From Lysobacter enzymogenes (GTDB lineage: Bacteria; Pseudomonadota; Gammaproteobacteria; Xanthomonadales; Xanthomonadaceae), in contig NZ_FNOG01000003.1 of assembly GCF_900106525.1 (NCBI RefSeq), positions 222,261 through 286,260 on the forward strand: a DNA stretch of 64,000 nt, given 5' to 3'. Below are positions 1 through 64,000 of this stretch, piece after piece. The position numbers and the translations under genes are program-made. Position 1 is the first letter of the stretch. Each line of letters begins with the position of its first letter. The notes beneath the pieces are model-generated. The model was not told the DNA's origin. It did not search any database and worked only from the letters and a program-made list of their open reading frames with translations.

Positions 1-374
1 GGCCGGTGATCGTGGTCGGCTCGGCCGGCGGCCGCACCGATCCGACCCTGGTGCGGGTGCGCGATCTGTCGCGCACCGAGCACGACGCGATGCTGGCGCT
101 GATCCGCAAGAAGCTGCGCAGCGAATTCAATTTCCCCAAGAACGCCAGCCGCTACTTCAGCGTGTCGGCGATCTATTCGCTGGAGAACGTGAAGTACCCG
201 CAGCCAGACGGCACGGTGTGCGGGCTGCGGCCGAAGCTCGACGGCGACGCCGCGCTCAAGCTCGATTGCGGCGCCGGGCTGGGCGCGGCGACGCACATCA
301 CCGGGGTGTTCGCGTTCGCGGCGGTGGGGCGGGCGCTGGAGATTTTGTTGAAGGGCAAAGCGGCGACGGTTTGA
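1..374 (+). CDS. tcdA: tRNA threonylcarbamoyladenosine dehydratase TcdA, C-terminal part
   Basis: This is the 3' end of a gene whose start lies left of the window; the reading frame is open from base 3. The visible 124 residues match the C-terminal part of the TcdA (CsdL/YgdL) family: a G-G-A/S-G turn, then D-P-T, V-R-V-R-D-L, the Y-P-Q-P-D-G-T-V-C segment, and a glycine-rich tail ending in a hydrophobic helix. The family is an E1-like ATP-dependent enzyme that cyclises the t6A base at tRNA position 37; the ATP-binding N-terminal part is not visible here. An internal GTG at base 6 is not the true start, because family homology continues upstream of it. Identification rests on remembered family sequence. 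Confidence 0.85.
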   Translation, partial: PVIVVGSAGGRTDPTLVRVRDLSRTEHDAMLALIRKKLRSEFNFPKNASRYFSVSAIYSLENVKYPQPDGTVCGLRPKLDGDAALKLDCGAGLGAATHITGVFAFAAVGRALEILLKGKAATV

Positions 375-394
375 TTCGCGGTGTCTGGCCGACA

Positions 395-518
395 AGCGTC
401 GGGACTGAAGTCCCTCCCACAAGAGTACGACTGAAGTCGCTGCAGGCAGCGCTTTGTGGGATGGGCTTGCTGTTGTGGGGAAGCTTGCTCTTGTGGGAGG
501 GACTTCAGTCCCGACGCT
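395..518. repeat. Inverted pair of GTGGGAGGG-type hairpin repeats
   Basis: Two oppositely oriented copies of a roughly 28-base element (395-424 and 491-518) flank a short spacer between tcdA and tatD. Each copy holds a mini-hairpin GGGACT-TC-AGTCCC. Related copies occur near 28.8 kb and 56.7-57.2 kb. The right copy runs into tatD and supplies its stop codon. Confidence 0.85.
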
Positions 519-1296
519 GTTCTTCCGGCGCTTGCGCATCCAACCCGAACAACCGCCGCGCATTGGCCGAAGTCGCCTGCGCCACTTCCTGCGCCGACAC
601 TCCGCGCAACTGCGCGATGGTCGCGCAAACCTCCGCCAGCCGCGCCGGCTCGTTGCGCTGGCCGCGGATGCCGGCATCGGGCTGGTCCGGCGCGTCGGTT
701 TCCAGCAGCAGGAATTCCAGCGGCATCGTCGCCGCGATGCGCCGCAGCCGTTGCGCGCGCTCGTAGGTCACCGGCCCGCCCAGGCCGAGCAGGAAGCCTT
801 GTTTCCACAGCTGCTGGGCCTGCTCTTCGCTGCCCGAATAGCTGTGCACCACGCCGCGCAAGCCGCCGACCCGGCGGATCGCGGCGATCACCGCGTCCAC
901 CGCGTGGCGCGCGTGCACGATCAGCGGCAGGTCGAACTCGCGCGCGAGCTCCAGCTGGCCGTCGAAATAGAACGACTGCGCGTCGCGGTCCAGACCTTCG
1001 ATGTAATAGTCCAGCCCGCATTCGCCGACCGCGCACGGGCGCTCGCGCTGCAGCCATTCGCGCAGCAGCGGCAGGTGCTCGCGGCGGTGCGAGTCCAGGA
1101 ACATCGGGTGCAGGCCGTAGGCCGGATGCAGTCCCGGCGAGGCGGCGCAGACCTCGCGCAGCTTGGGCCAGCCGGCGGCGTCGATCGCCGGCACCACCTG
1201 CGCGTGCACGCCGGCGGCGCGCGCGCGCGCGACCACTTCGGCGCGGTCCGGATCGAATTCCGGCGCGTCGAGGTGGCAGTGGCTGTCGATCAGCAC
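505..1296 (-). CDS. TatD-family metal-dependent hydrolase
   Basis: A 263-aa protein of usual TatD/YjjV length. It opens with the metal-binding D-S-H-C-H motif (H6, H8) and has V-G-E-C-G-L-D-Y around residue 92, V-H-A-R near 130, a conserved H-S-Y-S-G segment, and L-E-T-D-A-P near the C terminus. These are the canonical metal ligands of the TIM-barrel Mg2+-dependent DNases and exonucleases of this family. It is likely cytoplasmic, acting on nucleic acids or D-aminoacyl-tRNA. The final residues E-Q-R-R-D and the stop codon are encoded by an intergenic hairpin repeat, so the extreme C terminus has been replaced or trimmed. It lies 22 bases downstream of the small membrane-protein gene on the same strand. 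Confidence 0.92.
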   Translation of the reverse strand: MLIDSHCHLDAPEFDPDRAEVVARARAAGVHAQVVPAIDAAGWPKLREVCAASPGLHPAYGLHPMFLDSHRREHLPLLREWLQRERPCAVGECGLDYYIEGLDRDAQSFYFDGQLELAREFDLPLIVHARHAVDAVIAAIRRVGGLRGVVHSYSGSEEQAQQLWKQGFLLGLGGPVTYERAQRLRRIAATMPLEFLLLETDAPDQPDAGIRGQRNEPARLAEVCATIAQLRGVSAQEVAQATSANARRLFGLDAQAPEEQRRD

Positions 1297-1318
1297 GACG
1301 GGCCTGCTGCGGCGCGGT

Positions 1319-1537
1319 TCAGCGCGGCGCCGGCGGCGGCTCGATGCTCGGCTGCTTGCGCTTCTTCCAGTTGGCCAGCAGCAAGGTGCCCAGGCCGAGC
1401 AGCAGCTCGTCGATGAACGGGATGAAGTCGGGCACCACCAGGTCCAGCGCGAACAGGCCGGCGGTCAGCAGGAACAGCCGCGGATAGCTCAGGCGGCCGA
1501 GGAAACCCATCAGGGGAGCGAGCAGCGGATTGGCCAT
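1319..1537 (-). CDS. Small membrane-associated protein (DUF6116-like)
   Basis: A 72-aa protein with an amphipathic N terminus, a hydrophobic segment at about residues 16-35 (L-F-L-L-T-A-G-L-F-A-L-D-L-V-V-P), a P-F-I-D-E-L loop, a second hydrophobic stretch, and a basic Pro-rich tail. The pattern matches what I remember of small xanthomonad proteins labelled DUF6116, but the name is tentative and no function is known. It lies directly upstream of tatD on the minus strand with a 22-base gap, so the two are probably co-transcribed. The start ATG at 1537 gives an N terminus, M-A-N-P-L-L, that is consistent with the family. Confidence 0.65.
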   Translation of the reverse strand: MANPLLAPLMGFLGRLSYPRLFLLTAGLFALDLVVPDFIPFIDELLLGLGTLLLANWKKRKQPSIEPPPAPR

Positions 1538-1687
1538 GGCGTTGGGCGGGTGGGTGTGATGCAGTTGGCAAACACGCTAGCACGCGGCCGGCGCGGGGTT
1601 CATTCCAGGGACAGATTGGCGCCAAATAGGGCCGATTCAATAGGCACCGGTTCAGCTTTCCAGTGGTGGAATTAGTCCGCCCAACGC

Positions 1688-1710
1688 GATCTTTACAAAT
1701 TGTAAGGATC
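1688..1710. promoter_or_regulatory. 23-bp near-perfect palindrome upstream of the glycine-zipper gene
   Basis: An 11+1+11 inverted repeat runs from GATC to GATC with TTTACAA and TTGTAA at its core, with one mismatched pair. It is AT-rich in a GC-rich neighbourhood and sits 43 bases before the next start codon. The geometry is that of a dimeric repressor or activator site; the regulator is unknown. Confidence 0.5.
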
Positions 1711-1753
1711 GTACCGACGACCACCGCGGTTCCCCCGCTGCAGGAGGCTCCAA

Positions 1754-2590
1754 ATGAACAAGAATTTGATTGCTGTCGCTATCGCGTCGCTGTTGGTAGG
1801 CGGCGTGGCGGTCGCGGCTTTCCAGAGCTTCCGCGGCCCCGCCGCGCCGGCGGCCGCGCTGACCCCGGCCACGATCCCGGCGCCGGCGCCGGAGGCGCCG
1901 GTCAACGGCGCCACCCCGGCCGGCGACCTCGCCGCCACCGGCGCGATCAACACCCAGCCGCAGGTCGATTACGCCGACGTGGTCAACGTCAAGCCGATCA
2001 ACCAGAAAGAAAAACTCTATGCGACCGTGATCGGCACCGATCCGGTGCGCGAGACCAACACCGTCTCGACCCCGCGCGAAGTGTGCGAGGACGTGGTGGT
2101 GCAAGAGCGCCTGCCCGAGCGCGACGGCAACGTCGGCGGCACCGTGGTCGGCGCGGTGGTCGGCGGCCTGCTCGGCAACCAGATCGGCAAGGGCAACGGC
2201 CGCAAGGCCGCGACCGCCGCGGGCGCAGTGGCCGGCGGCTTCGTCGGCAACCGCATCGACCGCAATCACGTCGGCGGCCGCGTGGTCAACAAGACCGAGC
2301 GCCAGTGCCACACCGTGTCCGACACCTCGCAGTCGAGCAAGGTGGTCGCCTACAACGTGACCTACCGCAATCCCGACGGCACCACCGGCACCATGCGCAC
2401 CGAGACCAAGCCCGGCAGCCGCATCTCGCTGGGTTCGGAAAACAAGGTGGTCGGCTACAACGTGACCTACCGTTACCAGGGCCAGGAGCAGACCGTGCGC
2501 ATGGACGAGCGCCCGACCCAGCGCCTGCCGGTGGTCAACGGCCAGGTGGTGACCCAAACCGCCTCGCTGGCGGCCCCGGGCCGCGGTTGA
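1754..2590 (+). CDS. Glycine-zipper 2TM-domain envelope protein
   Basis: A 278-aa protein. It has an N-terminal signal or anchor (M-N-K-N-L, then a hydrophobic stretch to about residue 24), a Pro/Ala-rich linker to about residue 60, and a central Gly-rich double helix (V-G-A-V-V-G-G-L-L-G-N-Q and A-G-A-V-A-G-G-F-V-G-N) typical of the 17-kDa-antigen glycine-zipper fold. A C-terminal part follows with two similar Y-N-V-T-Y-R repeats, which look like an internal duplication. Such proteins sit in the periplasm or outer membrane of many gammaproteobacteria, and their role is poorly known. The start is set by a strong AGGAGG Shine-Dalgarno eight bases before the ATG. A near-perfect palindrome lies upstream and a strong terminator follows. 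Confidence 0.85.
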   Translation: MNKNLIAVAIASLLVGGVAVAAFQSFRGPAAPAAALTPATIPAPAPEAPVNGATPAGDLAATGAINTQPQVDYADVVNVKPINQKEKLYATVIGTDPVRETNTVSTPREVCEDVVVQERLPERDGNVGGTVVGAVVGGLLGNQIGKGNGRKAATAAGAVAGGFVGNRIDRNHVGGRVVNKTERQCHTVSDTSQSSKVVAYNVTYRNPDGTTGTMRTETKPGSRISLGSENKVVGYNVTYRYQGQEQTVRMDERPTQRLPVVNGQVVTQTASLAAPGRG

Positions 2591-2631
2591 TCGAATCGGC
2601 GCCCGCGCAGGGCGCAAGCGTCGCGATAAAG

Positions 2632-2662
2632 CGGGGCCGGTCGAGCCGGCCCCGTTTTTTTT
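2632..2662 (+). terminator. Rho-independent terminator after the glycine-zipper gene
   Basis: A GC stem GGGGCCGG/CCGGCCCC with a five-base loop is followed by a run of nine T residues. It begins 42 bases after the stop codon. The rest of the 2591-2961 gap holds no gene I can support. Confidence 0.9.
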
Positions 2663-2961
2663 TGCGTGAAGGGCTGCGCGAAAGAATAAATTTTCTGTGC
2701 GGCCGGGCGGCCGGACGCGCGCGGCGATATTTTCTTCGCCGCTGGCGCCGCGCGCCGAAGGCTTTCTCGTGTGCGCCGGAAATCCCTTGAAAACAGCGCT
2801 CCCGCGCCGCGTCGCAGGCGCATGCGCGCGCGCACGGAAACCGCTTCCGCCGGCGCGATAAGCGCCGCGTTCGCGGTTATCCGCCCGCTGTGGCCTTACC
2901 CCGGCTACGCCCGGCCATTACAATGGCCGTCTTTCTGCCCCGAACAAGGTCTCTGAGCGCG

Positions 2962-4125
2962 ATGGCCCTGCATCCCTACGATCTTTACGACGTCCGTTCC
3001 CTGCTCAGCGAAGAGGAGCGCGCCGTACAGGACACCGTGGCCCGCTTCACCGACGAGCGCGTGATCCCGATCATCGGCGACGCCTTCGACCAGGGCCGGT
3101 TTCCCAAGGAGCTGGTTCCGGAGATCGCCGGGCTCGGTTTGCTGGGTTCCTCGCTGCCCGAGCAGTACGGTTGCGCCGGCCTCAACGCGGTCAGCTACGG
3201 CCTGATCTGCCAGGAGCTCGAGCGCGGCGATAGCGGCATCCGCAGCTTCGTCAGCGTGCAGTCCTCGCTGTGCATGTACCCGATCTACGCCTACGGCAGC
3301 GAAGAGCAGCGTCAGCGCTGGCTGCCGGGCATGGCCCGCGGCGAGATCATCGGCTGCTTCGGCCTGACCGAACCGCACGGCGGCTCGGATCCGGCCAACA
3401 TGAAGACCAACGCCAAGCGCGACGGCGGCGACTGGGTCCTCAACGGCTCCAAGATGTGGATCACCAACGGCAACCTCGCCGACATCGCCATCGTCTGGGC
3501 GCAGACCGAGGACGGCATCCAGGGTTTCGTGGTCGAGAAGGGCATGCCCGGTTTCGCCGCCCAGGAAATCAAGCACAAGATGAGCCTGCGCGCGTCGGTG
3601 ACCTCGTCGCTGTTCTTCGACAACGTGCGCGTGCCCGACGCCAACCGCCTGCCCAACGTCAAAGGCCTCAAGGGCCCGCTGGGCTGCCTGACCCAGGCCC
3701 GCTACGGCATCACCTGGGGCCCGATCGGCGCGGCCATCGCCTGCCTGGACGAAGTGCTGGGCTACACCAAGGAACGCATCCTGTTCAACCGTCCGGTCGC
3801 GGCGACCCAGTCGGCGCAGATCAAGATGGCCGAGATGGCGCGCCGCATCACCCTGGCGCAGTTGCTGGTGGTGCAGCTCGGCCGCCTCAAGGACGCCGGC
3901 AACATGCAGCCGACCCAGGTCTCGCTGGCGAAGTGGAACAACTGCCGCATGGCCATCGACATCGCGCGCGAATGCCGCGACCTGCTCGGCGGCGCCGGCA
4001 TCACCACCGAGCATTCGGCGATCCGCCACGCGCTGAACCTGGAATCGGTCATCACCTACGAGGGCACCGAGACCGTGCACCAGTTGGTCGTGGGCCGCGA
4101 GCTGACCGGGATCAACGCGTTCTGA
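2962..4125 (+). CDS. gcdH: Glutaryl-CoA dehydrogenase
   Basis: A 387-aa acyl-CoA dehydrogenase. It oxidatively decarboxylates glutaryl-CoA to crotonyl-CoA using FAD in lysine, tryptophan and glutarate breakdown. Features closer to GCDH than to other acyl-CoA dehydrogenases are G-I-R-S-F-V-S-V-Q-S-S-L, whose Arg-Ser pair binds the glutaryl carboxylate, followed by F-G-L-T-E-P, W-I-T-N and the catalytic Glu in T-Y-E-G-T (E367). The C terminus ends G-I-N-A-F, like characterised GCDH. The start at 2962 (M-A-L-H-P-Y) is chosen because the 24 codons before it are low-complexity and outside the family. There is no obvious operon partner; a repeat-filled gap follows. Confidence 0.93.
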   Translation: MALHPYDLYDVRSLLSEEERAVQDTVARFTDERVIPIIGDAFDQGRFPKELVPEIAGLGLLGSSLPEQYGCAGLNAVSYGLICQELERGDSGIRSFVSVQSSLCMYPIYAYGSEEQRQRWLPGMARGEIIGCFGLTEPHGGSDPANMKTNAKRDGGDWVLNGSKMWITNGNLADIAIVWAQTEDGIQGFVVEKGMPGFAAQEIKHKMSLRASVTSSLFFDNVRVPDANRLPNVKGLKGPLGCLTQARYGITWGPIGAAIACLDEVLGYTKERILFNRPVAATQSAQIKMAEMARRITLAQLLVVQLGRLKDAGNMQPTQVSLAKWNNCRMAIDIARECRDLLGGAGITTEHSAIRHALNLESVITYEGTETVHQLVVGRELTGINAF

Positions 4126-4147
4126 GGCTGCGCCGCGCGATGCGGCA

Positions 4148-4268
4148 ACGCTGTTCCTTCTCCCGCGTGCAGGAGAAGGTGGCCCGAAGGGCCGGATGAG
4201 GGCGCGCGGTGCCGCTGGCCCCAGCGGCCCTCACCCCAACCCCTCTCCCGCAGGCGGGAGAAGGGCTT
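4148..4268. repeat. CTCTCCCGC-type intergenic repeat, two half elements
   Basis: A TTCTCCCGCGTGCAGGAGAA hairpin starts near 4151 and is followed by GGCCCGAAGGGCCGGATGAGGG. A second hairpin, CTCTCCCGCAGGCGGGAGAAGG, starts near 4241 after CCCTCACCCCAACC. This module is common between genes in xanthomonads. It fills the gcdH-GNAT gap. Confidence 0.7.
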
Positions 4269-4303
4269 TACGAAGGCTAGCGGGCGCAAGGGGAAAACGA
4301 TCC

Positions 4304-4864
4304 ATGATGACGATCGCCGACATCGAACTGGAAACCCCGCGCCTGATCCTGCGCCCGCCGCGGCTGGAGGATTTCGACGCCTGGGCCGATTTCATGAGCG
4401 CCGGCGACTATCTGCAGTACATCGGCGGCCCGCAGCCGCGGCCGATAGCCTGGCGCGGGATGATGTCGGTGATCGGCTCCTGGGCCGCGCTCGGCTATGG
4501 TTTCTTCTCCGTCTACGAAAAGTCTTCCGGGCGCTGGATCGGCCGGCTCGGCCCGTGGCAGCCGGAAGGCTGGCCGGGCACCGAGGTCGGCTGGGGCATC
4601 GTCGAGAGCGAAGGCGGCAAGGGCTACGCCAGCGAAGGCGCGACTGCCGCCATCGACTGGGCCTTCGATCACCTGGGCTGGAGCGAGGTGATCCACACCA
4701 TCGACGCCGGCAACCTCGCTTCGAAGGGCGTGGCGCGTAAGCTCGGCTCGCGCTACCTGCGCCAGGACCGCTTGCCCGAACCCTTCCACGAGAAAGAAGT
4801 GGAAGTGTGGGGGCAAAGCCGCGAGGAATGGCGCGCGCGGCGCAAGGCCGGGGCGGCGGCGTGA
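4304..4864 (+). CDS. GNAT-family N-acetyltransferase (RimJ/RimL type)
   Basis: A 186-aa protein opening with I-E-L-E-T-P-R-L-I-L-R-P-P, the signature start of RimJ/RimL-like acetyltransferases. It continues with V-G-W-G-I and G-K-G-Y-A-S-E-G-A-T-A, the acetyl-CoA pyrophosphate-binding A motif (Q/R-x-x-G-x-A variant), and N-L-A-S-K-G-V-A. The family moves acetyl groups from acetyl-CoA to N-terminal or side-chain amines; the substrate here is unknown. The start at 4304 was preferred to upstream in-frame starts because those codons lie inside an intergenic repeat. The stop overlaps the GTG start of the next gene (GTGA), suggesting coupled translation with the GST gene. Confidence 0.88.
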   Translation: MMTIADIELETPRLILRPPRLEDFDAWADFMSAGDYLQYIGGPQPRPIAWRGMMSVIGSWAALGYGFFSVYEKSSGRWIGRLGPWQPEGWPGTEVGWGIVESEGGKGYASEGATAAIDWAFDHLGWSEVIHTIDAGNLASKGVARKLGSRYLRQDRLPEPFHEKEVEVWGQSREEWRARRKAGAAA

Positions 4865-5511
4865 TCACCGTCCACGGCTTCTCGCCGTCCGGCAACTGCC
4901 ACAAGCTGCGCCTGCTGCTGGAGCAACTCGGCGAGCGCTATCGCTGGGTCGAGGTCGACAGCAGCCGCGGCGAGACCCGCACCGCGCAGTTCCTCGCCCT
5001 CAATCCCAACGGCAAGGTGCCGGTGGTGGATTTCGGCGACGGCCGCACGCTGTGCGAATCCAACGCGATCCTCTACTACCTGGCCGACGGCAGCGCGTTC
5101 CTGCCGGCCGACCTGTGGCAGCGCGCGCAGGCGCTGAGCTGGATGAACTTCGAGCAATACAGCCACGAGCCGTGCATCGCCGTGGCCCGCTCCATCGCCG
5201 GCTGGACGCCGCTGGATTCGCCGCGCCGCGCCGACCTGCCGGCGCTGCGCGAGCGCGGCCACCAGGCGCTGGCGGTGATGGAGCGCCACTTGCAGACCAA
5301 TGCGTGGTTCACCGGCGAGCGCTACGGCATCGCCGACATCGCCTTGTTCGCCTATACCGATGTCGCCCCGCACGGCGGCATCGCTTTGGACGCGTATCCG
5401 GCGCTGCGCGATTGGCTGGCGCGGGTGCGCGCCACCGCGGGCTTCGTCGCCTTGCCCGAACCCGACGCGCAGGCCGCGCAGCGGATCGCCGCGACCCTCG
5501 CTTCTTCCTGA
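4861..5511 (+). CDS. Glutathione S-transferase family protein
   Basis: A 216-aa protein. It has an N-terminal thioredoxin-like domain (V-H-G-F-S-P-S-G-N-C-H-K, N-P-N-G-K-V-P-V-V, then E-S-N-A-I-L-Y-Y-L) and an all-alpha C-terminal domain with G-I-A-D-I-A-L-F-A-Y. The cis-Pro in K-V-P-V and the E-S pair are the glutathione-binding positions of the family. The S-P-S-G-N-C region offers Ser/Cys-type catalytic candidates, as in beta or nu-like bacterial GSTs. The GTG at 4861 is chosen over the longer frame because it overlaps the GNAT stop codon and gives a normal N terminus. Detoxification or thiol transfer is likely; the substrate is unknown. Confidence 0.9.
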   Translation: MITVHGFSPSGNCHKLRLLLEQLGERYRWVEVDSSRGETRTAQFLALNPNGKVPVVDFGDGRTLCESNAILYYLADGSAFLPADLWQRAQALSWMNFEQYSHEPCIAVARSIAGWTPLDSPRRADLPALRERGHQALAVMERHLQTNAWFTGERYGIADIALFAYTDVAPHGGIALDAYPALRDWLARVRATAGFVALPEPDAQAAQRIAATLASS

Positions 5512-5556
5512 ATTCCCCCTAGTCGAGCCGGCCCGCACAGGGCGGCGGAGTCCCCG

Positions 5557-7872
5557 ATGTCAGCGCAACCGCAGTCTTCGATCTTCAGCCAGACGCCGAA
5601 CTTCAACCCGGTCGCGAGCCCGATTCCGGCGCGCATGAAGGGCCTCAACCGGGCCGAAATCTGCGACGTCAATTTCGTCGAGTTCGTCAAAGCCTGGAAC
5701 GGCCGCAGCGACGCGCGTCCGGCGCCGGGCGAAGCCATCCTCGACGGCAGCGCGCTGGACGCGCGCGGCTTTCGCGAACTGTTCGAATCGCAGTTGATCA
5801 GCCGCCACCTCGACCTGATGGCGCGGGTGCTGCGGGTGCAGAACAAGGTCTTCTACACCATCGGCTCCAGCGGCCACGAAGGCAATGCGATGGTCGCGCG
5901 CGCGGCGCGCCACACCGATCCGGCGTTCCTGCACTACCGCAGCGGCGGCTTCATGGCCGAGCGCTTCCGCAAGCTGCCGGGCATGGATCCGGTGATGGAT
6001 TCGGCGCTGTCGTTCGCCGCCAGCGCCGAAGATCCCGCGTCCGGCGGCCGCCACAAGGTGTGGGGCAGCAAGCCGTTGTGGGTGCTGCCGCAGACCTCGA
6101 CCATCGCCTCGCATCTGCCCAAGGCGCTGGGCACCGCGGTGGCCATCGAGACCGCGCGCCGCCTCGGCCACGGCCTGCCGATTCCCGACGACAGCATCGC
6201 CATCTGCTCGTTCGGCGACGCCTCGGCCAACCACGCCACCGCCCAGACCGCGTTCAACGCCGCCGCCTGGACCGCGTACCAGAAGCTGCCGGCGCCGGTG
6301 TTGTTCGTGTGCGAGGACAACGGCATCGGCATCTCGGTGAAGACGCCGGGCGGCTGGATCGGCAACCGTTTCCGCAACATGGACGGGCTGGACTATTTCG
6401 CTGCCGACGGCCTGGACCTCGCCAGCGGCTACGCCGACGTGCAGCGCGCAGTCGAGCATTGCCGCAGCACCCGCCGCCCGACCTTCCTGCACCTGCGCAC
6501 CACCCGCATCATGGGCCACGCCGGCACCGATTTCGAAATCGAATGGCGCTCGGTCGAGGAGCTGTGCGCGGTCGAGGCCAGCGATCCGTTGCTGCGCTCG
6601 GCGGCGATCGCGCTGGAGTCGGGCTTGATGTCGAAGGACGACGTGCTCGACCTCTACGAAGCCACGCGCCAGCGTTGCTTCGCCGCGGCCGAGGAAGCCG
6701 ACCGCCGGCCCAAGATCGAAACGCTGGAACACGTGATCGCGCCGCTGGCGCCGTACACGCCGGCCGCGGTCGCGGCCGAAGCCGGGCGCGCGGATTACAG
6801 CGAGCGCCGCCTGCAGGCCTTCGGCAGCGAGGCCAAGCTGCCCGAAGCGCAGCCGCCGCGGCATCTGGCGATCCAGATCAACAACGCGCTGCACGACCTG
6901 TTCGCCAAGTACCCCGAAACCTTGCTGTTCGGCGAGGACGTGGCGCAGAAGGGCGGCGTCTACACCGTCACCAAGGGCCTGCAGAAGGCGTTCGGCCCGC
7001 GCCGGGTGTTCAACACCTTGCTCGACGAGACCATGATCCTCGGCCTGGCCCAGGGCTTCGCCAACGTCGGCCTGCTGCCGATCCCGGAAATCCAGTACCT
7101 GGCGTACTTCCACAACGCCTGCGACCAGATCCGCGGCGAGGCGGCGTCGCTGCAGTTCTTCAGCAACAACCAGTATCAAAACCCGATGGTCGTGCGCATC
7201 GCCGGCCTGGGCTATCAGCGCGGTTTCGGCGGCCACTTCCACAACGACAACTCGATCACCGCGCTGCGCGACATCCCCGGCCTCGTCGTGGGTTGCCCCT
7301 CGCGCGGCGACGACGCGGCGACCATGCTGCGCACCCTGGCCGCGCTGGCCAAGGTCGACGGCCGCGTGGCCGTGTTCCTGGAGCCGATCGCGTTGTACAT
7401 GACCAAGGACCTGTACGAAGCCGGCGACGGCCAGTGGCTGACCTCGTACCCGGCGCCGGACCAGGCCATGCCGCTGGGCGAGGGCCGGGTGTATGGTGAG
7501 GGCGACGACCTGGTGATCTTCACGTATGGCAACGGTGTCCCGATGAGCTTGCGTGCCGCCCGTCAGATCGAACAGGCCCACGGCTGGAAGGCCCGCGTGG
7601 TCGACCTGCGCTGGCTGGTGCCGCTCAACGACGCCTACATCGCCGAGCAGGCGCGCGGCGCCAAGCGGGTGATCGTGGTCGACGAAGGCCGCCGCAGCGC
7701 CGGCGTGGGCGAGGGCGTGATCACCGCGTTGGCCGAGGCCGGTTTCGGCGGCGTGCCGATGCAGCGCGTGGTCGGCGTCGACACCTACACCCCGCTGGCC
7801 GGCGCGGCGTTCCTGGTGATTCCGGGCGAAGAGGACATCGTCCGCGCCGCCGACGTGCTGGCGAAGGGCTGA
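5557..7872 (+). CDS. Fused E1 alpha-beta 2-oxoacid dehydrogenase (branched-chain type)
   Basis: A 771-aa protein joining in one chain the two E1 subunits that most bacteria encode separately. The N-terminal half is E1-alpha-like, with S-S-G-H-E-G, H-Y-R-S-G-G and the thiamine-pyrophosphate/Mg site F-G-D-A-S-A-N-H near residue 218. The C-terminal half from about residue 430 is E1-beta-like, with L-F-G-E-D-V-A, V-F-N-T-L-L-D-E-T, and a transketolase C-domain ending V-D-T-Y-T-P-L. E1 decarboxylates a 2-oxoacid and passes the acyl group to lipoyl-E2. Similarity is closest to branched-chain oxoisovalerate dehydrogenases, a source of iso-branched acyl-CoA primers. No E2 or E3 gene lies next to it; asnB begins five bases later. 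Confidence 0.88.
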   Translation: MSAQPQSSIFSQTPNFNPVASPIPARMKGLNRAEICDVNFVEFVKAWNGRSDARPAPGEAILDGSALDARGFRELFESQLISRHLDLMARVLRVQNKVFYTIGSSGHEGNAMVARAARHTDPAFLHYRSGGFMAERFRKLPGMDPVMDSALSFAASAEDPASGGRHKVWGSKPLWVLPQTSTIASHLPKALGTAVAIETARRLGHGLPIPDDSIAICSFGDASANHATAQTAFNAAAWTAYQKLPAPVLFVCEDNGIGISVKTPGGWIGNRFRNMDGLDYFAADGLDLASGYADVQRAVEHCRSTRRPTFLHLRTTRIMGHAGTDFEIEWRSVEELCAVEASDPLLRSAAIALESGLMSKDDVLDLYEATRQRCFAAAEEADRRPKIETLEHVIAPLAPYTPAAVAAEAGRADYSERRLQAFGSEAKLPEAQPPRHLAIQINNALHDLFAKYPETLLFGEDVAQKGGVYTVTKGLQKAFGPRRVFNTLLDETMILGLAQGFANVGLLPIPEIQYLAYFHNACDQIRGEAASLQFFSNNQYQNPMVVRIAGLGYQRGFGGHFHNDNSITALRDIPGLVVGCPSRGDDAATMLRTLAALAKVDGRVAVFLEPIALYMTKDLYEAGDGQWLTSYPAPDQAMPLGEGRVYGEGDDLVIFTYGNGVPMSLRAARQIEQAHGWKARVVDLRWLVPLNDAYIAEQARGAKRVIVVDEGRRSAGVGEGVITALAEAGFGGVPMQRVVGVDTYTPLAGAAFLVIPGEEDIVRAADVLAKG

Positions 7873-7877
7873 CGCCG

Positions 7878-9857
7878 ATGTGCGGACTGGCCGGACTGCT
7901 GCGTCCGCGCAACGATCTCGACCAGGAGCATCTGCAGGCGCTCGCCGCTTCGATGGGCGAGGCGCTGCATCACCGCGGTCCCGACGACGACGGCGTCTGG
8001 GCCGACCCGCAGGCCGGCATCGCGCTCGCGCATCGCCGGCTGAGCATTCTCGACCTGTCGCCGCTGGGCCATCAGCCGATGGCCTCGGCCGACGGGCGTT
8101 TTGTCGTCGCCTACAACGGCGAGGTCTACAACTTCGCCGAACTGCGCGAACAGCTGCGCGGGCTCGGCCACGGCTTCCGCGGCCATTCCGACACCGAAGT
8201 GCTGTTGGCGGCGGTCTCGCAATGGGGCGTGGAAGCGGCGATCGCGCGCTGCAACGGCATGTTCGCCATCGCCCTGTGGGACCGCGAGCGCGGCGAGCTG
8301 TGGCTGGCGCGCGACCGCGTCGGCAAGAAGCCGCTGTACTACGGCTGGGCCGGCGACACCCTGGTGTTCGGCTCCGAACTCAAGGCGTTGTGGCGGCATC
8401 CGCAGTTCGACAACGGCGTCGACCGCGACGCGCTGGCGCTGCTGCTGCGCTACGACTACGTGCCTTCGCCGTACTGCATCCACACCGACACCTGGAAGCT
8501 GGCGCCGGGCGCGATCGCGCGCTTCGACGCCGCGACCGTCGCGCGCGGCCCCGGCGCGCACGACCCGGCGCGCGACCAGCAGCGTTATTGGGACGCCGCC
8601 GAGCGCATGCGCGCGGCGATCGCCGACCCGTTCGACGGCGACATCGACGCCGCCGAGGATCGCCTGGACGAACTGCTGCGCGAAGCGGTCGGCCTGCGCA
8701 TGGTCGCCGACGTGCCGGTCGGGGTGTTCCTGTCCGGCGGCACCGATTCGTCGGTGGTGACTTCGCTGATGCAGGCGCTCAGCGCCAAGCCGGTGCAGAG
8801 CTTCACCATCGGCTTCGAAGGCTCGCACCACGACGAAGCGCCTCTTGCGCTCGAAGTGGCGCGGCACCTGGGCACCGCACACACCGAGCTCTACGTCAGC
8901 GGCGGCGATGCGTTGGCGGTGGTGCCGCGGCTGCCGGCGATGTTCGACGAACCCTTCGCCGACGCCTCGCAGGTGCCGACCGCGCTGGTGTGCAAGCTGG
9001 CGCGCGATCTGGTCACGGTGGCGCTGTCGGGCGACGGCGGCGACGAATTGTTCTTCGGCTACAAGCGCTACGAGCGCGCGCTGCGCAACCTGAGCCTGCT
9101 GCACCGCGTGCCGGCGCCGCTGCGGCGCTGGCTGGCCGGGCGCGCGCAGGGCCACGGCGAAGCCTCGCGCGCCGGCGGCTTCGCCGCGTTCGCCGCGGAA
9201 ATGGGCGCGCGCGGGATCGGCGATGTCTACCGCAACCGAATCGTGCGCTGGCGCTTCCCGCAGGCGGCGGTGCCCGGCGCGCGGCTGCCGCCGACCCTGT
9301 ACGACCTGGCCGAACCGCTCGACGGCCGCGGCAGCGCGGCCGACGCGATGATGCTGGCCGACTACAGCGTCTATCTGCCCGACGACCTGCTGTGCAAGGT
9401 CGACCGCGCCAGCATGGCGGTCGGGCTGGAAGCGCGCGCGCCGCTGCTGGACACGCGTGTGGCCGAGTTCGCCTGGTCGCTGCCGCTGCACTACAAGCGC
9501 GGCGACGACGGCGGCAGCAAGCATCTGCTCAAGCGCGTGCTCAAGCGCTATCTGCCCGACGCGATGGTCGACCGCGGCAAGCGCGGCTTCGGCGCGCCGG
9601 TGTCGCAATGGCTGCGCGGCGACCTGCGCGAATGGGCGCAGACGCTGCTGGATCCGGACACGCTGCGCGCGCAAGGCTATTTCGACGTCGATCTGGTCGA
9701 CGGCCTGTGGCGCGCCTTCGTCGACGGCGAGAAGCGCTGGCACACCCACCTGTGGAATGTGCTGATGTTCCAGGCCTGGCACGAGCACTGGCGCCAGCAG
9801 CGCGACCACGCCGGCGAGGCGCTGGCGCGCTCGACCAGCGGAGAAGGCGGGCTCTGA
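7878..9857 (+). CDS. asnB: Asparagine synthetase, glutamine-hydrolysing
   Basis: A 659-aa protein. Cys2 directly after Met is the class II glutamine amidotransferase nucleophile. The N-terminal domain carries R-R-L-S-I-L-D-L, Y-N-G-E-V-Y-N and S-D-T-E-V-L-L. The synthetase domain has the pyrophosphate loop S-G-G-T-D-S-S near residue 287 and S-G-D-G-G-D-E. It amidates aspartate with glutamine and ATP. The length fits the AsnB/AsnO group, and the short linker to the E1 gene suggests co-transcription. Members of this family also act as amide ligases in secondary metabolism, but no biosynthetic cluster is visible here, so primary asparagine synthesis is the default reading. Confidence 0.93.
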   Translation: MCGLAGLLRPRNDLDQEHLQALAASMGEALHHRGPDDDGVWADPQAGIALAHRRLSILDLSPLGHQPMASADGRFVVAYNGEVYNFAELREQLRGLGHGFRGHSDTEVLLAAVSQWGVEAAIARCNGMFAIALWDRERGELWLARDRVGKKPLYYGWAGDTLVFGSELKALWRHPQFDNGVDRDALALLLRYDYVPSPYCIHTDTWKLAPGAIARFDAATVARGPGAHDPARDQQRYWDAAERMRAAIADPFDGDIDAAEDRLDELLREAVGLRMVADVPVGVFLSGGTDSSVVTSLMQALSAKPVQSFTIGFEGSHHDEAPLALEVARHLGTAHTELYVSGGDALAVVPRLPAMFDEPFADASQVPTALVCKLARDLVTVALSGDGGDELFFGYKRYERALRNLSLLHRVPAPLRRWLAGRAQGHGEASRAGGFAAFAAEMGARGIGDVYRNRIVRWRFPQAAVPGARLPPTLYDLAEPLDGRGSAADAMMLADYSVYLPDDLLCKVDRASMAVGLEARAPLLDTRVAEFAWSLPLHYKRGDDGGSKHLLKRVLKRYLPDAMVDRGKRGFGAPVSQWLRGDLREWAQTLLDPDTLRAQGYFDVDLVDGLWRAFVDGEKRWHTHLWNVLMFQAWHEHWRQQRDHAGEALARSTSGEGGL

Positions 9858-9922
9858 CACCCGCGGCGGGGGCGGGCAGGGCGCTGCGCCCGTCCGCGAC
9901 CGGCGGCGCAAGCGGTGCTGTG

Positions 9923-9938
9923 ATGAGCGCCCGCTCAT
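9923..9938. promoter_or_regulatory. 16-bp perfect palindrome upstream of the secreted protease
   Basis: ATGAGCG-CC-CGCTCAT is a perfect 7+2+7 inverted repeat in the asnB-protease gap, 118 bases before the protease start. It could be an operator or part of a weak hairpin. No convincing -35/-10 pair was fixed next to it. Confidence 0.35.
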
Positions 9939-10056
9939 GGGTAAACTCCGGTCACGGTTGGCCTTAGGGGGAGCCAAGGGCCGGACGTCCCTGTGAATCC
10001 GCGCGCCCCGGGTCGCTTCCGCCCGCCGGGTGCGGTCGCGTTAGGAAAACCGACCC

Positions 10057-11253
10057 ATGCGTTTGTCCGTGTCCCCGATCTTCGCTGCGCTGGCGCTCGC
10101 CGCGCTGGCCGTGCCCGCGCTGGCCGCGCCGCCGCGCAACAACGCGCCGATCGTGCCCAGCGCCGCCGAGCTGGCGGTGTACGTGCCGCCGTCGATGCTG
10201 ACCTCCAACACCTACCTGCCGCGCGTGAACATGTGGGTGGAACCGGGCAAGGCCCTGGGCGACGCGCTCGACGAGGTCGGCCGCCGCTATTTCCCCACGT
10301 TGCACGTGGTGCCGGCGGCCAAGGACGAGCATTACGGCCTGCTGCTGGACCTGGCGCCGAAGTGGTCGAGCGAAGCCGGCAAGCTGACCCTGACCGTGCC
10401 CTTCGATGTCTACGGCGCCGACGGCAAGAAGCTCTACAGCGGCACCAGCGCGCAGAGCACGGCGCTGAAGTACGGCAATTTCAGCGCCAGCGCGCAGGTG
10501 GTGACCCGCCAGGCGGTGCAGGAGGTGATGGCGCAGGTGCAGACCGCGCTCAAGCCCGACCCGACCAAGTTCCCGGCCACCGCGGCGACTTCGAAGATCG
10601 ACCTGACCGCGCTGGTCGACCGCAGCAAGCCGCTGCGCACCGGCACCGCGTTCTTCGTCAACAAGGACGGGCAGCTGCTGACCGCCGCGCATGTGGCGCG
10701 CAACTGCGTGGCGTTGGAAGCGCACCAGGACGGCGCGACCTTCCCGGTCAAGGCGCGCGCCGCCAGCGACCTGCTCGATGTCGCCGTGCTCGATTCGGGC
10801 AAGCCGCGCGCCACCGCATTGGGGTTGCGCCAGGGCCAGGCGATCGAGCTGGGCGAGTCGGTCACCAGCGTCGGCTATCCGCTCAAGGGCTTGCTCGGCG
10901 ATTCGCCCAACGTCACCCGCGGCAACGTCAGCGCCAGCCGCGGCCCGCGCGGTTCGATGGGCATGTTCCAGTTCTCCGCGCCGATCCAGCCCGGCAACAG
11001 CGGCGGCCCGATCGTGTCGGACAACGGCGAACTGCTCGGCGTGGCGGTGAGCACGCTCAACGCCGAAGCCATGGCCAAGCTCGGGCTGATTCCGCAGAAC
11101 GTCAATTTCGCCCTCGACGGGCGCTACGTGGCGATGTTCCTGCAGCGCGAGAAGGTGCCGTTCGAAACCATCCGCGCGCAGGGCGTGGGCAGCATGCAGG
11201 TCGCCAACCAGGCCGCGCTGTCCAACACCGTCCAGCTCAACTGCTACCAGTAA
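10057..11253 (+). CDS. Secreted trypsin-like serine protease
   Basis: A 398-aa protein with a clear signal peptide (basic start, hydrophobic core, cleavage near A-L-A-A, residue 24). Residues 30-180 form a domain I do not recognise. A chymotrypsin-fold S1 domain follows, with the full triad: H212 in T-A-A-H-V, D241 in L-L-D-V-A-V, and S315 in P-G-N-S-G-G-P. There is no PDZ domain, unlike DegP. The C terminus holds a lone Cys near the end, and an N-C-V pair lies near H212. It is probably periplasmic or secreted, degrading or processing proteins. A gene for another exported protein follows after nine bases, so the two probably form an operon. Confidence 0.85.
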   Translation: MRLSVSPIFAALALAALAVPALAAPPRNNAPIVPSAAELAVYVPPSMLTSNTYLPRVNMWVEPGKALGDALDEVGRRYFPTLHVVPAAKDEHYGLLLDLAPKWSSEAGKLTLTVPFDVYGADGKKLYSGTSAQSTALKYGNFSASAQVVTRQAVQEVMAQVQTALKPDPTKFPATAATSKIDLTALVDRSKPLRTGTAFFVNKDGQLLTAAHVARNCVALEAHQDGATFPVKARAASDLLDVAVLDSGKPRATALGLRQGQAIELGESVTSVGYPLKGLLGDSPNVTRGNVSASRGPRGSMGMFQFSAPIQPGNSGGPIVSDNGELLGVAVSTLNAEAMAKLGLIPQNVNFALDGRYVAMFLQREKVPFETIRAQGVGSMQVANQAALSNTVQLNCYQ

Positions 11254-11262
11254 GGGGCCGCC

Positions 11263-11991
11263 ATGATCCGTTCTTCGTTGCTTGCGCTGTCCCTGCTGGC
11301 GCCGTTGGGCGCCGGCGCCTACGAACCGGCGCGCACGCCGATCCAGTCGCCGGTGCCTGCGCCGGCGGTTGCGCCTGCGCCCGTCGCGCCTGCACCCGCT
11401 GGCGCACCCGCGTCCGCCGCACAGGCGTCGGCATCCGCATCCGCTGCGGCGGCGCCTGCGCCCGCGCCGGCTACGACGCCGGTCGCCACTGTCGTCGCGC
11501 CGAAGCCCGGCGCCTTGCCGGCGATGCGCTTCATCGCCTCGGTCGCCGAGGAAGAGATCTACACCGGGCTCAAGGCCGATCCCAACTTCGCCGCGCTGGA
11601 CAAGGAGCTGGTCGGCAGCCCGTTGTCGCTGATGGTCACCCACACCCTGCGCCCGACCGCCGGCGGCATGGCCGCGGGCCTGCTCAGCGCGGTGCTGGCC
11701 GGCAGCACGCTGGGCCTGATCCCGATGGTCAGCAGCGAACGCCTGGTGATCAAGTACGACGTCATGCTCAACGGCCGCCCGCTGACCAGCTACACCTTCG
11801 AGCGCACCGCCACGCGCGCGCAGAACCTGTGGACGGTGGAAGCCGGCGGCCTGGGCAAGGCCGGCATGGAGTGGGTCAAGTCGACCGTGCCCGAGGCGGC
11901 CGCCAAGATCGCCAAGGATCCGGCGGTGCTGGCGTTGCGCCAGGAGATGGATTTCTACTTCCCGCCCAACGCGGTCGCCGCGAGCCACTGA
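11263..11991 (+). CDS. Exported protein of unknown function with Pro/Ala-rich linker
   Basis: A 242-aa protein: signal peptide to about residue 19 (cleavage near G-A-G-A), then a low-complexity Pro/Ala/Val stretch to about residue 80, and then a globular part. That part has an amphipathic segment, a small glycine/leucine-rich hydrophobic helix (A-A-G-L-L-S-A-V-L-A-G-S-T-L-G-L near residue 145), and a beta-rich region with R-L-V-I-K-Y-D-V. The shape suggests an outer-membrane or periplasm-tethered protein whose linker spans the peptidoglycan. I do not recognise the family. It follows the secreted protease after nine bases and may be its substrate, chaperone or membrane partner; that link is inference. 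Confidence 0.75.
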   Translation: MIRSSLLALSLLAPLGAGAYEPARTPIQSPVPAPAVAPAPVAPAPAGAPASAAQASASASAAAAPAPAPATTPVATVVAPKPGALPAMRFIASVAEEEIYTGLKADPNFAALDKELVGSPLSLMVTHTLRPTAGGMAAGLLSAVLAGSTLGLIPMVSSERLVIKYDVMLNGRPLTSYTFERTATRAQNLWTVEAGGLGKAGMEWVKSTVPEAAAKIAKDPAVLALRQEMDFYFPPNAVAASH

Positions 11992-12072
11992 GCGCGGCGC
12001 GGCCGGACAGGGCGCGGCGATCGCCGCGCGGATGGCCGGACAAGGCGCGGCGATTGCCGCGCCTTGCGCGTT

Positions 12073-12936
12073 TCAGCGTTCCAGCCCGGCGCTCAGCGCC
12101 TGCGGCTGCAACTGCGCGGCGCCGGTCTGAGCCGGCGTGGGCGCGCGGTCCAGGCCGATCACCGCCAGCGCCCACGGCGCGGCGACGGCGACGATTTCTC
12201 CCAGCGCATCCTCGCCGGCGAGCGCTTTGGCGCCGGCTTCGAGCTCGCCTTCGCTGCGATAAAGCGCCAACCCGCGCTTGGCCTTGCCGAGGAAGTGGGT
12301 GCGGGCGACGATTTCCTGGCCCGGATAGCAGCCTTTCTTGACGCTGTAGGCGCGCAGCCGGTCCAGCGACAGCTGCTGCGGCGTCCATTGCTCGGCCTGC
12401 GCAGCCGGCAGGCGCGGCAGGCCGTGGCGCAGATCGGCCTGCGCCCACAGCGCCGCCAGCGCCGCATCGGCGGCCGCGGCCTGCGCAACCGGCACGATAC
12501 GCAAAGCGCGCGCGCCGCCTTCGCCGCTCATGTCGATTTCCAGCGAATCGTCGGCGTTGCCGGCGATAGAAGCGCCCGCGGCCTGTTCCGGCGCGCCGAA
12601 GCGGCCTTCGATCACGCGGTCTTCACGCAGTTCGATCGCGACCTTGCTGCGGAACACGAAGCGCTTGAGCGCCAATGCCAGCGCGCCGGCATCGGCGTCG
12701 GGCACGGCCAGCCAGATCTGCTGCTCGGACAGGCGAAGCAGCGCAAACAGCGCCACCACACGGCCTTTGGGCGTGAGCCAGCCGCTCCATTGCCAGTGGC
12801 CGTCGGCCAGGGCTTTGACGTCGTTCATGAACTGCGCCTGGGCGAAGACCGCGGCGTCGCGGCCCTCCAGGGCGATGAGTCGCTGGCCGGGCAGGGCGAA
12901 GACCTGTCCGGGCAAGGCTTGCGGGTTGTCAGGCAT
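12073..12936 (-). CDS. ygfZ: Folate-binding Fe-S cluster protein YgfZ
   Basis: A 287-aa GcvT-fold protein. The diagnostic C-terminal motif K-G-C-Y-P-G-Q-E is present with its Cys at 203, followed by V-A-R-T-H-F-L-G. YgfZ uses tetrahydrofolate to support assembly or repair of certain 4Fe-4S proteins, including radical-SAM enzymes and succinate dehydrogenase. Its position fits that role: it is divergent from, and only 30 bases away from, sdhAF4 at the head of the succinate dehydrogenase genes. Those 30 bases are AT-rich (an ATTAATATTTAA core), so the two genes probably share a compact control region or one promoter lies inside the other gene. Confidence 0.93.
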   Translation of the reverse strand: MPDNPQALPGQVFALPGQRLIALEGRDAAVFAQAQFMNDVKALADGHWQWSGWLTPKGRVVALFALLRLSEQQIWLAVPDADAGALALALKRFVFRSKVAIELREDRVIEGRFGAPEQAAGASIAGNADDSLEIDMSGEGGARALRIVPVAQAAAADAALAALWAQADLRHGLPRLPAAQAEQWTPQQLSLDRLRAYSVKKGCYPGQEIVARTHFLGKAKRGLALYRSEGELEAGAKALAGEDALGEIVAVAAPWALAVIGLDRAPTPAQTGAAQLQPQALSAGLER

Positions 12937-12966
12937 GGGGGCCGGGAATTAATATTTAACGCTGTG

Positions 12967-13188
12967 ATGATAGGCGAAACCACCCCGGAAGCACGTTCGG
13001 ACCAAGAGTCCGAGACCCCGGCGACTCCCGTACCCGCTACGGGAGGCCACTCGCCTTCCGCCAAGGACGCTTCCCAGGAGCACGACGCTCCCAGGCAGCA
13101 TGCTCCCAAAGAGCACGGTGGTCGCGAAGGTCTTGAACCGACCCGCTACGGCGACTGGGAAAAGAACGGGCGCTGCATCGACTTCTAG
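12967..13188 (+). CDS. Succinate dehydrogenase assembly factor SdhAF4 (DUF1674)
   Basis: A 73-aa protein with a disordered, charged N-terminal half and the family's fixed C terminus P-T-R-Y-G-D-W-E-K-N-G-R-C-I-D-F. In mitochondria SdhAF4 binds flavinylated SDHA and promotes its assembly with SDHB. The bacterial version is assumed to do the same in the cytoplasm. The ATG at 12967 is chosen; a GTG one codon earlier is also possible. A much longer open frame extends upstream but runs antisense through ygfZ and is not real. It is 106 bases ahead of sdhC on the same strand, so the genes likely work together. Confidence 0.85.
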   Translation: MIGETTPEARSDQESETPATPVPATGGHSPSAKDASQEHDAPRQHAPKEHGGREGLEPTRYGDWEKNGRCIDF

Positions 13189-13294
13189 TTGGTCGGTCCG
13201 TCCGCGTCGCATTTCAAGCGCACCCCCACACCGGCGTTTTTACACGCTTCCCCGCCACGCGGCGCCGCCGCCCAGCCGAGATTGCCATACCCTC

Positions 13295-13690
13295 ATGGCG
13301 AACCGCGAACGACCTTTGTCGCCACACCTGCAGGTTTACCGCTGGCAGGTTCAGATGGTGACCTCGATCCTGCACCGCGCGACCGGTGTCATCCTTTCCA
13401 TCGGCGCCCTGCTGATCGCCTGGGGCCTGACCGCCCTGGCCGCCGGGCCGGAGGCATGGGCGAGTTTCGTCGCCTGCGCGCGCTCGCCGCTGGGCTTCCT
13501 GATCCTGTTCGGCTGGACCTGGGCGTTCGCCTACCACCTGCTCAACGGCATCCGCCACCTGGTCCAAGACGCGGGCTTCGGCTACAAGGTCCAGACCTTC
13601 GTGCGCAGCGGCTGGGTCAGCGTCATCGGCAGCCTGGTGCTGACCGCGCTGATCTGGATCGTGGCGATGATGTCGCGAGGTGGCGCATGA
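13295..13690 (+). CDS. sdhC: Succinate dehydrogenase cytochrome b556 subunit
   Basis: A 131-aa membrane subunit. The start M-A-N-R-E-R-P-L-S-P-H-L-Q-V-Y-R-W is typical of SdhC. S-I-L-H-R-A-T-G contains the conserved Ser/Arg ubiquinone-site residues near 28-32, and there are three transmembrane helices. H-L-L-N-G-I-R-H-L carries the likely heme-ligand histidine near residue 84. It anchors SdhAB to the inner membrane and passes electrons to quinone. The ATG is followed by strong family similarity, and the longer upstream frame is rejected. The stop overlaps the sdhD start by an ATGA junction. Confidence 0.93.
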   Translation: MANRERPLSPHLQVYRWQVQMVTSILHRATGVILSIGALLIAWGLTALAAGPEAWASFVACARSPLGFLILFGWTWAFAYHLLNGIRHLVQDAGFGYKVQTFVRSGWVSVIGSLVLTALIWIVAMMSRGGA

Positions 13691-14085
13691 GCATCTTCAG
13701 CCAAAAAGAACTGCGCACCGCGCTCAAGTCGGCGCGCGGCCTGGGCTCGGCCAAGTACGGCACCGAGCACTTCGTGGTCCAGCGCGTCACCGCGATCGCG
13801 CTGATCTTCCTGAGCCTGTACGTGGTCGGCCTAATCGTGTCGTGGATCGGCGGCGACTACGCCAGCGTCCGCGCCAGCGTCGCCCATCCGTGCAACGCGG
13901 TGCTGCTGAGCGCGTTCCTGATCGCGATGTTCTGGCACGCCCGGCTCGGCCTGCAGGTCGTGGTCGAGGACTACGTGCACGCGCCGCTGCTGGCGGCCGC
14001 GTCGCAGATCGCCATTGTTTTCGTTTGCGTACTCGCGGCCCTGGCCAGCGTGCTCGCCATCATCCGCATCGCGCTGGGAGCCTGA
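13687..14085 (+). CDS. sdhD: Succinate dehydrogenase hydrophobic membrane anchor subunit
   Basis: A 132-aa protein with three predicted membrane helices. It has the S-A-K-Y-G-T-E-H-F-V-V-Q-R-V-T-A-I-A opening and a conserved W-H-A-R-L-G-L-Q-V-V-V-E-D-Y segment bearing heme and quinone contacts. It pairs with SdhC to hold heme b and the ubiquinone site in the inner membrane. The start overlaps the sdhC stop (ATGA), and sdhA starts three bases after its stop, so this is a tight operon. Confidence 0.93.
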   Translation: MSIFSQKELRTALKSARGLGSAKYGTEHFVVQRVTAIALIFLSLYVVGLIVSWIGGDYASVRASVAHPCNAVLLSAFLIAMFWHARLGLQVVVEDYVHAPLLAAASQIAIVFVCVLAALASVLAIIRIALGA

Positions 14086-14088
14086 TCC

Positions 14089-15882
14089 GTGGCCTCTGCC
14101 TACAAGATTCAAGAACACACTTTCGACATGGTCGTGGTCGGCGCCGGCGGCGCCGGCCTGCGCGCCACCTTCGGCTTGGCCCAGAAGGGCCTGAAGACCG
14201 CCTGCATCACCAAGGTGTTCCCGACCCGTTCGCACACCGTGGCGGCGCAGGGCGGCGTGGCCGCGGCGCTGGCCAACATGGGCGACGACAACTGGAAGTA
14301 CCACTTCTACGACACCGTCAAGGGCTCGGACTGGCTCGGCGACCAGGACGCCATCGAGTACATGTGCCGCGAAGCGATTCCGGCCATCATCGAGCTGGAA
14401 CACTACGGCGTGCCGTTCTCGCGCACCGACGACGGCAAGATCTACCAGCGTCCGTTCGGCGGCATGACCACCAAGTTCGGCAAGGGCCCGCCGGCGCAGC
14501 GCACCTGCGCCGCGGCCGACCGCACCGGCCACGCGATCCTGCACACCCTGTACCAGCAGTCGCTGGCGCACGACGCGCAGTTCTTCATCGAATACTTCGC
14601 CCTCGACCTGATCATGGACGAGCACGGCGCCTGCCGCGGCGTGCTCGCGCTGGACATGGCCGAAGGCACTCTGCACCTGTTCAAGGCGCAGGGCACGGTG
14701 CTGGCCACTGGCGGTTACGGCCGCGCCTACTTCAGCGCCACCTCGGCCCACACCTGCACCGGCGACGGCGGCGGCATGGCCCTGCGCGCCGGCCTGGGCA
14801 TGCAGGACATGGAGTTCGTGCAGTTCCACCCGACCGGCATCTACGGCGCCGGCTGCCTGATCACCGAAGGCGTGCGCGGCGAAGGCGGCATCCTGCGCAA
14901 CGACAGCGGCGAGCGCTTCATGGAGCGCTACGCGCCGAGCGTGAAGGACCTGGCCCCGCGCGACATGGTCAGCCGCGCGATGACCATGGAAATCCGCGAC
15001 GGCCGCGGCGTCGGCGAGCACAAGGACCACATCCTGCTCGACCTGACCCACCTGGGCCCGGAAGTGATCCACAAGAAGCTGCCGGGCATCGCCGAATCGG
15101 CGCGCATCTTCGCCGGCGTCGACGTGGAGAAGCAGCCGATCCCGGTGATCCCGACCGTGCACTACAACATGGGCGGCATCCCGACCAACTATCACGGCGA
15201 AGTGGTGCAGCTGCGCGACGGCAACCCCGACGCGGTGGTGCCGGGCCTGTACGCGATCGGCGAAGCGGCCTGCGTGTCGGTGCACGGCGCCAACCGCCTG
15301 GGCTCGAACTCGCTGCTCGACCTGGTGGTGTTCGGCCGCGCGGTCGCCAACCGCTGCGCCGAGACCATCACCCCGGACGGCAAGCAGGCGCCGCTCGCCG
15401 CCGATGCCTGCGACGTCGCGCTGGCGCGCCTGGACAAGCTGCGCAACGCCAGCGGCAGCACTCCGACCGCGGTCATCCGCGACAAGATGCAGCGCACCAT
15501 GCAGGCCGACGCGGCGGTGTTCCGCACCAGCCAGACCCTCGCCGAGGGCGTGGCCAAGATGCGCGACATCCACGCGTCGTTCGCCGACGTCAAGGTCACC
15601 GACCGCTCGATGGTGTGGAACTCGGACCTGATCGAAACCTTCGAGCTGGCCAACCTGCTCGACCAGGCCCTGGTCACCATCGTCTCGGCCGAGAACCGCA
15701 AGGAATCGCGCGGCGCGCACGCGCACGAGGACTTCCCCGAGCGCGACGACCACAACTGGCAGAAGCACACGCTGTGTTGGGTGGACGAGAAGGGCGACAC
15801 CCGCATCGACTACCGCCCCGTCCACATGCAGCCGATGTCGGGGGATGTCGAATCGATCCCGCCGGCCAAGCGCGTCTACTGA
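14089..15882 (+). CDS. sdhA: Succinate dehydrogenase flavoprotein subunit
   Basis: A 597-aa catalytic subunit that oxidises succinate to fumarate in the TCA cycle and respiration. It has the FAD-binding G-A-G-G-A-G at residues 18-23, the covalent-FAD histidine H49 in [11 protein letters not shown], and active-site blocks such as Q-F-H-P-T-G and [13 protein letters not shown]. The C terminus contains the conserved D-Y-R-P-V-H segment. It starts with GTG at 14089, three bases after sdhD, which fixes the start. Covalent flavin attachment is expected to need SdhE, encoded at 17401, and SdhAF4 encoded upstream. Confidence 0.95.
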
Positions 15883-15897
15883 TCAGGAGTCGCCGAC

Positions 15898-16686
15898 ATG
15901 GCCCAATTCTCACTGCCGAAGAACTCCAAGATCCAGAAGGGCCGCCACTGGGCGACGCCGGGCGCCAAGCAGCCGCGCACCTTCAAGGTCTACCGCTGGA
16001 ACCCCGACGACGGCATGAACCCGCGCGTGGATACGTACGAGGTCGATCTGGCCACGTGCGGCCCGATGGTTCTGGACGCGCTGATCAAGATCAAGAACGA
16101 GATCGACCCGACCCTGACCTTCCGCCGCTCCTGCCGCGAAGGCATCTGCGGTTCGTGCGCGATGAACATCGACGGCACCAACACCCTGGCGTGCACCCGC
16201 GCCATCGCCGATTGCGGCGACGCCAAGGGCGACGTGCCGATCTATCCGCTGCCGCACATGGACGTGGTCAAGGATCTGGTTCCGGACCTGACCCACTTCT
16301 ACGCCCAGTACGCCTCGATCCGCCCGTGGCTGCGCACCCAGAGCCCGACCCCGTCGGACCGCGAGCGCCTGCAGTCGCCGGCCGACCGCGAAAAGCTCGA
16401 CGGCCTGTACGAGTGCATCCTGTGCGCGTGCTGCTCGACCAGCTGCCCGAGCTACTGGTGGAACGGCGACCGCTACCTCGGCCCGGCGATCCTGCTGCAG
16501 GCCTACCGCTGGATCATCGACTCGCGCGATGAGGACACCGGCGCGCGTCTGGACGACCTGGAAGACCCGTTCAAGCTCTATCGCTGCCACACCATCATGA
16601 ACTGCGCGCGTACCTGCCCGAAGGGCTTGAACCCGGCGCAGGCCATCGGCGAGATCAAGAAGCTGATGCTGCAGCGACGGATCTGA
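15898..16686 (+). CDS. sdhB: Succinate dehydrogenase iron-sulfur subunit
   Basis: A 262-aa subunit. The 2Fe-2S motif is C-R-E-G-I-C-G-S-C with its distant Cys in T-L-A-C-T. The 4Fe-4S and 3Fe-4S ligands are in [12 protein letters not shown] and [13 protein letters not shown]. All expected cysteines are visible. It wires electrons from SdhA to the membrane quinone site. A good AGGAGT Shine-Dalgarno precedes the ATG. A strong hairpin terminator follows 36 bases after the stop and closes the sdh transcription unit. Confidence 0.95.
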
Positions 16687-16722
16687 CGCTCCCGGCTCCC
16701 AGCGCCTGAGTCGAGCGCAACG

Positions 16723-16757
16723 ACGCCGCCGTCCGCACCGCGGGCGGCGGCGTTTTC
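16723..16757 (+). terminator. Terminator after sdhB
   Basis: ACGCCGCCG-T-CCGC and GCGG-G-CGGCGGCGT pair around an ACC loop and are followed by TTTTC. It separates sdhCDAB from the MAPEG and sdhE genes. Confidence 0.75.
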
Positions 16758-16906
16758 GTTGGCGCCGTCGCATCGGCCACAGGTGCAGTGGCGGCCGCGC
16801 GCCGTTTGGCGGAGGATGCGCGCTGGCGCTCGCCGGCCGTGGGCCGGCGCCGCGCCCCGTTCGCATCGCCGCGCCGCGCGCGGCCTTTCAGGGAGCGCAG
16901 CATCCG

Positions 16907-17335
16907 ATGGACACGATGGACACCAAAACGATCTTCCTGCCCGCGTTGGCGATGGCCGTGCTGACCTGCGTGGTGTGGCTGCGTCTGTTCTACGTGCGCA
17001 TCGGCCAGATGAAGCGCGAGCGCATCCATCCGCAATCGGTGGCGACCTCCGCGCAAGCGGTGGCGAAGCTGACCGAGTCGCGGGCCGCGGACAATTTCCG
17101 CAACCTGTTCGAGTTGCCGGTGCTGTTCTACCTGGCCCTGGTGGTGATCGCGATCAACGGCCTGACCGACACCGCGACGCTGACCCTGGCCTGGCTGTTC
17201 GTCGCCCTGCGCGTCGCCCACAGCGCGATCCAGTGCAGCTACAACAAGGTCATGCACCGCTTCTATGCCTACGCGGCCGGCGGCGCGGTGCTGTGGCTGC
17301 TGTGGGCGCTCGTCGGCATCGGTCTGCTGGTGTAA
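16907..17335 (+). CDS. MAPEG-family membrane protein
   Basis: A 142-aa protein with four hydrophobic segments: about 9-28, 65-85, 90-110 and 120-141. The middle carries the MAPEG-type sequence [15 protein letters not shown] and R-V-A-H-S-A-I-Q, where the R-N-x-x-E region is where glutathione-type MAPEG enzymes bind their cofactor. The MAPEG superfamily covers membrane glutathione transferases and eicosanoid enzymes; bacterial members are mostly uncharacterised. It lies between sdhB and sdhE, an unusual insertion in an otherwise respiratory block, and is separated from sdhB by a terminator. Confidence 0.82.
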
Positions 17336-17400
17336 GCGGGCTTGTTGGTACCGCCGGACATCGGCCGCCGGCGCGGATTTTGCGATTGCAGGAGATTTCG

Positions 17401-17673
17401 ATGAGCGACCCCCCCCCCGCCGACGAGCGCGACGAACTCGAACTGCGCCGCCTGCGCTGGCGCTGCCGCCGCGGCATGCGCGAGCTCGACCAATTGTTCG
17501 GGCGTTATCTCGACCGCGCATGGCGGCAATCCTCCGACGAGGAGCGCGGGGTTTTCCTACGCCTGCTGGAAACCGAGGACGATAAGCTCTGGCACTGGTT
17601 CATGGGCCACGAGGCAGCGCAGGATGCGCGATTGCAGGAACTGGTGGAGAAGATCCGCAACCTCCCGGTCTGA
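17401..17673 (+). CDS. sdhE: FAD assembly factor SdhE
   Basis: A 90-aa protein of the usual SdhE/YgfY size. The key motif R-R-G-M-R-E-L-D (the R-G-x-x-E box) sits at residues 24-31, followed by helices with W-H-W-F-M-G-H-E. SdhE binds SdhA or FrdA in the cytoplasm and promotes covalent FAD attachment. The ATG has a GGAGAT Shine-Dalgarno seven bases upstream. It is followed by the ygfX-like gene, as in enterobacteria, where the pair was also described as the CptB/CptA antitoxin-toxin system. Confidence 0.9.
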
Positions 17674-17743
17674 GGCGGATGCGGCTGCGGGATCGCGGCC
17701 GGCTTCGGCATCGGGCCGCGCGCGCGAAAACGCGGGCGCGGCG

Positions 17744-18250
17744 ATGCGCGCGATCGTGCGGTGCTGCGAGCGGCTTGCCGGATCGGTGGCGGCGAACCTC
17801 GACCGGATCGCCGGCGCTGCCGCGGTCGCCGAATCCTCGCCCGGCTGCGTCGATTGGCGCTCCTCGCGCCTGCTCGCCGCCGGCCTGCTCCTGATCGGCC
17901 TGCTCGGCGGCTGCGCCGTCGTCGCCAGCGAGTGCCCGCCGCGGCTGGCGTGGCCCGCGGCCGTGCTGGCGGCGGGGTGGGGCGCGCTGCTGGCCCGGCG
18001 CGAACTGCGCCGCCCGCCGCGCCGCTTGCGCCTGGCCGGCGCAAGCGCCTGGCTCGACGAGGCGCCGATCGCGCAGACCCGCCTGTACTGGCGCGGCCCG
18101 CTGATCCGGCTGGAATTCCGCGCCGCCGACGGCCGCCGCGGCCGCCTGCTGTGGTGGCCGGACAGCCTGGACGCCCACGGCCGGCGTGAACTCCGGCTGG
18201 CCGCCGCGGTCGCAACCGATGCGTGCGTACCGCGTTCGATGGCACCATGA
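17744..18250 (+). CDS. YgfX-like (CptA-like) inner-membrane protein
   Basis: A 168-aa protein with a hydrophobic hairpin at about residues 44-85 (L-L-A-A-G-L-L-L-I-G-L-L-G-G and W-P-A-A-V-L-A-A-G-W). A soluble C-terminal half follows with W-R-G-P-L-I-R-L-E-F, R-R-G-R-L-L-W-W-P-D-S-L-D and a terminal R-E-L-R-L-A. The W-P-D-S-L-D block and the two-helix layout match the YgfX family. In E. coli it sits next to sdhE and was reported to affect the division/cell-shape proteins FtsZ and MreB. An upstream ATG at 17624 would overlap sdhE by 50 bases; I prefer 17744. The family call rests on the pattern plus the sdhE neighbour. Confidence 0.7.
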   Translation: MRAIVRCCERLAGSVAANLDRIAGAAAVAESSPGCVDWRSSRLLAAGLLLIGLLGGCAVVASECPPRLAWPAAVLAAGWGALLARRELRRPPRRLRLAGASAWLDEAPIAQTRLYWRGPLIRLEFRAADGRRGRLLWWPDSLDAHGRRELRLAAAVATDACVPRSMAP

Positions 18251-18253
18251 GCG

Positions 18254-18350
18254 CGGATCAGGGATTCGGGATTCGGGATCGGGACGCGGCCAGATCGCCT
18301 CCCGCCCCGGGTTTCCACCCCATCCCCCGTCCCTAATCCCAATCCCGGTT
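18254..18350. repeat. GGGATTCGGGATT-type intergenic repeat
   Basis: Iterated GGGATTCGGGATTCGGGAT (from 18259) and a mirrored CCCTAATCCCAATCCCGG (to 18350) lie between ygfX and the Lol permease gene. It resembles a common xanthomonad intergenic module and has no gene content. Confidence 0.55.
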
Positions 18351-18352
18351 AC

Positions 18353-19597
18353 ATGTTCAAACCCATATCAGTCGCCATCGGCCTGCGTTATCTGCGCGCC
18401 AAGCGCCGCAACGGCTTCATCTCCTTCATCTCGCTCGCCTCGATCGCCGGCATCGCCCTGGGCGTGACCGCGCTGATCACCACGCTGGCGGTGATGAGCG
18501 GTTTCCAGCGCGAGATCCGCGACCGCATGCTGCAGATGGCCGCGCACGCCACGGTCAGCGCCTACGGCGAGCCGTTGGCGGACTGGCGCCACGCGGTCGA
18601 GATGGCCACCGCCGACAAGCGCGTCGCCGGCGCCGCACCGTATGTCGAGAAGGAAGCGCTGCTCTCGGCCACGCGCCAGCAACCGGCGATCGTGCGCGGC
18701 GTCGATCCGGCGCTGGAAGGCCGGGTCTCGGTGCTGGCCGACAAGATGGTGCAGGGCAAGCTCGACTCGCTCGAGCCGGGCAGCTTCAACATCGTGCTCG
18801 GCAAGGAACTGGCGCTGTGGATGGGCGCCCAGGTCGGCGACAGCGTGGTGATGATGACCGCCGACGGCCGCAGCACGCCGATGGGGGCGATGCCGCAGCT
18901 CAAGCGCTTCACCGTCAGCGGCATCTTCGAAGCCGGCTACAACGAATACGACAAGGGCATGGCGGTCGCCAACATGCAGGACATGCAGCGGGTGCTGCGC
19001 ATGGGCGACGGCGTCACCGGCGTGCGCCTGAAACTGCACGACATGGACCAGGCCTGGGACGTGGCGCGCGATCTGGCGGTCAACCTCGGCGGCCCGTACC
19101 GGGTCACCGACTGGAGCAGCGACAACGCCAACATGTTCCGCGCGCTCAAGATGGAGAAGACGGTGATGGCGATCCTGCTGTCGCTGATCATCGCCATGGG
19201 CGCGTTCAACCTGGTGTCCTCGCAGGTGATGCTGGTCACCGACAAGCAGGCCGACATCGCGATCCAGCGCACCCTCGGCCTCACGCCGATGAGCGTGATG
19301 CGCATCTTCGTGGTCCAGGGCACCTTGATCGGCATCATCGGCACCGTGCTCGGCGTGATCGGCGGCATCGTGCTGACCCTGAACCTGGAACACATCCTCA
19401 AGGCCATCGAGAGCGTGCTTGGCGTGCAGTTGCTGCCCGAGGACGTCTACTACATCACCGGCCTTCCGACCGACCTGCAAACCAGCGACGTGACCATCAT
19501 CGCCTGCGTCGCCCTGGCCATGGCGTTCCTGGCCACCATCTATCCCGCCTGGCGCGCTGCGCGCACGGCCCCGGCCGAGGCGCTGCGTTATGAGTGA
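18353..19597 (+). CDS. Lipoprotein-releasing ABC transporter permease (LolC/E family)
   Basis: A 414-aa inner-membrane protein. A first helix with [15 protein letters not shown] is followed by a large periplasmic domain (about 50-265) and three C-terminal membrane helices with the FtsX/Lol layout. The [13 protein letters not shown] motif is the coupling segment. It extracts mature lipoproteins from the inner membrane for transfer to LolA. Only one permease gene is seen beside lolD, so the complex may be a LolF-type homodimer rather than a LolCE heterodimer; a second copy elsewhere in the genome cannot be excluded. It overlaps lolD by eight bases. Confidence 0.9.
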
Positions 19598-20462
19598 CAA
19601 GCGCATCCAATCGGCCGGCGCGCCGAGCGCGGCCGCGACGGCCGACGACATCGTGTTGTCCTGCGAAGGGCTGGCGATGACCTATTCGGAAGGCAAGCTG
19701 CACACGCCGGTGTTCGACGGTCTGCAGCTGTCGGTGCGGCGCGGCGAGACAGTCGCGATCCTGGGCGCGTCCGGCGCCGGCAAGAGCACCTTGCTGCATC
19801 TGCTTGGCGGACTGGACAAGCCTACCGCCGGCGAGGTCTACGTCTGCGGCCATCGCATGAGCGCGCTGTCGGATCGCTCGCGCGGCATATTGCGCAATGA
19901 GTCGCTGGGCTTCGTCTATCAGTTCCACCATCTGCTGCCGGAGTTCACCGCGCTCGAGAACGTGATGCTGCCGATCCTGCTCAGCGGCCAGCCGCTGCGA
20001 TTGCGCGACTGGTGGTTGAAGGGGCGCACCGGAGCCGTGGGAGTAGGGGCGGTCCTGCTCGGCATCCCGGGCCTGCTGTTCTACGACCTGCCGCGTTATT
20101 TGACGCGTTCGTACTCCGAGGTGGAAGCCGCGCGCGAGCGCGCGCTCAGCCTGCTCGAATCGGTCGGCCTGGGGCATCGCCTCAACCACAAGCCCGGCGA
20201 ACTGTCCGGCGGCGAGCGCCAGCGCGCCGCGGTCGCGCGCGCCCTGGTCAACCGCCCGGCCTGCGTGCTCGGCGATGAACCCACCGGCAACCTCGACGAA
20301 AAAACCGCCGCGACCGTGTTCGAGCTGATGCTCGCGCTCAACCGCGACCAGGGCACGAGCCTGGTGATGGTGACCCACGATCGGCGCCTGGCGCGGCGGC
20401 TGGACCGGGTGATGGAGCTTCACGAAGGCCGGTTGCGCGAGTTGGCGGCGAGCGAGGTCTGA
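19590..20462 (+). CDS. lolD: Lipoprotein-releasing ABC ATPase LolD with a roughly 40-aa insertion
   Basis: A 290-aa ATPase, longer than the usual 230 or so residues of LolD. It shows Walker A G-A-S-G-A-G-K-S (59-66), Q-loop Q111, F-H-H-L-L-P-E-F-T, signature L-S-G-G-E (205-209), Walker B V-L-G-D-E-P and switch H263. About 20 extra residues precede the core. A second extra segment of about 40 residues (138-177) lies where LolD normally passes directly to the helix before the signature. It is hydrophobic ([14 protein letters not shown]), very unusual for a cytosolic ATPase domain. It powers lipoprotein release with the adjacent permease. Confidence 0.9.
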
Positions 20463-20490
20463 TCCTCGCCCGCGCCAGCTGCGCGATCCG

Positions 20491-20521
20491 ACTGTAGGAG
20501 CGGCGCAAGCCGCGACCACGA
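20491..20521. repeat. GTAGGAGCGGCGCAAGCCGCGACC repeat, single arm
   Basis: A single copy of the repeat family also found at 27327-27391 (paired) and 50294-50322. It forms a short GCGGC/GCCGC hairpin. It is in the 307-base gap before comEC, where I see nothing else. Confidence 0.7.
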
Positions 20522-20769
20522 CAATAGAACTACGACGAACCTTCCGGCGCCGGCGCTGACCGTCCGGCGTCGTCGTGCCTGGCCGTCTTGCAGAACGCCC
20601 GTCGCCGTTTTCCGACCCGTCGCCGCGCCGAGAGCCTACGCCGATCCCGGATTCCAGGCGATGCGCTCGTCTTTGCCGCATCGCTAAGGTTGTCCACGCC
20701 AACCAGCGCGATCCGCGACCTCGCGACCCTGATCGCAATGCAACTGCACCGCCGGCGAAGGAGAACGCC

Positions 20770-23175
20770 ATGTTCGAAGCGGCAAGGACGCCGCCGTTCG
20801 GAAAACTCGTCGCGATTACTTTGCTCGCCGGCATCGGCGCCGCATTGGCAGCGCCGCGATTGTTTCCCTGGCAGGCAATGACGCTGCTGCTCTGGCTCGC
20901 CGCAGCCGGGTGGTGGCGGCTGCGGCGCGCCCGCGCACTGGCAGTATTCGCATTCGGCTTCGCCCTGGCGAGCCTGCATGCGGCGCACGCGCTGGCGCTG
21001 CAACTGCCGTCGGACTGGGAAAAGCGCGACGCGACCCTCAGCGGCCGCATCGTCGATCTGCCCACGCACGAAGCGCGCCGCAGCCAGTTCCGTTTCCGCG
21101 TCGACGACGACGCCTTGCAACCCGCGCCGCTGCGCGGACGCTTGTTGCGCCTGGCGTGGTACGACGACGCCTCGCAGCCGCGCGCCGCACTGAAAGCCGG
21201 CCAGCGCTGGCGCCTGCAAGCGCGCGTGCGAGCGCCGCGCGGGCTGCGCAACCCTGGCGGCCCGGACGCCGAGAAGTACGCGCTGGCGCAGCGGCTCAGC
21301 GCCAACGGTTATCTGCGCGATCCGCAGCTCAGCGCGCGTCTGCTCGCGCCGCCCACCGGGCTGGATGCGTGGCGCGAAGCGATGTGCGCGCGCATCGCCG
21401 CGGCGGTGCCGACGCCGGCCGCGCGCTTCGTGCGCGCGCTCGCGCTCGGCGACACGCGCGGCCTCGACGATGCCGACTGGGAGGTGCTGCGCGCCAACGG
21501 TTTGACCCACCTGATCGCGATTTCCGGTTTCCACGTCGGCCTCGCCGCAGGCTTCTTCGCCCTGTTCGCACGCGGCTTGTGGTGGTTGTTGCCAGCGCTC
21601 GGTCGGCGCGTGCCGGCGGTTGCGGCCGCGTCGGCGGCGGCGATGGCCGGCGGCCTGCTGTACGCCGCGGCGGCCGGTTTCGCCCTGCCGACGGTGCGCA
21701 CGTGGTTGATGATCGCGGTGGTGGCGGGGTTGCGGCTGCTGCGGCGGCCGCAGCGCGGCGCCGATGCGCTGGCGCTGGCGGCGATCGCGGTGATGTTGGC
21801 CGATCCGCTGGCATTGCTCGGCGCGGGTTTCTGGCTGAGCTTCCTCGGCGTGGCCTGGCTGCTGTGGTGTCTGCCGGCGGCGGGCGAGGGCGGTTGGCGC
21901 GAACGCCTGGGCGGTTTCGTCTCGGCCCAGGGCGTGGCCAGCCTTGGATTGCTGCCGCTGTGCGCCGCGTTGTTTGGCCAGGCCTCGCTGGCCGGGCCGC
22001 TGGCCAACCTGATCGCGGTGCCGTGGTGGAGCCTGGTGGTGGTGCCGCTGGCCTTGATCGGCACCGGCCTGGAAACCGTGCACGCCGGTGTCGGCGCGTT
22101 CGCCTGGCGCTGGGCCGCGGCTTGTTTCGAACCCGGCTGGCCCTGGTTCCAGGCCCTGGCCCGCAGCGGCCTGGCGCTGTGGTGGCTGCCGGAGCCGCGC
22201 TGGTTCGCCTTGCCGCTGGCCCTGCTCGGCGCGTTCTGGCTGCTGTTGCCGCGCGGCACGCCCGGCAAGGCGCTGGCGCTGCTGCTATGGCTGCCGCTGC
22301 TGTGGCCGGACCGGCGCCTGCCCGTGCCGGGCGAGGCCGAACTGGTGGTGCTCGACGTCGGCCAGGGCCTGTCGGTGCTGGTGCGCACGGCCCATCACAG
22401 CTTGCTGTTCGACGCCGGCCCGGCGGTGCGCGACGGCTTCGACGCCGGCGAGCGCGCGGTGGTGCCGGCGCTGCATGCCTTGGGCGTGCGCCGGCTCGAT
22501 GCGGCGGTCGCCAGCCACGGCGATCAGGACCACGCCGGCGGGCTGGCCGCAGTGTTGCGCGCGTTTCCCGCGCCGCTGCGGCTGGGGCCGCCCGATATCG
22601 CCGGCGAAGCCGTGCGCGGCTTGGATCTGAAGACTTGCGAGGCCGGCCGCGAATGGCGCTGGGACGGCGTGCGCCTGCGTTTTCTGCATCCGCCCCGACA
22701 CTTTCCCTATCTGCGCAACGAGTCCAGCTGCGTACTGCGCATCGACAGCGAGCACGGCAGCGCGCTGCTGACCGGCGACATCGGCGAGGTGGTCGAGCGC
22801 GATCTGGTCCGGCGCGCGGCGCAAACGCCGGCCGAGACGGTGCGCGCCGACGTGGTCCTGGTCGCTCACCACGGCAGCGCCGAATCGTCCGATCCGGCCT
22901 TCGTGCGCGCCGTCGGCGCCCGCTACGCCCTGGTCTCCAGCGGCTACGGCAACCGTTTCGGCCATCCGCGCGCGGACGTGGTCGAGCGCTGGCGCGGGGC
23001 CGGCGCGGAGGTCGCCGACACCGCTGCCGGCGGCGCCCTGCGGATCGGCTTGCGCGCGCCGGCGGACGCAGCCGCCCGCAACGCGGGCCTGCGTCTGGAA
23101 ACGCGACGCCAGGCACACCCAAGGCTGTGGGACGCGAGCCGGCGCGCGCCTGGGCTATCCTATCGGCCGGATTGA
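20770..23175 (+). CDS. comEC: ComEC/Rec2 DNA-uptake channel protein
   Basis: An 801-aa polytopic membrane protein. An N-terminal soluble domain (about 70-195) is followed by the Competence membrane domain with G-D-T-R-G-L and the hallmark G-L-T-H-L-I-A-I-S-G-F-H-V-G near residue 243, with many helices to about 520. The C terminus is a metallo-beta-lactamase domain with L-D-V-G-Q-G-L-S-V-L and S-H-G-D-Q-D-H-A-G-G. It forms the inner-membrane channel for single-stranded DNA during natural transformation. The start at 20770 has family-like sequence and an AAGGAGAA Shine-Dalgarno; the earlier open frame is low-complexity. It sits 27 bases ahead of exbB. Confidence 0.92.
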   Translation: MFEAARTPPFGKLVAITLLAGIGAALAAPRLFPWQAMTLLLWLAAAGWWRLRRARALAVFAFGFALASLHAAHALALQLPSDWEKRDATLSGRIVDLPTHEARRSQFRFRVDDDALQPAPLRGRLLRLAWYDDASQPRAALKAGQRWRLQARVRAPRGLRNPGGPDAEKYALAQRLSANGYLRDPQLSARLLAPPTGLDAWREAMCARIAAAVPTPAARFVRALALGDTRGLDDADWEVLRANGLTHLIAISGFHVGLAAGFFALFARGLWWLLPALGRRVPAVAAASAAAMAGGLLYAAAAGFALPTVRTWLMIAVVAGLRLLRRPQRGADALALAAIAVMLADPLALLGAGFWLSFLGVAWLLWCLPAAGEGGWRERLGGFVSAQGVASLGLLPLCAALFGQASLAGPLANLIAVPWWSLVVVPLALIGTGLETVHAGVGAFAWRWAAACFEPGWPWFQALARSGLALWWLPEPRWFALPLALLGAFWLLLPRGTPGKALALLLWLPLLWPDRRLPVPGEAELVVLDVGQGLSVLVRTAHHSLLFDAGPAVRDGFDAGERAVVPALHALGVRRLDAAVASHGDQDHAGGLAAVLRAFPAPLRLGPPDIAGEAVRGLDLKTCEAGREWRWDGVRLRFLHPPRHFPYLRNESSCVLRIDSEHGSALLTGDIGEVVERDLVRRAAQTPAETVRADVVLVAHHGSAESSDPAFVRAVGARYALVSSGYGNRFGHPRADVVERWRGAGAEVADTAAGGALRIGLRAPADAAARNAGLRLETRRQAHPRLWDASRRAPGLSYRPD

Positions 23176-23202
23176 AGTCGGCCACGGGCCGGGGGTTCGC
23201 GA

Positions 23203-23862
23203 GTGCTGGAACTGGTGAAGGCCGGCGGTTGGCCGATGATTCCGTTGTTGATCCTGTCGGCCGTGGCCCTGGCGATCATCATCGAGCGGCTGTGGACCCT
23301 GCGCCGGCGTGCGGTGCTGCCGCCGAACCTGGGCCAGGAAGTGCGCGCCTGGGCCGCCGGCGGCAAGCTCGATCCGGCCCACATTGAGTCGCTGCGCGCG
23401 ACCGCGCCGCTGGGCGCGCTGCTGGCCGCCGCGCTCGACGTGCGCGGCCGTCCGCGCGAGGAAATCCGCGAGCGCATCGAAGACGTGGGCCGGCATCTGG
23501 TCCACCGCATGGAGCGCTACCTGAACACGCTCGGCACCATCGCCGCCGCCGGTCCGCTGCTGGGCCTGTTCGGCACCGTGGTCGGCATGATCCAGATGTT
23601 CCTGGTCATCAACGACCACGGCATCGGCGACGTCAACCAGCTCGCCGGCGGCATCGGCAAGGCGCTGGTGTGCACCGCCACCGGCATGATCGTGGCGATC
23701 CCGGCGCTGATGGCGCACCGCTGGTTCCGCGGCCGCATCTCCGAATACATCGTGGCGATGGAGCACGAGGCCATCGCTCTGGTCGACGTGCTGCAGCAGC
23801 ATCCCGGCGAAGGCCGCGCCAGCGAGCCGCGTCCGGTGCGCCTGGCCGGCGGCCAGGGCTGA
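23203..23862 (+). CDS. exbB: ExbB/TolQ-type proton channel subunit
   Basis: A 219-aa MotA/TolQ/ExbB protein. It has an N-terminal helix (W-P-M-I-P-L-L-I-L-S-A-V-A-L), a cytoplasmic loop, and two closely spaced C-terminal helices. The conserved T-I-A-A-A-G-P-L-L-G-L-F-G-T-V-V-G-M and A-L-V-C-T-A-T-G-M-I-V-A-I-P-A motifs line the proton path. With ExbD it converts proton-motive force into mechanical work on an outer-membrane partner. It starts with GTG at 23203. No tonB gene lies nearby. The placement ahead of msbA-lpxK is typical of xanthomonads and suggests an envelope role; which TonB-like protein it serves is not visible. Confidence 0.9.
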   Translation: MLELVKAGGWPMIPLLILSAVALAIIIERLWTLRRRAVLPPNLGQEVRAWAAGGKLDPAHIESLRATAPLGALLAAALDVRGRPREEIRERIEDVGRHLVHRMERYLNTLGTIAAAGPLLGLFGTVVGMIQMFLVINDHGIGDVNQLAGGIGKALVCTATGMIVAIPALMAHRWFRGRISEYIVAMEHEAIALVDVLQQHPGEGRASEPRPVRLAGGQG

Positions 23863-23874
23863 GGCGCCGCCCGC

Positions 23875-24348
23875 ATGCGCATTCGCGACCACCGCGCCGA
23901 CGACGAGCCGGAGATCAACCTGGTCCCGCTGATCGACGTGATCCTGGTGCTGATCATCTTCTTCGTGGTCACCGCCACCTTCGACGCGCGCTCGGTGCTC
24001 AAGCTCGAGCTGCCGCGCGCCACCGGCGAGCCGTCCGGCGACGCCAGCCAGGCGCTGGTGGTGCTGGTCAACGCCGAGGGCCGCTATTTCGTCGGCGACC
24101 GCGAGGTGCTGCGCGACGATCTGGAATCGCTCAAGACCACCATCGCCGAAGTCGCCGGCGACAACCGCGACCGCACCGTGATGCTGCGCGCCGACGCGCG
24201 CACGCCGTACCAGGCCGTGGTCACCGTCTACGATGCGCTCGGCCAGCTCGGCTTTCGCAAGATCATGAGCGCGACCGCGCCGCCGGCGCCGTCCGCAGCG
24301 GCAGCCAAGCCCGCTGCCGGCGCGACGCCCTCGGGAGCGACGCGGTGA
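23875..24348 (+). CDS. exbD: ExbD/TolR-type proton channel subunit
   Basis: A 157-aa protein with the family signature E-I-N-L-V-P-L-I-D-V-I-L-V-L-I-I-F-F at residues 18-35. The Asp in P-L-I-D-V is the proton-carrying residue in the single membrane helix. A periplasmic domain follows with V-M-L-R-A-D-A and Y-Q-A-V-V-T-V-Y-D, and then a short Ala/Pro-rich tail. It partners the ExbB protein encoded 12 bases upstream. Its stop overlaps the GTG start of msbA (GTGA), coupling the energiser pair to the lipid A exporter gene. Confidence 0.9.
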   Translation: MRIRDHRADDEPEINLVPLIDVILVLIIFFVVTATFDARSVLKLELPRATGEPSGDASQALVVLVNAEGRYFVGDREVLRDDLESLKTTIAEVAGDNRDRTVMLRADARTPYQAVVTVYDALGQLGFRKIMSATAPPAPSAAAAKPAAGATPSGATR

Positions 24349-26099
24349 CGGCAGATCCGAACGCTTCGCCGTGGCAGACCTATCGCCGGCTGCTGCGCTT
24401 CGCGCTGCCTTACCGCAACCTGCTGTGGCTGGCGGGGATCGGCATGCTGATCGAAGCCGTCGCCGGCGCGGGCTTCACCAAGTTGATGGATCCGATCATC
24501 AACCAGACATTCATCGCCAAGAACAGCTCGGTGGCGGTGTGGTTGCCGGCGGCGATCGTCGGCCTGTTCGTGCTGCGCGGCATCGCCGGCTATGTCACCG
24601 ACTACTACATGGCCAAGTCCGGCCGCGGCGTCGCCCGCGACCTGCGCGTGCAGGTGCTGGGCAAGTACCTGCGCCTGCCGGGCTCGCGCTTCGATACCGA
24701 GCCGGTGCCGTCGATGCTGGTGCGGCTGGGCTCCGACAGCGATCAAGTCGCACAGGCCTCGGTCGATGCGATGAAGGTGATGGTGCAGCAGTCGACCCAG
24801 GCGCTGGCGTTGCTGGGCGTGATGCTGTGGACCAGCTGGCAGGTCACCGTCGCGGTGTTCCTGATGGCGCCGCCGCTGGCGTGGGTCATGGACAAGGTCG
24901 GCCGCCGCTATCGCCGCATCAGCCACCGCATCCAGGAGAGCGGGGCGCAGTTGCTGCTGGCCGCCGATCAGGCCTTGTCGAACCAGCAGGAAGTGAAGGT
25001 CTACGGCGCGCAGAAGTCCGAGCTCGACCGTTACGGCGCGATCGCCGATCACTACCTCAAGCTCAGCCTCAAGGTCGAATCCACCCGCTCGATCGCCTCG
25101 GGCATGGTCCAGCTGATGGGCTCGGTCGGCCTGGCGCTGCTGCTGTTCGTGGCCGGGCGCGAGGCCTTCGCCGGGCGCCTGGACGCCGGCGGCTTCGTGA
25201 CGCTGATGGTGTCGATGATGGCGATCATCCCCAACCTGCGCCAGCTCACCAACGTGCAGAACATGCTCCAGCGCGGCGTGGCCTCGGCTGAGCGCCTGTT
25301 CGAGGTGCTCGACGCCGCCGAGGAGCCCGACAGCGGCGACCGCGCGCTCGCGCGCAGCCGCGGGCTGATCGAATTCCGCGACGTCACCGCGCGCTATCCG
25401 GGCCAGGAGCGTCCGGCGCTGAGCGAGATCAGCTTCGTCGCCCGGCCGGGCACGGTCACCGCCATCGTCGGCCGCTCCGGCAGCGGCAAGTCGAGCCTGA
25501 TCAAGCTGATCCCGCGTTTCTACGATCCCGAGGCCGGGCAGATCCTGCTCGACGGCCACGACCTCACCGACTACAAGCTCGCCGACCTGCGCCGCCAGAT
25601 CGCCCTGGTCGGCCAGCAGGTGATGCTGTTCGATGGCACCATCGCGGCCAACGTGGCCTACGGCGAGATGCAGGACGTCGATGCGGCCACGCTCGCGCGC
25701 GCGATCCAGGGCGCCAACGCCGCCGAATTCGTCGACAAGCTGCCCGACGGCTTGAACGCGGCGATCGGCGCCAAGGGCGGCAAGCTCTCCGGCGGCCAGC
25801 GCCAGCGCCTGGCGATCGCCCGCGCGATGCTCAAGGACGCGCCGATCCTGATCCTCGACGAGGCTACCGCCGCGCTCGACACCGAGTCCGAGCGGCTGGT
25901 GCAGGACGCGCTGGAGCGGTTGATGCCCGACCGCACCACCTTGGTCATCGCCCATCGCTTGTCGACGATCGAGCACGCCGACCAGGTGCTGGTGATGGAC
26001 CAGGGACGCATCGTCGAACGCGGCTCGCACAGCGAACTGCTCGCCCACGGCGGCCTGTACGCGCACCTGCACCGCATGCAGTTCCGCGAGGCCGAATGA
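24345..26099 (+). CDS. msbA: Lipid A export ATP-binding/permease protein MsbA
   Basis: A 584-aa ABC half-transporter. The N-terminal membrane domain has six helices (about 20-320), and the ATPase domain has Walker [10 protein letters not shown] near residue 375, signature L-S-G-G-Q-R-Q-R near 482, and Walker B I-L-I-L-D-E-A-T. It flips core-lipid A across the inner membrane as a homodimer. The family call is supported by the length, the M-D-P-I-I-N-Q-T-F start region and the following lpxK gene. The GTG start overlaps the exbD stop; a longer upstream frame is only an antisense-like extension through exbB/exbD and is rejected. Confidence 0.93.
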
Positions 26100-26271
26100 A
26101 CGCGGTGGCCATTGGCGCGATCAAGCGCGCGAGTTCGGATGCTGCGTGTGTGGCGATGGCTCGTGCCGCCGCCGACGATGTCGCGAATCGGTCCGCACGC
26201 GCCGCGATGAGCGCCGTTGCGGCGCATCGCCGCGCATCCGCGCTGCATATCGCGACCCGGAGCGCGCAGCG

Positions 26272-27309
26272 ATGAGCGCCGAACGCCGCGGCGGCCCGCC
26301 GGCCTACTGGTACGACGACAGCGCGGTGCCGGCGCACGCGCGCCTGCTCGCCGGCCTGTACGCCGCGATCACCGGCCTGCGCCGCAGCCTCTACCGCCGC
26401 GGGCTCAAGCGCCGCCGCCATCCCGGCGTGCCGGTGCTGGTGGTCGGCAACATCACCGCCGGCGGCGCCGGCAAGACGCCGCTGACCATCGCCCTGGTCC
26501 AGCGTCTGAAACAGGAAGGCTGGAACCCCGGCGTGGCCACCCGCGGCTACGGCCGCGACGACGCGGCCACGCCGCTGTGGGTCGAACGCAACACCGATCC
26601 GCGCAGCGGCGGCGACGAGCCGGTGCTGATCGCGCGCCGCACCGGCGTCAAGGTCCGCGCCGACCGCGACCGCGCCAGCGCCGCGCGCGCGCTGGCCGAG
26701 GCCGGCTGCGACCTGGTGATCTGCGACGACGGCCTGCAGCACTACCGGCTGGCGCGCGACATCGAGATCGAAGTGGTCGACGGCCGTCGCCGCTACGGCA
26801 ACGGCCAGTTGCTGCCCGCCGGCCCCTTGCGCGAGCCGCCCGAGCGCGGCGCGCAGTGCGACTTCCGCGTGGTCAATCTGCCCCAGCCCGCCGCCGGCGA
26901 AGCGCCGCTCGGCGCCGGCTTCGGCGAATGGCCGATGCGCTTGATCGCCGACCAGGCCCAGCCGCTGCTCGGCGCACGCCCGCTGCGGCTCGACGGCTTC
27001 GCCGGCAAGCGTGTGCACGCGGTCGCCGGCATCGGCGACCCGGAGCGCTACTTCGCCATGTTGCGCGGCGTCGGCATCGCCGTCGTCCCGCACGCCTTTC
27101 CCGATCACCACCGCTACGCCGCCGCCGATTTCGCCTTCGGCAGCAAACTGCCGGTGCTGATGACCGAGAAGGACGCGGTCAAGATCCCGCTGGACGGGCA
27201 GGGCGGCTTCGATCCGGAGTCGTACTACAGCGTGCCGGTGCGGGCGGAGTTGCCGGAAGCGTTCTGGGTGTCGCTGCTGGACAAGCTACAGGCGTTCAAG
27301 CGCAAGTGA
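26272..27309 (+). CDS. lpxK: Tetraacyldisaccharide 4'-kinase
   Basis: A 345-aa membrane-associated kinase that phosphorylates the lipid A disaccharide at the 4' position in lipid A synthesis. It contains the P-loop [13 protein letters not shown] at about residues 58-70, G-Y-G-R-D, D-E-P-V-L-I-A and C-D-D-G-L-Q-H-Y, plus the late H-A-F-P-D-H-H and T-E-K-D-A-V-K motifs of the LpxK family. The start at 26272 is chosen because upstream frame sequence is Arg-rich and family-unlike. It follows msbA after a 172-base gap in which I see no gene. Confidence 0.93.
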
Positions 27310-27326
27310 CGCCGCAGTCGGCTTTG

Positions 27327-27391
27327 CGCGGTCGCAGCTTGCGCAGCTCCTACAGGTAGCCCATGTAGGAGCTGCGCAAGCTGCGACCGCG
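27327..27391. repeat. 28-bp perfect inverted repeat with 9-base loop
   Basis: Arms 27327-27354 and 27364-27391 are exact reverse complements (CGCGGTCGCAGCTTGCGCAG core). As RNA this is a very stable hairpin between lpxK and kdsB. It is a paired form of the GTAGGAGC repeat family. There is no U-run after it, so it is not a classical terminator. Confidence 0.85.
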
Positions 27392-27486
27392 ACACTACGC
27401 CAACCGCGCCACCCGCTCCCGCGCCGCGCAACCCTCACGCCGCATTCGCGATACTCGCACCACGCCTCACCGCTCCGGAGCCGAAC

Positions 27487-28302
27487 ATGAGCCAGGACTT
27501 CGTCGTCGCCATCCCCGCCCGCTACGCCGCCTCGCGCCTGCCGGGCAAGCCGCTGCGCGAGCTCGCCGGCGAACCGCTGGTGTTGCACGTCGCCCGCCGC
27601 GCGCTCGCCGCCGGCGCGCGCGAGGTGTGGATCGCCACCGACGACCAGCGCATCGCCGATGCGCTCAAGGACAGCGGCGTGCAAGTGGCGATGACCTCGC
27701 CCGACCACGCCTCCGGCACCGACCGCCTGGCCGAATGCGCCGACCTCGCCGGCTGGCGCGACGACGAGGTGGTGGTCAACCTGCAAGGCGACGAACCCTT
27801 CGCGCCGGCCGCCGGCATCGTCGCCGTCGCGCAGACGCTGCGCGACAGCGGCGCCGAGATGTCGACCCTGGCGGTGACGGTGACCGAGGTCGAAACCCTG
27901 TTCGATCCCAATGCGGTCAAGCTGGTGCGCGCGGCCAACGGCGACGCTCTGTACTTCAGCCGCGCGCCGATCCCGTGGCCGCGCGACGCCTTCGCCAAGG
28001 ACCGCGAGCGCATGCCCGGCGGCGGCGAATGGCTGCGCCACATCGGCATCTACGGCTACCGCGCCGGCTTCCTGCGCAAGTTCGCCAAGATGCGCCCGGG
28101 CCGGCTGGAGCAGATCGAGTCGCTGGAACAACTGCGCGCGCTGGAAGCCGGCTACCGCATCGCGGTCGGGATCAGTCCTGAGGCGTTCCCGCCGGGCGTC
28201 GACACGCCCGAAGACCTGGCCCGCGCCGAAGCCTTTCTGGCCGCGCAGGGCGCGGCGGGCGAGGGTGCGGCCAACCAGGATCCGGCCGGTCAGGGCAGGT
28301 AA
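27487..28302 (+). CDS. kdsB: 3-deoxy-manno-octulosonate cytidylyltransferase
   Basis: A 271-aa enzyme that activates Kdo with CTP to CMP-Kdo for lipopolysaccharide inner core synthesis. It shows [42 protein letters not shown] and Y-F-S-R-A-P-I-P, all canonical KdsB nucleotide- and sugar-binding motifs. It is 15-20 residues longer than E. coli KdsB because of a Gly/Ala-rich C-terminal tail. It follows lpxK, separated by a strong hairpin repeat, and is three bases ahead of the phosphatase gene. Confidence 0.95.
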
Positions 28303-28305
28303 GCC

Positions 28306-28782
28306 ATGCGTCTGCTGGTGGTGTGCCTGGGCAATATCTGCCGCTCGCCGGTGGCCGAGGGCGTGCTGCGCGCGCGCATCGAGGCTTCGTCGTTGCGCGG
28401 CCTGATCGAACTGGATTCGGCCGGCACCGGCGACTGGCACGTCGGCGAGCCGCCGGACCGGCGTTCGATCGCCAACGCCGCGCAGCACGGCGTCGACATC
28501 GCCGGCCTGCGCGCGCGCCAGCTGGCCGCCGCCGACTACCGCGAATGCGACTGGCTGCTGTGCGCCGACCGCGCCAACCTGCGCGACGTGCGCGCCCGCG
28601 CGCCCAAAGACGCGACCGCGCAGAGCGCGCTGCTGCTGGATTGGTGCGGCACCGTCGCCGACGGCGAGGTGCCCGATCCCTACACCGGCGGCGCAGCCCA
28701 GTTCGAACATGTCTTCCAACTGCTCGACCGCGCGGCCGACGGCGCCATCGCGCGCCTGCGGCGCGAGTTGCAGCAGCGCTGA
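28306..28782 (+). CDS. Low molecular weight protein-tyrosine phosphatase
   Basis: A 158-aa protein with the P-loop V-C-L-G-N-I-C-R-S-P at residues 6-15 (nucleophile C7, R13) and the general-acid D124 in D-P-Y-T-G-G. This is the complete LMW-PTP active site. Such phosphatases often dephosphorylate bacterial tyrosine kinases that control exopolysaccharide export, but no BY-kinase gene is in the window. It starts three bases after kdsB, in keeping with conserved xanthomonad order, and is followed by 480 bases of repeats. Confidence 0.92.
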   Translation: MRLLVVCLGNICRSPVAEGVLRARIEASSLRGLIELDSAGTGDWHVGEPPDRRSIANAAQHGVDIAGLRARQLAAADYRECDWLLCADRANLRDVRARAPKDATAQSALLLDWCGTVADGEVPDPYTGGAAQFEHVFQLLDRAADGAIARLRRELQQR

Positions 28783-28818
28783 GCCGGCATCGGGCCTGGG
28801 TCCGACGCCTCCGAGGCT

Positions 28819-29000
28819 TTTGTGGGAGGGCCTTCAGGCCCGACGCTTTTCGGCCGGCTCGCCGCGGCCGATCGAACAGCGTCGGGGCTGAAGCCCCTCC
28901 CACAAGAGCCGCCACCGCGGCGGCCACGGTCGCGAGACAACCTTCGAATCCAGCGCCTGCAGCGCTTTTGTGGGAGGGCCTTCAGGCCCGACGCTTTTCG
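28819..29000. repeat. Cluster of three GTGGGAGGG-type hairpin repeats
   Basis: Copies lie at 28819-28850 (forward), 28878-28907 (reverse) and 28965-28998 (forward). The first two form a larger inverted pair. The mini-hairpin stems read GGGCCT/AGGCCC and GGGGCT/AGCCCC. They fill the gap before uvrC; bases 29001-29262 hold nothing I recognise. Confidence 0.85.
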
Positions 29001-29262
29001 GCCAGTTCGCCGCGACCGCTCGAACCGCACCGCCCACGACGCCTTGCGATGCCGGCGCATTCAGCCGCGCATCCCATCGCCGCCCCTTGCGCTCGCGCAT
29101 AATCGACCCAATTCAGTTCCCGCCCCGATTCGCCGGCCCTCGTGCCGGCCGCCAGCCGCCGCCGATGCTTCCACCCGCGACGCCCGCCATCGTTTCCGCC
29201 ATTTCCAGCCGCGCCTGCGCGGCCGCGTCGTGCTGCGCCCGCACCCCGCGGAGCGCGCGCGC

Positions 29263-31293
29263 ATGAGCGAGGAAGCGCCCGTTCCGGCCAAGCCGGCGCC
29301 GTTCGACGGCAAGGCCTTCGTCAAGCAACTGAGCACCGCGCCCGGCGTCTACCGCATGCTCGGCGCCGATGACAAGGCGCTTTACGTCGGCAAGGCCGGC
29401 GCGCTCAAGAACCGCGTCTCCAGCTACTTCAACGCCACGCCCAAGTCGGCGCGGATCATGTCGATGCTGGCCCAGACCGTGCGCATGGAAGTCACGGTGA
29501 CCCGCACCGAGGCCGAAGCGCTGATCCTGGAAAACCAGCTGATCAAGTCGCTCAAGCCGCGCTACAACGTGCTGCTGCGCGACGACAAGAGCTATCCCTA
29601 CGTGCTGATGACCAGCGAGGCGTGGCCGCGCATCGCCATGCACCGCGGCCCGCGGGCGGTGGCCGGGCGCTATTTCGGCCCCTACGCCAGCGTCGGTGCG
29701 GTGCGCGACACGCTCAACCTGATGCACAAGCTGTTCCGCCTGCGCAGTTGCGAGGACAGCGTGTTCCGCAATCGCTCGCGGCCGTGCCTGCAGCACCAGA
29801 TCGGCCGCTGCAGCGCGCCTTGCGTCGGCCTGGTGCCGGCGCGCGATTATTCCGAAAGCGTGCGCCGCGCCGGCCTGTTCCTGGAAGGCCGCAGCGACGA
29901 GCTCACCGACGAACTCGGCCGCGACATGGAAGCGGCCAGCTCGCGCCTGGATTTCGAGGACGCCGCGCGCCTGCGCGACCTCATCGCCGGCATCCGCAGC
30001 CTGCAGGCGCGCCAGTACGTCGACGGCCGCGCCGCCGACCTGGACGTGCTGGCGCTGGCGATGTCCGGCGCGGCCGCGTGCGTGCTGCTGCTGGCCTTCC
30101 GCGACGGCCGCAACCTCGGCACCCGCGCGTTCTTCCCGCAGACCCGCGGCAGCGACAACCCCGAGGAAGTGCTGACCGCCTTCATCTCGCAGTACTACGG
30201 CGAACAGACCCCGCCGGGCGAGATCGTGCTCGACCGCGATCTGCCCGACCGCGAACTGTTCGAGCAGGCCTTCTCCGCCGCCGGCGAGCGTCGCGTGCAG
30301 ATCAAGACCAGCGTGCGCGGCGAACGCGCCGGCTATCTCGACCTGGCCCGGCGCAACGCCGAGATGGCGCTGGCCACCGAGATGACCAGCCACGCCGCCC
30401 AGCTGGCCCGCGCCGAAGCGCTGCGCGACCTGCTGAAGATGCCGGCGCTGCCGCAACGGATCGAATGCTTCGACATCAGCCACACCATGGGCGAGGCCAC
30501 CGTCGCCTCGTGCGTGGTGTTCGACGCGCAGGGCCCGGTGCGCAGCCAGTACCGCCGCTACAACATCGCCGGCATCACCGAAGGCGACGACTACGCGGCG
30601 ATGAACCAGGCCATCGCCCGGCGCTTCCGCCGCGCGGTGGAGGGTGAGGCGGCGCGTTTGCGAACCACTGGTTCGCGCGCCGACGAACGCCCGAGCGCGG
30701 AGCGCGAGGGCCGGTCAGACGGGGTCATGCCCGACGTGCTGCTGATCGACGGCGGCGCCGGCCAGGTCGCGCAGGCGCGCGCGGCGCTGGACGAGTTGGG
30801 CGTGGATGGGGTGATCCTGGTCGGCGTGGCCAAGGGCCCGGCGCGGCGCCCCGGCGACGAGGAACTGCTGCTGCCCGACGGGCGCGCCGTCCACCCTGGC
30901 GCCGAGTCGCCGGCGCTGCAACTGGTCCAGCAGGTCCGCGACGAGGCGCACCGTTTCGCCATCACCGGCCATCGCGGACGTCGGCAGAAGACCCGCAACA
31001 GCAGTAGGCTGGAAGACATTCCCGGCATCGGGCCGCGCCGACGCGCTAATCTGTTGCGGCATTTCGGCGGCCTGGGCGGGCTCAAGGCGGCCGGAATCGA
31101 AGAGATTTCCCGAGTCGAGGGCGTCAACGAAGCCTTGGCCGAGCGCATCTACGCCGCCCTGCACGGGCTGGACGCGCCGGACGAGGCCGCCGCCCCGGGC
31201 CCGGCAACGCCGGCGGCCGCCCCCAAGGCGGTCAAGGGCGGCAAGCAGCGCACGGCCGCCGGGCCGGCGGAACCCAAGCGGAGCGAAGGATGA
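29263..31293 (+). CDS. uvrC: Excinuclease ABC subunit C
   Basis: A 676-aa nuclease that makes both incisions in nucleotide excision repair with UvrAB. It has the N-terminal GIY-YIG domain (G-V-Y-R-M-L, A-L-Y-V-G-K-A, residues 25-45), a Cys cluster in C-L-Q-H-Q-I-G-R-C-S-A-P-C, a UVR domain, the RNase H-like domain with F-D-I-S-H, L-L-I-D-G-G-A-G-Q and the late H-R-G-R-R, then helix-hairpin-helix motifs. It is longer than the roughly 610-residue E. coli protein because of a charged insertion at about 464-487, just before the L-L-I-D-G-G motif, and an Ala/Pro/Lys-rich tail. Its stop overlaps the pgsA start (ATGA). Confidence 0.95.
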   Translation: MSEEAPVPAKPAPFDGKAFVKQLSTAPGVYRMLGADDKALYVGKAGALKNRVSSYFNATPKSARIMSMLAQTVRMEVTVTRTEAEALILENQLIKSLKPRYNVLLRDDKSYPYVLMTSEAWPRIAMHRGPRAVAGRYFGPYASVGAVRDTLNLMHKLFRLRSCEDSVFRNRSRPCLQHQIGRCSAPCVGLVPARDYSESVRRAGLFLEGRSDELTDELGRDMEAASSRLDFEDAARLRDLIAGIRSLQARQYVDGRAADLDVLALAMSGAAACVLLLAFRDGRNLGTRAFFPQTRGSDNPEEVLTAFISQYYGEQTPPGEIVLDRDLPDRELFEQAFSAAGERRVQIKTSVRGERAGYLDLARRNAEMALATEMTSHAAQLARAEALRDLLKMPALPQRIECFDISHTMGEATVASCVVFDAQGPVRSQYRRYNIAGITEGDDYAAMNQAIARRFRRAVEGEAARLRTTGSRADERPSAEREGRSDGVMPDVLLIDGGAGQVAQARAALDELGVDGVILVGVAKGPARRPGDEELLLPDGRAVHPGAESPALQLVQQVRDEAHRFAITGHRGRRQKTRNSSRLEDIPGIGPRRRANLLRHFGGLGGLKAAGIEEISRVEGVNEALAERIYAALHGLDAPDEAAAPGPATPAAAPKAVKGGKQRTAAGPAEPKRSEG

Positions 31294-31862
31294 AGTTGAC
31301 CATACCCACCATGCTGACTCTGGCCCGGATCGTCCTGATCCCGGTGCTGGTGGTGGTGTTCTTCCTCGATTACCCGTGGACCAATTTCGCGGCCGCGTTC
31401 ATCTTCGCCTTCGCCTCGGTCACCGACTGGCTCGACGGCTGGATCGCCCGCCGCTACAACCAGTATTCGGCCTTCGGCGCCTTCCTCGACCCGGTCGCCG
31501 ACAAGCTCATGGTCGCCGTGGCCCTGCTGCTGATCGTGCAAAAGCACCCGACCGTGTGGATGACGCTGTGGGCCGCGGTCATCGTCGGCCGCGAGATCGC
31601 GGTGTCGGCGCTGCGCGAATGGATGGCCGAGCTCGGCCAGCGCGCCGCGGTCAAGGTCGCCGCGATCGGCAAGATCAAGACCATCGTGCAGATGGTCGCG
31701 CTGGTGTGCCTGCTGTACCAGGAGCGCTTCCTCGGCCTGCCGGTGTTCCAGATCGGCGAATGGCTGCTGGCCGCCGCGGCGCTGCTGACGCTGTGGTCGG
31801 GCCTGGCCTATCTGCGTGCGGCCTGGCCGATCATGCGCGCCGACAACGGCGGGCCGCGCTGA
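31290..31862 (+). CDS. pgsA: CDP-diacylglycerol--glycerol-3-phosphate 3-phosphatidyltransferase
   Basis: A 190-aa integral membrane enzyme that makes phosphatidylglycerophosphate. It carries the complete CDP-alcohol phosphatidyltransferase motif D-W-L-D-G-W-I-A-R-R, then eight residues, G-A-F-L-D-P-V-A-D-K (residues about 47-73), with all the metal-binding aspartates. There are about four to six hydrophobic helices. Translation is probably coupled to uvrC through the ATGA overlap. The uvrC-pgsA-tRNA(Gly)-tRNA(Cys) order matches that known in E. coli (uvrC-pgsA-glyW-cysT-leuZ). Confidence 0.95.
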   Translation: MKLTIPTMLTLARIVLIPVLVVVFFLDYPWTNFAAAFIFAFASVTDWLDGWIARRYNQYSAFGAFLDPVADKLMVAVALLLIVQKHPTVWMTLWAAVIVGREIAVSALREWMAELGQRAAVKVAAIGKIKTIVQMVALVCLLYQERFLGLPVFQIGEWLLAAAALLTLWSGLAYLRAAWPIMRADNGGPR

Positions 31863-31961
31863 GCGCGGCCGGGCCGATGAATCCGCGCACCGCGCGGCAT
31901 CGGGCCGGCAGGGCGGGGAAACCGCCGCCGTCGCGGGCGCCGGGGCGCATTAAGGAAACAG

Positions 31962-31989
31962 TTGACAGTTTTCTTTCGATGCCTAAAAT
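31962..31989 (+). promoter_or_regulatory. Sigma-70 promoter of the first tRNA-Gly
   Basis: TTGACA (31962-31967), a 16-base spacer and TAAAAT (31984-31989) stand 12 bases ahead of the tRNA. The match is near consensus, and the placement gives a short leader typical of tRNA genes. Confidence 0.85.
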
Positions 31990-32001
31990 ATCGCTTCCTC
32001 C

Positions 32002-32077
<76 letters not shown>

Positions 32078-32114
32078 GATTCAAAGACGCTCGGTAATGC
32101 GAATGTCTTGAAAT

Positions 32115-32143
32115 CAAACCCCCTCGCGGGGGTTTGTTTTTTT
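32115..32143 (+). terminator. Terminator after tRNA-Gly copy 1
   Basis: AAACCCCC-TCGC-GGGGGTTT is followed by GTTTTTTT. It separates the first tRNA-Gly from tRNA-Cys, so the cluster is not one simple transcript. Confidence 0.9.
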
Positions 32144-32219
32144 AGACGAGGGTTGCGATCCAGTACGATTCGGGATTGCCAGCCGTCGTAGTGTTAAGGC
32201 AACATGTGTCGACGTCACC

Positions 32220-32293
32220 GGCCGGGTGGCAGAGTGGTTATGCAGCGGACTGCAAATCCGCGTACGCCGGTTCAATTCCGACCTCGGCCTCCA
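32220..32293 (+). tRNA. tRNA-Cys(GCA)
   Basis: A 74-nt cloverleaf with GGCCGGG/CTCGGCC acceptor (one G-U), anticodon stem GCGGA/TCCGC with loop CTGCAAA and anticodon GCA, T arm GCCGG-TTCAATT-CCGAC, discriminator T and encoded CCA. It is the second gene of the glyW-cysT-like arrangement. A degenerate copy lies at 32700. Confidence 0.96.
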
Positions 32294-32330
32294 AATTCGC
32301 AACGCTGGCAGCGGCATCGCCAGGGTTGAA

Positions 32331-32439
<109 letters not shown>

Positions 32440-32451
32440 TCAGCGGCACCC

Positions 32452-32480
32452 AAGGCGCCCGGCCGAGCCGGACGCCTTTT
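32452..32480 (+). terminator. Terminator after tRNA-Gly copy 2
   Basis: The stem AAGGCGCCCGGC / GCCGGACGCCTT with a CGA loop is followed by TTCTTTCC. The stem has one mismatch. Confidence 0.7.
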
Positions 32481-32521
32481 CTTTCCCCGGCCCGGCCTTC
32501 GTCCGGCTGCGGCGGAAGCGA

Positions 32522-32630
<109 letters not shown>

Positions 32631-32643
32631 GATGTTGCAGACG

Positions 32644-32674
32644 AAGCGGTCGGCGCGAGCCGGCCGCTTTTTCT
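32644..32674 (+). terminator. Terminator after tRNA-Gly copy 3
   Basis: AAGCGG-T-CGGC and GCCG-G-CCGCTT pair around GCGA, followed by TTTCTTT. It is similar in position to the terminator after copy 2 but different in sequence. Confidence 0.75.
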
Positions 32675-32699
32675 TTGCGCGTGCGCAACCGAAGGCTCG

Positions 32700-32763
32700 G
32701 GCCGGGCGATGGAGTGGTTTTGCAGCGGAGTGCAAATCCGCTTGCGCCGGCAACGTCGGTGCC
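32700..32763 (+). pseudogene. Degenerate tRNA-Cys copy
   Basis: By eye, about 43 of the first 51 bases match the intact tRNA-Cys at 32220: the acceptor 5' strand GGCCGGG, D-arm GAGTGGTT, and the anticodon stem with loop GTGCAAA (anticodon GCA kept). The T arm has lost its TTCAATT loop and the 3' acceptor strand and CCA are absent, so it cannot fold or be charged. It appears to be a relic of a duplicated Gly-Cys unit. Confidence 0.8.
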
Positions 32764-32828
32764 GTGCGCGCTTCGTGCGATGGCGGTGCGCTAGCATCGG
32801 CGCATCGCCCCCACGCATGGATCGCCGC

Positions 32829-33169
32829 ATGAGCCTGACCAATCCGCAATTGCAGCAGTACGACTTTCTCGCCGAAATGCAGCGCGACGCGTATTTTCCG
32901 CCGCATCTGGTGGAGAAGGGGCGGCAGATCCTGATCCGGCTGTGCGAAGCCATCGAGGCCGATCGGCCGCAATCGCTGGACGCGCTGTACGTGTTGAGCC
33001 ACGCCGCGACCGAGGAATTCAATCGGCTGGCCGAGGAGTTCTACGAGCACGACAGCGAGATCGAGCCGCGGCGCGCGAGAACATCGGTGCGGATTTCGAG
33101 GCGGTGGCCAAGGCTTACGGTTTCGATACGGCGGATGTCGAGGAATTGATCGCGCCGCGGGATTGGTGA
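32829..33169 (+). pseudogene. DUF5713-family gene, frameshifted
   Basis: The first frame encodes M-S-L-T-N-P-Q-L-Q-Q-Y-D-F-L-A and runs with family-like sequence to Y-E-H-D-S-E-I-E (about 33065). The second frame continues the same family with A-A-R-E-N-I-G-A-D-F-E and ends E-L-I-A-P-R-D-W at 33169. One base is missing at 33066-33068, in GAGCCGCGGCG; adding one base restores a single protein of about 113 residues. The family is conserved but has no known function. The break could be a true recent mutation or a sequencing error in a GC-rich run. The ATG at 32817 is an alternative start. It lies just after the tRNA cluster. Confidence 0.8.
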
Positions 33170-33207
33170 GGGCGCAGGGGTTGCGCCGGCCGTCCTGACT
33201 GCGTTGA

Positions 33208-33540
33208 CCGAGGGTAGGGACTTCGCAGCATCGTCGCGATGAAGCCCTGGATGCCCGCGTTCGCGGGCATGACGGTAGGTGGGCTGCGCGGTGTCGGCCT
33301 CAGGGGCGCGGTATCTCCTTTCAGTTCGCAGCATCTCTCTCAAGTCGTCATCCCCGCGAACGCGGGGATCCAGAGACTTCAGAGCCGTGTCGCGGTGAAG
33401 CCCTGGATGCCCGCCTTCGCAGGCATGACGATAGGTGGGTTACGCGGCAAGCGGGTTTCGCCGCGCCGCTTCAATCCGTCATCCCCGCGAACGCGGGGAT
33501 CCAGAGACTTCAGCGCCATGCCGCGCTGAAGCCCTGGACA
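33208..33540. repeat. 131-bp repeat array, locus 1
   Basis: The phrase CATCCCCGCGAACGCGGGG occurs at 33349 and again at 33480, exactly 131 bases apart. A partial third unit from about 33220 shares GATGAAGCCCTGGATGCCCGC. Each unit holds two hairpins (CCCCGCGAACGCGGGG and TGCCCGC...GCGGGCA). The same unit is amplified at 50848-51440. There is no gene in this 445-base gap. Confidence 0.88.
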
Positions 33541-33614
33541 CCCCGCGCCATCGAAGCGAAATGCGGCTCGCCTACGCACCTGCGACGACGCCCGCGACAC
33601 CCGCATCACCCGCA

Positions 33615-35129
33615 TCACCCGCGCAATCGCGCCCCTTCGACCCGGCGCTGCAACGCCTGCCAATCCACCGCCAGCTCGCAGCCGCGCGCGCCGGCGTTGC
33701 GGCCCCAGTCGCGCAACAGCTCCAGGCAGGCCTGGTCGAGATGGTGCAAACGCTCGTGCTGCAGCTCCACGCGCGTGTTCGGCGGCACCCGCTCCAGCGC
33801 GCGCGCCATCGCCGGCACCTTGAGGAAGGTGGCCGAGCCTTCCAGGCGTAGCGAGGCGCGGCCGTCGGCGTCGTGGTCCAGCCGCACTTGCAGGCGCGAG
33901 GCCTGCAGCGCCAGCCGCAGCAGCGACAGGGCGAAGCCGATCAGTACGCCGATCAGCAAGTCGGTGGCGACGATCGCCGCGACCGTGGCTAGGTAGATGA
34001 AGGCCCAGCCCTTGCCGAACGCGGCGAAACTGCGCGCTTGCCGCAGATTGACCATCTTCGCGCCGGTATAGACCAGGATGCCGGCCAGACAGGCCACCGG
34101 CGTCATCCGCACCAGCCACGGCAACAGCGCGGCGAACAGCAGGATCAGCAGGCCGTGGAAGATCGTGGCCATGCGCGTGGCCGAACCGGCCTGCACATTG
34201 GTCGCGCTGCGCACGATCACCCCGGTCATCGGCAAGGCGCCGAGCGCGCCGCAGATCATATTGCCCACGCCTTGCGCGCCGAGCTCGCGGTCGTACTGGG
34301 TGCGCGGCCCGTCGTGCATGCGGTCCACCGCCGCCGCCGACAGCAGCGTTTCGGCGCTGGCGATCAGGGCGAAGGTGAAGGCGGTGGCGAGCATCGCCGG
34401 CTCGGCCAGACGCGACAGGCTGTCGGCGCTGGGCAGCGAGATCGCCGCGAGCAGGTTCGACGGCATCTCCACGCGTTTGACGTCCAGCGCCAGCCACTGG
34501 CTCAGCGCGGTCAACGCAACCACTGCCAGCAAGGCGCCGGGCAGGAAGCGCAACCGCGCCGGACGCAGCTTGTCCCACAGCAACAGCACGGCGATGGTGG
34601 CGATGCCGACCGCCATCGCGCCGGCGCTGGCGCCGCCGCTGCCGGCCAGCGCGGCGCCGAGCGCGGCCGGGAACGCGGCGAAGTTCTCCAGCCCGCGCGC
34701 CTTGGGCACCGCGTCGATCAGCACGTGCAACTGCGAGGCGACGATGAGAATGCCGATGCCCGAGAGCATGCCCGCCACCACCGCCGGCGAGGTCATGCGA
34801 AACCACACGCCGGCGCGGCACAGGCCGGCGAGCAACTGGATCGCGCCGGCCAGCAGGATCACCGGCCCCAGCGCGGCGGCGCCGTGTTCGCGCACCAGTT
34901 CGAACACCAGCACCGCCAGGCCCGCGGCCGGGCCGCTGACTTGCAACGGCGAACCGGCGATGGCGCCGACCACGACGCCGCCGACGATGCCGGTGATCAG
35001 GCCCGCCGCCGGCGGCATGTCCGAGGCGATGGCGATGCCCATGCACAGTGGCAGCGCGACCAGGAACACCACCAGCGAACCGAGCAGGTCGCGGCCGAAC
35101 AGGCCTTGCGAGAAATACGAGGTCAACAT
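33615..35129 (-). CDS. SulP-family anion transporter with STAS domain (likely bicarbonate)
   Basis: A 504-aa inner-membrane transporter with about ten to fourteen hydrophobic segments. The SulP signatures are visible: P-L-C-M-G-I-A-I-A-S near residue 30, G-P-A-A-G-L-A-V-L near 67, and the A-E-T-L-L-S-A-A-A-V-D segment near 260. A shortened C-terminal STAS-like domain from about 410 contains S-A-T-F-L-K-V-P and V-E-L-Q-H-E-R. SulP proteins move sulfate, bicarbonate or dicarboxylates. The carbonic anhydrase gene ends ten bases upstream on the same strand, so bicarbonate uptake is the favoured role; this is inference from context. Confidence 0.88.
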   Translation of the reverse strand: MLTSYFSQGLFGRDLLGSLVVFLVALPLCMGIAIASDMPPAAGLITGIVGGVVVGAIAGSPLQVSGPAAGLAVLVFELVREHGAAALGPVILLAGAIQLLAGLCRAGVWFRMTSPAVVAGMLSGIGILIVASQLHVLIDAVPKARGLENFAAFPAALGAALAGSGGASAGAMAVGIATIAVLLLWDKLRPARLRFLPGALLAVVALTALSQWLALDVKRVEMPSNLLAAISLPSADSLSRLAEPAMLATAFTFALIASAETLLSAAAVDRMHDGPRTQYDRELGAQGVGNMICGALGALPMTGVIVRSATNVQAGSATRMATIFHGLLILLFAALLPWLVRMTPVACLAGILVYTGAKMVNLRQARSFAAFGKGWAFIYLATVAAIVATDLLIGVLIGFALSLLRLALQASRLQVRLDHDADGRASLRLEGSATFLKVPAMARALERVPPNTRVELQHERLHHLDQACLELLRDWGRNAGARGCELAVDWQALQRRVEGARLRG

Positions 35130-35139
35130 GGCCGGGCCC

Positions 35140-35820
35140 TCATGCGTCGGTGCCGGTCGCGGCGAAGCGCGCCAGCGGCGTGGCGTCGGGCACGGACTCG
35201 CCGCCGGGCGGCACGGCGACGAAGCGGCCGCGGGCCGGATCGAACGCGCGCAGATCGGCGTGGGCGATGTCGTAGATCCAGCCGTGGATGGCCAGGCTGC
35301 CGTTGGCGATGGCCGCGGCCACTGCCGGCAACGTGCGCAGGTGTTCGAGCTGGCCGACCACGTTCTCCTCGGTCAGACAGCGCAGGCCGAGTTCGCCGTG
35401 CAGGGTGGGGCCGTTCTCGGCGACGACGTGGCGGGCGACGTCGGCATGGCGCAGCCACGCCGTCAGCGACGGCATCGAGGCGATGCGTTCGGGTTCCTGC
35501 AACGCCTTCATCGCGCCGCAATCGGAATGGCCGCAGATCACGATGTGGCGGACCTTGAGCACGCGCACCGCGTATTCGATCGCCGCCACCACGCTGCTGA
35601 CGTGCTGGGCGTAGGGCGGCACGATGTTGCCGACGTTGCGGTAGACGAACAGTTCGCCGGGCTGCGCGCACAGGATCAGCTCGGGCATCACCCGCGAATC
35701 GGCGCAGGTGATGAACATGGTGTGCGGCTGCTGGCCCTGGGCGAGCTTGTGGAACACCTCGCGCTGATGCGGGAACACTTCGCGGCGGAACTTGTTGAAG
35801 CCTTGGATCAGACGGTCCAT
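35140..35820 (-). CDS. Beta-class carbonic anhydrase
   Basis: A 226-aa zinc enzyme interconverting CO2 and bicarbonate. The zinc ligands and catalytic dyad are complete: C39 and the D41/R43 pair in C-A-D-S-R-V, and H98/C101 in G-H-S-D-C-G-A-M. It has no signal peptide, so it is cytoplasmic. The start at 35820 (M-D-R-L-I-Q-G-F) fits the family; an in-frame upstream extension of 52 codons is low-complexity. It is the first gene of a two-gene operon with the SulP transporter, a common arrangement that couples CO2 hydration to bicarbonate traffic. Confidence 0.94.
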   Translation of the reverse strand: MDRLIQGFNKFRREVFPHQREVFHKLAQGQQPHTMFITCADSRVMPELILCAQPGELFVYRNVGNIVPPYAQHVSSVVAAIEYAVRVLKVRHIVICGHSDCGAMKALQEPERIASMPSLTAWLRHADVARHVVAENGPTLHGELGLRCLTEENVVGQLEHLRTLPAVAAAIANGSLAIHGWIYDIAHADLRAFDPARGRFVAVPPGGESVPDATPLARFAATGTDA

Positions 35821-36066
35821 GGGGGTTTTCTCTTGCAGTGGGGAGGGGGAGAAGCACGCGCTGCCCGGTGCCGCAGCGGACGATGGGCGCGACGGGGCCG
35901 CGCCCGGCGAGGGGCCGGACGGTGAGAAGGGCGAGGAAGTCCACGCGTTCGCGGGCGCGCACGGACGTGCGTGCACGAGCGAGCGCGACGCAGGCGTGGA
36001 GGCGAGCGCAGGCCCGGCGCGTTGGCGCCGGAATGGGATCAGGCCGGAAAGATCAGGCCCGCAGGC

Positions 36067-36414
36067 TCAGGCCAAGGGCGGGCGTGGATCGGGCCCGTGC
36101 GGCCGCGCCGGCGCGGCGCGGGCGATCTCGGGCAATGCGGCGCCGCAGACGCGGCGGCCGCTGGAGGCGGGAATCTGCGGCAGTACGCCGTGTTCGCAAT
36201 CGGCGTAGTCGGCGCACAGCGCCGTGTCGTCGTCGGCGGGCGCTGGCGGCGAAGGATCGGTGTCGCCGTCGTAGGCGTGTAGCGCCGCGAGCGCCGTCGC
36301 GTTCGCCGCGTGGCTCGTCTCCGCCATCGTCGGCCAAGCGATCAGTTCGGCCAGCAGCGCCAGCGCGATCAGCAGCCGCAACGCCGCCTGCCGCAACGCG
36401 CGCAGCGAGGGCAT
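36067..36414 (-). CDS. Possible small exported protein, unknown
   Basis: An open frame of 115 codons from the ATG at 36414 (a longer frame starts at 36501). The N terminus looks like a good signal peptide: basic residues then L-R-L-L-I-A-L-A-L-L-A-E-L-I-A-W, with possible cleavage after A-E-T-S-H-A. The mature part is short, with acidic D-G-D-T-D-P and four cysteines, two of them in L-C-A-D-Y-A-D-C-E-H. I do not recognise it. It lies upstream of the carbonic anhydrase gene on the same strand, 246 bases away. The Cys/His content is compatible with metal binding but proves nothing. Confidence 0.4.
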   Translation of the reverse strand: MPSLRALRQAALRLLIALALLAELIAWPTMAETSHAANATALAALHAYDGDTDPSPPAPADDDTALCADYADCEHGVLPQIPASSGRRVCGAALPEIARAAPARPHGPDPRPPLA

Positions 36415-36868
36415 CGGCGCGCGGCGCGCGCGGATCGCATTGGAGGCAGCGCGATCGGCTCCGCGCATGGCGCAGGGTCTCGCGTCGGCAATCGTGTTCA
36501 CGGCGTATCGGATCAGTGTGCGGGGGAATGCGGCAGACGCGGTCTGCGCGTGCGCTCATGCGTGGCGTGCATGGCGAGGGACTACGCGAACGATGCTAGC
36601 GAGCGTGCCGCGAGATGTCAGTGGATGCAGCATGAACGAACGCGGGTTTTTTCCGAACTGGAGCGGGCCGCACATTGGCGATGCGCAACGGCGTTCGTCG
36701 CGTTAGGAAAGTTCAGCCGCGCACGGCGCGACAGGCGATGCGGTCGCAAGTTTCGCTGCGTCGTGTGCGGATTTTGGCTGCGTGCGCGTTGTGCTGCGTC
36801 GATCACGCTGTCGCTGCGGCTTTGTGCAACTCGCGTTCGCGATCTGCTCGAACGCACAGTCGGACTGT

Positions 36869-37108
36869 TTAGCGTTCGTGCGAAAGGCCGCACGCGAAGC
36901 GGCGGAGGCGATGCGCGCATCGATGCTGCGCGAGTCGAACCGATGCGCGTGGGAATGCGGACGATCGCAGTCCCACAGCCTTGTTCAGCACAGCCCCGCC
37001 TTTACCGCGAGTTGCTGCATACAGCAACGCAGTAATGTCATCGATCCATTCATCCGTAACCAGCTCGCAGGGAACGTTTCGGATCATCATTTCGGCGTAG
37101 TGCGTCAT
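36869..37108 (-). CDS. Doubtful small ORF at the edge of a low-GC patch
   Basis: A 79-codon frame. The first 45 or so residues (M-T-H-Y-A-E-M-M-I-R-N-V-P-C-E-L, then W-I-D-D-I-T-A-L-L-Y-A-A) look protein-like and have an AGGAAG ribosome site upstream. The remainder is Arg/His-rich, as expected of a random frame in GC-rich DNA. It may be the start of a gene cut by recombination. The surrounding 36502-37280 region otherwise holds no gene I can support. Confidence 0.25.
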   Translation of the reverse strand: MTHYAEMMIRNVPCELVTDEWIDDITALLYAATRGKGGAVLNKAVGLRSSAFPRASVRLAQHRCAHRLRRFACGLSHER

Positions 37109-37235
37109 GGGTATCTCAACTTCCTACAGACACGACAAGCGGCCGCCAGATCGGCTTAGTCAGGAACATGCAAACGCGCACCAGCCGGCCAATCATTAGG
37201 GCCGCCATCGCCCCGAGAAAATTCGGCAGCGCTTC

Positions 37236-37264
37236 TTTACAGTGTGCCGACTCAAACCTACATT
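37236..37264 (+). promoter_or_regulatory. Candidate promoter of the unknown low-GC gene
   Basis: TTTACA (37236-37241), a 17-base spacer and TACATT (37259-37264) stand 16 bases before the ATG at 37281. The spacing is ideal and each hexamer is close to consensus. Confidence 0.5.
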
Positions 37265-37280
37265 GTTCTGCGAGAATGCA

Positions 37281-38063
37281 ATGGAACGAACGATGACCCA
37301 GTCGCTTCAAACTGCTTTTTTACACGCCACCGCCATGGAGTCGGCCCTGAGAGGGTACACATCGGGCGTTCTGAGTCTGTCAGTTTTTTTGGAAACATTC
37401 CGCGAGGCGTTTGCTGCGTATTCGGCGGCCGTCGATAGCAAACCCTATTATCCACTTGCAGAAATTGCAGCAGCCACTCTGAGCAGATCGTACAACGGGT
37501 TGGAAAGCCTCTGTGAACAAGCTCTTGATCGACTCCCCCGAGAGCTGCTCGACCGCACAACTAGGTTGTGGATCACCAACCATCTGATTGACAGTGATGG
37601 ATTCAATTTTACTGGTCCAGGCGGCGCATCGCACTTCGGAGACATGAGACAACTCTATTCGACTCCGATTAAACGAGAGTCGTTTTTACTATCGGCCCTG
37701 GATGGAGCCATCAAGCCGGCGCCATTCAATTACGAAAACCTGCTGGCCGCACTACGCACAGTCGCCGAAGGCGAACTAGCAACTTGGGCTCTTTGCACGG
37801 AACCAGACAACGCATTCGCTTACATCGACAGTCTTTGGAGTCTGGGCAATGCATTCCAAGAGCTAGAGCAACTGGCGAAGCTTGAACAATTGAATGCTCG
37901 CCATGTCCAAGGGGGGCAATGCTATCTGCTGCTGATTCCGGCCAGTCGGAATTGGCTGCTTGTGAATAGCTACGACTTTAGCGAACTTAGCATTGTCCTT
38001 CATGGCGATACTCAATTGCTCGCGCGCGTGTCCGACTGCCTAGCCACCGAAACCCACAGATAG
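37281..38063 (+). CDS. Unknown 260-aa protein in low-GC patch
   Basis: A 260-aa, mostly helical soluble protein beginning M-E-R-T-M-T-Q-S-L-Q-T-A-F, with F-L-E-T-F-R-E-A-F-A-A-Y, L-E-S-L-C-E-Q-A-L-D-R-L and a C-terminal half with W-A-L-C-T-E-P and Y-L-L-L-I-P-A-S-R-N-W-L. It has no signal peptide, no membrane segment, and no motif I recognise. Codon use is clearly unlike the neighbours: many A/T third positions and rare codons, suggesting recent transfer. The ATG at 37293 is an alternative start. It is bounded by an AlpA-like gene on the other strand and a tRNA-Leu, a setting typical of an integrated element remnant. A defence or effector role is possible but unsupported. Confidence 0.75.
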   Translation: MERTMTQSLQTAFLHATAMESALRGYTSGVLSLSVFLETFREAFAAYSAAVDSKPYYPLAEIAAATLSRSYNGLESLCEQALDRLPRELLDRTTRLWITNHLIDSDGFNFTGPGGASHFGDMRQLYSTPIKRESFLLSALDGAIKPAPFNYENLLAALRTVAEGELATWALCTEPDNAFAYIDSLWSLGNAFQELEQLAKLEQLNARHVQGGQCYLLLIPASRNWLLVNSYDFSELSIVLHGDTQLLARVSDCLATETHR

Positions 38064-38125
38064 TGCGATCCGCACCTGATCAGATGCCTCGGGGCCTACT
38101 CTGTCACGGCCATAGTTTGCGCCTT

Positions 38126-38521
38126 CTACCCCCGCTTCTTTCGGTTCTGGTATCGATTGCCGTCGCGCCAATCAATGACCTCACCAGCCTTCCAGGCCGC
38201 AGGCTTGAGGTTGACCCTCTCCGGGAAAGACTGGGTGTAGGCAATCGTCCGCAAGAATCGATCCTTAGATAGTCCAAAGAGCTCCGCGCACTCGCCAGCA
38301 CTCATTGCGAGCTCTTGCCACGGGACTTTGGCGGCAACTGGGATTTTTATATTAGCTTCCTGCTCAGGTGCCTTCTGGCCCGAGGTCTCCACCTCATGCT
38401 TAATCGTCTTGATAGTGCGGCCTTTCGTTCCTTCGATTGGGAATGGCAGCACTCCGATGAAGCGCAATGCTTCGCGTTTTTTGATGGCTATTGCAGTGAG
38501 TTTTCCGCTGTTCGTTGCCAT
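38126..38521 (-). CDS. AlpA/excisionase-like DNA-binding protein
   Basis: A 131-aa protein. The C-terminal 55 residues look like a MerR/AlpA-type winged helix: M-S-A-G-E-C-A-E-L-F-G-L-S-K-D-R-F, then F-P-E-R-V-N-L-K and W-K-A-G-E-V-I-D-W, the F-P...W-x-x-x-E-V-x-x-W pattern of phage AlpA and excisionase proteins. The N-terminal part (K-R-E-A-L-R-F-I-G and a charged linker) is unfamiliar. Base composition is lower in GC than the chromosome. It faces the unknown gene and lies 164 bases from tRNA-Leu(UAA), so it is most easily read as a control gene left by a phage or genomic island. No integrase is visible. Confidence 0.7.
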   Translation of the reverse strand: MATNSGKLTAIAIKKREALRFIGVLPFPIEGTKGRTIKTIKHEVETSGQKAPEQEANIKIPVAAKVPWQELAMSAGECAELFGLSKDRFLRTIAYTQSFPERVNLKPAAWKAGEVIDWRDGNRYQNRKKRG

Positions 38522-38614
38522 GGGGGCATCGACCTAGGACGGGGACTCCAGCGCCCCCTTATGCCTCCAATGCTGCAAGCGGTCCTGGGCGAACGCCCCC
38601 GCACTCCAGGCAAT

Positions 38615-38640
38615 AAAAAAGCCCCGTTTTAAGGGGCTTG
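38615..38640 (-). terminator. Terminator after tRNA-Leu
   Basis: On the minus strand AAGCCCC-TTAAAAC-GGGGCTT is followed by TTTTA. It ends the tRNA-Leu transcript 45 bases after the CCA and marks the likely boundary with the low-GC patch. Confidence 0.88.
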
Positions 38641-38684
38641 GTGTCTACGTCTCGAACTTCGACGAACCGCGACGAACTGGATCG

Positions 38685-38772
38685 TGGTGCCCGGAGCCGG
38701 ACTCGAACCGGCACGGCCGCGAGGCCGGCGGATTTTAAGTCCGCTGCGTCTACCGATTTCGCCATCCGGGCA
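38685..38772 (-). tRNA. tRNA-Leu(TAA)
   Basis: An 88-nt class II tRNA with TGCCCGG/CCGGGCA acceptor, anticodon loop CTTAAAA with TAA, a long variable arm (CGGCCTCGCGGCCG), T arm with GGTTCGAGTCC, and encoded CCA. In E. coli the UAA leucine tRNA (leuZ) directly follows glyW-cysT; here it is 6.4 kb away and inverted. A -10-like TAAACT lies about 18 bases upstream of the 5' end. Confidence 0.96.
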
Positions 38773-38872
38773 GGATGCGGTGACCGCGCCAGTTTAGCCG
38801 ATCCGCCTGCGCGCAGCGCCGCGGCCGTGCCGCCGCCGCGGGCGGCGACGGCACGCGACAGCGCAACCGGGT

Positions 38873-39880
38873 TCAGCCGCCCGCGCCGGCGCAGCCGGCG
38901 CTCTTGCCGCGCTCGTGGAACTCGACCCACAGGCCCAGGTCGTCCTGGCTCGGCGCCAGGAACGAGGCGCCGGCGAGGCCGGCATAACGGGTCAACTTGC
39001 GCTCGTAGCCGCGTTCGACCCGGCGCTGGGCGCGGGCGAGATCGCTGACGCCGATGCTGAGGCCGGCGATCTGCGCGCCGCCGCGGCGCAGCGCGTCGGC
39101 CGCGGCGCCGTCGCCGTCGGGCTGCAGGGCGAGCAGGCGGGTCGGGCCGACCGCGACGCAGTAGCCGCGCGCGCCGATCTGCGCCAGGCGCACCGGCACC
39201 GCGTGCGGGTAGCCGAGCCGGGCCAGTTGCGCGCGGTCGGCGTCGGCGTCGGCGGATAGCAGCCACAGCGCCGACAGCTCGCGCGCTCCGTTGGCGTGCT
39301 CGCGGGCGATGCGGCGATCAGCGGCGATGTCGGCGCGCGCCGGCGGGTAATGGATGAAGAACAATCGGCCGGACAGCGGCGAGGGATCCAGCGCGAACAG
39401 GCTCCAGCGCGGCGCGGTGCCGGGGCCGGTGCCGTCGGGATCGTCGGCGGCGGCGGAAAACACCGGCGTGGCGCTCAGGCCCTGGGCCAGCAGCGCGGTG
39501 CGCGCGGCGTCGAGCGCGTCGGTGTGGAGGCCGAAGGTGCGCGCGCCGGCGCCGCCGTGCAGCGCGGCCTGATCGGCCTGGGCGCCGGGATCGAGCGCGC
39601 CGTCGTGGCCGCCGAGCGCCAGCAGTTCGATGAAGCGCTCGTCGTCCAGGCGCACGTAGCGGTTGCTCAAGCCGTCCTGGGCGCGGCCGGGCGCGATCTG
39701 GAAGCCGAGCTTGACGCTCATCGCGGCGCTGATCTGGTCGAGGCTGCGGCCCCACAGCAGGGCGTGGTCGAGGCGTTCGCCGGCGACCGGCCGGGGCGCG
39801 GGCGCGGGCGCCGGCGCTGCGACGGCGAGGGCGGACAGCGACAGGGCCAGAACGGCGGCGAGGGAGGTAAGCGATCGCAC
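38873..39880 (-). CDS. Exported VOC/glyoxalase-like protein
   Basis: A 335-aa protein. A signal peptide follows the GTG start at 39880 (V-R-S-L-T-S-L-A-A-V-L-A-L-S-L-S-A-L-A-V-A-A). The mature part begins with L-D-H-A-L-L-W-G-R-S-L-D-Q and Y-V-R-L-D-D-E-R-F-I-E-L-L, the pattern of a glyoxalase-like (VOC) beta-alpha-beta module. A second module has L-S-I-G-V-S-D-L-A-R-A near residue 265. VOC proteins bind metals and act as dioxygenases, isomerases or resistance proteins; the reaction here is unknown. A longer frame upstream (to 39967) lacks a signal-like start. It is divergent from the AraC-type gene across 218 bases. Confidence 0.72.
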   Translation of the reverse strand: MRSLTSLAAVLALSLSALAVAAPAPAPAPRPVAGERLDHALLWGRSLDQISAAMSVKLGFQIAPGRAQDGLSNRYVRLDDERFIELLALGGHDGALDPGAQADQAALHGGAGARTFGLHTDALDAARTALLAQGLSATPVFSAAADDPDGTGPGTAPRWSLFALDPSPLSGRLFFIHYPPARADIAADRRIAREHANGARELSALWLLSADADADRAQLARLGYPHAVPVRLAQIGARGYCVAVGPTRLLALQPDGDGAAADALRRGGAQIAGLSIGVSDLARAQRRVERGYERKLTRYAGLAGASFLAPSQDDLGLWVEFHERGKSAGCAGAGG

Positions 39881-40098
39881 GGTGGTCGGACTCGTTGGGG
39901 GAGGGAAGGTCGCAGCCCAGGCGTCGCATCGCAAACGCAGCGCTTGTCCGGCGATCCGGCGCTGCAAGGCGGCCTGGGAGACAGGCGCCCAGCCTCGCGT
40001 CCGAGCCGCCGCGGCGCGCGCAGGAACGGCCGGCCGTCAGTACGAACGGATGACTTTCGCCTCTGCCGGCCGTTGCCGGCGGCGCCGAGCATCGGCGC

Positions 40099-40968
40099 AT
40101 GGCCGATCGTCCCTCGTGCTATCCCGAACCCTCGCTGCCGCCGCCGCGCGAGTACGCCGTCGCCGGTGCGGCGCATCTGGACGTGCTGACCGTGCCGGTG
40201 CCGCAGGGGCTGTTCGACACCCCGTTCGACCCGCGCCACGTGCTGTGCCTGCACCAGGGCGGCCCGGTGCCGGTCAGTTATCGCGAAGGCCGTTACGAAC
40301 GCAGCGGCGTGCGCCTGCAGGGCCAGTACTGCGTGTCGCCGGCCAACGCCAGCACCCGCTGGACGATGTCGGCGCCGGCGACGTCGCTGCTGCTGCGGCT
40401 GACGCCCGAACTCATCGACGGGACCGCGCAGGCGATGGGTTCCGGCGGCGGCCATATCGAACTGGCGCCGGCCGCGCACCTGCGCGATGCGCAGATCGAG
40501 CGCATCGGCTGGATGATGCAGGCCGAGGATCGCGACCGCTATCCGAGCGGGCGCTTGTTCGTCGACGCGCTGGCCGATGCGCTGGCCGCGCGCCTGCTCG
40601 CGCTGCACCGCTTCGCCGCCGCGCCCGCCGCCGCGGCGCGGGCGTTGCCGGCCTGGCGGCTGCGGCGGGTGATCGACTACATCGAAGCGCACCTGGACGC
40701 CGACCTGAGCCTGGCCGAGCTCGCCGCGGTCGCCGGTTTCAGCGTGTCGCACTTCAAGCCGCTGTTCAAACGCGCCACCGGGCTGCCGCCGCATCGTTTC
40801 GTGCTGGAGCGGCGGGTCGAACGCGCGCGCCAGCGCGTGCTCGACGGCGCGGCGGGGCTCAGCAAGATCGCCCTGGAAACCGGCTTCGCCGACGCCAGCC
40901 ACATGGCGCGCTGCATGCGTCGGGTGATCGGCATCGGCCCGATGGCGTTGCGGCAGGCGCGCGAGTGA
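40099..40968 (+). CDS. AraC-family transcriptional regulator
   Basis: A 289-aa regulator. The N-terminal 180 residues form an effector or dimerisation domain with no clear match. The C-terminal domain has two helix-turn-helix units: L-S-L-A-E-L-A-A-V-A-G-F-S-V-S-H-F-K and the late I-A-L-E-T-G-F-A-D-A-S-H-M-A-R, with the linking P-H-R-F-V-L-E-R-R-V-E-R-A-R typical of AraC/XylS proteins. The divergent neighbour, the VOC-like exported protein, is the obvious candidate target. The 218-base shared gap (39881-40098) should hold the operators, though none was picked out. Confidence 0.88.
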   Translation: MADRPSCYPEPSLPPPREYAVAGAAHLDVLTVPVPQGLFDTPFDPRHVLCLHQGGPVPVSYREGRYERSGVRLQGQYCVSPANASTRWTMSAPATSLLLRLTPELIDGTAQAMGSGGGHIELAPAAHLRDAQIERIGWMMQAEDRDRYPSGRLFVDALADALAARLLALHRFAAAPAAAARALPAWRLRRVIDYIEAHLDADLSLAELAAVAGFSVSHFKPLFKRATGLPPHRFVLERRVERARQRVLDGAAGLSKIALETGFADASHMARCMRRVIGIGPMALRQARE

Positions 40969-41040
40969 GCGGCGCGGGCGAGCGAGGTAAGCGTTTCGTC
41001 GAGCGCGAACGCAGCGCGGAGCTGCGCACGCGCGCCGCGC

Positions 41041-41550
41041 TCACTCCGCTGCGCCGTCGGCGCGCACGCGCCGCAAGCGCTTGAGCTTGCGCTCCAGCAG
41101 CGCTTCGCGTTGCTCCAGTTCGGCCACCCGTTTGCGCAGCGCCTCGGCCTGGGCGTCGTGGCGCTCGCGCACCGCGTCGCTGGCCAGGTCCAGCGCTTGC
41201 AGCCACAACTGCCGCAGCGGCGCGGGCACTTCGTCGGCCAGCGGCGCCAGTTGCAGGCGCGTGGCCAGGCCCGCGTAGAAGCGCCGCAGCATCGGGTGCA
41301 GGCGGTTGGGCGAGCCGCTGCCGTAGATCGCGCGGATGCCTTCGACCGTGGGCTGCACGCCGGCGCGCAGCATGCGCCAGGCGATTTCGTCGAGCTGCGA
41401 CTGGTCCAGCGGAATGCGTTCGGACGCGACTCGCTCGGAGCCGGCCGCGCCCGAGGCCGCGCGCGGCGACAGCGCGCGCCCGCCGGGCAGGCGGCCTTCG
41501 GCGGCCAGGGCCTGGCGGATCGTCCACAGCGCGTCGTGGTCGGTCGCCAT
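41041..41550 (-). CDS. KfrA-N-type DNA-binding protein
   Basis: A 169-aa protein. The N-terminal part (I-R-Q-A-L-A-A-E-G-R-L-P, then D-E-I-A-W-R-M-L-R-A-G-V-Q-P-T-V-E-G-I-R-A-I-Y-G-S-G-S) matches the helix-turn-helix N domain of KfrA-like proteins. The C-terminal 60 residues form a long charged coiled coil (E-A-L-R-K-R-V-A-E-L-E-Q-R-E-A-L-L-E-R-K-L-K). KfrA proteins are plasmid-borne autoregulators; chromosomal members often sit with stress or surface genes. It is last in a minus-strand cluster with XpaC-like, VWA and TelA genes, eight bases after the XpaC-like gene, and is a plausible regulator of it. Confidence 0.78.
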   Translation of the reverse strand: MATDHDALWTIRQALAAEGRLPGGRALSPRAASGAAGSERVASERIPLDQSQLDEIAWRMLRAGVQPTVEGIRAIYGSGSPNRLHPMLRRFYAGLATRLQLAPLADEVPAPLRQLWLQALDLASDAVRERHDAQAEALRKRVAELEQREALLERKLKRLRRVRADGAAE

Positions 41551-41558
41551 CGCCGCGC

Positions 41559-42224
41559 CTAGGCCAGCTCGAACGCTGCGGCGGCGTCGAATTTTTCCTT
41601 GAGGAAGCGCTCGCTCAGCAGCAGCGATTCGGCGTCGCCGGCGAAGGCCTCGCGCGAGATGCGCTGCAGCGACTGGTCGAGCAACTCCAGTTGCTGCGAC
41701 AGCGTCTGCGCCGCGGTGCGGCCGTCCTTGAGCGGCTGGGTGCGGGCGAACACCGGCGGCAGCTTGAGATAGCCGCCGAGCATGTCGGGCAGGTAGCGGC
41801 GCAGGGTTTCCTGCACCGCGAACGCGGCCGAGGCCGACAGCGCGCCGGAGCCGCGCAACTCGCGCAGCCGCGGCAACAGTTCGGCCAGCGTCTGCTGGAT
41901 GCTGCGCAGGCTCGCCAGCGCTTCGGCCGGCACGCGCTTGGCGACCTCGCCGATCAATCGGTCGAGGTGTTCGATCAAGGCCTCGGCCGGCAGCTCGGCC
42001 TCGGCCACGCGCGCGCCGAGGCGGTCGCGCGGCCAGGCCAGTGCGCCGACTGCGTACAGGCCGAGCACGATCAGCGGCCAGCCGCGCTCGATCACCCCGG
42101 CGAACAGCAACGCCAGCCCGACCAGCGCGAGCGCGCAACCGGCGAGGTGGCGGTTGCTGTAGAGATACAGCCGCAGGCGCTGGCCTGCGCTCGGGGCGGT
42201 GGGCGGGGCGACCGGCAGGTTCAT
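41559..42224 (-). CDS. XpaC-like membrane protein, TelA partner
   Basis: A 221-aa protein with two adjacent hydrophobic helices (about 29-47 and 51-68), then a helical cytoplasmic domain. That domain includes the tract R-R-Y-L-P-D-M-L-G-G-Y-L-K-L-P and a closing R-F-L-K-E-K-F, which resemble the XpaC (5-bromo-4-chloroindolyl phosphate hydrolysis) family. In Bacillus, xpaC is next to a TelA-family gene (yaaN), and a TelA gene is two genes away here. The name of the family comes from a phenotype and is not a proven enzyme function. Its ATG overlaps the VWA gene's stop (TGATG). An open frame running much further upstream is a shadow of the VWA gene. Confidence 0.7.
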   Translation of the reverse strand: MNLPVAPPTAPSAGQRLRLYLYSNRHLAGCALALVGLALLFAGVIERGWPLIVLGLYAVGALAWPRDRLGARVAEAELPAEALIEHLDRLIGEVAKRVPAEALASLRSIQQTLAELLPRLRELRGSGALSASAAFAVQETLRRYLPDMLGGYLKLPPVFARTQPLKDGRTAAQTLSQQLELLDQSLQRISREAFAGDAESLLLSERFLKEKFDAAAAFELA

Positions 42225-43840
42225 CACTGGTATCCGCGGATGTCCTTGAACACCAAGGTCAGCGGCTTGTTCTTGGCGTCGAAGACCTGGCCGCCGGTGG
42301 CCTGGGCCAGGCCTTTCATCTCTTCCGGATCGGCGTCGCCGAACAGGATCGGGAACACGCGGATCGAGCGCAGCGCCTCGTCCTGGGTCGCGTACCAGCC
42401 CAGGAACTGGCGCAGGTCGCTGCCTTCGGTGTTCTCGCCGTCGCTCATCAGCACCACGGTGTAGTAGCGCGGCTCGCGCGCGGCGCGCTTGTCCGCGGCC
42501 AGTTCGGTCAGCGCCTGGCGCACGCTGTCGAAGATCGCGGTGCCGCCGTCGGGACGCAGCGGCGCGATTTCGGCGCGGATCGCGGACAGGGCCGCGGCGT
42601 TGCTGGCGGCGTCGGCGCCCATGTCGAACACGCGGGTGCGGCCGGGCCGCGAGGAGAAGGTCAGCACGCCGATGCGCTCGCGGTTCTGGAAGCGCGCGTA
42701 GCGGTCGGTCAGCGAATCGGCGCGGCCGCCGGCGAGGGTGTCCATCGCCGCCTTCATCGCTTCGATGCGGCCGTCGTTGCCCATCGAGCCGGACAGGTCC
42801 AGCACATAGCGCGAGCTGGCCGGAATGCGCAGGTCGGCGAGGAAGCCTTGCAGCAGGCTTTCGATCACCTGCGGCTGGCCGGGGAAGGGCAGTTCGATCA
42901 AGGTGCGCTGCGGGATCGCAGCGGCGGCCTGCGCTTCGGGATTGACCGGGCGGCGCAGGGTCGCGGCGGACAAGCGGGTCTGGAACGCCGGCGAGCGCAG
43001 GAACCCGACCAGCTTGTCGTACTGCGCGCGCTTGCCGGCTTCCAGCAGCATCAGCGGATAGTCGGCGGTGACGATGCCTTCCTTGGGATACACCAGGGTC
43101 AGCGGCTCGCCCAGATGGCCGTCGCGGTTGAGGCTCAGCAGCACCGATTCGTAATTGATCAGGCCGTCGACCTTGCCCTGTTCGCGCGCATACGCCTCGG
43201 CCAGCCAGCCCGAGGAACCGGCGGTCATGCGCTGGCCCTGGAAGAAGGCCTTGAGCGCGGGATTGGCGACGTCGGCTTCGGTCAGCGCGTCGGGATTGGC
43301 GGCCAGCGCGGCGGCGATGCCGATCAGCGCGGTGAAGCCGGTGTTGCTCGAGGCCGGGTTGGTCATGCCGAAGCTGAAGCGGCCTGCGCGCGAGGCTTCG
43401 GCGATGTCCTTCCAGGTCGGGTCGGTCTTGTCCCAGCCCAGCTCGCGCGCCTTGGAGGCCTTCACCCCCAGCGCCACCGGCGACAGCATGATTTTTTCCT
43501 GCGCCAGCAGCAGCTGCTTGAGCGCGAGATTCATCGCCAGGTACTTGCCGTGGCTGACCCACACCGCGTCGAACTTCTCGCCCGCGGCGAGGCGGTCGAT
43601 GGCGTCGAGCGTGCCGGCGTAGGCGAAGCGCGGGCGCACGCCGGTGGCGCGGGCGATCTCGTCGCCGAGCTGGGTGTCGACGTCCTTGAGCTCGGAGCCG
43701 GCGAGGATGGTGAAGGCCGTGTTGTCGTCGGCGCGGGCGGTGTCGCTGGCGCCACTGCCGGCGGAGCCGTTGCCGCCGCCGCAGGACGCCAGCAGCAGCG
43801 CGGCGAAGGCGAGCAGGGCGCTGCGCAGGAATCGGATCAT
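42224..43840 (-). CDS. Lipoprotein with substrate-binding and von Willebrand A domains
   Basis: A 538-aa protein. A lipobox L-L-L-A-S-C gives a lipid-modified C20. Residues 40-310 form a type 2 periplasmic-binding fold (F-T-I-L-A-G-S-E, N-T-G-F-T-A, Y-E-S-V-L). Residues about 343-538 are a VWA domain with an intact metal-ion-dependent adhesion site: D348-x-S350-x-S352, T434 in D-G-G-T-A, and D467 in M-S-D-G-E-N. The fused architecture suggests ligand sensing joined to metal-dependent protein binding at the membrane surface. The start at 43840 is set by the lipoprotein signal. It belongs to the TelA/XpaC cluster; a hairpin repeat separates it from telA. Confidence 0.88.
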   Translation of the reverse strand: MIRFLRSALLAFAALLLASCGGGNGSAGSGASDTARADDNTAFTILAGSELKDVDTQLGDEIARATGVRPRFAYAGTLDAIDRLAAGEKFDAVWVSHGKYLAMNLALKQLLLAQEKIMLSPVALGVKASKARELGWDKTDPTWKDIAEASRAGRFSFGMTNPASSNTGFTALIGIAAALAANPDALTEADVANPALKAFFQGQRMTAGSSGWLAEAYAREQGKVDGLINYESVLLSLNRDGHLGEPLTLVYPKEGIVTADYPLMLLEAGKRAQYDKLVGFLRSPAFQTRLSAATLRRPVNPEAQAAAAIPQRTLIELPFPGQPQVIESLLQGFLADLRIPASSRYVLDLSGSMGNDGRIEAMKAAMDTLAGGRADSLTDRYARFQNRERIGVLTFSSRPGRTRVFDMGADAASNAAALSAIRAEIAPLRPDGGTAIFDSVRQALTELAADKRAAREPRYYTVVLMSDGENTEGSDLRQFLGWYATQDEALRSIRVFPILFGDADPEEMKGLAQATGGQVFDAKNKPLTLVFKDIRGYQ

Positions 43841-43912
43841 GGGTGGGCCTTCCTGTGGCGGTCTATTGCTGGTGATCGAACGGTGGAACACGAGCCCTCG
43901 AACCTCCCGTTC

Positions 43913-44025
43913 CCGTCATTCCGGCGGAAGCCGGAATACATTTTGACGCTGCTCTTTTTCGGGTTGGCGCTGGCGGGAGCAACGGCAAGATCAAAATGGA
44001 TTCCGGCTTTCGCCGGAATGACGGG
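43913..44025. repeat. Inverted pair of ATTCCGGC...GCCGGAAT repeats
   Basis: Arms 43913-43947 and 43991-44025 are near reverse complements, each containing its own CCGGC...GCCGG mini-hairpin and ATTTTGA end. The pair lies inside the TelA-VWA gene cluster in the 229-base gap, where it could shape the mRNA. The same family forms a 41-nt perfect inverted repeat at 58964-59090. Confidence 0.88.
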
Positions 44026-44069
44026 GTGATGGGGGCGGCGTTGGTTCATTGAGGCGAGCGGCGGCCGGG

Positions 44070-45302
44070 TCAGAGCGAAACCGGTCCCGACGGCGCGGCG
44101 ATGCTGTGCTGCACCGCCGCCACCGCCTCGCGTTCGCGGTTCATGCGCGCCTCGCCCTTGGCGATCAGGCCGCGCAACTGTTCGATGTTGCTGCCCATCG
44201 CGCCGATCGCCTTGCTGCGGAACTCGTCCATGCGGTCGAGCGCGGCGAAGGTGGTGTCGAAGGCGTTCTGCAAGGTCTGCACGCCGATCAGCGGATTGCT
44301 CTGGAACTCGGCGACGCGGTCGACGTGCTGGCCGAACTGGGACGAGGTCGAGGCGATCAGGCCCTCGATCGCGCGCGAGGACGACTTGAGCGCATCCATC
44401 ACCTGCAACTGATAGCCCTGCGCGCGCGCCAGGGTCGCGGCGATCGACAGGCTGGACATGCCGATGGTGGCCATGCGGTCGCAGCCGTTGCGCAGCTCGC
44501 GCCCGGTCTTGCGCAGGCCTTCGAGCATCTTGTAGCCGTTGATGCAGACCAGGATCTGGGTCTTGATGTCGACGCTGGCCTGGCGCACGTAGAACAGCAC
44601 TTCCTGCTCCACCGCCTTGGCCCGTGCCGGGTCGGACGCCTTGAGCGAATCCAGCGCCGCGCTGAGCTTGCCGTCGAGCTGCTCGGCGAACACGTCGGCG
44701 GCCTTGAGCCGGGTCAGCGCCTCCAGCAGTTTCTGCATGGTCGCGTACAGCGCCTGGTCGTCGCGCGCCAGTTCGTCCTGCACCGCGTAGAGGCTGTCGA
44801 TGGTCTTGCGGATCGAGTCGCCGGCCGAGTCGAAGCGCTGCAGGTAGGCGCGCAGCTTGTTGCCGAACGGGATCAGCCCGAGCAGCTTGTGCGCGGCCAG
44901 CAGGTCGCCTTCCTTGGACGGATTGAGGTCCTCGAACAGGATGCGCATCTCGCTCATCACCTTGAACGCCGGGCTGTCGGCGTCGGCGATGAAGTTGCGG
45001 TCGAGGAACTTGTTGGTCAGCAAGGTGCTGTCGCCGATCTCCTTGCGGCCCAGACGGAAGGCGCTGTCGACGCGGCTGCGGAAGTCTTCCGAGTGCGGGT
45101 CCAGCGCCAGCAAATCGGCGATGAACTGGTCGGCCTGGCTGAGCACCTGGACCCGGGTGTCGTCCTTGAACGGAATCATTGCCGCGGCCTGGTCGGGCGC
45201 AGCGATGGTCATGGCCGGCTCGGGCATTTCCAACGTCAGCGGCGCGATGGGTTCGACGAGGGTGGTGGGCGTGGCGGAGTCTTGGGTCGGCGTCGTGCTC
45301 AT
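44070..45302 (-). CDS. TelA-family toxic anion resistance protein
   Basis: A 410-aa almost wholly helical soluble protein of the TelA (PF05816) family. It has the expected layout: a disordered N-terminal 40 residues, then D-P-H-S-E-D-F-R-S-R-V near 70, N-P-S-K-E-G-D-L near 130, I-P-F-G-N-K-L-R-A-Y-L-Q-R-F near 146, and a C-terminal R-N-G-C-D-R-M and A-Q-G-Y-Q-L-Q-V-M region. The family was named for tellurite resistance of plasmid genes; its biochemical role is unknown and it often goes with XpaC-like or VWA proteins. It starts 12 bases after the upstream anchored protein gene. Confidence 0.88.
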   Translation of the reverse strand: MSTTPTQDSATPTTLVEPIAPLTLEMPEPAMTIAAPDQAAAMIPFKDDTRVQVLSQADQFIADLLALDPHSEDFRSRVDSAFRLGRKEIGDSTLLTNKFLDRNFIADADSPAFKVMSEMRILFEDLNPSKEGDLLAAHKLLGLIPFGNKLRAYLQRFDSAGDSIRKTIDSLYAVQDELARDDQALYATMQKLLEALTRLKAADVFAEQLDGKLSAALDSLKASDPARAKAVEQEVLFYVRQASVDIKTQILVCINGYKMLEGLRKTGRELRNGCDRMATIGMSSLSIAATLARAQGYQLQVMDALKSSSRAIEGLIASTSSQFGQHVDRVAEFQSNPLIGVQTLQNAFDTTFAALDRMDEFRSKAIGAMGSNIEQLRGLIAKGEARMNREREAVAAVQHSIAAPSGPVSL

Positions 45303-45314
45303 GGCGGCGTTCCT

Positions 45315-46442
45315 TCAGTGGCCCAGCCGCGATTCGATGCGGCCGATCATGCGTTCGAGGAGGTCGTAGGTCGGCGGATCGACCACATCGACCAGTTGTT
45401 GCGGCATGCCGATGCCGCGTTTGGCGGCGTCGGCGAACAGCGCCGCGTTGTCGGGCCCGCGCAGGCCGTAGCGCGCGGCGATCTGCCGCACCTTGGGATT
45501 GCGCTCGAAGGCTTCGGCGAAGCGCGCGCCCTTGTCGTTGAGCGCGACGATGGTGTGCTTGGTCAGCACGGTCGGCTGCGGGTACAGCAGCACCATGTCC
45601 GCATCCACGCGCGGATGCTTGAAGGCGTATTCCAGGAACTGCTGCTCGTAGATCATCACCAGCGGCGACTTGCCCATCTTCATGGTGACGTAGTCTTCGA
45701 ACGGCCCCGAGGAACTGGATTCCTGGTAGCCCTGCTTGGAGAACAGGTGCACCAACCGGTCGGCGACCTGATCGGCGGCGCTCTCGCTGGCGACCACGTC
45801 GTCGCCGTTGGCCAGATAGCTGGCCAGGGCCAGGTACATCGCCGCCGAATTGCTGGTGCGCACATCCGTGCTGGTGATCAGCACCGACTTGCTCACCGCG
45901 TAGTTCGGGTTGGGCTGCAAGTCCTTCCAGCGCGCGCCGCTTTCCATCAGCGCCACCAGCTTGCGCATGTCGACGATGAAGTAGGCCTCGCCGCGCTTGC
46001 CGACGATGCCGTTGGCTTCCAGGGTCGGCAGCAGCGGCTTCCAGCTGGCCACCGTCATCGGCGTGTAGAAGCCGTTGTAGATGCGGCGCGAGCCGGTGGC
46101 GTCGGCGATCTTGCGCGCCGCGGCGGTGCCAGCGGGGTAGGCGGCGTCGAAGCTCTTGAGGTCCGGGCGGGTGGCGATTTCGCGCGAGCCGGCTTTCTGC
46201 ACGTCCAGGACGATACGGTCGGCGAGCAGGGCCTGGGCGAGTTCGGGGTCGCGCAGGAAATCGAGCTTTTCCGAGCCGGTGAGCACGCGCACGGTGATCA
46301 GTGCGGCGGCGTCGGCCTGCTGCTTCTGCGCCGCCGCGGCAGCGCGGTCGTCGGCGCGCTTGCCGTTGAAAGACATCACGATGCCGGCGATCACACCGAC
46401 CAACAACACCGCCGCGAACGCGGGGCCGAGGAATTTCCTCAT
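45315..46442 (-). CDS. Membrane-anchored periplasmic-binding-like protein
   Basis: A 375-aa protein with an N-terminal membrane anchor (residues about 6-24, F-A-A-V-L-L-V-G-V-I-A-G-I-V), an Ala/Gln-rich stalk to about 45, and then a type 2 substrate-binding-like domain. That domain opens with T-V-R-V-L-T-G-S-E, closely echoing F-T-I-L-A-G-S-E in the VWA lipoprotein of the same cluster, and later has S-S-G-P-F-E-D-Y and V-M-I-Y-E-Q-Q-F-L. No ABC permease or ATPase gene lies near, so transport is unlikely; sensing or protein interaction is more likely. It is the first gene of the five-gene minus-strand cluster. Confidence 0.78.
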   Translation of the reverse strand: MRKFLGPAFAAVLLVGVIAGIVMSFNGKRADDRAAAAAQKQQADAAALITVRVLTGSEKLDFLRDPELAQALLADRIVLDVQKAGSREIATRPDLKSFDAAYPAGTAAARKIADATGSRRIYNGFYTPMTVASWKPLLPTLEANGIVGKRGEAYFIVDMRKLVALMESGARWKDLQPNPNYAVSKSVLITSTDVRTSNSAAMYLALASYLANGDDVVASESAADQVADRLVHLFSKQGYQESSSSGPFEDYVTMKMGKSPLVMIYEQQFLEYAFKHPRVDADMVLLYPQPTVLTKHTIVALNDKGARFAEAFERNPKVRQIAARYGLRGPDNAALFADAAKRGIGMPQQLVDVVDPPTYDLLERMIGRIESRLGH

Positions 46443-46725
46443 GCGCGAACCTCCTTATTCGCGGGCAGCGTATGGGCTATGTATGACCTATGTTTGACAG
46501 CGCAGCCGGTTGGCGACGGACGGCGGCGGGCCGGGCCGGGGGCTTGCGCGCACCTGCCGCGGGCCGCGCGGCGGGGTTTTGCGGGCTGGACGCGGCCGTC
46601 ACCGCCGTGTCATCCGTCGCCGCCACGCTGAATAGCGGCCGCCGCCGGGTTCCGACATTCGTCCAACATCCTCGGGCCCAGCATGGCCGGCAGCCCCAGG
46701 CCGCCCGCACGAGGACGCCACGCGC

Positions 46726-46896
46726 ATGAGCCAGCCGCAGGACCCACGCCGTTACGACCGCCTGGCCGTGGACCTGTCGCGCCTGCGCGACCCGCAGGAG
46801 CTGGCGCAGGCCATCGTCGCCGCCGCGCGCGACTCGCAGCCGGCCCCGCCGCCGCCGGTGCGGCGCCAGGGCGAACGGGCCTGGATCGAAGCCTGA
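46726..46896 (+). CDS. Small 56-aa ORF, unknown
   Basis: A 57-codon frame starting at the ATG in CACGCGCATGAGC. The product begins M-S-Q-P-Q-D-P-R-R-Y-D-R-L, continues with L-S-R-L-R-D-P-Q-E-L-A-Q-A-I-V-A-A-A-R, then a Pro-rich turn and R-R-Q-G-E-R-A-W-I-E-A. The Arg/Leu amphipathic helix and codon bias look real, but the ribosome site is weak. It is divergent from the TelA cluster across 283 bases. The next 280 bases (46897-47176) hold nothing I can support. Confidence 0.4.
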   Translation: MSQPQDPRRYDRLAVDLSRLRDPQELAQAIVAAARDSQPAPPPPVRRQGERAWIEA

Positions 46897-47176
46897 GGCG
46901 CGCAGCCCGGTTCGTAGTTCCAGCGTGGCGGCAAGCTTCGCGTCGTTGATTCCGACCCTTCGAACGATATCCAAAGCGCTCGCCCTGAGCGCCGCGTGCG
47001 GCCGTTCGCGGGCTCCGGTTGCGCGGCAATCCACGCGGGCCGCGCACAGCGCCGGTTCGTAACCGCCAGCGGCGGTCGGCAGGAGCGCCAGCAGTGGGGC
47101 AGGTGAGGCGACGCCCGCAGTGGCCGGTCCGTCCCGGGTTTTGCGTCACTATCGCCTCTCCATCACCGAGGCGCGT

Positions 47177-47701
47177 ATGCACCCCACCGACGCCGCACAA
47201 GCGCTGGACCTGATCCGTTCCCTCGGCGCGCCCGCGCGCCTGCAACGCCATGTCGAACTGGTCGGCGAGGCCGGGGAAGCGCTGCTCGAACTGCTGCGCG
47301 AGCAATCCGTCGCTGTGGACGAACGCTTCGTCCGCATCGGCATCGTCCTGCACGACGCCGGCAAGATCCGCCACCCGGCCGAGTTGAACGCTCCCGGCGG
47401 CGAGCACGAGCCGTCCGGCGAGACGATGCTGCTCGCGGCCGGCGTGTCGCCGGAACTGGCCCGGGTCTGCCTGTCGCATGCGCGCTGGGCGGCGATGGAC
47501 TGCCGGCTGGAAGAGCTGGCCGTCGCCCTGGCCGACAAGCTGTGGAAGGGCGTGCGCAAGACCGAACTGGAAGAGCGTTTCATCGACGCCGCCGCGGCGG
47601 CGGGCGAACGCGATCGCTGGAGCCTGTACCTGGCCCTGGACTCGGGCTTCGAGCGCATCGCCGCCGACGGCGGCGAACGCCTCGCGCGCAGCGCGGTGTG
47701 A
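47177..47701 (+). CDS. HD-domain phosphohydrolase-like protein
   Basis: A 174-aa protein with HD-type metal motifs: an early R-H-V-E-L-V, the H-D pair in I-V-L-H-D-A-G-K-I near residue 60, then G-E-H-E near 75, a C-L-S-H-A-R-W segment near 100, and a late D-K-L-W-K-G. These fit the H...HD...H...D layout of small HD hydrolases acting on nucleotides or phosphates; the substrate is unknown. The ATG at 47177 opens M-H-P-T-D-A-A-Q-A-L. It is followed after 124 bases by an epimerase-like gene, with no sign of operon linkage. Confidence 0.75.
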   Translation: MHPTDAAQALDLIRSLGAPARLQRHVELVGEAGEALLELLREQSVAVDERFVRIGIVLHDAGKIRHPAELNAPGGEHEPSGETMLLAAGVSPELARVCLSHARWAAMDCRLEELAVALADKLWKGVRKTELEERFIDAAAAAGERDRWSLYLALDSGFERIAADGGERLARSAV

Positions 47702-47825
47702 CAGTTGTCGGTGGCCGCCGCGCCGGTGCGGCGCTAGGCTAAGCCGCTACGCCATTGCACGCGCCGACGTTGCCCGCAACGCCGGCGCGGCGGCGTTCGA
47801 ACCGTCCAGATCAAGAGTCCATCGC

Positions 47826-48809
47826 ATGACGCTCATCGTCACCGGCAGCGCCGGCCACCTCGGCGAAGGCCTGATGCGGCTGCTGCGCGCGCAAGGCCGC
47901 CCGGCGCGCGGCATCGACATCAAGCCTTCGGCTTTCACCGATCACGTCGGCTCCATCGCCGAGCGCGAGTTCGTCGTCGAGGCGCTGCGCGGCGCCAGCG
48001 GCGTGATCCACGCCGCGACCCTGCACAAGCCGCACGTAGCCACCCACAGCTACCAGGATTTCGTCGACACCAACATCACCGGCACGCTCAATCTGCTGCA
48101 GTGCGCGCACGAGCAGGGCGTGGAATCGTTCGTGTTCACCAGCACCACCAGCGCGTTCGGCGCGGCGCTGACGCCGGCGCCGGGCGAGCCGGCGACCTGG
48201 ATCGACGAGAGCGTGGCGCCGATTCCGAAGAACATCTACGGCGCCAGCAAGGTCGCCGCCGAAGGCTTGTGTGAGCTGTTCCACCGCCGCCACCAGCTGC
48301 CGGTGCTGGTGCTGCGCACCTCACGCTTCTTTCCCGAGGACGACGACGACGCGGCCCGGCGCAGCGAGTACGACACCGCCAACAGCCAGGCCAACGAACT
48401 GCTGTACCGCCGCGCCGATATCGACGATGTGGCCCAGGCCCATCTGTGCGCGATCGCGCGCGCGCCGGCGCTCGGCTTCGGCCGCTACATCGTGTCGGCG
48501 ACCGCGCCGTTCGCGCGCGAGGATCTGCCCGCGCTGAGCCGCGACGCGGCGGCGGTGGTGGAGCGCCTGTTCCCGCGCTGCCGCGAGCTGTACGCGGCGC
48601 GCGGCTGGAAGCTGTTCCCGCATCTGGACCGGGTCTACATCAACGCCGCCGCGCGCCGCGACCTGGGCTGGCAGCCGCGCTACGGCTTCGGCTATGTGCT
48701 CGATTGCCTGGAGCGCGGGCTGGATTTCCGCAGCGCGCTGGCGCACGAGGTCGGGGTCAAGGGTTATCACGCGCAGCGTTTCGACGACATGCCGTATCCG
48801 GTGGCCTGA
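47826..48809 (+). CDS. NAD(P)-dependent epimerase/dehydratase family protein
   Basis: A 327-aa extended SDR. It has the nucleotide-binding V-T-G-S-A-G-H-L-G-E-G at residues 5-15, an S-T-T-S segment near 107, and the catalytic Y-G-A-S-K near 140, followed by L-R-T-S-R-F-F-P substrate-side motifs. These proteins epimerise, dehydrate or reduce NDP-sugars or related small molecules; the particular substrate cannot be told. It stands alone between the HD gene and the folK-like gene. The tail ends in a G-Y-H-A-Q-R-F-D-D-M-P-Y-P run that I do not recognise. Confidence 0.82.
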   Translation: MTLIVTGSAGHLGEGLMRLLRAQGRPARGIDIKPSAFTDHVGSIAEREFVVEALRGASGVIHAATLHKPHVATHSYQDFVDTNITGTLNLLQCAHEQGVESFVFTSTTSAFGAALTPAPGEPATWIDESVAPIPKNIYGASKVAAEGLCELFHRRHQLPVLVLRTSRFFPEDDDDAARRSEYDTANSQANELLYRRADIDDVAQAHLCAIARAPALGFGRYIVSATAPFAREDLPALSRDAAAVVERLFPRCRELYAARGWKLFPHLDRVYINAAARRDLGWQPRYGFGYVLDCLERGLDFRSALAHEVGVKGYHAQRFDDMPYPVA

Positions 48810-48995
48810 TGCATCCAGTGGCTTGATGCAGTCGGCGATCCGACTGTGTCGGTGCGCGCGACGACGGCGCCGCCAGCGCGGCCGGCTACAATGGCCCATC
48901 GCGCGCCGCCGTTCCCCGCGGCGCAGGAGCCGCCGAATGCCAGGGAGCGCCGCCATGTCCATTTCGACCCCGCCGTCCGCGCGAGCGCTGCGCGC

Positions 48996-49556
48996 ATGAG
49001 CTGGACCGCGCTGATCTGCCTGGGCGCCAGCGACGGCCCGCGCGCGGAGAATCTGCTCGAAGCGTCCGCGCAGTTGCTGGCCGAACCCGAGGTTGCGCTG
49101 GCGGCGGTGTCCGGGCTGTACGGCGACCGCCACTACCTGCACACCGGCGAGGCCACCTTGAACCTGGTGCTGGCGCTGGAATGGCGCAACGCGCCGCCGC
49201 CGGAGGCATTGGAGCGCCGCTTCAAGCGCATCGAAGCCGGGTTCGGCCGCCAGCGCGATCCGCGCCGGCGCATGCCGGTGCCGCTGGACATCGACCTGCT
49301 CGGCGCGCTCGACGCCGCCGGCCCGCGCTGGCAGGCGCGCTACGATCCCGGCCGCGGCTATCTGTTCCACGGCCTGAGCCAACTGCCGCTGCCGCCGTTG
49401 CAGGCCGCGCTGGACGCGCTGCAACGCCAGCGCGGTTTCCGCAGCGAAGACAACGCGCACGGCTTCTATGCCTACGCCGGCGCCGGCTTCGTGCGCCGTT
49501 ATCTGCTCGAACGCGCCGCGCAATTGAGCGAAGCCGGACAACGGGAGACGGGCTGA
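48996..49556 (+). CDS. FolK-like hydroxymethyldihydropteridine diphosphokinase
   Basis: A 186-aa divergent HPPK-like protein. It starts with L-I-C-L-G-A-S-D-G-P-R-A-E-N-L-L (the S/A-x-L-G-x-N-type start of HPPK). It later has F-K-R-I-E-A-G-F-G-R-Q-R-D-P-R-R and the diagnostic P-L-D-I-D-L-L, whose two aspartates bind Mg-ATP. HPPK transfers pyrophosphate to the pterin in folate synthesis. The sequence is atypical elsewhere (no R-W-G-P-R), so it may be a second, specialised copy. Its stop overlaps the SDR start (TGATG), tying it to a FolM-like reductase and pointing to pterin metabolism. Confidence 0.7.
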   Translation: MSWTALICLGASDGPRAENLLEASAQLLAEPEVALAAVSGLYGDRHYLHTGEATLNLVLALEWRNAPPPEALERRFKRIEAGFGRQRDPRRRMPVPLDIDLLGALDAAGPRWQARYDPGRGYLFHGLSQLPLPPLQAALDALQRQRGFRSEDNAHGFYAYAGAGFVRRYLLERAAQLSEAGQRETG

Positions 49557-50275
49557 TGGGCGCGACGACGACGACCTTGGTCACCGGCGCCTCGCGCCGG
49601 ATCGGCCGCGCCCTGGCCGAAGCCTGCCTGGCGCGCGGCGAGCGCGTGGTCGCGCACCGGCGCCGCGAGGACGCCGTGCCCGAACCGTATCCGGCGCCGG
49701 TGGACGCGTGGTGCTGGGACATGCAGGAGCCGCTGGCCGAACTGCCGGCGCAGCCGATCGATCACCTGATCCTCAGCGCCTCGTTGTTCGAACGCGGCCA
49801 CGCCTGGAACGCGCTGTCGGCCGACGCCGGCGCGGGCAGCGCCAGCGCCGACGAACGCGAGCGTTTCGCCCGCCAGTTGCAGGTCAACCTGCTGGCGCCG
49901 TGGGAGCTGGCGGTGCGCCTGCACGCGCGGCGGCCGCTGCGCTCGGTGGTGATGCTGCTGGACACTTACCTGGACCGCTCGTTCCCGGGCCACGCCGCCT
50001 ATCAGGTCAGCCGCGCCGCCGGCGCCGGGCTGGTGCGTGCGCTGGCCGCGGAGCTGGCGCCGTGCCGGGTCAACGCGGTGGCGCCGGGCACGGTGCTGCC
50101 GTCGGTGCGCGACCCGGCCCAGCGCGCCGAGCAGGAGGACGCGATCAAGGCGCGCACGCTGCTGGGCCGCATCGGCGCGGTCGAGGACGTGGTCGATGCG
50201 GCGATGTACCTGCGCGACGCGCCCTACGTCACCGGCGAAATCCTGCGCGTCGACGGCGGCCGCTTCAAACTGTGA
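49556..50275 (+). CDS. FolM-like short-chain dehydrogenase, catalytic Lys replaced by Arg
   Basis: A 239-aa SDR. The cofactor loop is T-G-A-S-R-R-I-G-R, whose two arginines favour NADPH. The active-site region reads D-T-Y-L-D-R then Y-Q-V-S-R, resembling FolM (D-Y-V-V-E-R...Y-A-A-S-K) but with Arg in place of the usual lysine of Y-x-x-x-K. It ends V-T-G-E-I-L-R-V-D-G-G-R-F, also FolM-like. FolM reduces dihydromonapterin or dihydrofolate. Coupling to a FolK-like gene supports pterin chemistry. The Lys-to-Arg change could alter or reduce activity. Confidence 0.75.
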   Translation: MGATTTTLVTGASRRIGRALAEACLARGERVVAHRRREDAVPEPYPAPVDAWCWDMQEPLAELPAQPIDHLILSASLFERGHAWNALSADAGAGSASADERERFARQLQVNLLAPWELAVRLHARRPLRSVVMLLDTYLDRSFPGHAAYQVSRAAGAGLVRALAAELAPCRVNAVAPGTVLPSVRDPAQRAEQEDAIKARTLLGRIGAVEDVVDAAMYLRDAPYVTGEILRVDGGRFKL

Positions 50276-50293
50276 GAACCCGCATGGGCTTCC

Positions 50294-50322
50294 TGTAGGA
50301 GCGGCGCAAGCCGCGACCGCCA
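50294..50322. repeat. GTAGGAGCGGCGCAAGCCGCGACC repeat, single arm
   Basis: Single copy of the family paired at 27327-27391, between the FolM-like and macro-domain genes. Confidence 0.7.
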
Positions 50323-50371
50323 TCGCCCAAGCTCGCACCGCAACCCCGCCATCCCCCGATCAAGGACGACC

Positions 50372-50827
50372 ATGAACATCATCCAGGGCGACCTCCTGCA
50401 ACTCGCCGCCGACGGCCGCTTCGACGTCATCGTCCACGGCTGCAACTGCCAATGCCGCATGGGCCGCGGCATCGCGCTGAGCATCCGCGAACGTTTCCCC
50501 GCCGCGTGGGCGGCCGACCAACGCACCGTGCCCGCCGACCGCGGCAAGCTCGGCACGTATAGCCAGGCCGAAGTGGAAGAGAACGGCCACCGCTTCGTCG
50601 TGGTCAACGCCTACACCCAGTTCCACTGGCAGGGCGAGGGCGTGCTGGCCGAGTACGACGCCATCGGCCGGGCGATGCGCGCGATCGCGCGCGAATTCCA
50701 CGGCAAGCGCATCGGCTACCCGCTGATCGGCGCGGGCCTGGCCAAGGGCGATTGGAACATCATCGCGCCGATCATCGACGAGGCGCTGGCCGGCGAGGAT
50801 CACACGCTGGTGGAATTCACCGGCTGA
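50372..50827 (+). CDS. Macro-domain protein
   Basis: A 151-aa single macro domain: I-I-Q-G-D-L-L at the start, then V-I-V-H-G-C-N-C-Q-C-R-M-G-R-G-I-A (ADP-ribose-binding loop 1, residues about 19-35), N-A-Y-T-Q, and the second loop Y-P-L-I-G-A-G-L-A-K-G near residue 115. Macro domains bind or hydrolyse ADP-ribose, ADP-ribosyl-1-phosphate or modified ends on protein or nucleic acid. The N-C-x-x-x-M-G-R-G form resembles the yeast Poa1p/ALC1-like group. No ADP-ribosyltransferase (DarT-like) gene is adjacent, so a toxin-antitoxin role is not supported. Confidence 0.88.
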   Translation: MNIIQGDLLQLAADGRFDVIVHGCNCQCRMGRGIALSIRERFPAAWAADQRTVPADRGKLGTYSQAEVEENGHRFVVVNAYTQFHWQGEGVLAEYDAIGRAMRAIAREFHGKRIGYPLIGAGLAKGDWNIIAPIIDEALAGEDHTLVEFTG

Positions 50828-50847
50828 GGCGGCGTCTCCAAGGCCGG

Positions 50848-51440
50848 CATCCTCGCGAAGGCGGGAATCCAGAGCCTTCACCGTCATGTCGCGATGGAGC
50901 CCTGGATGCCCGCCTTCGCGAGCATGACGATAGGTGGGGTGCGCGGCAGCCAGGTTTCGCCGCGCCGCTCCATTTCGCCGCGCCGCTCCATGCCGTCATC
51001 CCAGCGAAAGCGGGGATCCAGAGACTTCAGAGTCATGCCGCGATGAAGCCCTGGATGCCCGCCTCCGCGGGCATGACGACAGGTAAGTTGCGCGGTAGTC
51101 GGATTTCGCCGCGCCGCTCCATTCCGTCATCCCCGCGAAGGCGGGGATCCAGAGACTTCAGAGTCATGCTGCGATGAAGCCCTGGATGTCCGCCTTCGTG
51201 GGCATGACGATAGGTAAGTTGCGCGGCAGTCGGATTTCGCCGAGCCTCTCCATGCCGTCATCCCCGCGAACGCGGGGATCCAGAGACTTCAGCGTCATGC
51301 TGCAATAAAACCCTGGATGCCTGCCCTCGCAGGCATGACGATAGGCGGTCTTCGCGGCGAATGAATTCCGGCGCTTCGCTCCCAGCCGTCATCCCCGCAA
51401 ACGCAAACATCCCGCAGTGCCGCGCACCGCGGGATGCTGG
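50848..51440. repeat. 131-bp repeat array, locus 2 (about four and a half units)
   Basis: The CATCCC(C/A)GCGAA anchor recurs at 50848, 50997, 51128, 51259 and 51390. The last three steps are exactly 131 bases. The first step is 149, because 18 bases (TTCGCCGCGCCGCTCCAT) are doubled just before 50990. Units carry two hairpins and differ by scattered point changes. The final unit is decayed. It fills the 631-base gap between the macro-domain gene and a hypothetical gene; no coding potential is evident. Confidence 0.92.
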
Positions 51441-51458
51441 CGACCTCTCGATCTCGCC

Positions 51459-51806
51459 TCAAGCCTGCGCCGCCAACTCCGCCATGCGCTGGGCGATGCG
51501 CCGGCGCGCGTCTTCCGAGTTGCTGCGCGCGCGCTGCCAGGCCTGGCGCGCCGCGCCTTGCGCCTGTTCCCAGCTCAACGCCGAGCCCAGACGGATGCGT
51601 TGGTAGCGCCCGCGCAGGTCCAGCCCGGGATCGTCGAAATCGCGGTCCGGGTGTTCCAGTTGCACCGAGATGCCGACGTAGAACGCCGGCGCGTAATCGC
51701 TGAAATGCAGTCCTTCGCGATAGAACTCCGCCTCGCGATAGTGGCTGGCCCAATAGCTCAGCCCGGGCGTGGTCGGAGTGGGGCGGCCTTGCAGGGTGGT
51801 CGTCAT
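51459..51806 (-). CDS. Conserved-looking hypothetical protein, 115 aa
   Basis: A 115-aa soluble protein. It starts M-T-T-T-L-Q-G-R-P-T-P-T-T-P-G and has an aromatic-rich middle (S-Y-W-A-S-H-Y-R-E-A-E-F-Y, F-S-D-Y-A-P-A-F-Y-V-G) and a helical C terminus with S-W-E-Q-A-Q-G-A-A-R-Q-A-W. No domain is recognised. The regular mix of aromatic and charged residues and the codon bias support a true gene. The start at 51806 is preferred over an upstream frame because of the clean N terminus. It lies between the 131-bp repeats and the S8 protease gene on the same strand. Confidence 0.68.
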   Translation of the reverse strand: MTTTLQGRPTPTTPGLSYWASHYREAEFYREGLHFSDYAPAFYVGISVQLEHPDRDFDDPGLDLRGRYQRIRLGSALSWEQAQGAARQAWQRARSNSEDARRRIAQRMAELAAQA

Positions 51807-52014
51807 CGCTCTGGCTCCGCTTCGGGAACCCCCTGTGCGGCTAAAACTAGCCCAGGGCGATGTTAGTTGTCCGTTAGGAATGATTCGCGTTGCGTGAATT
51901 GTGAATAGGGCAGCGATTTGCTGCACGCAATCGCCCGCAGCGGACAAGTGCGGGCGGGCGGCGACAGGGCCGGCGCGCGCGGCGCCGGCCCCGATTCGGC
52001 CGCAACCGACTCGC

Positions 52015-53517
52015 TTACGGGCCCTGCGCCGCGGTCACCGCCGCATTGGCGTCGACCAGGCCCGGCCCGCAACCGCCCGGGCACTTGGCCGCGGCGATCG
52101 GCCGCGCGGTGTTGGTCAGGATCGTCTGCACCTGCGTGGTGTTCAGCGCCGGCTTGACCGACTTGATCAGCGCGACTACGCCGGCCACGTGCGGCGCGGC
52201 CATCGAGGTGCCCTGGTAGAAGTCGTAGCCGTTGCCGTCCACGGTCGAGAGCACGCCGCGGTTGGCGTGGTTCTGCGTGCACTTGCCGCTGACCGATTCG
52301 CCCAGGGCCAGGAACTCGGCCGCCGGCGAGCAGGTCTCGCCGCCCGGCGCGGTGATGTCGATGCCGGCGCCGTAGTTCGAATACCACGCACGGTTGCCGT
52401 TGATGTCGCTGGCGGCCACCGTGATCGTGTTCGGGCAACTGGCCGGAGTGAAGCCGGACACATCGTTGTTGCTGTTGCCGGCGGCGACCACCACGATCGA
52501 ACCGTTGGCGGTGGCGGCGTTGATCGCGTCGCGATAAGCCAGGGTCTGGCTGCAGGCCTGGGCGCCGCCGAGCGAGAGATTGATCACGTCGGCCGGATTG
52601 GGATTGGCCGGAATGCCGCTGACCGTGCCGCCGGAAGCCCAGACGATGCCGTCGGCGATGTCGGAGGTGGCGCCCACGCCGCTGTTGCCGAGCACGCGCA
52701 CCGGCACGATCTTGGCGTTGCGCGCCACCCCGGCCACGCCGGCGCCGTTGTTGGTGACCGCGGCGATGGTGCCGGACACATGCGTGCCGTGCTTGATGTT
52801 GGACGAGTCGAGGGCGTTGTTGTCGCGGCCGTTGCCGTCGTTGCCGCCGCCGCAGTTGGACGGCAGCCCGGCGAACAGGCAGGCCAGGCCCAGGCCGTTG
52901 ACCGAGGTGACGAAGTCGTAGCCCGGCAGCAGATTGGAGTTGAGGTCGGTGTGCGAGAGATAGCCGCTGTCGACCACCGCCACCACCACGCCGGCGCCGT
53001 CGGCCTTGTCCCAGGCGCTGGGCCCGTTGATGCCGACCGCGCTGTCGGCGTAATGCCACTGCTCGTTGAAGCGGGTGTCGTTGGGGGTGAGCTGGGTGCT
53101 CATCAGCAGGTCGGGTTCGACGTATTCCACGCGCGGGTCGGCGGCGATGCGCTTCATCAGCGCGATGGCGTCGTTGCGGTCGAGGCCGCGGTCGGCGCGG
53201 ATCACGTCGGCGCCCATCGACATGCGGCGCAGGTGCGACAGGCCCAGGCGCGGCTGGCCCTTGGCCGCCGGCAGCGCAGCGGCGGCGCGGCCGAGCGCGG
53301 CGTCGAACTCGGCCGCGCTGGCGCGGGCGCTGCTGCCGGCGCGGTATTTGACGATGAACTGGTCGTAGCTGCCGCCGGCTTGCAGGCCGGCGAGGTTGAC
53401 CGTGGCGGCAGCGGCAGGTGCGGCGCAGACCGCGGCCAGCACGGCGGCGGTGGCCAGGGCGAGCGGGCGCAGGGCGCGGGAGGCGGTGTGCAGGCGCGGC
53501 AGGGTCGGGTGCGACAT
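52015..53517 (-). CDS. Secreted S8 subtilisin-like serine protease
   Basis: A 500-aa preproprotein. The signal peptide cleaves near residue 38 (A-P-A-A-A-A). Residues about 40-140 form an I9-type propeptide (Y-D-Q-F-I-V-K-Y-R-A, V-E-Y-V-E-P-D), and then the catalytic domain has D183 in V-V-D-S-G, H246 in H-G-T-H-V-S-G, N348 in A-A-G-N and S438 in G-T-S-M-A-A-P. Six cysteines suggest disulfides and extracellular stability. Unlike many Lysobacter and Xanthomonas extracellular S8 proteases, it ends right after the catalytic domain, without a P-proprotein or PPC extension. It is likely exported for nutrient capture or predation. Confidence 0.92.
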   Translation of the reverse strand: MSHPTLPRLHTASRALRPLALATAAVLAAVCAAPAAAATVNLAGLQAGGSYDQFIVKYRAGSSARASAAEFDAALGRAAAALPAAKGQPRLGLSHLRRMSMGADVIRADRGLDRNDAIALMKRIAADPRVEYVEPDLLMSTQLTPNDTRFNEQWHYADSAVGINGPSAWDKADGAGVVVAVVDSGYLSHTDLNSNLLPGYDFVTSVNGLGLACLFAGLPSNCGGGNDGNGRDNNALDSSNIKHGTHVSGTIAAVTNNGAGVAGVARNAKIVPVRVLGNSGVGATSDIADGIVWASGGTVSGIPANPNPADVINLSLGGAQACSQTLAYRDAINAATANGSIVVVAAGNSNNDVSGFTPASCPNTITVAASDINGNRAWYSNYGAGIDITAPGGETCSPAAEFLALGESVSGKCTQNHANRGVLSTVDGNGYDFYQGTSMAAPHVAGVVALIKSVKPALNTTQVQTILTNTARPIAAAKCPGGCGPGLVDANAAVTAAQGP

Positions 53518-53912
53518 CGGCGAAGTCCTCACGTTGGATAGGCCGCAGGCTGCGGCGGGGACGGGCCGGGCCCGGCGCGGAACGGCCGGCGTGGAGCGGG
53601 GGCATCGGGTCCGCGCGTGCGGCGGAGCGGCGGTGCCGGCGGCAGTGGCCCGGGCCCACTGTAGGCGCGTAAGGCGCCGCGAAAATCGGTAAAAACGCCG
53701 GCAAACAAGCGCAATCAGTGATCGCGCGCACCGTTGGACGCTGCCGCCACGTTTCGGTTGCGCGGCGAGTCCGGCGCCGGCGCGCGTCCGCCGCGGCCGT
53801 GCGCGACGAGGCCGCAAGCCCGCAGCGTCTTGCGCGTCCACCCGCGCCGGCGCAGGGTATGCGGTACGCGCCGCATCCACGCCGCGCGGGACCGACCGCC
53901 GTGGGAGCGCGC

Positions 53913-54980
53913 GTGACGGCAAAGAACGACAGCGCTTACGACCCCAGCCGCGCCGGCGAGCATCTGCGCTTCGTCCGGCGCATCTACCAGATGCGCACCC
54001 TCGGCCTGGGCTTCGGTTTCTTCGCCGTAGGCGGCGTGCTCTACGAGCAGGGCGCGCCGTGGTGGGCGTGGGCGGCGTTGTTCGGCAACGGCTTCGTGTG
54101 GCCGGTGGCGGCGTACCTGATCGCCTCGCGCAGCCGCGATCCGGAGTTCAGCGAATACCGCAACCTGGTGATCGACTCGGTCCTGGGCGGGGTATGGATC
54201 GCGGCGATGCAGTTCAACGCGGTGCCCAGCGCGCTGCTGGCGGTGATGCTGTCGGCCGACAAGATCGGCGTCGGCGGCTGGCGTTTCCTGCTGCGCACCG
54301 CCGGCGCCCAGGCGCTGGCCTGCCTGGCGGCGTGGGCCGCGTTCGGTTTCGGCTTCGCGCCGCACAGCTCGATGCTGGTGATCCTGGCCTGCCTGCCTTT
54401 CATGTTCGTCTATCCGATGGCGATCAGCAGCGCCGCCTACGGGCTGGCGCGCAAGGTGGTGCGGCAGAACCGCCAGCTCGCCCTGCTCAGCCGCACCGAT
54501 CCGCTGACCGGCCTGCAGAACCGCCTGCACTGGGACGACGCGGCCAGCGCGACCATGACCCACTGCGCGCGCAGCAACAAGCGCGCAGCGCTGGTGTTGA
54601 TCGACGTGGACCGGTTCAAGGACATCAACGATTACCACGGCCACCAGATCGGCGATGCGGTGCTGCGCCGGGTCGCCGACGTACTGCAGCGCGCCGCGCG
54701 CATGACCGACACCGCCAGCCGCATCGGCGGCGACGAGTTCGCGCTGATCCTGATGGACACCGACGCCGACAGCGCGCAGGCCATCGCCGAGCGCCTGCGC
54801 CGCGCGATCGAGGACGCGCGCTTCGACGACACCCCGGAGCTGCGCTGCACGGTCAGCATCGGCGTCGCCGGCACCGGCGCCAGGGCCTACACCGCGGCGA
54901 TGTGGATGCGCCACGCCGACGCCGCGCTGTACCGGGCCAAGCAACTGGGCCGCAACGCGGTCGCGGTGGCCGAGGAATGA
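53913..54980 (+). CDS. MASE2-type membrane diguanylate cyclase (GGDEF)
   Basis: A 355-aa protein. The N-terminal half is a MASE2-like membrane sensor with about five helices (W-P-V-A-A-Y-L-I-A-S-R-S-R-D-P, R-N-L-V-I-D-S-V-L-G-G-V-W, F-N-A-V-P-S-A-L-L), as in AdrA/DgcC. The C-terminal GGDEF domain is complete: D-P-L-T-G-L-Q-N-R, D-V-D-R-F-K-D-I-N-D, and G-G-D-E-F, preceded by R-M-T-D, an RxxD inhibitory site for product feedback. It makes cyclic di-GMP from GTP. The GTG at 53913 is chosen; ATG at 53859 is possible. It is divergent from the S8 protease across a 395-base gap in which no motif was fixed. Confidence 0.88.
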   Translation: MTAKNDSAYDPSRAGEHLRFVRRIYQMRTLGLGFGFFAVGGVLYEQGAPWWAWAALFGNGFVWPVAAYLIASRSRDPEFSEYRNLVIDSVLGGVWIAAMQFNAVPSALLAVMLSADKIGVGGWRFLLRTAGAQALACLAAWAAFGFGFAPHSSMLVILACLPFMFVYPMAISSAAYGLARKVVRQNRQLALLSRTDPLTGLQNRLHWDDAASATMTHCARSNKRAALVLIDVDRFKDINDYHGHQIGDAVLRRVADVLQRAARMTDTASRIGGDEFALILMDTDADSAQAIAERLRRAIEDARFDDTPELRCTVSIGVAGTGARAYTAAMWMRHADAALYRAKQLGRNAVAVAEE

Positions 54981-55297
54981 GCGCGCCGGCCTGGCGCGAC
55001 TGGGCGCCGGCGCAGGGCTGGGACGCGTTCGCCGCGCACCGGGCGCTGTCGGACGCGCTGTGGGCGGGCCTGGGCGAAGGCGAGGGCGGCTGGCACTACC
55101 TCAACCCGACCCGCGAGCTGTCGATCTGGGAATGCGAGGCCGACGGCAGCGCGCTGCTGATCGAATACCGCGCCGATGAGCGCATCGCGCGCCTGCAATG
55201 CGACGGCGGCCGCGCGCAGGCGTATCTGGCGCCGGTCGCGGCGGCGTTCGGGCTGCGCCGCGGCGATTCGCTGGCCGATTCTCCGGCGGCGGGTTGA
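54977..55297 (+). CDS. Hypothetical protein coupled to the diguanylate cyclase gene
   Basis: A 106-aa soluble protein beginning M-S-A-P-A-W-R-D-W-A-P-A-Q-G-W, with E-L-S-I-W-E-C-E-A-D-G-S-A-L-L-I-E-Y-R and A-Q-A-Y-L-A-P-V-A-A-A-F-G-L. It has no domain I recognise. Its ATG overlaps the cyclase stop (ATGA), so translation is probably coupled and the protein may act with the cyclase; that is inference only. The Trp-rich N terminus and even codon bias support a real gene. Confidence 0.6.
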   Translation: MSAPAWRDWAPAQGWDAFAAHRALSDALWAGLGEGEGGWHYLNPTRELSIWECEADGSALLIEYRADERIARLQCDGGRAQAYLAPVAAAFGLRRGDSLADSPAAG

Positions 55298-55401
55298 GAC
55301 AGCGTCGGCGCAAACGCGCGGCCGGGCCTGCGCCGCGCGCCGCACGTCCCTAGAGTTCATTAGAATTGCGCCGACGTACTCAGCGCGGACCCGGGCGGAC
55401 C

Positions 55402-56691
55402 ATGGCACAGCACCTCGATTCAATCGCGCGCTCGCGCATCGGCGTGGTCGGCCTGGGCTATGTCGGCCTGCCGCTGGCGCTGGAGTTCGGCAAGGTCTAC
55501 GACACCGTCGGCTACGACATCGACCCGGTGCGCGTGGCCCAGCTCAGCACCGGCGAGGACCGCCATCATGAGCACGACGCCGCCGAGATCCGCTCCGCCA
55601 CGCGCCTGCGCTTCAGCGCCGCGCTGGAAGACCTGGACGATCGCGACGTGTTCGTGGTCACCGTGCCTACGCCGGTGGACGAGCACAAGCGCCCGGACTT
55701 CACCCCGCTGATCCTGGCCAGCCGCGCGCTCGCCGGCGTGCTCAAGCGCGGCGACACGGTGATCTACGAGTCCACCGTCTATCCCGGCGCAACCGAGGAG
55801 ATCTGCATCCCCGAACTCGAGCGCGTCTCGGGGCTGCGCTGCAACCAGGATTTCTTCGTCGGCTACAGCCCGGAGCGGATCAATCCCGGCGACCGCCAGC
55901 GCAAGCTGGTCGACATTCCCAAGGTCACTTCGGGCTCCACGCCCGAAACCGCCGAGCGCGTCGACGCGCTCTATCGCAGCATCATTCCCGCCGGCACCCA
56001 CCGCGCCTCCAGCCTGCGCGTGGCCGAGGCCTCCAAGGTCATCGAGAACACCCAGCGCGACGCCAACATCGCCTTGATCAACGAGTTCGCGCTGATCTTC
56101 CAGCGCCTGGGCATCGACACCACCGAAGTGCTGGAAGCGGCCGGGACCAAGTGGAATTTCCTGCCGTTCCGGCCCGGCCTGGTCGGCGGCCATTGCATCG
56201 GCGTGGACCCGTATTACCTGATCCAGAAAGCGCAGAGCGCGGGCTATTACCCCGACATCCTGCTCGCCTGCCGGCGCATCAACGACGCGATGGGCGGGCA
56301 CGTGGCGGCGGAGGTGATCAAGCGCATGATCCAGCGCGGCATCGCCATCGCCGAATCGCGCATCCTCATCCTCGGCCTGACCTTCAAGGAAAACTGCGCC
56401 GACCTGCGCAACACCCGGGTCATCGATCTGGCGCGCGAGTTCGGCGAATACCGCGCGCGGGTGGAGATTTGCGACCCCTGGGCCAACGCCGAGGAAGCGC
56501 GGCGCGAGTACGGCCTGGACATGGTCGATGCGCCCGAGCCGGGCGCCTACGACGCGATCGTGATCGCGGTGGCGCACGAGCAGTTCCGCGCCCTCGGCGC
56601 CGCCGGCGCGCGCGCCTACGGCAAACCGGGCGCGTTACTGTACGACATCAAGAGCCTGTACCCGCGCGACGAGGTCGACGGGCGTTTGTGA
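55402..56691 (+). CDS. UDP-sugar 6-dehydrogenase (TviB/WbpA-like)
   Basis: A 429-aa NAD-dependent dehydrogenase. It has the Rossmann motif V-V-G-L-G-Y-V-G-L-P-L-A at residues 13-24, E-S-T-V-Y-P-G-A-T-E, a G-Y-S-P-E-R-I-N-P-G-D segment, and the catalytic cysteine in V-G-G-H-C-I-G-V-D-P-Y-Y near residue 264. These oxidise UDP-GlcNAc or UDP-GalNAc to the uronic acid for capsule or O-antigen sugars. The G-Y-S-P-E-R-I-N-P-G-D form is typical of the Vi-antigen TviB and WbpA group rather than UDP-glucose dehydrogenase. It stands alone, without other glycan genes in view. Confidence 0.86.
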   Translation: MAQHLDSIARSRIGVVGLGYVGLPLALEFGKVYDTVGYDIDPVRVAQLSTGEDRHHEHDAAEIRSATRLRFSAALEDLDDRDVFVVTVPTPVDEHKRPDFTPLILASRALAGVLKRGDTVIYESTVYPGATEEICIPELERVSGLRCNQDFFVGYSPERINPGDRQRKLVDIPKVTSGSTPETAERVDALYRSIIPAGTHRASSLRVAEASKVIENTQRDANIALINEFALIFQRLGIDTTEVLEAAGTKWNFLPFRPGLVGGHCIGVDPYYLIQKAQSAGYYPDILLACRRINDAMGGHVAAEVIKRMIQRGIAIAESRILILGLTFKENCADLRNTRVIDLAREFGEYRARVEICDPWANAEEARREYGLDMVDAPEPGAYDAIVIAVAHEQFRALGAAGARAYGKPGALLYDIKSLYPRDEVDGRL

Positions 56692-56743
56692 GTCTGGGGT
56701 TGCCGGTGCGCGGATCGCGGCGATAGCTCCGGCGCTTTGCGAT

Positions 56744-57170
56744 TGTGGGAGGGGCTTGAGCCCCGACGCTCTTCGCTCAGGCACTGCGATCCGGCCGAAA
56801 AGCGTCGGGCCTGAAGGCCCTCCCACAAGCAGCCGACACGTCTTCTACTAGAACGTCATCCCGCGAAGGCGGGGATCCAAAGCCGCGGTACGCCTGCCAG
56901 CAATACAACTGTGGGAGGGGCTTCAGCCCCGACGCTCTTGGCCCAGGCGCTGTGATCTGAGCGAAAAGCGTCGGGCCTGAAGGCCCTCCCACAAAAAGCC
57001 GATGCGTCTCTGCCAAAACGTCATCCCCGCGAAGGCGGGGATCCACAGCCCCAGCGCGCCTGCCAGCAATGCGACTGTGGGAGGGGCTTCAGCCCCGACG
57101 CTCTTGGCTCAGGCGCTGCGATCTGAGCGAAAAGCGTCGGGCCTGAACGCCCTCCCACAAGAAGTCCCCA
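56744..57170. repeat. Three tandem 166-bp repeat units
   Basis: The phrase TGTGGGAGGGGCTT begins at 56744, 56910 and 57076, exactly 166 bases apart. Each unit holds an outward forward arm, a spacer (such as CTGAGCGAAAAGCGTCGG) and a reverse arm CCCTCCCACA; the first two units are followed by a CCGCGAAGGCGGGGATCC hairpin. The units differ by point changes, including compensating changes in the small stem. They fill the gap between the UDP-sugar dehydrogenase and the FMN protein. Confidence 0.92.
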
Positions 57171-57308
57171 CAAGCGCCAACGCTGCGATGAGCCCGGAAC
57201 GCACCAGGGTCCGAAGACCCAGCCCAAGCGCATCCCGCCCGGCCCCGTACAAATCCTGCACCTCGCCGCGGTTATGCTCGGCGCCAGCCCGTGAACTCTC
57301 CGAACGCC

Positions 57309-58934
57309 ATGATGCGCTATGCCGTCTACGTCGCCAGCCTGGTCCTGACCCTGGTCTGCGCGGTTCTGGTTGTCCTGCATCACCCGTACTGGTTGTGGGG
57401 TCTGGCCGGTTTCGGCGCGGTCGCCGCGCTTGGAACCGCTGATCTATTGCAGACCCGCAGCACCTTGCGCCGCAACTACCCGGTGCTCGCGCACTTCCGT
57501 TACGGCCTAGAGTCGATCGGGCCGGAAATGCGCCAGTACTTCATCGAGGCCGATACCGCCGAGGTGCCGTTCTCGCGCCAGCAGCGCGCGCTGGTCTATC
57601 AGCGTTCCAAGTCGGTCAACGACGTGCGTCCGTTCGGCAGCCAGGTCGATGTCTACGGCCTGGATTACGAATGGATCAACCATTCGCTGGCGCCGACCGC
57701 GCATGTCGCCCACGACTTCCGCATCACCATCGGCGAGAACAGCGCGCAGCCGTATGCGGCCAGCGTGTTCAACATCTCGGCGATGAGCTTCGGCTCGCTT
57801 TCGGCCAACGCCATCCGCGCGCTCAACAAGGGCGCCAAGCTCGGCGGCTTCTACCACGACACCGGCGAAGGCTCGATCTCGCCGTACCACCGCGAGAACG
57901 GCGGCGATCTGGTCTGGGAAATCGGCTCGGGCTACTTCGGCTGCCGCGACGAGCGCGGCTTGTTCAGCGAAGAGCGCTTCGTCGCCAACGCCCGCGACCC
58001 CCAGGTCAAGATGATCGAGATCAAGCTCTCGCAAGGCGCAAAGCCCGGCCACGGCGGCGTGCTGCCGGCGGCCAAGGTCAGCGCCGAGATCTCGGCCACG
58101 CGCGGCGTGCCGATGGGCCAGGACTGCGTCTCGCCGGCCGCGCACACCGCGTTCGATTCGCCGCTGGGGCTGCTGCAATTCGTGGCGCGGCTGCGCGAAC
58201 TGTCCGGCGGCAAGCCGGTCGGCTTCAAGCTTGCCATCGGCCATCCCTGGGAGTGGTTCGGCATCGCCAAGGCCATGCACGAAAGCGGGCTGCTGCCGGA
58301 TTTCGTCGTCGTCGACGGCGCCGAGGGCGGCACCGGCGCGGCGCCGGCGGAGTTCATCGATCACGTCGGCGTGCCCATGCACGAGGCCTTGATGCTGGTG
58401 CACAACACCCTGGTCGGGCTGGAATTGCGCGACAAGATCCGGGTCGGCGCGGCCGGGCGCATCACCAGCGCCTTCGACATCGCCCGCACCCTGGCGATGG
58501 GCGCGGACTGGTGCAACGCCGCGCGCGGCTACATGTTCGCGCTGGGCTGCATCCAGGCGCAGAGCTGCCATACCGACCGCTGCCCGACCGGCATCGCCAC
58601 CCAGGATCCGAGCCGCTGGAGCAAGCTCGACGTGCCGGACAAGTCCGCGCGCGTGTTCCACTTCCACGAGAACACGCTCAAGGCGTTGCGCGATCTGCTG
58701 TGCGCGGCCGGCCTGCGGCATACCTCGGAGATCGGCCCCGAGCACATCCTGCGCCGGGTCACCCCGACCGAGGTGCGCTCGCTCGGCGCGTTGTACAACT
58801 TCCTCGCACCGGGCGATTTGCTCGGCAAGATTCCGGCGCACGCGGTGTTCCAGTCGTTCTGGGCCGGCGCGCGCAGCGATTCGTTCGCCGCGCCCGACCG
58901 GGTGTTGGCGATGCGGGCGAGCAAGTCGTTCTGA
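57309..58934 (+). CDS. FMN-binding glutamate-synthase-family protein with membrane anchor
   Basis: A 541-aa protein. One or two hydrophobic segments near the N terminus (V-A-S-L-V-L-T-L-V-C-A-V-L and L-W-G-L-A-G-F-G-A-V-A) are followed by a GltS/GltB-type FMN domain. That domain has F-N-I-S-A-M-S-F-G-S-L-S, G-E-G-S-I-S-P-Y-H, K-P-G-H-G-G-V-L-P, V-V-D-G-A-E-G-G-T-G-A-A-P and C-P-T-G-I-A-T-Q near the end, which binds FMN and a 3Fe-4S-like site in the parent family. It lacks the glutaminase domain, so it is not a full glutamate synthase; the reaction is unknown. GTG 57291 and ATG 57312 are alternative starts. Confidence 0.85.
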   Translation: MMRYAVYVASLVLTLVCAVLVVLHHPYWLWGLAGFGAVAALGTADLLQTRSTLRRNYPVLAHFRYGLESIGPEMRQYFIEADTAEVPFSRQQRALVYQRSKSVNDVRPFGSQVDVYGLDYEWINHSLAPTAHVAHDFRITIGENSAQPYAASVFNISAMSFGSLSANAIRALNKGAKLGGFYHDTGEGSISPYHRENGGDLVWEIGSGYFGCRDERGLFSEERFVANARDPQVKMIEIKLSQGAKPGHGGVLPAAKVSAEISATRGVPMGQDCVSPAAHTAFDSPLGLLQFVARLRELSGGKPVGFKLAIGHPWEWFGIAKAMHESGLLPDFVVVDGAEGGTGAAPAEFIDHVGVPMHEALMLVHNTLVGLELRDKIRVGAAGRITSAFDIARTLAMGADWCNAARGYMFALGCIQAQSCHTDRCPTGIATQDPSRWSKLDVPDKSARVFHFHENTLKALRDLLCAAGLRHTSEIGPEHILRRVTPTEVRSLGALYNFLAPGDLLGKIPAHAVFQSFWAGARSDSFAAPDRVLAMRASKSF

Positions 58935-58963
58935 GCGCAGCGGCTTGCGTGCGGTGAGCGCAG

Positions 58964-59090
58964 GCGAAAATCAAAATGGATTCCGGCGTTCGCCGGAATG
59001 ACGGTGTTGAGGGCTGCATCCGGCCTTGAGTCGGCTCAGCTTCAGAGTTCCGTCATTCCGGCGAACGCCGGAATCCATTTTGATTTTCGC
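58964..59090. repeat. 41-nt perfect inverted repeat between convergent genes
   Basis: Arms 58964-59004 and 59050-59090 are exact reverse complements, 41 bases each, with a 45-base loop. Each arm contains the ATTCCGGC...GCCGGAAT mini-hairpin. It lies between the stop codons of the FMN protein and the ArsC-like gene, so it could act as a two-way transcript barrier, although no clear U-run follows. Confidence 0.93.
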
Positions 59091-59127
59091 TGTCGGATCG
59101 AACCGCAACGGCCGATCCGCCCGCCGC

Positions 59128-59490
59128 TTACAACAGCTCCAGCACCCGCTCCGGCGGACGCCCGATCACCGCGCGGCCGCCGTGCACGAACACCGGCCGT
59201 TCGATCAGGCGCGGATGCGCGGCCATCGCCGCGATCAGCGCGTCCTCGTCGAGCGAGGTATCGTCGAGCCCGAGTTGCTTGTATTCGTCCTCGCCGCTGC
59301 GCAGCAGCTCGCGTGCGTCGACGCCGAGCAGGCCCAGCAGTTCGCACAGCTCGGTCGCGTCCGGCGGCGTTTCCAGATACGCGATCACTTCCGGCTCGAT
59401 GCCGCGTTCGCGCAGCAGCTCCAGCGCGCCGCGCGATTTGGAGCAGCGCGGGTTGTGATAGAGGCGGGTAGGGGCGCGAAGCTTGGACAT
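59128..59490 (-). CDS. ArsC-family (glutaredoxin-type) arsenate reductase-like protein
   Basis: A 120-aa thioredoxin-fold protein of ArsC/YffB length. The catalytic cysteine is C16 in Y-H-N-P-R-C-S-K-S-R, followed by G-I-E-P-E-V-I-A-Y-L-E-T-P-P and the C-terminal R-P-V-F-V-H-G-G-R-A-V-I-G-R-P-P-E. These match glutathione/glutaredoxin-linked ArsC, in which three arginines bind arsenate. The C-terminal G-R-P-P-E is complete. No arsB, acr3 or arsR gene is adjacent, so arsenic resistance is not shown and a YffB-like thiol role is equally possible. Confidence 0.85.
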   Translation of the reverse strand: MSKLRAPTRLYHNPRCSKSRGALELLRERGIEPEVIAYLETPPDATELCELLGLLGVDARELLRSGEDEYKQLGLDDTSLDEDALIAAMAAHPRLIERPVFVHGGRAVIGRPPERVLELL

Positions 59491-59587
59491 GGACGGACTC
59501 CTGTACGCAAAGGCGCGCCGCTGTGCGCACGCGCCGCTTTGAGCGCGCCGCAATCGAAACCTTGCGCGGGCCGGACGCGGCGCAACG

Positions 59588-59611
59588 AAAAAAGCCGGCT
59601 TTCGCCGGCTT
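59588..59611 (-). terminator. Terminator after tRNA-Val
   Basis: On the minus strand AAGCCGGC-GAAA-GCCGGCTT is followed by a run of T. A GNRA tetraloop closes the stem. It starts 13 bases after the tRNA CCA. Confidence 0.92.
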
Positions 59612-59623
59612 CTTTCTTGCAAC

Positions 59624-59698
59624 TGGTGGGCGGTGCAGGGTTCGAACCTGCGACCCTCGCCGTGTGAAGGCGATGCTCTACCGCTGAGCTAACCGCCC
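59624..59698 (-). tRNA. tRNA-Val(CAC)
   Basis: A 75-nt cloverleaf with GGGCGGT/ACCGCCC acceptor, GCTC/GAGC D stem, anticodon stem TCGCC/GGCGA with loop TTCACAC (anticodon CAC), T arm GCAGG-TTCGAAC-CCTGC and encoded CCA. It has its own promoter and terminator. Confidence 0.95.
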
Positions 59699-59716
59699 GA
59701 TGTAATCGGGTCGCAA

Positions 59717-59745
59717 ATTGTAATCGCGCGATCCGGAACTGACAA
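59717..59745 (-). promoter_or_regulatory. Sigma-70 promoter of tRNA-Val
   Basis: On the minus strand TTGTCA (59745-59740), a 17-base spacer and TACAAT (59722-59717) end 18 bases before the tRNA 5' end. Both hexamers are one base from consensus. The rest of the 59699-60033 gap holds no gene I can support. Confidence 0.82.
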
Positions 59746-60033
59746 GCCTTTGCGGCCATCGATTTTCGGATCGTCCCATCCGCCGGATTGCGTCTGCGGA
59801 AACGGGGCGGGGCCGCACCGGCCGCCGCCGCGGATCGCCCTGGAAACCGCGGTAAAACGCGCCAGAACCGGGCCGGAGCCATGCGGCGGGGCCGGGTCCG
59901 GGCCGAGGCGATCCCCTGTAAGCGGGGCCGACTTCGGCGCATCGCGGCCCGGTGGGCACCACGCGGCCGCGCATCCCGGCCGAACGCGCCGCCCGGCGCC
60001 AGCGCGCCCGTCCGGCCAGGCCAGCGCCTGCGC

Positions 60034-60888
60034 TTACTCCAACTGCTCCTTCGCATACGCCGCATCCAGCGCTTCCATCGCGTCGAGCGGCTTGAGCTTG
60101 GCGGCCTTTTCGTAGGCCGCCGCGGCCGCGGCTTCCTGCTTGTCGCCGTGCAGCAGCATCAGCACGTTGCCGTGCTCGATGTGGGCGATCGGCGAATCCG
60201 GAGTCAGCTTGAGCGCGGTCTTGATGTGCTTCTCCGACTCGCTGGCCTTGGCGCCGTAGGTGAGCCCGCCGATCATGCCGCCGATCTTGTCGATGATCTC
60301 GGCGTGGTACAGCGCCATCGCGGTATGCGCTTCGGCGTGCTTGGCTTCCAGTTCCAGGGTCGTGTCCAGCGCGGCGCGGACCTTGCCGGCGATGCCGTCC
60401 TTGAGCGCCTTGGCGATGCTCAGGCCCTGGCTGTAGCGGCCCAGGGCGAAGGCGTAGCGGTAATGGCTGTTGGCCTCGTCCGGCAGCGCGGCGACCGCGG
60501 CCTCGGCGATCTTGGCCGCCTGCTGATAGCGCTTGAGCTGCTCGGCCTCGTCCTCGACCAGATAGGTCGCGTGGATGCCCAAGGCTTTCACCGCCACCGA
60601 AGCGCCGACCGGGCCGAGCTTCTCGCCGGCGTCGAAGGCCGCCTTGAAGTCGCCGCGATGGAACGCGCGCCAGGCCTCCTGCAGCGCCTCGGCCAGCGCG
60701 TCCGCGTCCGCGCCCTTGGGCGCGGCCTTGCCGGCGGCCTTGATCAGCGCGCCCGCGCGCTTGGCGTCCGGGAACGGCTCGGCATCGCCGGCGTGCAGCT
60801 TGGGCCAGGCTTTCTTGAGGGCGTCGCCGGCGTAGGCATAGGCCTTGGCGTCGTGCGGAAAAGCGGCCCAGGCGGTCTTGGCGGCCAT
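60034..60888 (-). CDS. Tetratricopeptide-like helical-repeat protein
   Basis: A 284-aa, Ala/Lys/Asp-rich protein of stacked helix pairs. Repeat-like blocks include A-Y-A-Y-A-G-D-A-L-K-K-A-W, A-N-S-H-Y-R-Y-A-F-A-L-G-R-Y, H-A-E-A-H-T-A-M-A-L-Y-H-A-E and S-P-I-A-H-I-E-H-G-N-V-L-M-L, similar to degenerate TPR units. A conserved-looking I-D-K-I-G-G-M-I-G-G-L-T-Y-G-A segment lies near residue 204. There is no signal peptide. It is a probable scaffold or binding protein; the partner is unknown. The ATG at 60888 starts M-A-A-K-T-A-W, and the gene stands alone between tRNA-Val and the phasin-like gene. Confidence 0.8.
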   Translation of the reverse strand: MAAKTAWAAFPHDAKAYAYAGDALKKAWPKLHAGDAEPFPDAKRAGALIKAAGKAAPKGADADALAEALQEAWRAFHRGDFKAAFDAGEKLGPVGASVAVKALGIHATYLVEDEAEQLKRYQQAAKIAEAAVAALPDEANSHYRYAFALGRYSQGLSIAKALKDGIAGKVRAALDTTLELEAKHAEAHTAMALYHAEIIDKIGGMIGGLTYGAKASESEKHIKTALKLTPDSPIAHIEHGNVLMLLHGDKQEAAAAAAYEKAAKLKPLDAMEALDAAYAKEQLE

Positions 60889-61063
60889 GTACTGTCCTTG
60901 TTCGAACGGATCGGACCGGCAGCATCCCGCCGCGGCGGGGGGGCTGGCAAGAGGGGCCGCGCGCCTGTGCGCCGGCTGAAAGGGCTAGTGCCATTGCTCG
61001 ATGCGCGCTGGCGATAGTGCGCGGGCGAAACCGTCCATTCCGGGCGGTCGACGGAGTGCGACG

Positions 61064-61492
61064 ATGGCAGTGGGCAAGCGCAAGAAGCAGGCGGCGGCCA
61101 AGCCGGCCGCGAACCAAACCACCACGCTGCGGCACCTGTGGCTGGCCAGCTTGGGTCTGGCCGCGCTCGCGCGCCGCGAAGCGCTGGCCGGCGCCGGCCG
61201 TGCGGCCGGGCAGGTCGACGCGCTGCAGCGGCGCGTGCGCGATCTGGCCTCGGACGCGCGCGGCAACGTGGTCGGCGGGATCGAGAACGTGCGCGGCCAG
61301 GTCGAGCCGAAAGTGGTGCAGTTCAGCGCCGAAGTCGAGGCGCGGCTGGCGCCGGTGCTGGACAAGCTCGGCCTGAAGGGCCAGCGCACGCCGCGCGCCC
61401 AGCGCAAGGGCCGCAAGCCGGCGGCGAAGAAGGCCGCGGCGCCGCGTCGTGCCGCGCGCAAGCCGGCCGCACGCCGCGCGCGCAAGGCTTGA
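61064..61492 (+). CDS. Phasin-family-like, histone-tailed small protein
   Basis: A 142-aa protein. A basic start (M-A-V-G-K-R-K-K) is followed by an amphipathic helical middle (L-W-L-A-S-L-G-L-A-A-L-A-R-R-E-A-L-A-G-A-G, V-D-A-L-Q-R-R-V-R-D-L, V-Q-F-S-A-E-V-E-A-R-L), like PhaF/phasin granule proteins. The C terminus is Lys/Arg/Ala/Pro-rich (K-P-A-A-K-K-A, R-A-A-R-K-P-A-A-R-R-A-R-K-A), histone-like and able to bind DNA. Such phasins coat polyhydroxyalkanoate granules and tie them to the nucleoid. No pha synthase gene is in view, so the function is inferred from layout. A terminator follows. Confidence 0.68.
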   Translation: MAVGKRKKQAAAKPAANQTTTLRHLWLASLGLAALARREALAGAGRAAGQVDALQRRVRDLASDARGNVVGGIENVRGQVEPKVVQFSAEVEARLAPVLDKLGLKGQRTPRAQRKGRKPAAKKAAAPRRAARKPAARRARKA

Positions 61493-61497
61493 CACCG

Positions 61498-61523
61498 AAA
61501 GGGCGCCGAATGGCGCCCTTTTT
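61498..61523 (+). terminator. Terminator after the phasin-like gene
   Basis: AAAGGGCGCC-GAAT-GGCGCCCTTT is followed by TTC. It begins five bases after the stop codon. Confidence 0.9.
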
Positions 61524-61568
61524 CGTTGCGGCGAGAGGTTTGCCGACCGCGTTCAGCCGCGGCCGGCC

Positions 61569-62195
61569 TCAGTCGAGATACGCGCGGATCAGCGTGTTCA
61601 GGTGCATCCGCTCGGCATCGCGCAGGAACGGCGACAGCAGCATCATCACCTGGACGATGCCGTCGCGGATCGCCGCGTGCTCGTCCTTGTCGCCGCGCGC
61701 GGCGGCGTAGTTGAGCCAGAACGTCGCGATCACCAACACGTTGGTGGCGGTGGCCGCCAGCTCGTCGCCGGACGCGCGCATGACCCCGGCCTGCGACAAC
61801 CCGCGCATGACCAGGTGGGCCTGCTCGTCGGCGCGCTTGAGGATGCGCGCGAAGCGCATGCGCAGGCGGCGGTTGCGGCTGAGGATCTCGACCAGATCGC
61901 GGTAGAGGAAGCGGTAGTCCCAGATGCACTCGAACACCAGGTGCAACTGCAGCCAGATGTCCTCCAGCCCCGGCAGGCGCCCTTGCGGCGCGGCCAGGGC
62001 GGCGTCCATGCGCTCCTCGAATCGAGCGAACAGCTGCTCGATGATGTCGTCCTTGTTGCGGAAGTGGTAGTACAGATTGCCGGGGCTGATCTCCAGCTCG
62101 TCGGCGATGTGGTTGGTGGTGACGTTGGGCTCGCCTTGCGCGTTGAACATGATCAACGCGGCATCGAGGATGCGTTGGCGGGTCTGTTTCGCCAT
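61569..62195 (-). CDS. TetR-family transcriptional regulator
   Basis: A 208-aa protein with an N-terminal HTH (T-R-Q-R-I-L-D-A-A-L, then T-T-N-H-I-A-D-E-L-E-I-S-P-G-N-L-Y-Y-H-F-R-N-K), very typical of TetR regulators of lipid and fatty-acid genes. It has a helical ligand-binding C domain with a W-L-N-Y-A-A segment. It ends the minus-strand pair with the acyl-CoA-binding protein gene and faces the fatty acyl-CoA reductase gene. It is the natural candidate to control both, probably in response to an acyl-CoA; that is inference. Confidence 0.9.
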   Translation of the reverse strand: MAKQTRQRILDAALIMFNAQGEPNVTTNHIADELEISPGNLYYHFRNKDDIIEQLFARFEERMDAALAAPQGRLPGLEDIWLQLHLVFECIWDYRFLYRDLVEILSRNRRLRMRFARILKRADEQAHLVMRGLSQAGVMRASGDELAATATNVLVIATFWLNYAAARGDKDEHAAIRDGIVQVMMLLSPFLRDAERMHLNTLIRAYLD

Positions 62196-62230
62196 CGTGC
62201 GGCCGGGGGAAGGCGGGGCGGGGCGCGGCG

Positions 62231-62488
62231 TCAGCCGCGCAGCTTCTTGACCAGATCGACGTACTTCTTCTTGGCTTCGGCCTGATCGGTGCCCTTGAGC
62301 TTTTCCCAGGCCTCGTACTTGGCCGTGCCGACGAAGTCGAAGAAGCCGGGCTTGGGCCCGTTGACATCGCCTTCGGCGCCCTGCTTGTACAGCGCGTACA
62401 GGCGCAGGAGGGTGTCGTTATCGGGGCGTTCGGGCAGGGACTGGACGTCCTTGGCGGCTTGTTCGAATGCGGCTTGGATATCGGACAC
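62231..62488 (-). CDS. Acyl-CoA-binding protein
   Basis: An 85-aa four-helix protein with the ACBP signature: F-E-Q-A-A-K-D-V-Q-S-L-P, L-R-L-Y-A-L-Y-K-Q-A-T-like L-Y-A-L-Y-K-Q-G, G-D-V-N-G-P-K-P-G and A-K-Y-E-A-W-E-K-L-K-G, with a late K-K-K-Y-V-D-L-V-K-K-L. It binds long-chain acyl-CoA. The GTG at 62488 gives the exact usual length and follows an AGGAGAGG Shine-Dalgarno; the longer upstream frame is rejected. It is divergent from the reductase gene and precedes the TetR gene on the same strand. Confidence 0.93.
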   Translation of the reverse strand: MSDIQAAFEQAAKDVQSLPERPDNDTLLRLYALYKQGAEGDVNGPKPGFFDFVGTAKYEAWEKLKGTDQAEAKKKYVDLVKKLRG

Positions 62489-62643
62489 GGCGGGCCTCTC
62501 CTGGGCACCAGGTTGAGGCGGCATCACACCATGCGCTCCGGAGTGGGTCAATACGGAAAGGAATTGTTACCGCGCCCGCGCTCTGGCACCGTAGCGTCAT
62601 GCCGCCGCAACGGCGGCCGATCGGGGCCATCCAGGAGAGGGGT

Positions 62644-64000
62644 ATGAGCTATTTCGTCACCGGCGCGACGGGTTTCATCGGTCGCTTCCTCGTCAGCAAC
62701 CTGCTGAAACGCAAGGGCACGATCCACGTGCTGGTGCGCAAGGATTCGCAGAAGAAGTTCGACGCCACGGCCAAGAAGATGGGTTGGGACCTCAAGCGGG
62801 TGATCCCCGTGGCGGGCGACATGACCCAGGCCAAGTGCGGGCTGACGCCTGCGCAGATCCGCTCGCTGAGCGGGAAGATCAAGCATTTCTTCCATCTGGC
62901 GGCGATCTACGATCTCACCGCCAGCGCGCAATCGCAGCGCGCGGCCAACATCGACGGCACCCAGCACGCGCTGGACCTGGCCGCGGCGCTCAGCGCCGCG
63001 CCGGCGTCCAATCTGGTGTTCCATCACACCAGTTCGATCGCCGCCGCCGGCATGTACCCGGGCGTGTTCCGCGAGGACATGTTCGACGAGGCCGAGGGCC
63101 TGGACGATCCGTACCTGCGCACCAAGCACGATTCCGAGGGCCTGGTCCGCGCCGAGAAGCGGGTCAAGTGGCGGATCTACCGCCCGGGCATGGTGGTCGG
63201 CCATTCGCAGACCGGCGAGATGGACAAGATCGACGGCCCGTACTACTTCTTCACCTTCCTCAAGAAGCTGCGCGAGATGCTGCCGCCGTGGATGCCGATG
63301 CTCGGCGTCGAGGGCGGGCGGATCAACATCATCCCGGTCGACTACGTGGTCGACGCGATGGACCACATCGCGCACAAGCCCAAGCTCGACGGGCATTGCT
63401 TCCACCTGACCGATCCGGAGCCGCAGCGCGTCGGCGAGGTGCTCAACACCTTCGCCCGCGCCGGCCACACGCCGGAGATGACGATGCGCATCGACGCGCG
63501 CATGTTCGCCTTCGTGCCCAGCGGCATCCGCGGCGCGGTCGGCAACCTGCCGCCGGTGCGTCGCTTCGTCGGCATGCTGCTGCGCGACTTCAAGATTCCC
63601 AAGGAAACCCTGAAGTTCATCACCTATCCGACCCGCTTCGACAACCGCGAGACCGAGCGCGCGCTGCGCGGCAGCGGGATCAAGGTGCCGCACCTGGACG
63701 ACTACGCCTGGCGCCTGTGGGACTACTGGGAACGCCACCTGGATCCGGACCTGTTCGTCGACCGCACGCTTAAGGGCAAGGTGCGCAACAAGGTCGTGGT
63801 GATCACCGGCGGCTCGTCCGGCATCGGCCTTGCGACCGCGGAGAAGGTCGCCGCGGCGGGCGCGGTCACCATCATCGTCGCGCGCGGCGAGGAGGAACTG
63901 TTCAAGGCCCGCGACGCGATGAAGGCGCTCGGCGGCAAGGTCTTCGCCTACACCGCGGATCTGGCCGACATGGCCGACTGCGACCGCCTGGTCGAGACCA
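62644..64000 (+). CDS. Two-domain fatty acyl-CoA reductase (marinobacter FAR-like), 3' end cut by window
   Basis: The frame runs open to the window end, showing 452 residues. The N-terminal NADPH-dependent reductase domain starts S-Y-F-V-T-G-A-T-G-F-I-G-R-F-L, has F-H-L-A-A-I-Y-D-L, S-S-I-A-A-A-G, and Y-L-R-T-K-H-D-S-E (active Y/K pair), then Y-R-P-G-M-V-V-G-H-S and P-Y-Y-F-F. A second SDR domain begins near residue 377 (V-V-V-I-T-G-G-S-S-G-I-G). This layout and many blocks match the roughly 660-residue Marinobacter enzyme that reduces acyl-CoA to fatty alcohol. A strong AGGAGAGG site precedes the ATG. An acyl-CoA-binding protein and TetR gene are divergent. Confidence 0.85.
   Translation, partial: MSYFVTGATGFIGRFLVSNLLKRKGTIHVLVRKDSQKKFDATAKKMGWDLKRVIPVAGDMTQAKCGLTPAQIRSLSGKIKHFFHLAAIYDLTASAQSQRAANIDGTQHALDLAAALSAAPASNLVFHHTSSIAAAGMYPGVFREDMFDEAEGLDDPYLRTKHDSEGLVRAEKRVKWRIYRPGMVVGHSQTGEMDKIDGPYYFFTFLKKLREMLPPWMPMLGVEGGRINIIPVDYVVDAMDHIAHKPKLDGHCFHLTDPEPQRVGEVLNTFARAGHTPEMTMRIDARMFAFVPSGIRGAVGNLPPVRRFVGMLLRDFKIPKETLKFITYPTRFDNRETERALRGSGIKVPHLDDYAWRLWDYWERHLDPDLFVDRTLKGKVRNKVVVITGGSSGIGLATAEKVAAAGAVTIIVARGEEELFKARDAMKALGGKVFAYTADLADMADCDRLVET

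Follow-up and report, generated by a model that had tools for sequence, protein, structure and literature searches.

A conserved four-gene cassette of Lysobacter enzymogenes joins TelA to exported binding proteins and is a candidate envelope-stress module

Do five adjacent minus-strand genes in the 64,000-nucleotide stretch of Lysobacter enzymogenes DNA analysed here (the window) form one system, and what would such a system do? A sequence-only reading had placed these genes together, and all five frames are indeed present at their claimed positions. P1 (45315..46442, 375 aa) resembles a membrane-anchored receptor of the type II substrate-binding protein (SBP) kind, with a transmembrane or stalk helix at residues 5-46 and the binding fold at 47-375. 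It is followed by P2, or TelA (44070..45302, 410 aa), a predicted soluble helical protein; P3 (42224..43840, 538 aa), a lipoprotein with an SBP_bac_11 domain and a MIDAS-type VWA domain; P4 (41559..42224, 221 aa), a two-TM protein with a helical C-terminal domain and a candidate XpaC counterpart; and P5 (41041..41550, 169 aa), a KfrA_N-domain protein (PF11740, E 2.6e-16). The spacings are 12 nt (P1-TelA), 229 nt (TelA-P3), -1 nt (P3-P4, a one-base overlap) and 8 nt (P4-P5). As the start of P3, the ATG at 43840, behind AGGAAGG, was chosen over the GTG at 43891. The TelA-P3 gap holds a REP-like pair of 35-nt inverted repeats (43912..44025, no strand assigned), one arm of which is terminator-like by score; as the region contains four terminator-like sites against 3.7 expected, this gives no evidence that the terminator functions. 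Over the cassette, a search for sigma-70-type promoter-like sites gave none, and no regulator conserved among the cassette loci could be recognised. Five of the eight flanking frames tested match AraC, Glyoxalase_3, HD, Epimerase and HPPK, and three are without a match.

P1, TelA, P3 and P4 are a well-established conserved unit. They lie on one strand, in the order P1-TelA-P3-P4, in 61 of 80 loci collected with P1 as bait, and in another nine of these loci only TelA is missing. In a sample of 299 Pseudomonadota genomes, seven have P1; the same seven carry a full-length P3, and TelA is adjacent in all of them. Rare co-occurrence had been named as the outcome that would speak against a system, and both surveys went the opposite way: the genes cluster far beyond chance. 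The same four-gene set is found in Sphaerotilus, Variovorax and Nonomuraea, and Deinococcus carries P1-P3-P4 without TelA. Five of the seven P1-bearing genomes belong to another class and have the order TelA-P3-XpaC-P1. The divergence of all six gene pairs is correlated over 62 loci (rho 0.41-0.73, reached by none of 200 permutations), a comparison made without a control gene, in which common descent alone would give the same result. An order-wide search from a single protein query matched only the genome of origin among 151; the rarity that this first suggested was rejected. In a Miltoncostaea plasmid record P3 has a relative (9e-16) while P1 has no match; in two Streptomyces records it is P1 that has relatives and P3 that goes unmatched. 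No further gene was found to be a conserved neighbour of the four: of the clusters of flanking frames, the largest covers 16 of the 80 loci, at varied distances. Within the genus, six of the nine cassettes occupy one shared site.

The fifth gene does not share this conservation. Six of the 20 genomes examined in the genus have a KfrA_N relative, in each case next to P4, and three of the nine cassettes found there lack one. None was detected by blastp at E<=1e-5 among the frames of the 80 P1-selected loci, nor at E<=1e-2 in four plasmid cassettes (L040-L043). The five-gene system proposed at first is rejected: P5 is a lineage-specific accessory, a local addition to a four-gene cassette.

TelA matches its family over the full length (PF05816, E 5e-48; 164 bits against a cut-off of 30, model positions 2-331 of 332) and is the sole match to this family in the genome. 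It is without a hydrophobic segment on the Kyte-Doolittle scale, and its only matches by sequence among solved structures are weak and fall on helical proteins that are not related to it (best E 0.0028). In four of the nine genomes with a TelA-less cassette, all nine of which are metagenome-assembled and may be incomplete, TelA was not detected genome-wide. Since it is missing from these cassettes, and went undetected in some of the genomes, the P1-P3-P4 core may work without it. A plasmid locus (L045) has TelA within a Ter-type cluster. Neither P1 nor P3 has a match near this TelA, and P4 has a weak one there (E 3e-4), to a small hypothetical protein.

Searches of Pfam and NCBIfam at E up to 1 gave nothing for P1, nor did a sequence search for solved relatives at E<=0.1. 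The structure model of P1 is that of an anchored type II binding protein with the two-domain SBP fold. Three of its best four VIA neighbours are sulfate-binding, whereas polyamine- and sugar-phosphate-binding proteins rank first by Foldseek. P3 matches SBP_bac_11 (1.7e-18) and VWA (3.5e-10) in Pfam, bears the lipobox LASC by reading, and has VWA proteins and one ModA as solved relatives by sequence. The SBP domains of P1 and P3 are homologous. The VWA domain is, from its motif, of the intact MIDAS type: D348, S350, S352, T434 and D467 are invariant in 25 of 25 aligned rows. The absence of transporter genes noted earlier holds for the members of the cluster; as the set includes neither an ABC permease nor an ABC ATPase, P1 and P3 are likely receptors rather than parts of a transport system. 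That the cassette may sense toxic anions, as had been suggested, is plausible from the VIA neighbours of P1.

The description of P4 as XpaC-like is favoured by its position and by a weak profile match, but by no family model: of P4 and 32 relatives, none matches the Pfam Halogen_Hydrol/XpaC family (PF10112; 0/33 rows at E<=0.1), so that a plain XpaC by family model was rejected, and PF10112 has no match in the genome itself. This model matches only one of 14 control genomes (Lactococcus) and is silent in Bacillus subtilis despite its xpaC gene, hence it misses divergent members. In hhalign, P4 and 15 XpaC rows score 32.3 (probability 33%), against 18.2 for the best of 20 column-shuffled controls and 14.6 for P4 with TelA; with six XpaC rows the score is 26.8 versus 21.3 for the control (9%), and a first try with seven rows gave 7%. 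Coordinates place a genuine XpaC gene directly after P3, in the P4 position, in four genomes; in a fifth this order comes from reading. The P4 structure model (pLDDT 87.7, pTM 0.67) found no fold match by Foldseek at E<=0.001 in PDB or BFVD. Taken from sequence, the comparison suggests, weakly, that P4 is itself an XpaC.

What is the function of this unit? The pairing of TelA with XpaC, named for Bacillus in the sequence-only reading, is borne out, and such pairs are envelope-stress genes there as well as in Listeria and Lactococcus. According to the available excerpts, xpaC-yaaN belongs to the core sigma-W regulon of B. subtilis (PMC3498285), and the Listeria XpaC/TelA genes are induced by a bacteriocin, the telA mutant reportedly being four-fold more sensitive to nisin and two-fold more sensitive to tellurite (PMC12791056, citing Collins 2010). 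In L. lactis, an excerpt gives the XpaC-like gene and telA1 as upregulated 10.3- and 3.4-fold, with the CesSR response (PMC3139573). On this analysis, the chance that the four genes are a TelA/XpaC-type envelope-stress module with its own exported sensor pair falls just short of even.

For such a module we infer the ligand, the contact between P1 and the VWA domain, the topology of P4 and the direction of the signal as follows. P1, with its anchor in the inner membrane, and the lipoprotein P3 would both sit outside that membrane as related receptors. P4, probably the XpaC counterpart, would be a hairpin in the membrane that carries a helical domain, and its partner on the inner side would be the cytosolic TelA. 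Envelope damage or a toxic agent would be signalled by a small and perhaps anionic ligand, on which the clefts of P1 and P3 close; the VWA MIDAS would then make or break a metal-bridged contact with a partner, most obviously P1. Once the change has passed to P4 and TelA, these would protect or remodel the membrane.

A role in phage defence, with the exported VWA and SBP proteins sensing or stopping the entry of phage, or depolarisation, while TelA and P4 reinforce the membrane, is unlikely; it was kept because of defence-type genes in three Methylococcales cassettes. One relative (L117) has AAA_21 and DUF3226 genes between P1 and TelA (PADLOC PDC-M38A, 4.8e-73; PDC-M38B, 4e-13), the second (L122) an AbiH gene between TelA and P3 (Pfam, 2.6e-26), and in the third (L101) an AAA ATPase (PDC-M07A, 1.8e-91) stands straight behind TelA, after which the contig ends. 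The Variovorax cassette lies ~2.4 kb from a JetA-family Wadjet gene. Aravind and colleagues propose such a role for Ter/TelA, and an excerpt of PMC7824862 has TelA-type sub-membrane components blocking the entry of phages or xenobiotics. However, a general defence-island context was looked for among the nearest neighbours and not seen. The 127 nearest-neighbour genes gave few PADLOC matches at E<=1e-20, with no family above four members among the best 25 of 67 families; the GajB-type rows are two UvrD-like helicases, taken as housekeeping, and the commonest Pfam families are metabolic (Aminotran_5 is present in 7/127). Farther neighbours, a rough comparison and not a clean control, had matches in eight families, including AbiLi and MzaA. 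Against PADLOC-DB, the cassette itself gave weak matches for TelA only (DruC, E 0.0055; JetA, E 0.043) and none for P1, P3, P4 or P5. The shared site within the genus also argues against this role, and searches of viral contigs (with P1 patterns) and of phage records (with P3) gave no relative at the settings used.

It is improbable that the cassette serves assembly or quality control, the VWA and SBP-like folds acting outside the cytoplasm as chaperones of a metal cofactor or a membrane complex while TelA and P4 hold the site. VWA domains serve in metal chelatases and in MoxR-type chaperone pairs. A MoxR-VWA pair is mentioned in the excerpt of PMC7824862. Yet no conserved neighbour could be recognised as a client complex or an AAA+ partner. 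Moreover, the cleft-type loops of the SBP domains, chosen post hoc, keep invariant polar residues (in P1 they hold 24 of the 44 invariant residues), which points to a small ligand.

An accessory role in transport has only a slight chance: P1 and P3 would feed an unlinked ABC transporter for the uptake of an oxyanion, metal or polyamine. Some SBPs serve unlinked permeases, and the nearest folds are sulfate-, thiamin-, iron-, polyamine- and sugar-phosphate-binding proteins. The largest flanking cluster looks like ABC ATPases by reading, and Sulfate_transp is present in two of the 127 nearest neighbours. The conserved set itself is nevertheless free of transporters, ABC_tran occurring in 4/127 nearest neighbours (among the 25 of 127 families listed), and to our knowledge an SBP fused to a MIDAS VWA, with constant linkage to a membrane protein and TelA, is not a usual feature of transporters. 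A dedicated tellurite or selenite resistance operon, suggested by the family name of TelA and by the high rank of sulfate-binding proteins for P1, is highly improbable, as the four conserved genes code for neither a reductase nor an efflux or Ter protein and the nisin effect in the Listeria telA mutant exceeds that of tellurite in the excerpt cited above.

This compact, transporter-free set of four genes stands in many distantly related bacteria, Gram-negatives and Actinomycetota among them, whereas the described regulons are those of Firmicutes. A search of titles and abstracts turned up no publication on the set, with the main comparative paper on TelA lying outside that check. TelA and XpaC are familiar as genes of tellurite, nisin or envelope stress, and the excerpt of a 2026 Listeria paper states that the mechanism is not known (PMC12791056). 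The ligand clefts of P1 and P3 are predictable; their ligand, together with the partner of the VWA domain, would make the signal of TelA testable. A bolder claim, which we consider somewhat unlikely, is that of an undescribed, widespread trans-envelope surveillance system, in which paralogous transporter-free receptors, one with a MIDAS VWA switch, control membrane protection by XpaC/TelA. If true, the long-obscure TelA family would be what a dedicated ligand sensor acts through; the cassettes without TelA would point to P1-P3-P4 as the core sensor with TelA as an exchangeable output, and the defence genes found in some cassettes would mean that the system can take up swappable anti-phage effectors as well.

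The closest known systems are xpaC-yaaN (B. subtilis, sigma-W), lmo1966-1967 (Listeria, LiaSR) and llmg_1115-telA1 (Lactococcus, CesSR), which likewise have TelA beside an XpaC-type gene and take part in envelope-stress responses. The excerpts of their descriptions mention no exported SBP/VWA partner, and the P4 of the cassette is at best a very divergent XpaC. In the genomes of the other class, TelA and a true XpaC share one cluster, with P3 between them. TelA-XpaC clusters of the same phylum (L148-L150) have TelA directly behind the XpaC gene, with a partner lipoprotein instead of an SBP/VWA protein; L149 and L150 have a further partner, which reads as an SPFH-type protein. The Ter/TelA systems (Anantharaman, Iyer and Aravind 2012, as summarised in the excerpt of PMC7824862) are likewise membrane-linked stress systems in which TelA goes with a VWA protein. 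TerB/C/D-type genes are, in contrast, absent from the five window genes by Pfam, no Ter family being found either among the 25 families listed of the 127 nearest neighbours, and the VWA domain of the cassette is exported and fused to an SBP. Finally, P1 and the N-terminal half of P3 share their domain family or fold with the ModA/SBP_bac_11 and sulfate-type type II binding proteins, whereas those of the cassette are membrane-anchored and transporter-less, and one is fused to a VWA domain.

In this 6.26-Mb Lysobacter genome, five genes stand together, head to tail on the minus strand of the window, from 46442 to 41041, as the sequence-only reading had observed. They encode a membrane-anchored protein resembling type II substrate-binding proteins (P1, 45315..46442), TelA (44070..45302), a lipoprotein (P3, 42224..43840), a two-TM protein (P4, 41559..42224) and P0005 (41041..41550), with spacings of 12, 229, -1 and 8 nt. 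The Pfam matches are TelA, SBP_bac_11 plus VWA in P3 and KfrA_N in P0005; P1 has no Pfam match, and P4 gave only a sub-threshold DUF3040. A REP-like palindrome pair (TTCCGGC...GCCGGAA) at 43912-44025 parts TelA from P3, and another lies at 58981-59073. A minus-strand tRNA-Leu (anticodon taa, 38685-38771) is located ~2.3 kb past the KfrA_N end. Five of the eight flanking frames tested match AraC, Glyoxalase_3, HD, Epimerase and HPPK; the remaining three match no family.

Co-occurrence, for which a gene-order search had been proposed, is borne out for the first four genes, hereafter the cassette. A sample of 299 Pseudomonadota genomes, not seeded on co-occurrence, includes seven with P1. P3 is matched in 13, six of them over the VWA part only, and the seven with full-length P3 are exactly the P1 genomes; p is ~2.5e-14 by counting alone, the seven representing only four families and thus fewer independent events. 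TelA is found in 46 genomes, including all seven with P1, and is adjacent every time. Since 39 of the 46 lack P1, TelA has other contexts. At one TelA locus (L152:5729-7412, the same place as L031), TelA directly follows a 200-aa protein with a hydrophobic N-terminus, and a frame upstream is SPFH/flotillin-like by reading.

The order P1-TelA-P3-P4 on one strand recurs in 61 of 80 loci, the best 80 of at least 535 P1 relatives found by pattern scan in an 84,980-species collection; selected by P1, these loci cannot show how frequent the other genes are without it. In 53 of the 61, matched stretches are nowhere separated by 300 nt or more. One further locus (L116) has the order P1-P3-P4-TelA, nine have P1-P3-P4 without TelA, six are cut by contig ends, and in three (L095, L101, L114) P1-TelA was seen with P3 and P4 not detected; in L101, TelA is followed by another gene and the contig end. 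By label, most of the loci come from Beta- and Gammaproteobacteria; the others include isolates of Actinomycetota (three Planotetraspora) and single MAGs, whose labels can be wrong, of Chloroflexi, Bacteroidetes, Cyanobacteria, Eremiobacterota and Spartobacteria. Among 72,556 plasmid records, eight match P1 by tblastn, and six of these also carry P3 (Sphaerotilus, Nonomuraea, Deinococcus, three Variovorax). One region per genus was examined: Sphaerotilus, Nonomuraea and Variovorax have the full cassette, and Deinococcus has P1-P3-P4 with TelA absent. Both Streptomyces records lack a P3 match, the P1 relative standing alone in the single region examined, and a Miltoncostaea record holds a P3 relative and no P1 match.

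In several Variovorax loci (e.g., L086:5335-6651), P1 is closely preceded by a class-V aminotransferase gene (Aminotran_5, a family with matches in 7 of 127 nearest neighbours), and in Sphaerotilus a PhoX-family phosphatase gene (L040:7068-8990) ends 4 nt ahead of P1. Downstream of P4, one frame (L068:12820-13257) has a weak Pfam PIN match (4e-5); frames from seven loci cluster at this position, the PIN-like stretch was seen in L068 only of five checked, and its recurrence may be spurious.

TelA is a loose member of the cassette. In the genomes of the nine TelA-less cassettes, all MAGs, TelA was seen elsewhere in five and not in four. Divergence correlations over 62 loci are 0.73 for P1-P4, 0.64 for P1-P3, 0.56 for TelA-P4, 0.50 for P3-P4, 0.46 for P1-TelA and 0.41 for TelA-P3, correlation being expected from common descent alone; the mean is lowest for TelA, by a small margin. 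The KfrA_N gene is ruled out as part of a general system: P0005 is matched in only 6 of 20 Lysobacter genomes, adjoining P4 every time, and P1 occurs in nine, all with the full cassette order. The other three cassettes lack KfrA_N, and no match to the flanking genes tested from the window was seen around them. The KfrA_N protein may be a local regulator.

P4 is a probable counterpart of XpaC, to judge from position and profile similarity, unproven as this is. The order TelA-P3-XpaC-P1 occurs in five of the seven P1 genomes, in two families of a class other than that of Lysobacter, probably Alphaproteobacteria at a guess, and XpaC directly follows P3 there, the place of P4 in Lysobacter. XpaC (PF10112) was matched by family search in four of these genomes, from a 120-genome sample with gene order checked, and recognised in the fifth by reading the translation. 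Compared with 15 XpaC rows, the P4 profile aligned over the TM segments and first helices with a score of 32.3 (probability 33%, E 4.5e-4), vs. at most 18.2 for 20 column-shuffled controls and 14.6 for P4 against TelA. Six short rows gave 26.8 vs. 21.3 for shuffled controls, and a first comparison with seven rows gave a probability of 7%. PF10112 has no match in the window's own genome; the model is also silent in the xpaC-bearing Bacillus subtilis control. P1 of XpaC-type cassettes begins with SRRAFG (L143:6320-7426, L145:7506-8612, L146:6520-7626), whereas Lysobacter P1 does not; we take this start to be a twin-arginine-like export motif.

That the cassette is a phage-defence module is unlikely, even if defence-type genes lie within or straight after its members in three loci labelled as Methylococcales relatives: a candidate PDC-M38 defence pair (PDC-M38A/B) of AAA_21 and DUF3226 proteins between P1 and TelA (L117:9106-11028), AbiH between TelA and P3 (L122:10447-11259) and a PDC-M07A-type ATPase after TelA (L101:2239-3540). 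Inserts at similar places (L120:10389-11141, L104:10585-11436) encode proteins without a match, and Wadjet genes lie near one Variovorax cassette. Overall, however, the nearest neighbours, among the 25 families listed, are unlike those of defence islands.

An envelope stress system, as proposed for all five genes, is partly supported: the four-gene set is conserved (61/80 P1-selected loci), but KfrA_N is not a general member. According to the papers cited here, xpaC-yaaN is a core sigma-W regulon entry (PMC3498285), lmo1966-1967 respond to garvicin KS and are LiaSR regulon members, and a telA mutant reportedly shows sensitivity increases of 4-fold for nisin and 2-fold for tellurite (PMC12791056). 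Upon membrane-protein overproduction, the XpaC-like llmg_1115 rises 10.3-fold and telA1 3.4-fold (PMC3139573); PMC7864038 names more ties between XpaC and peptide resistance and describes the direct role of XpaC as uncertain. As the literature ties XpaC/TelA pairs to envelope stress, the cassette would, by analogy, be an envelope-stress system with P1 and P3 as putative receptors, for which we infer a ligand, a VWA partner and a signal route. The cassette is thus likened to the known TelA/XpaC stress modules, to which it adds an exported sensor half, of which no earlier description was found in the literature searched.
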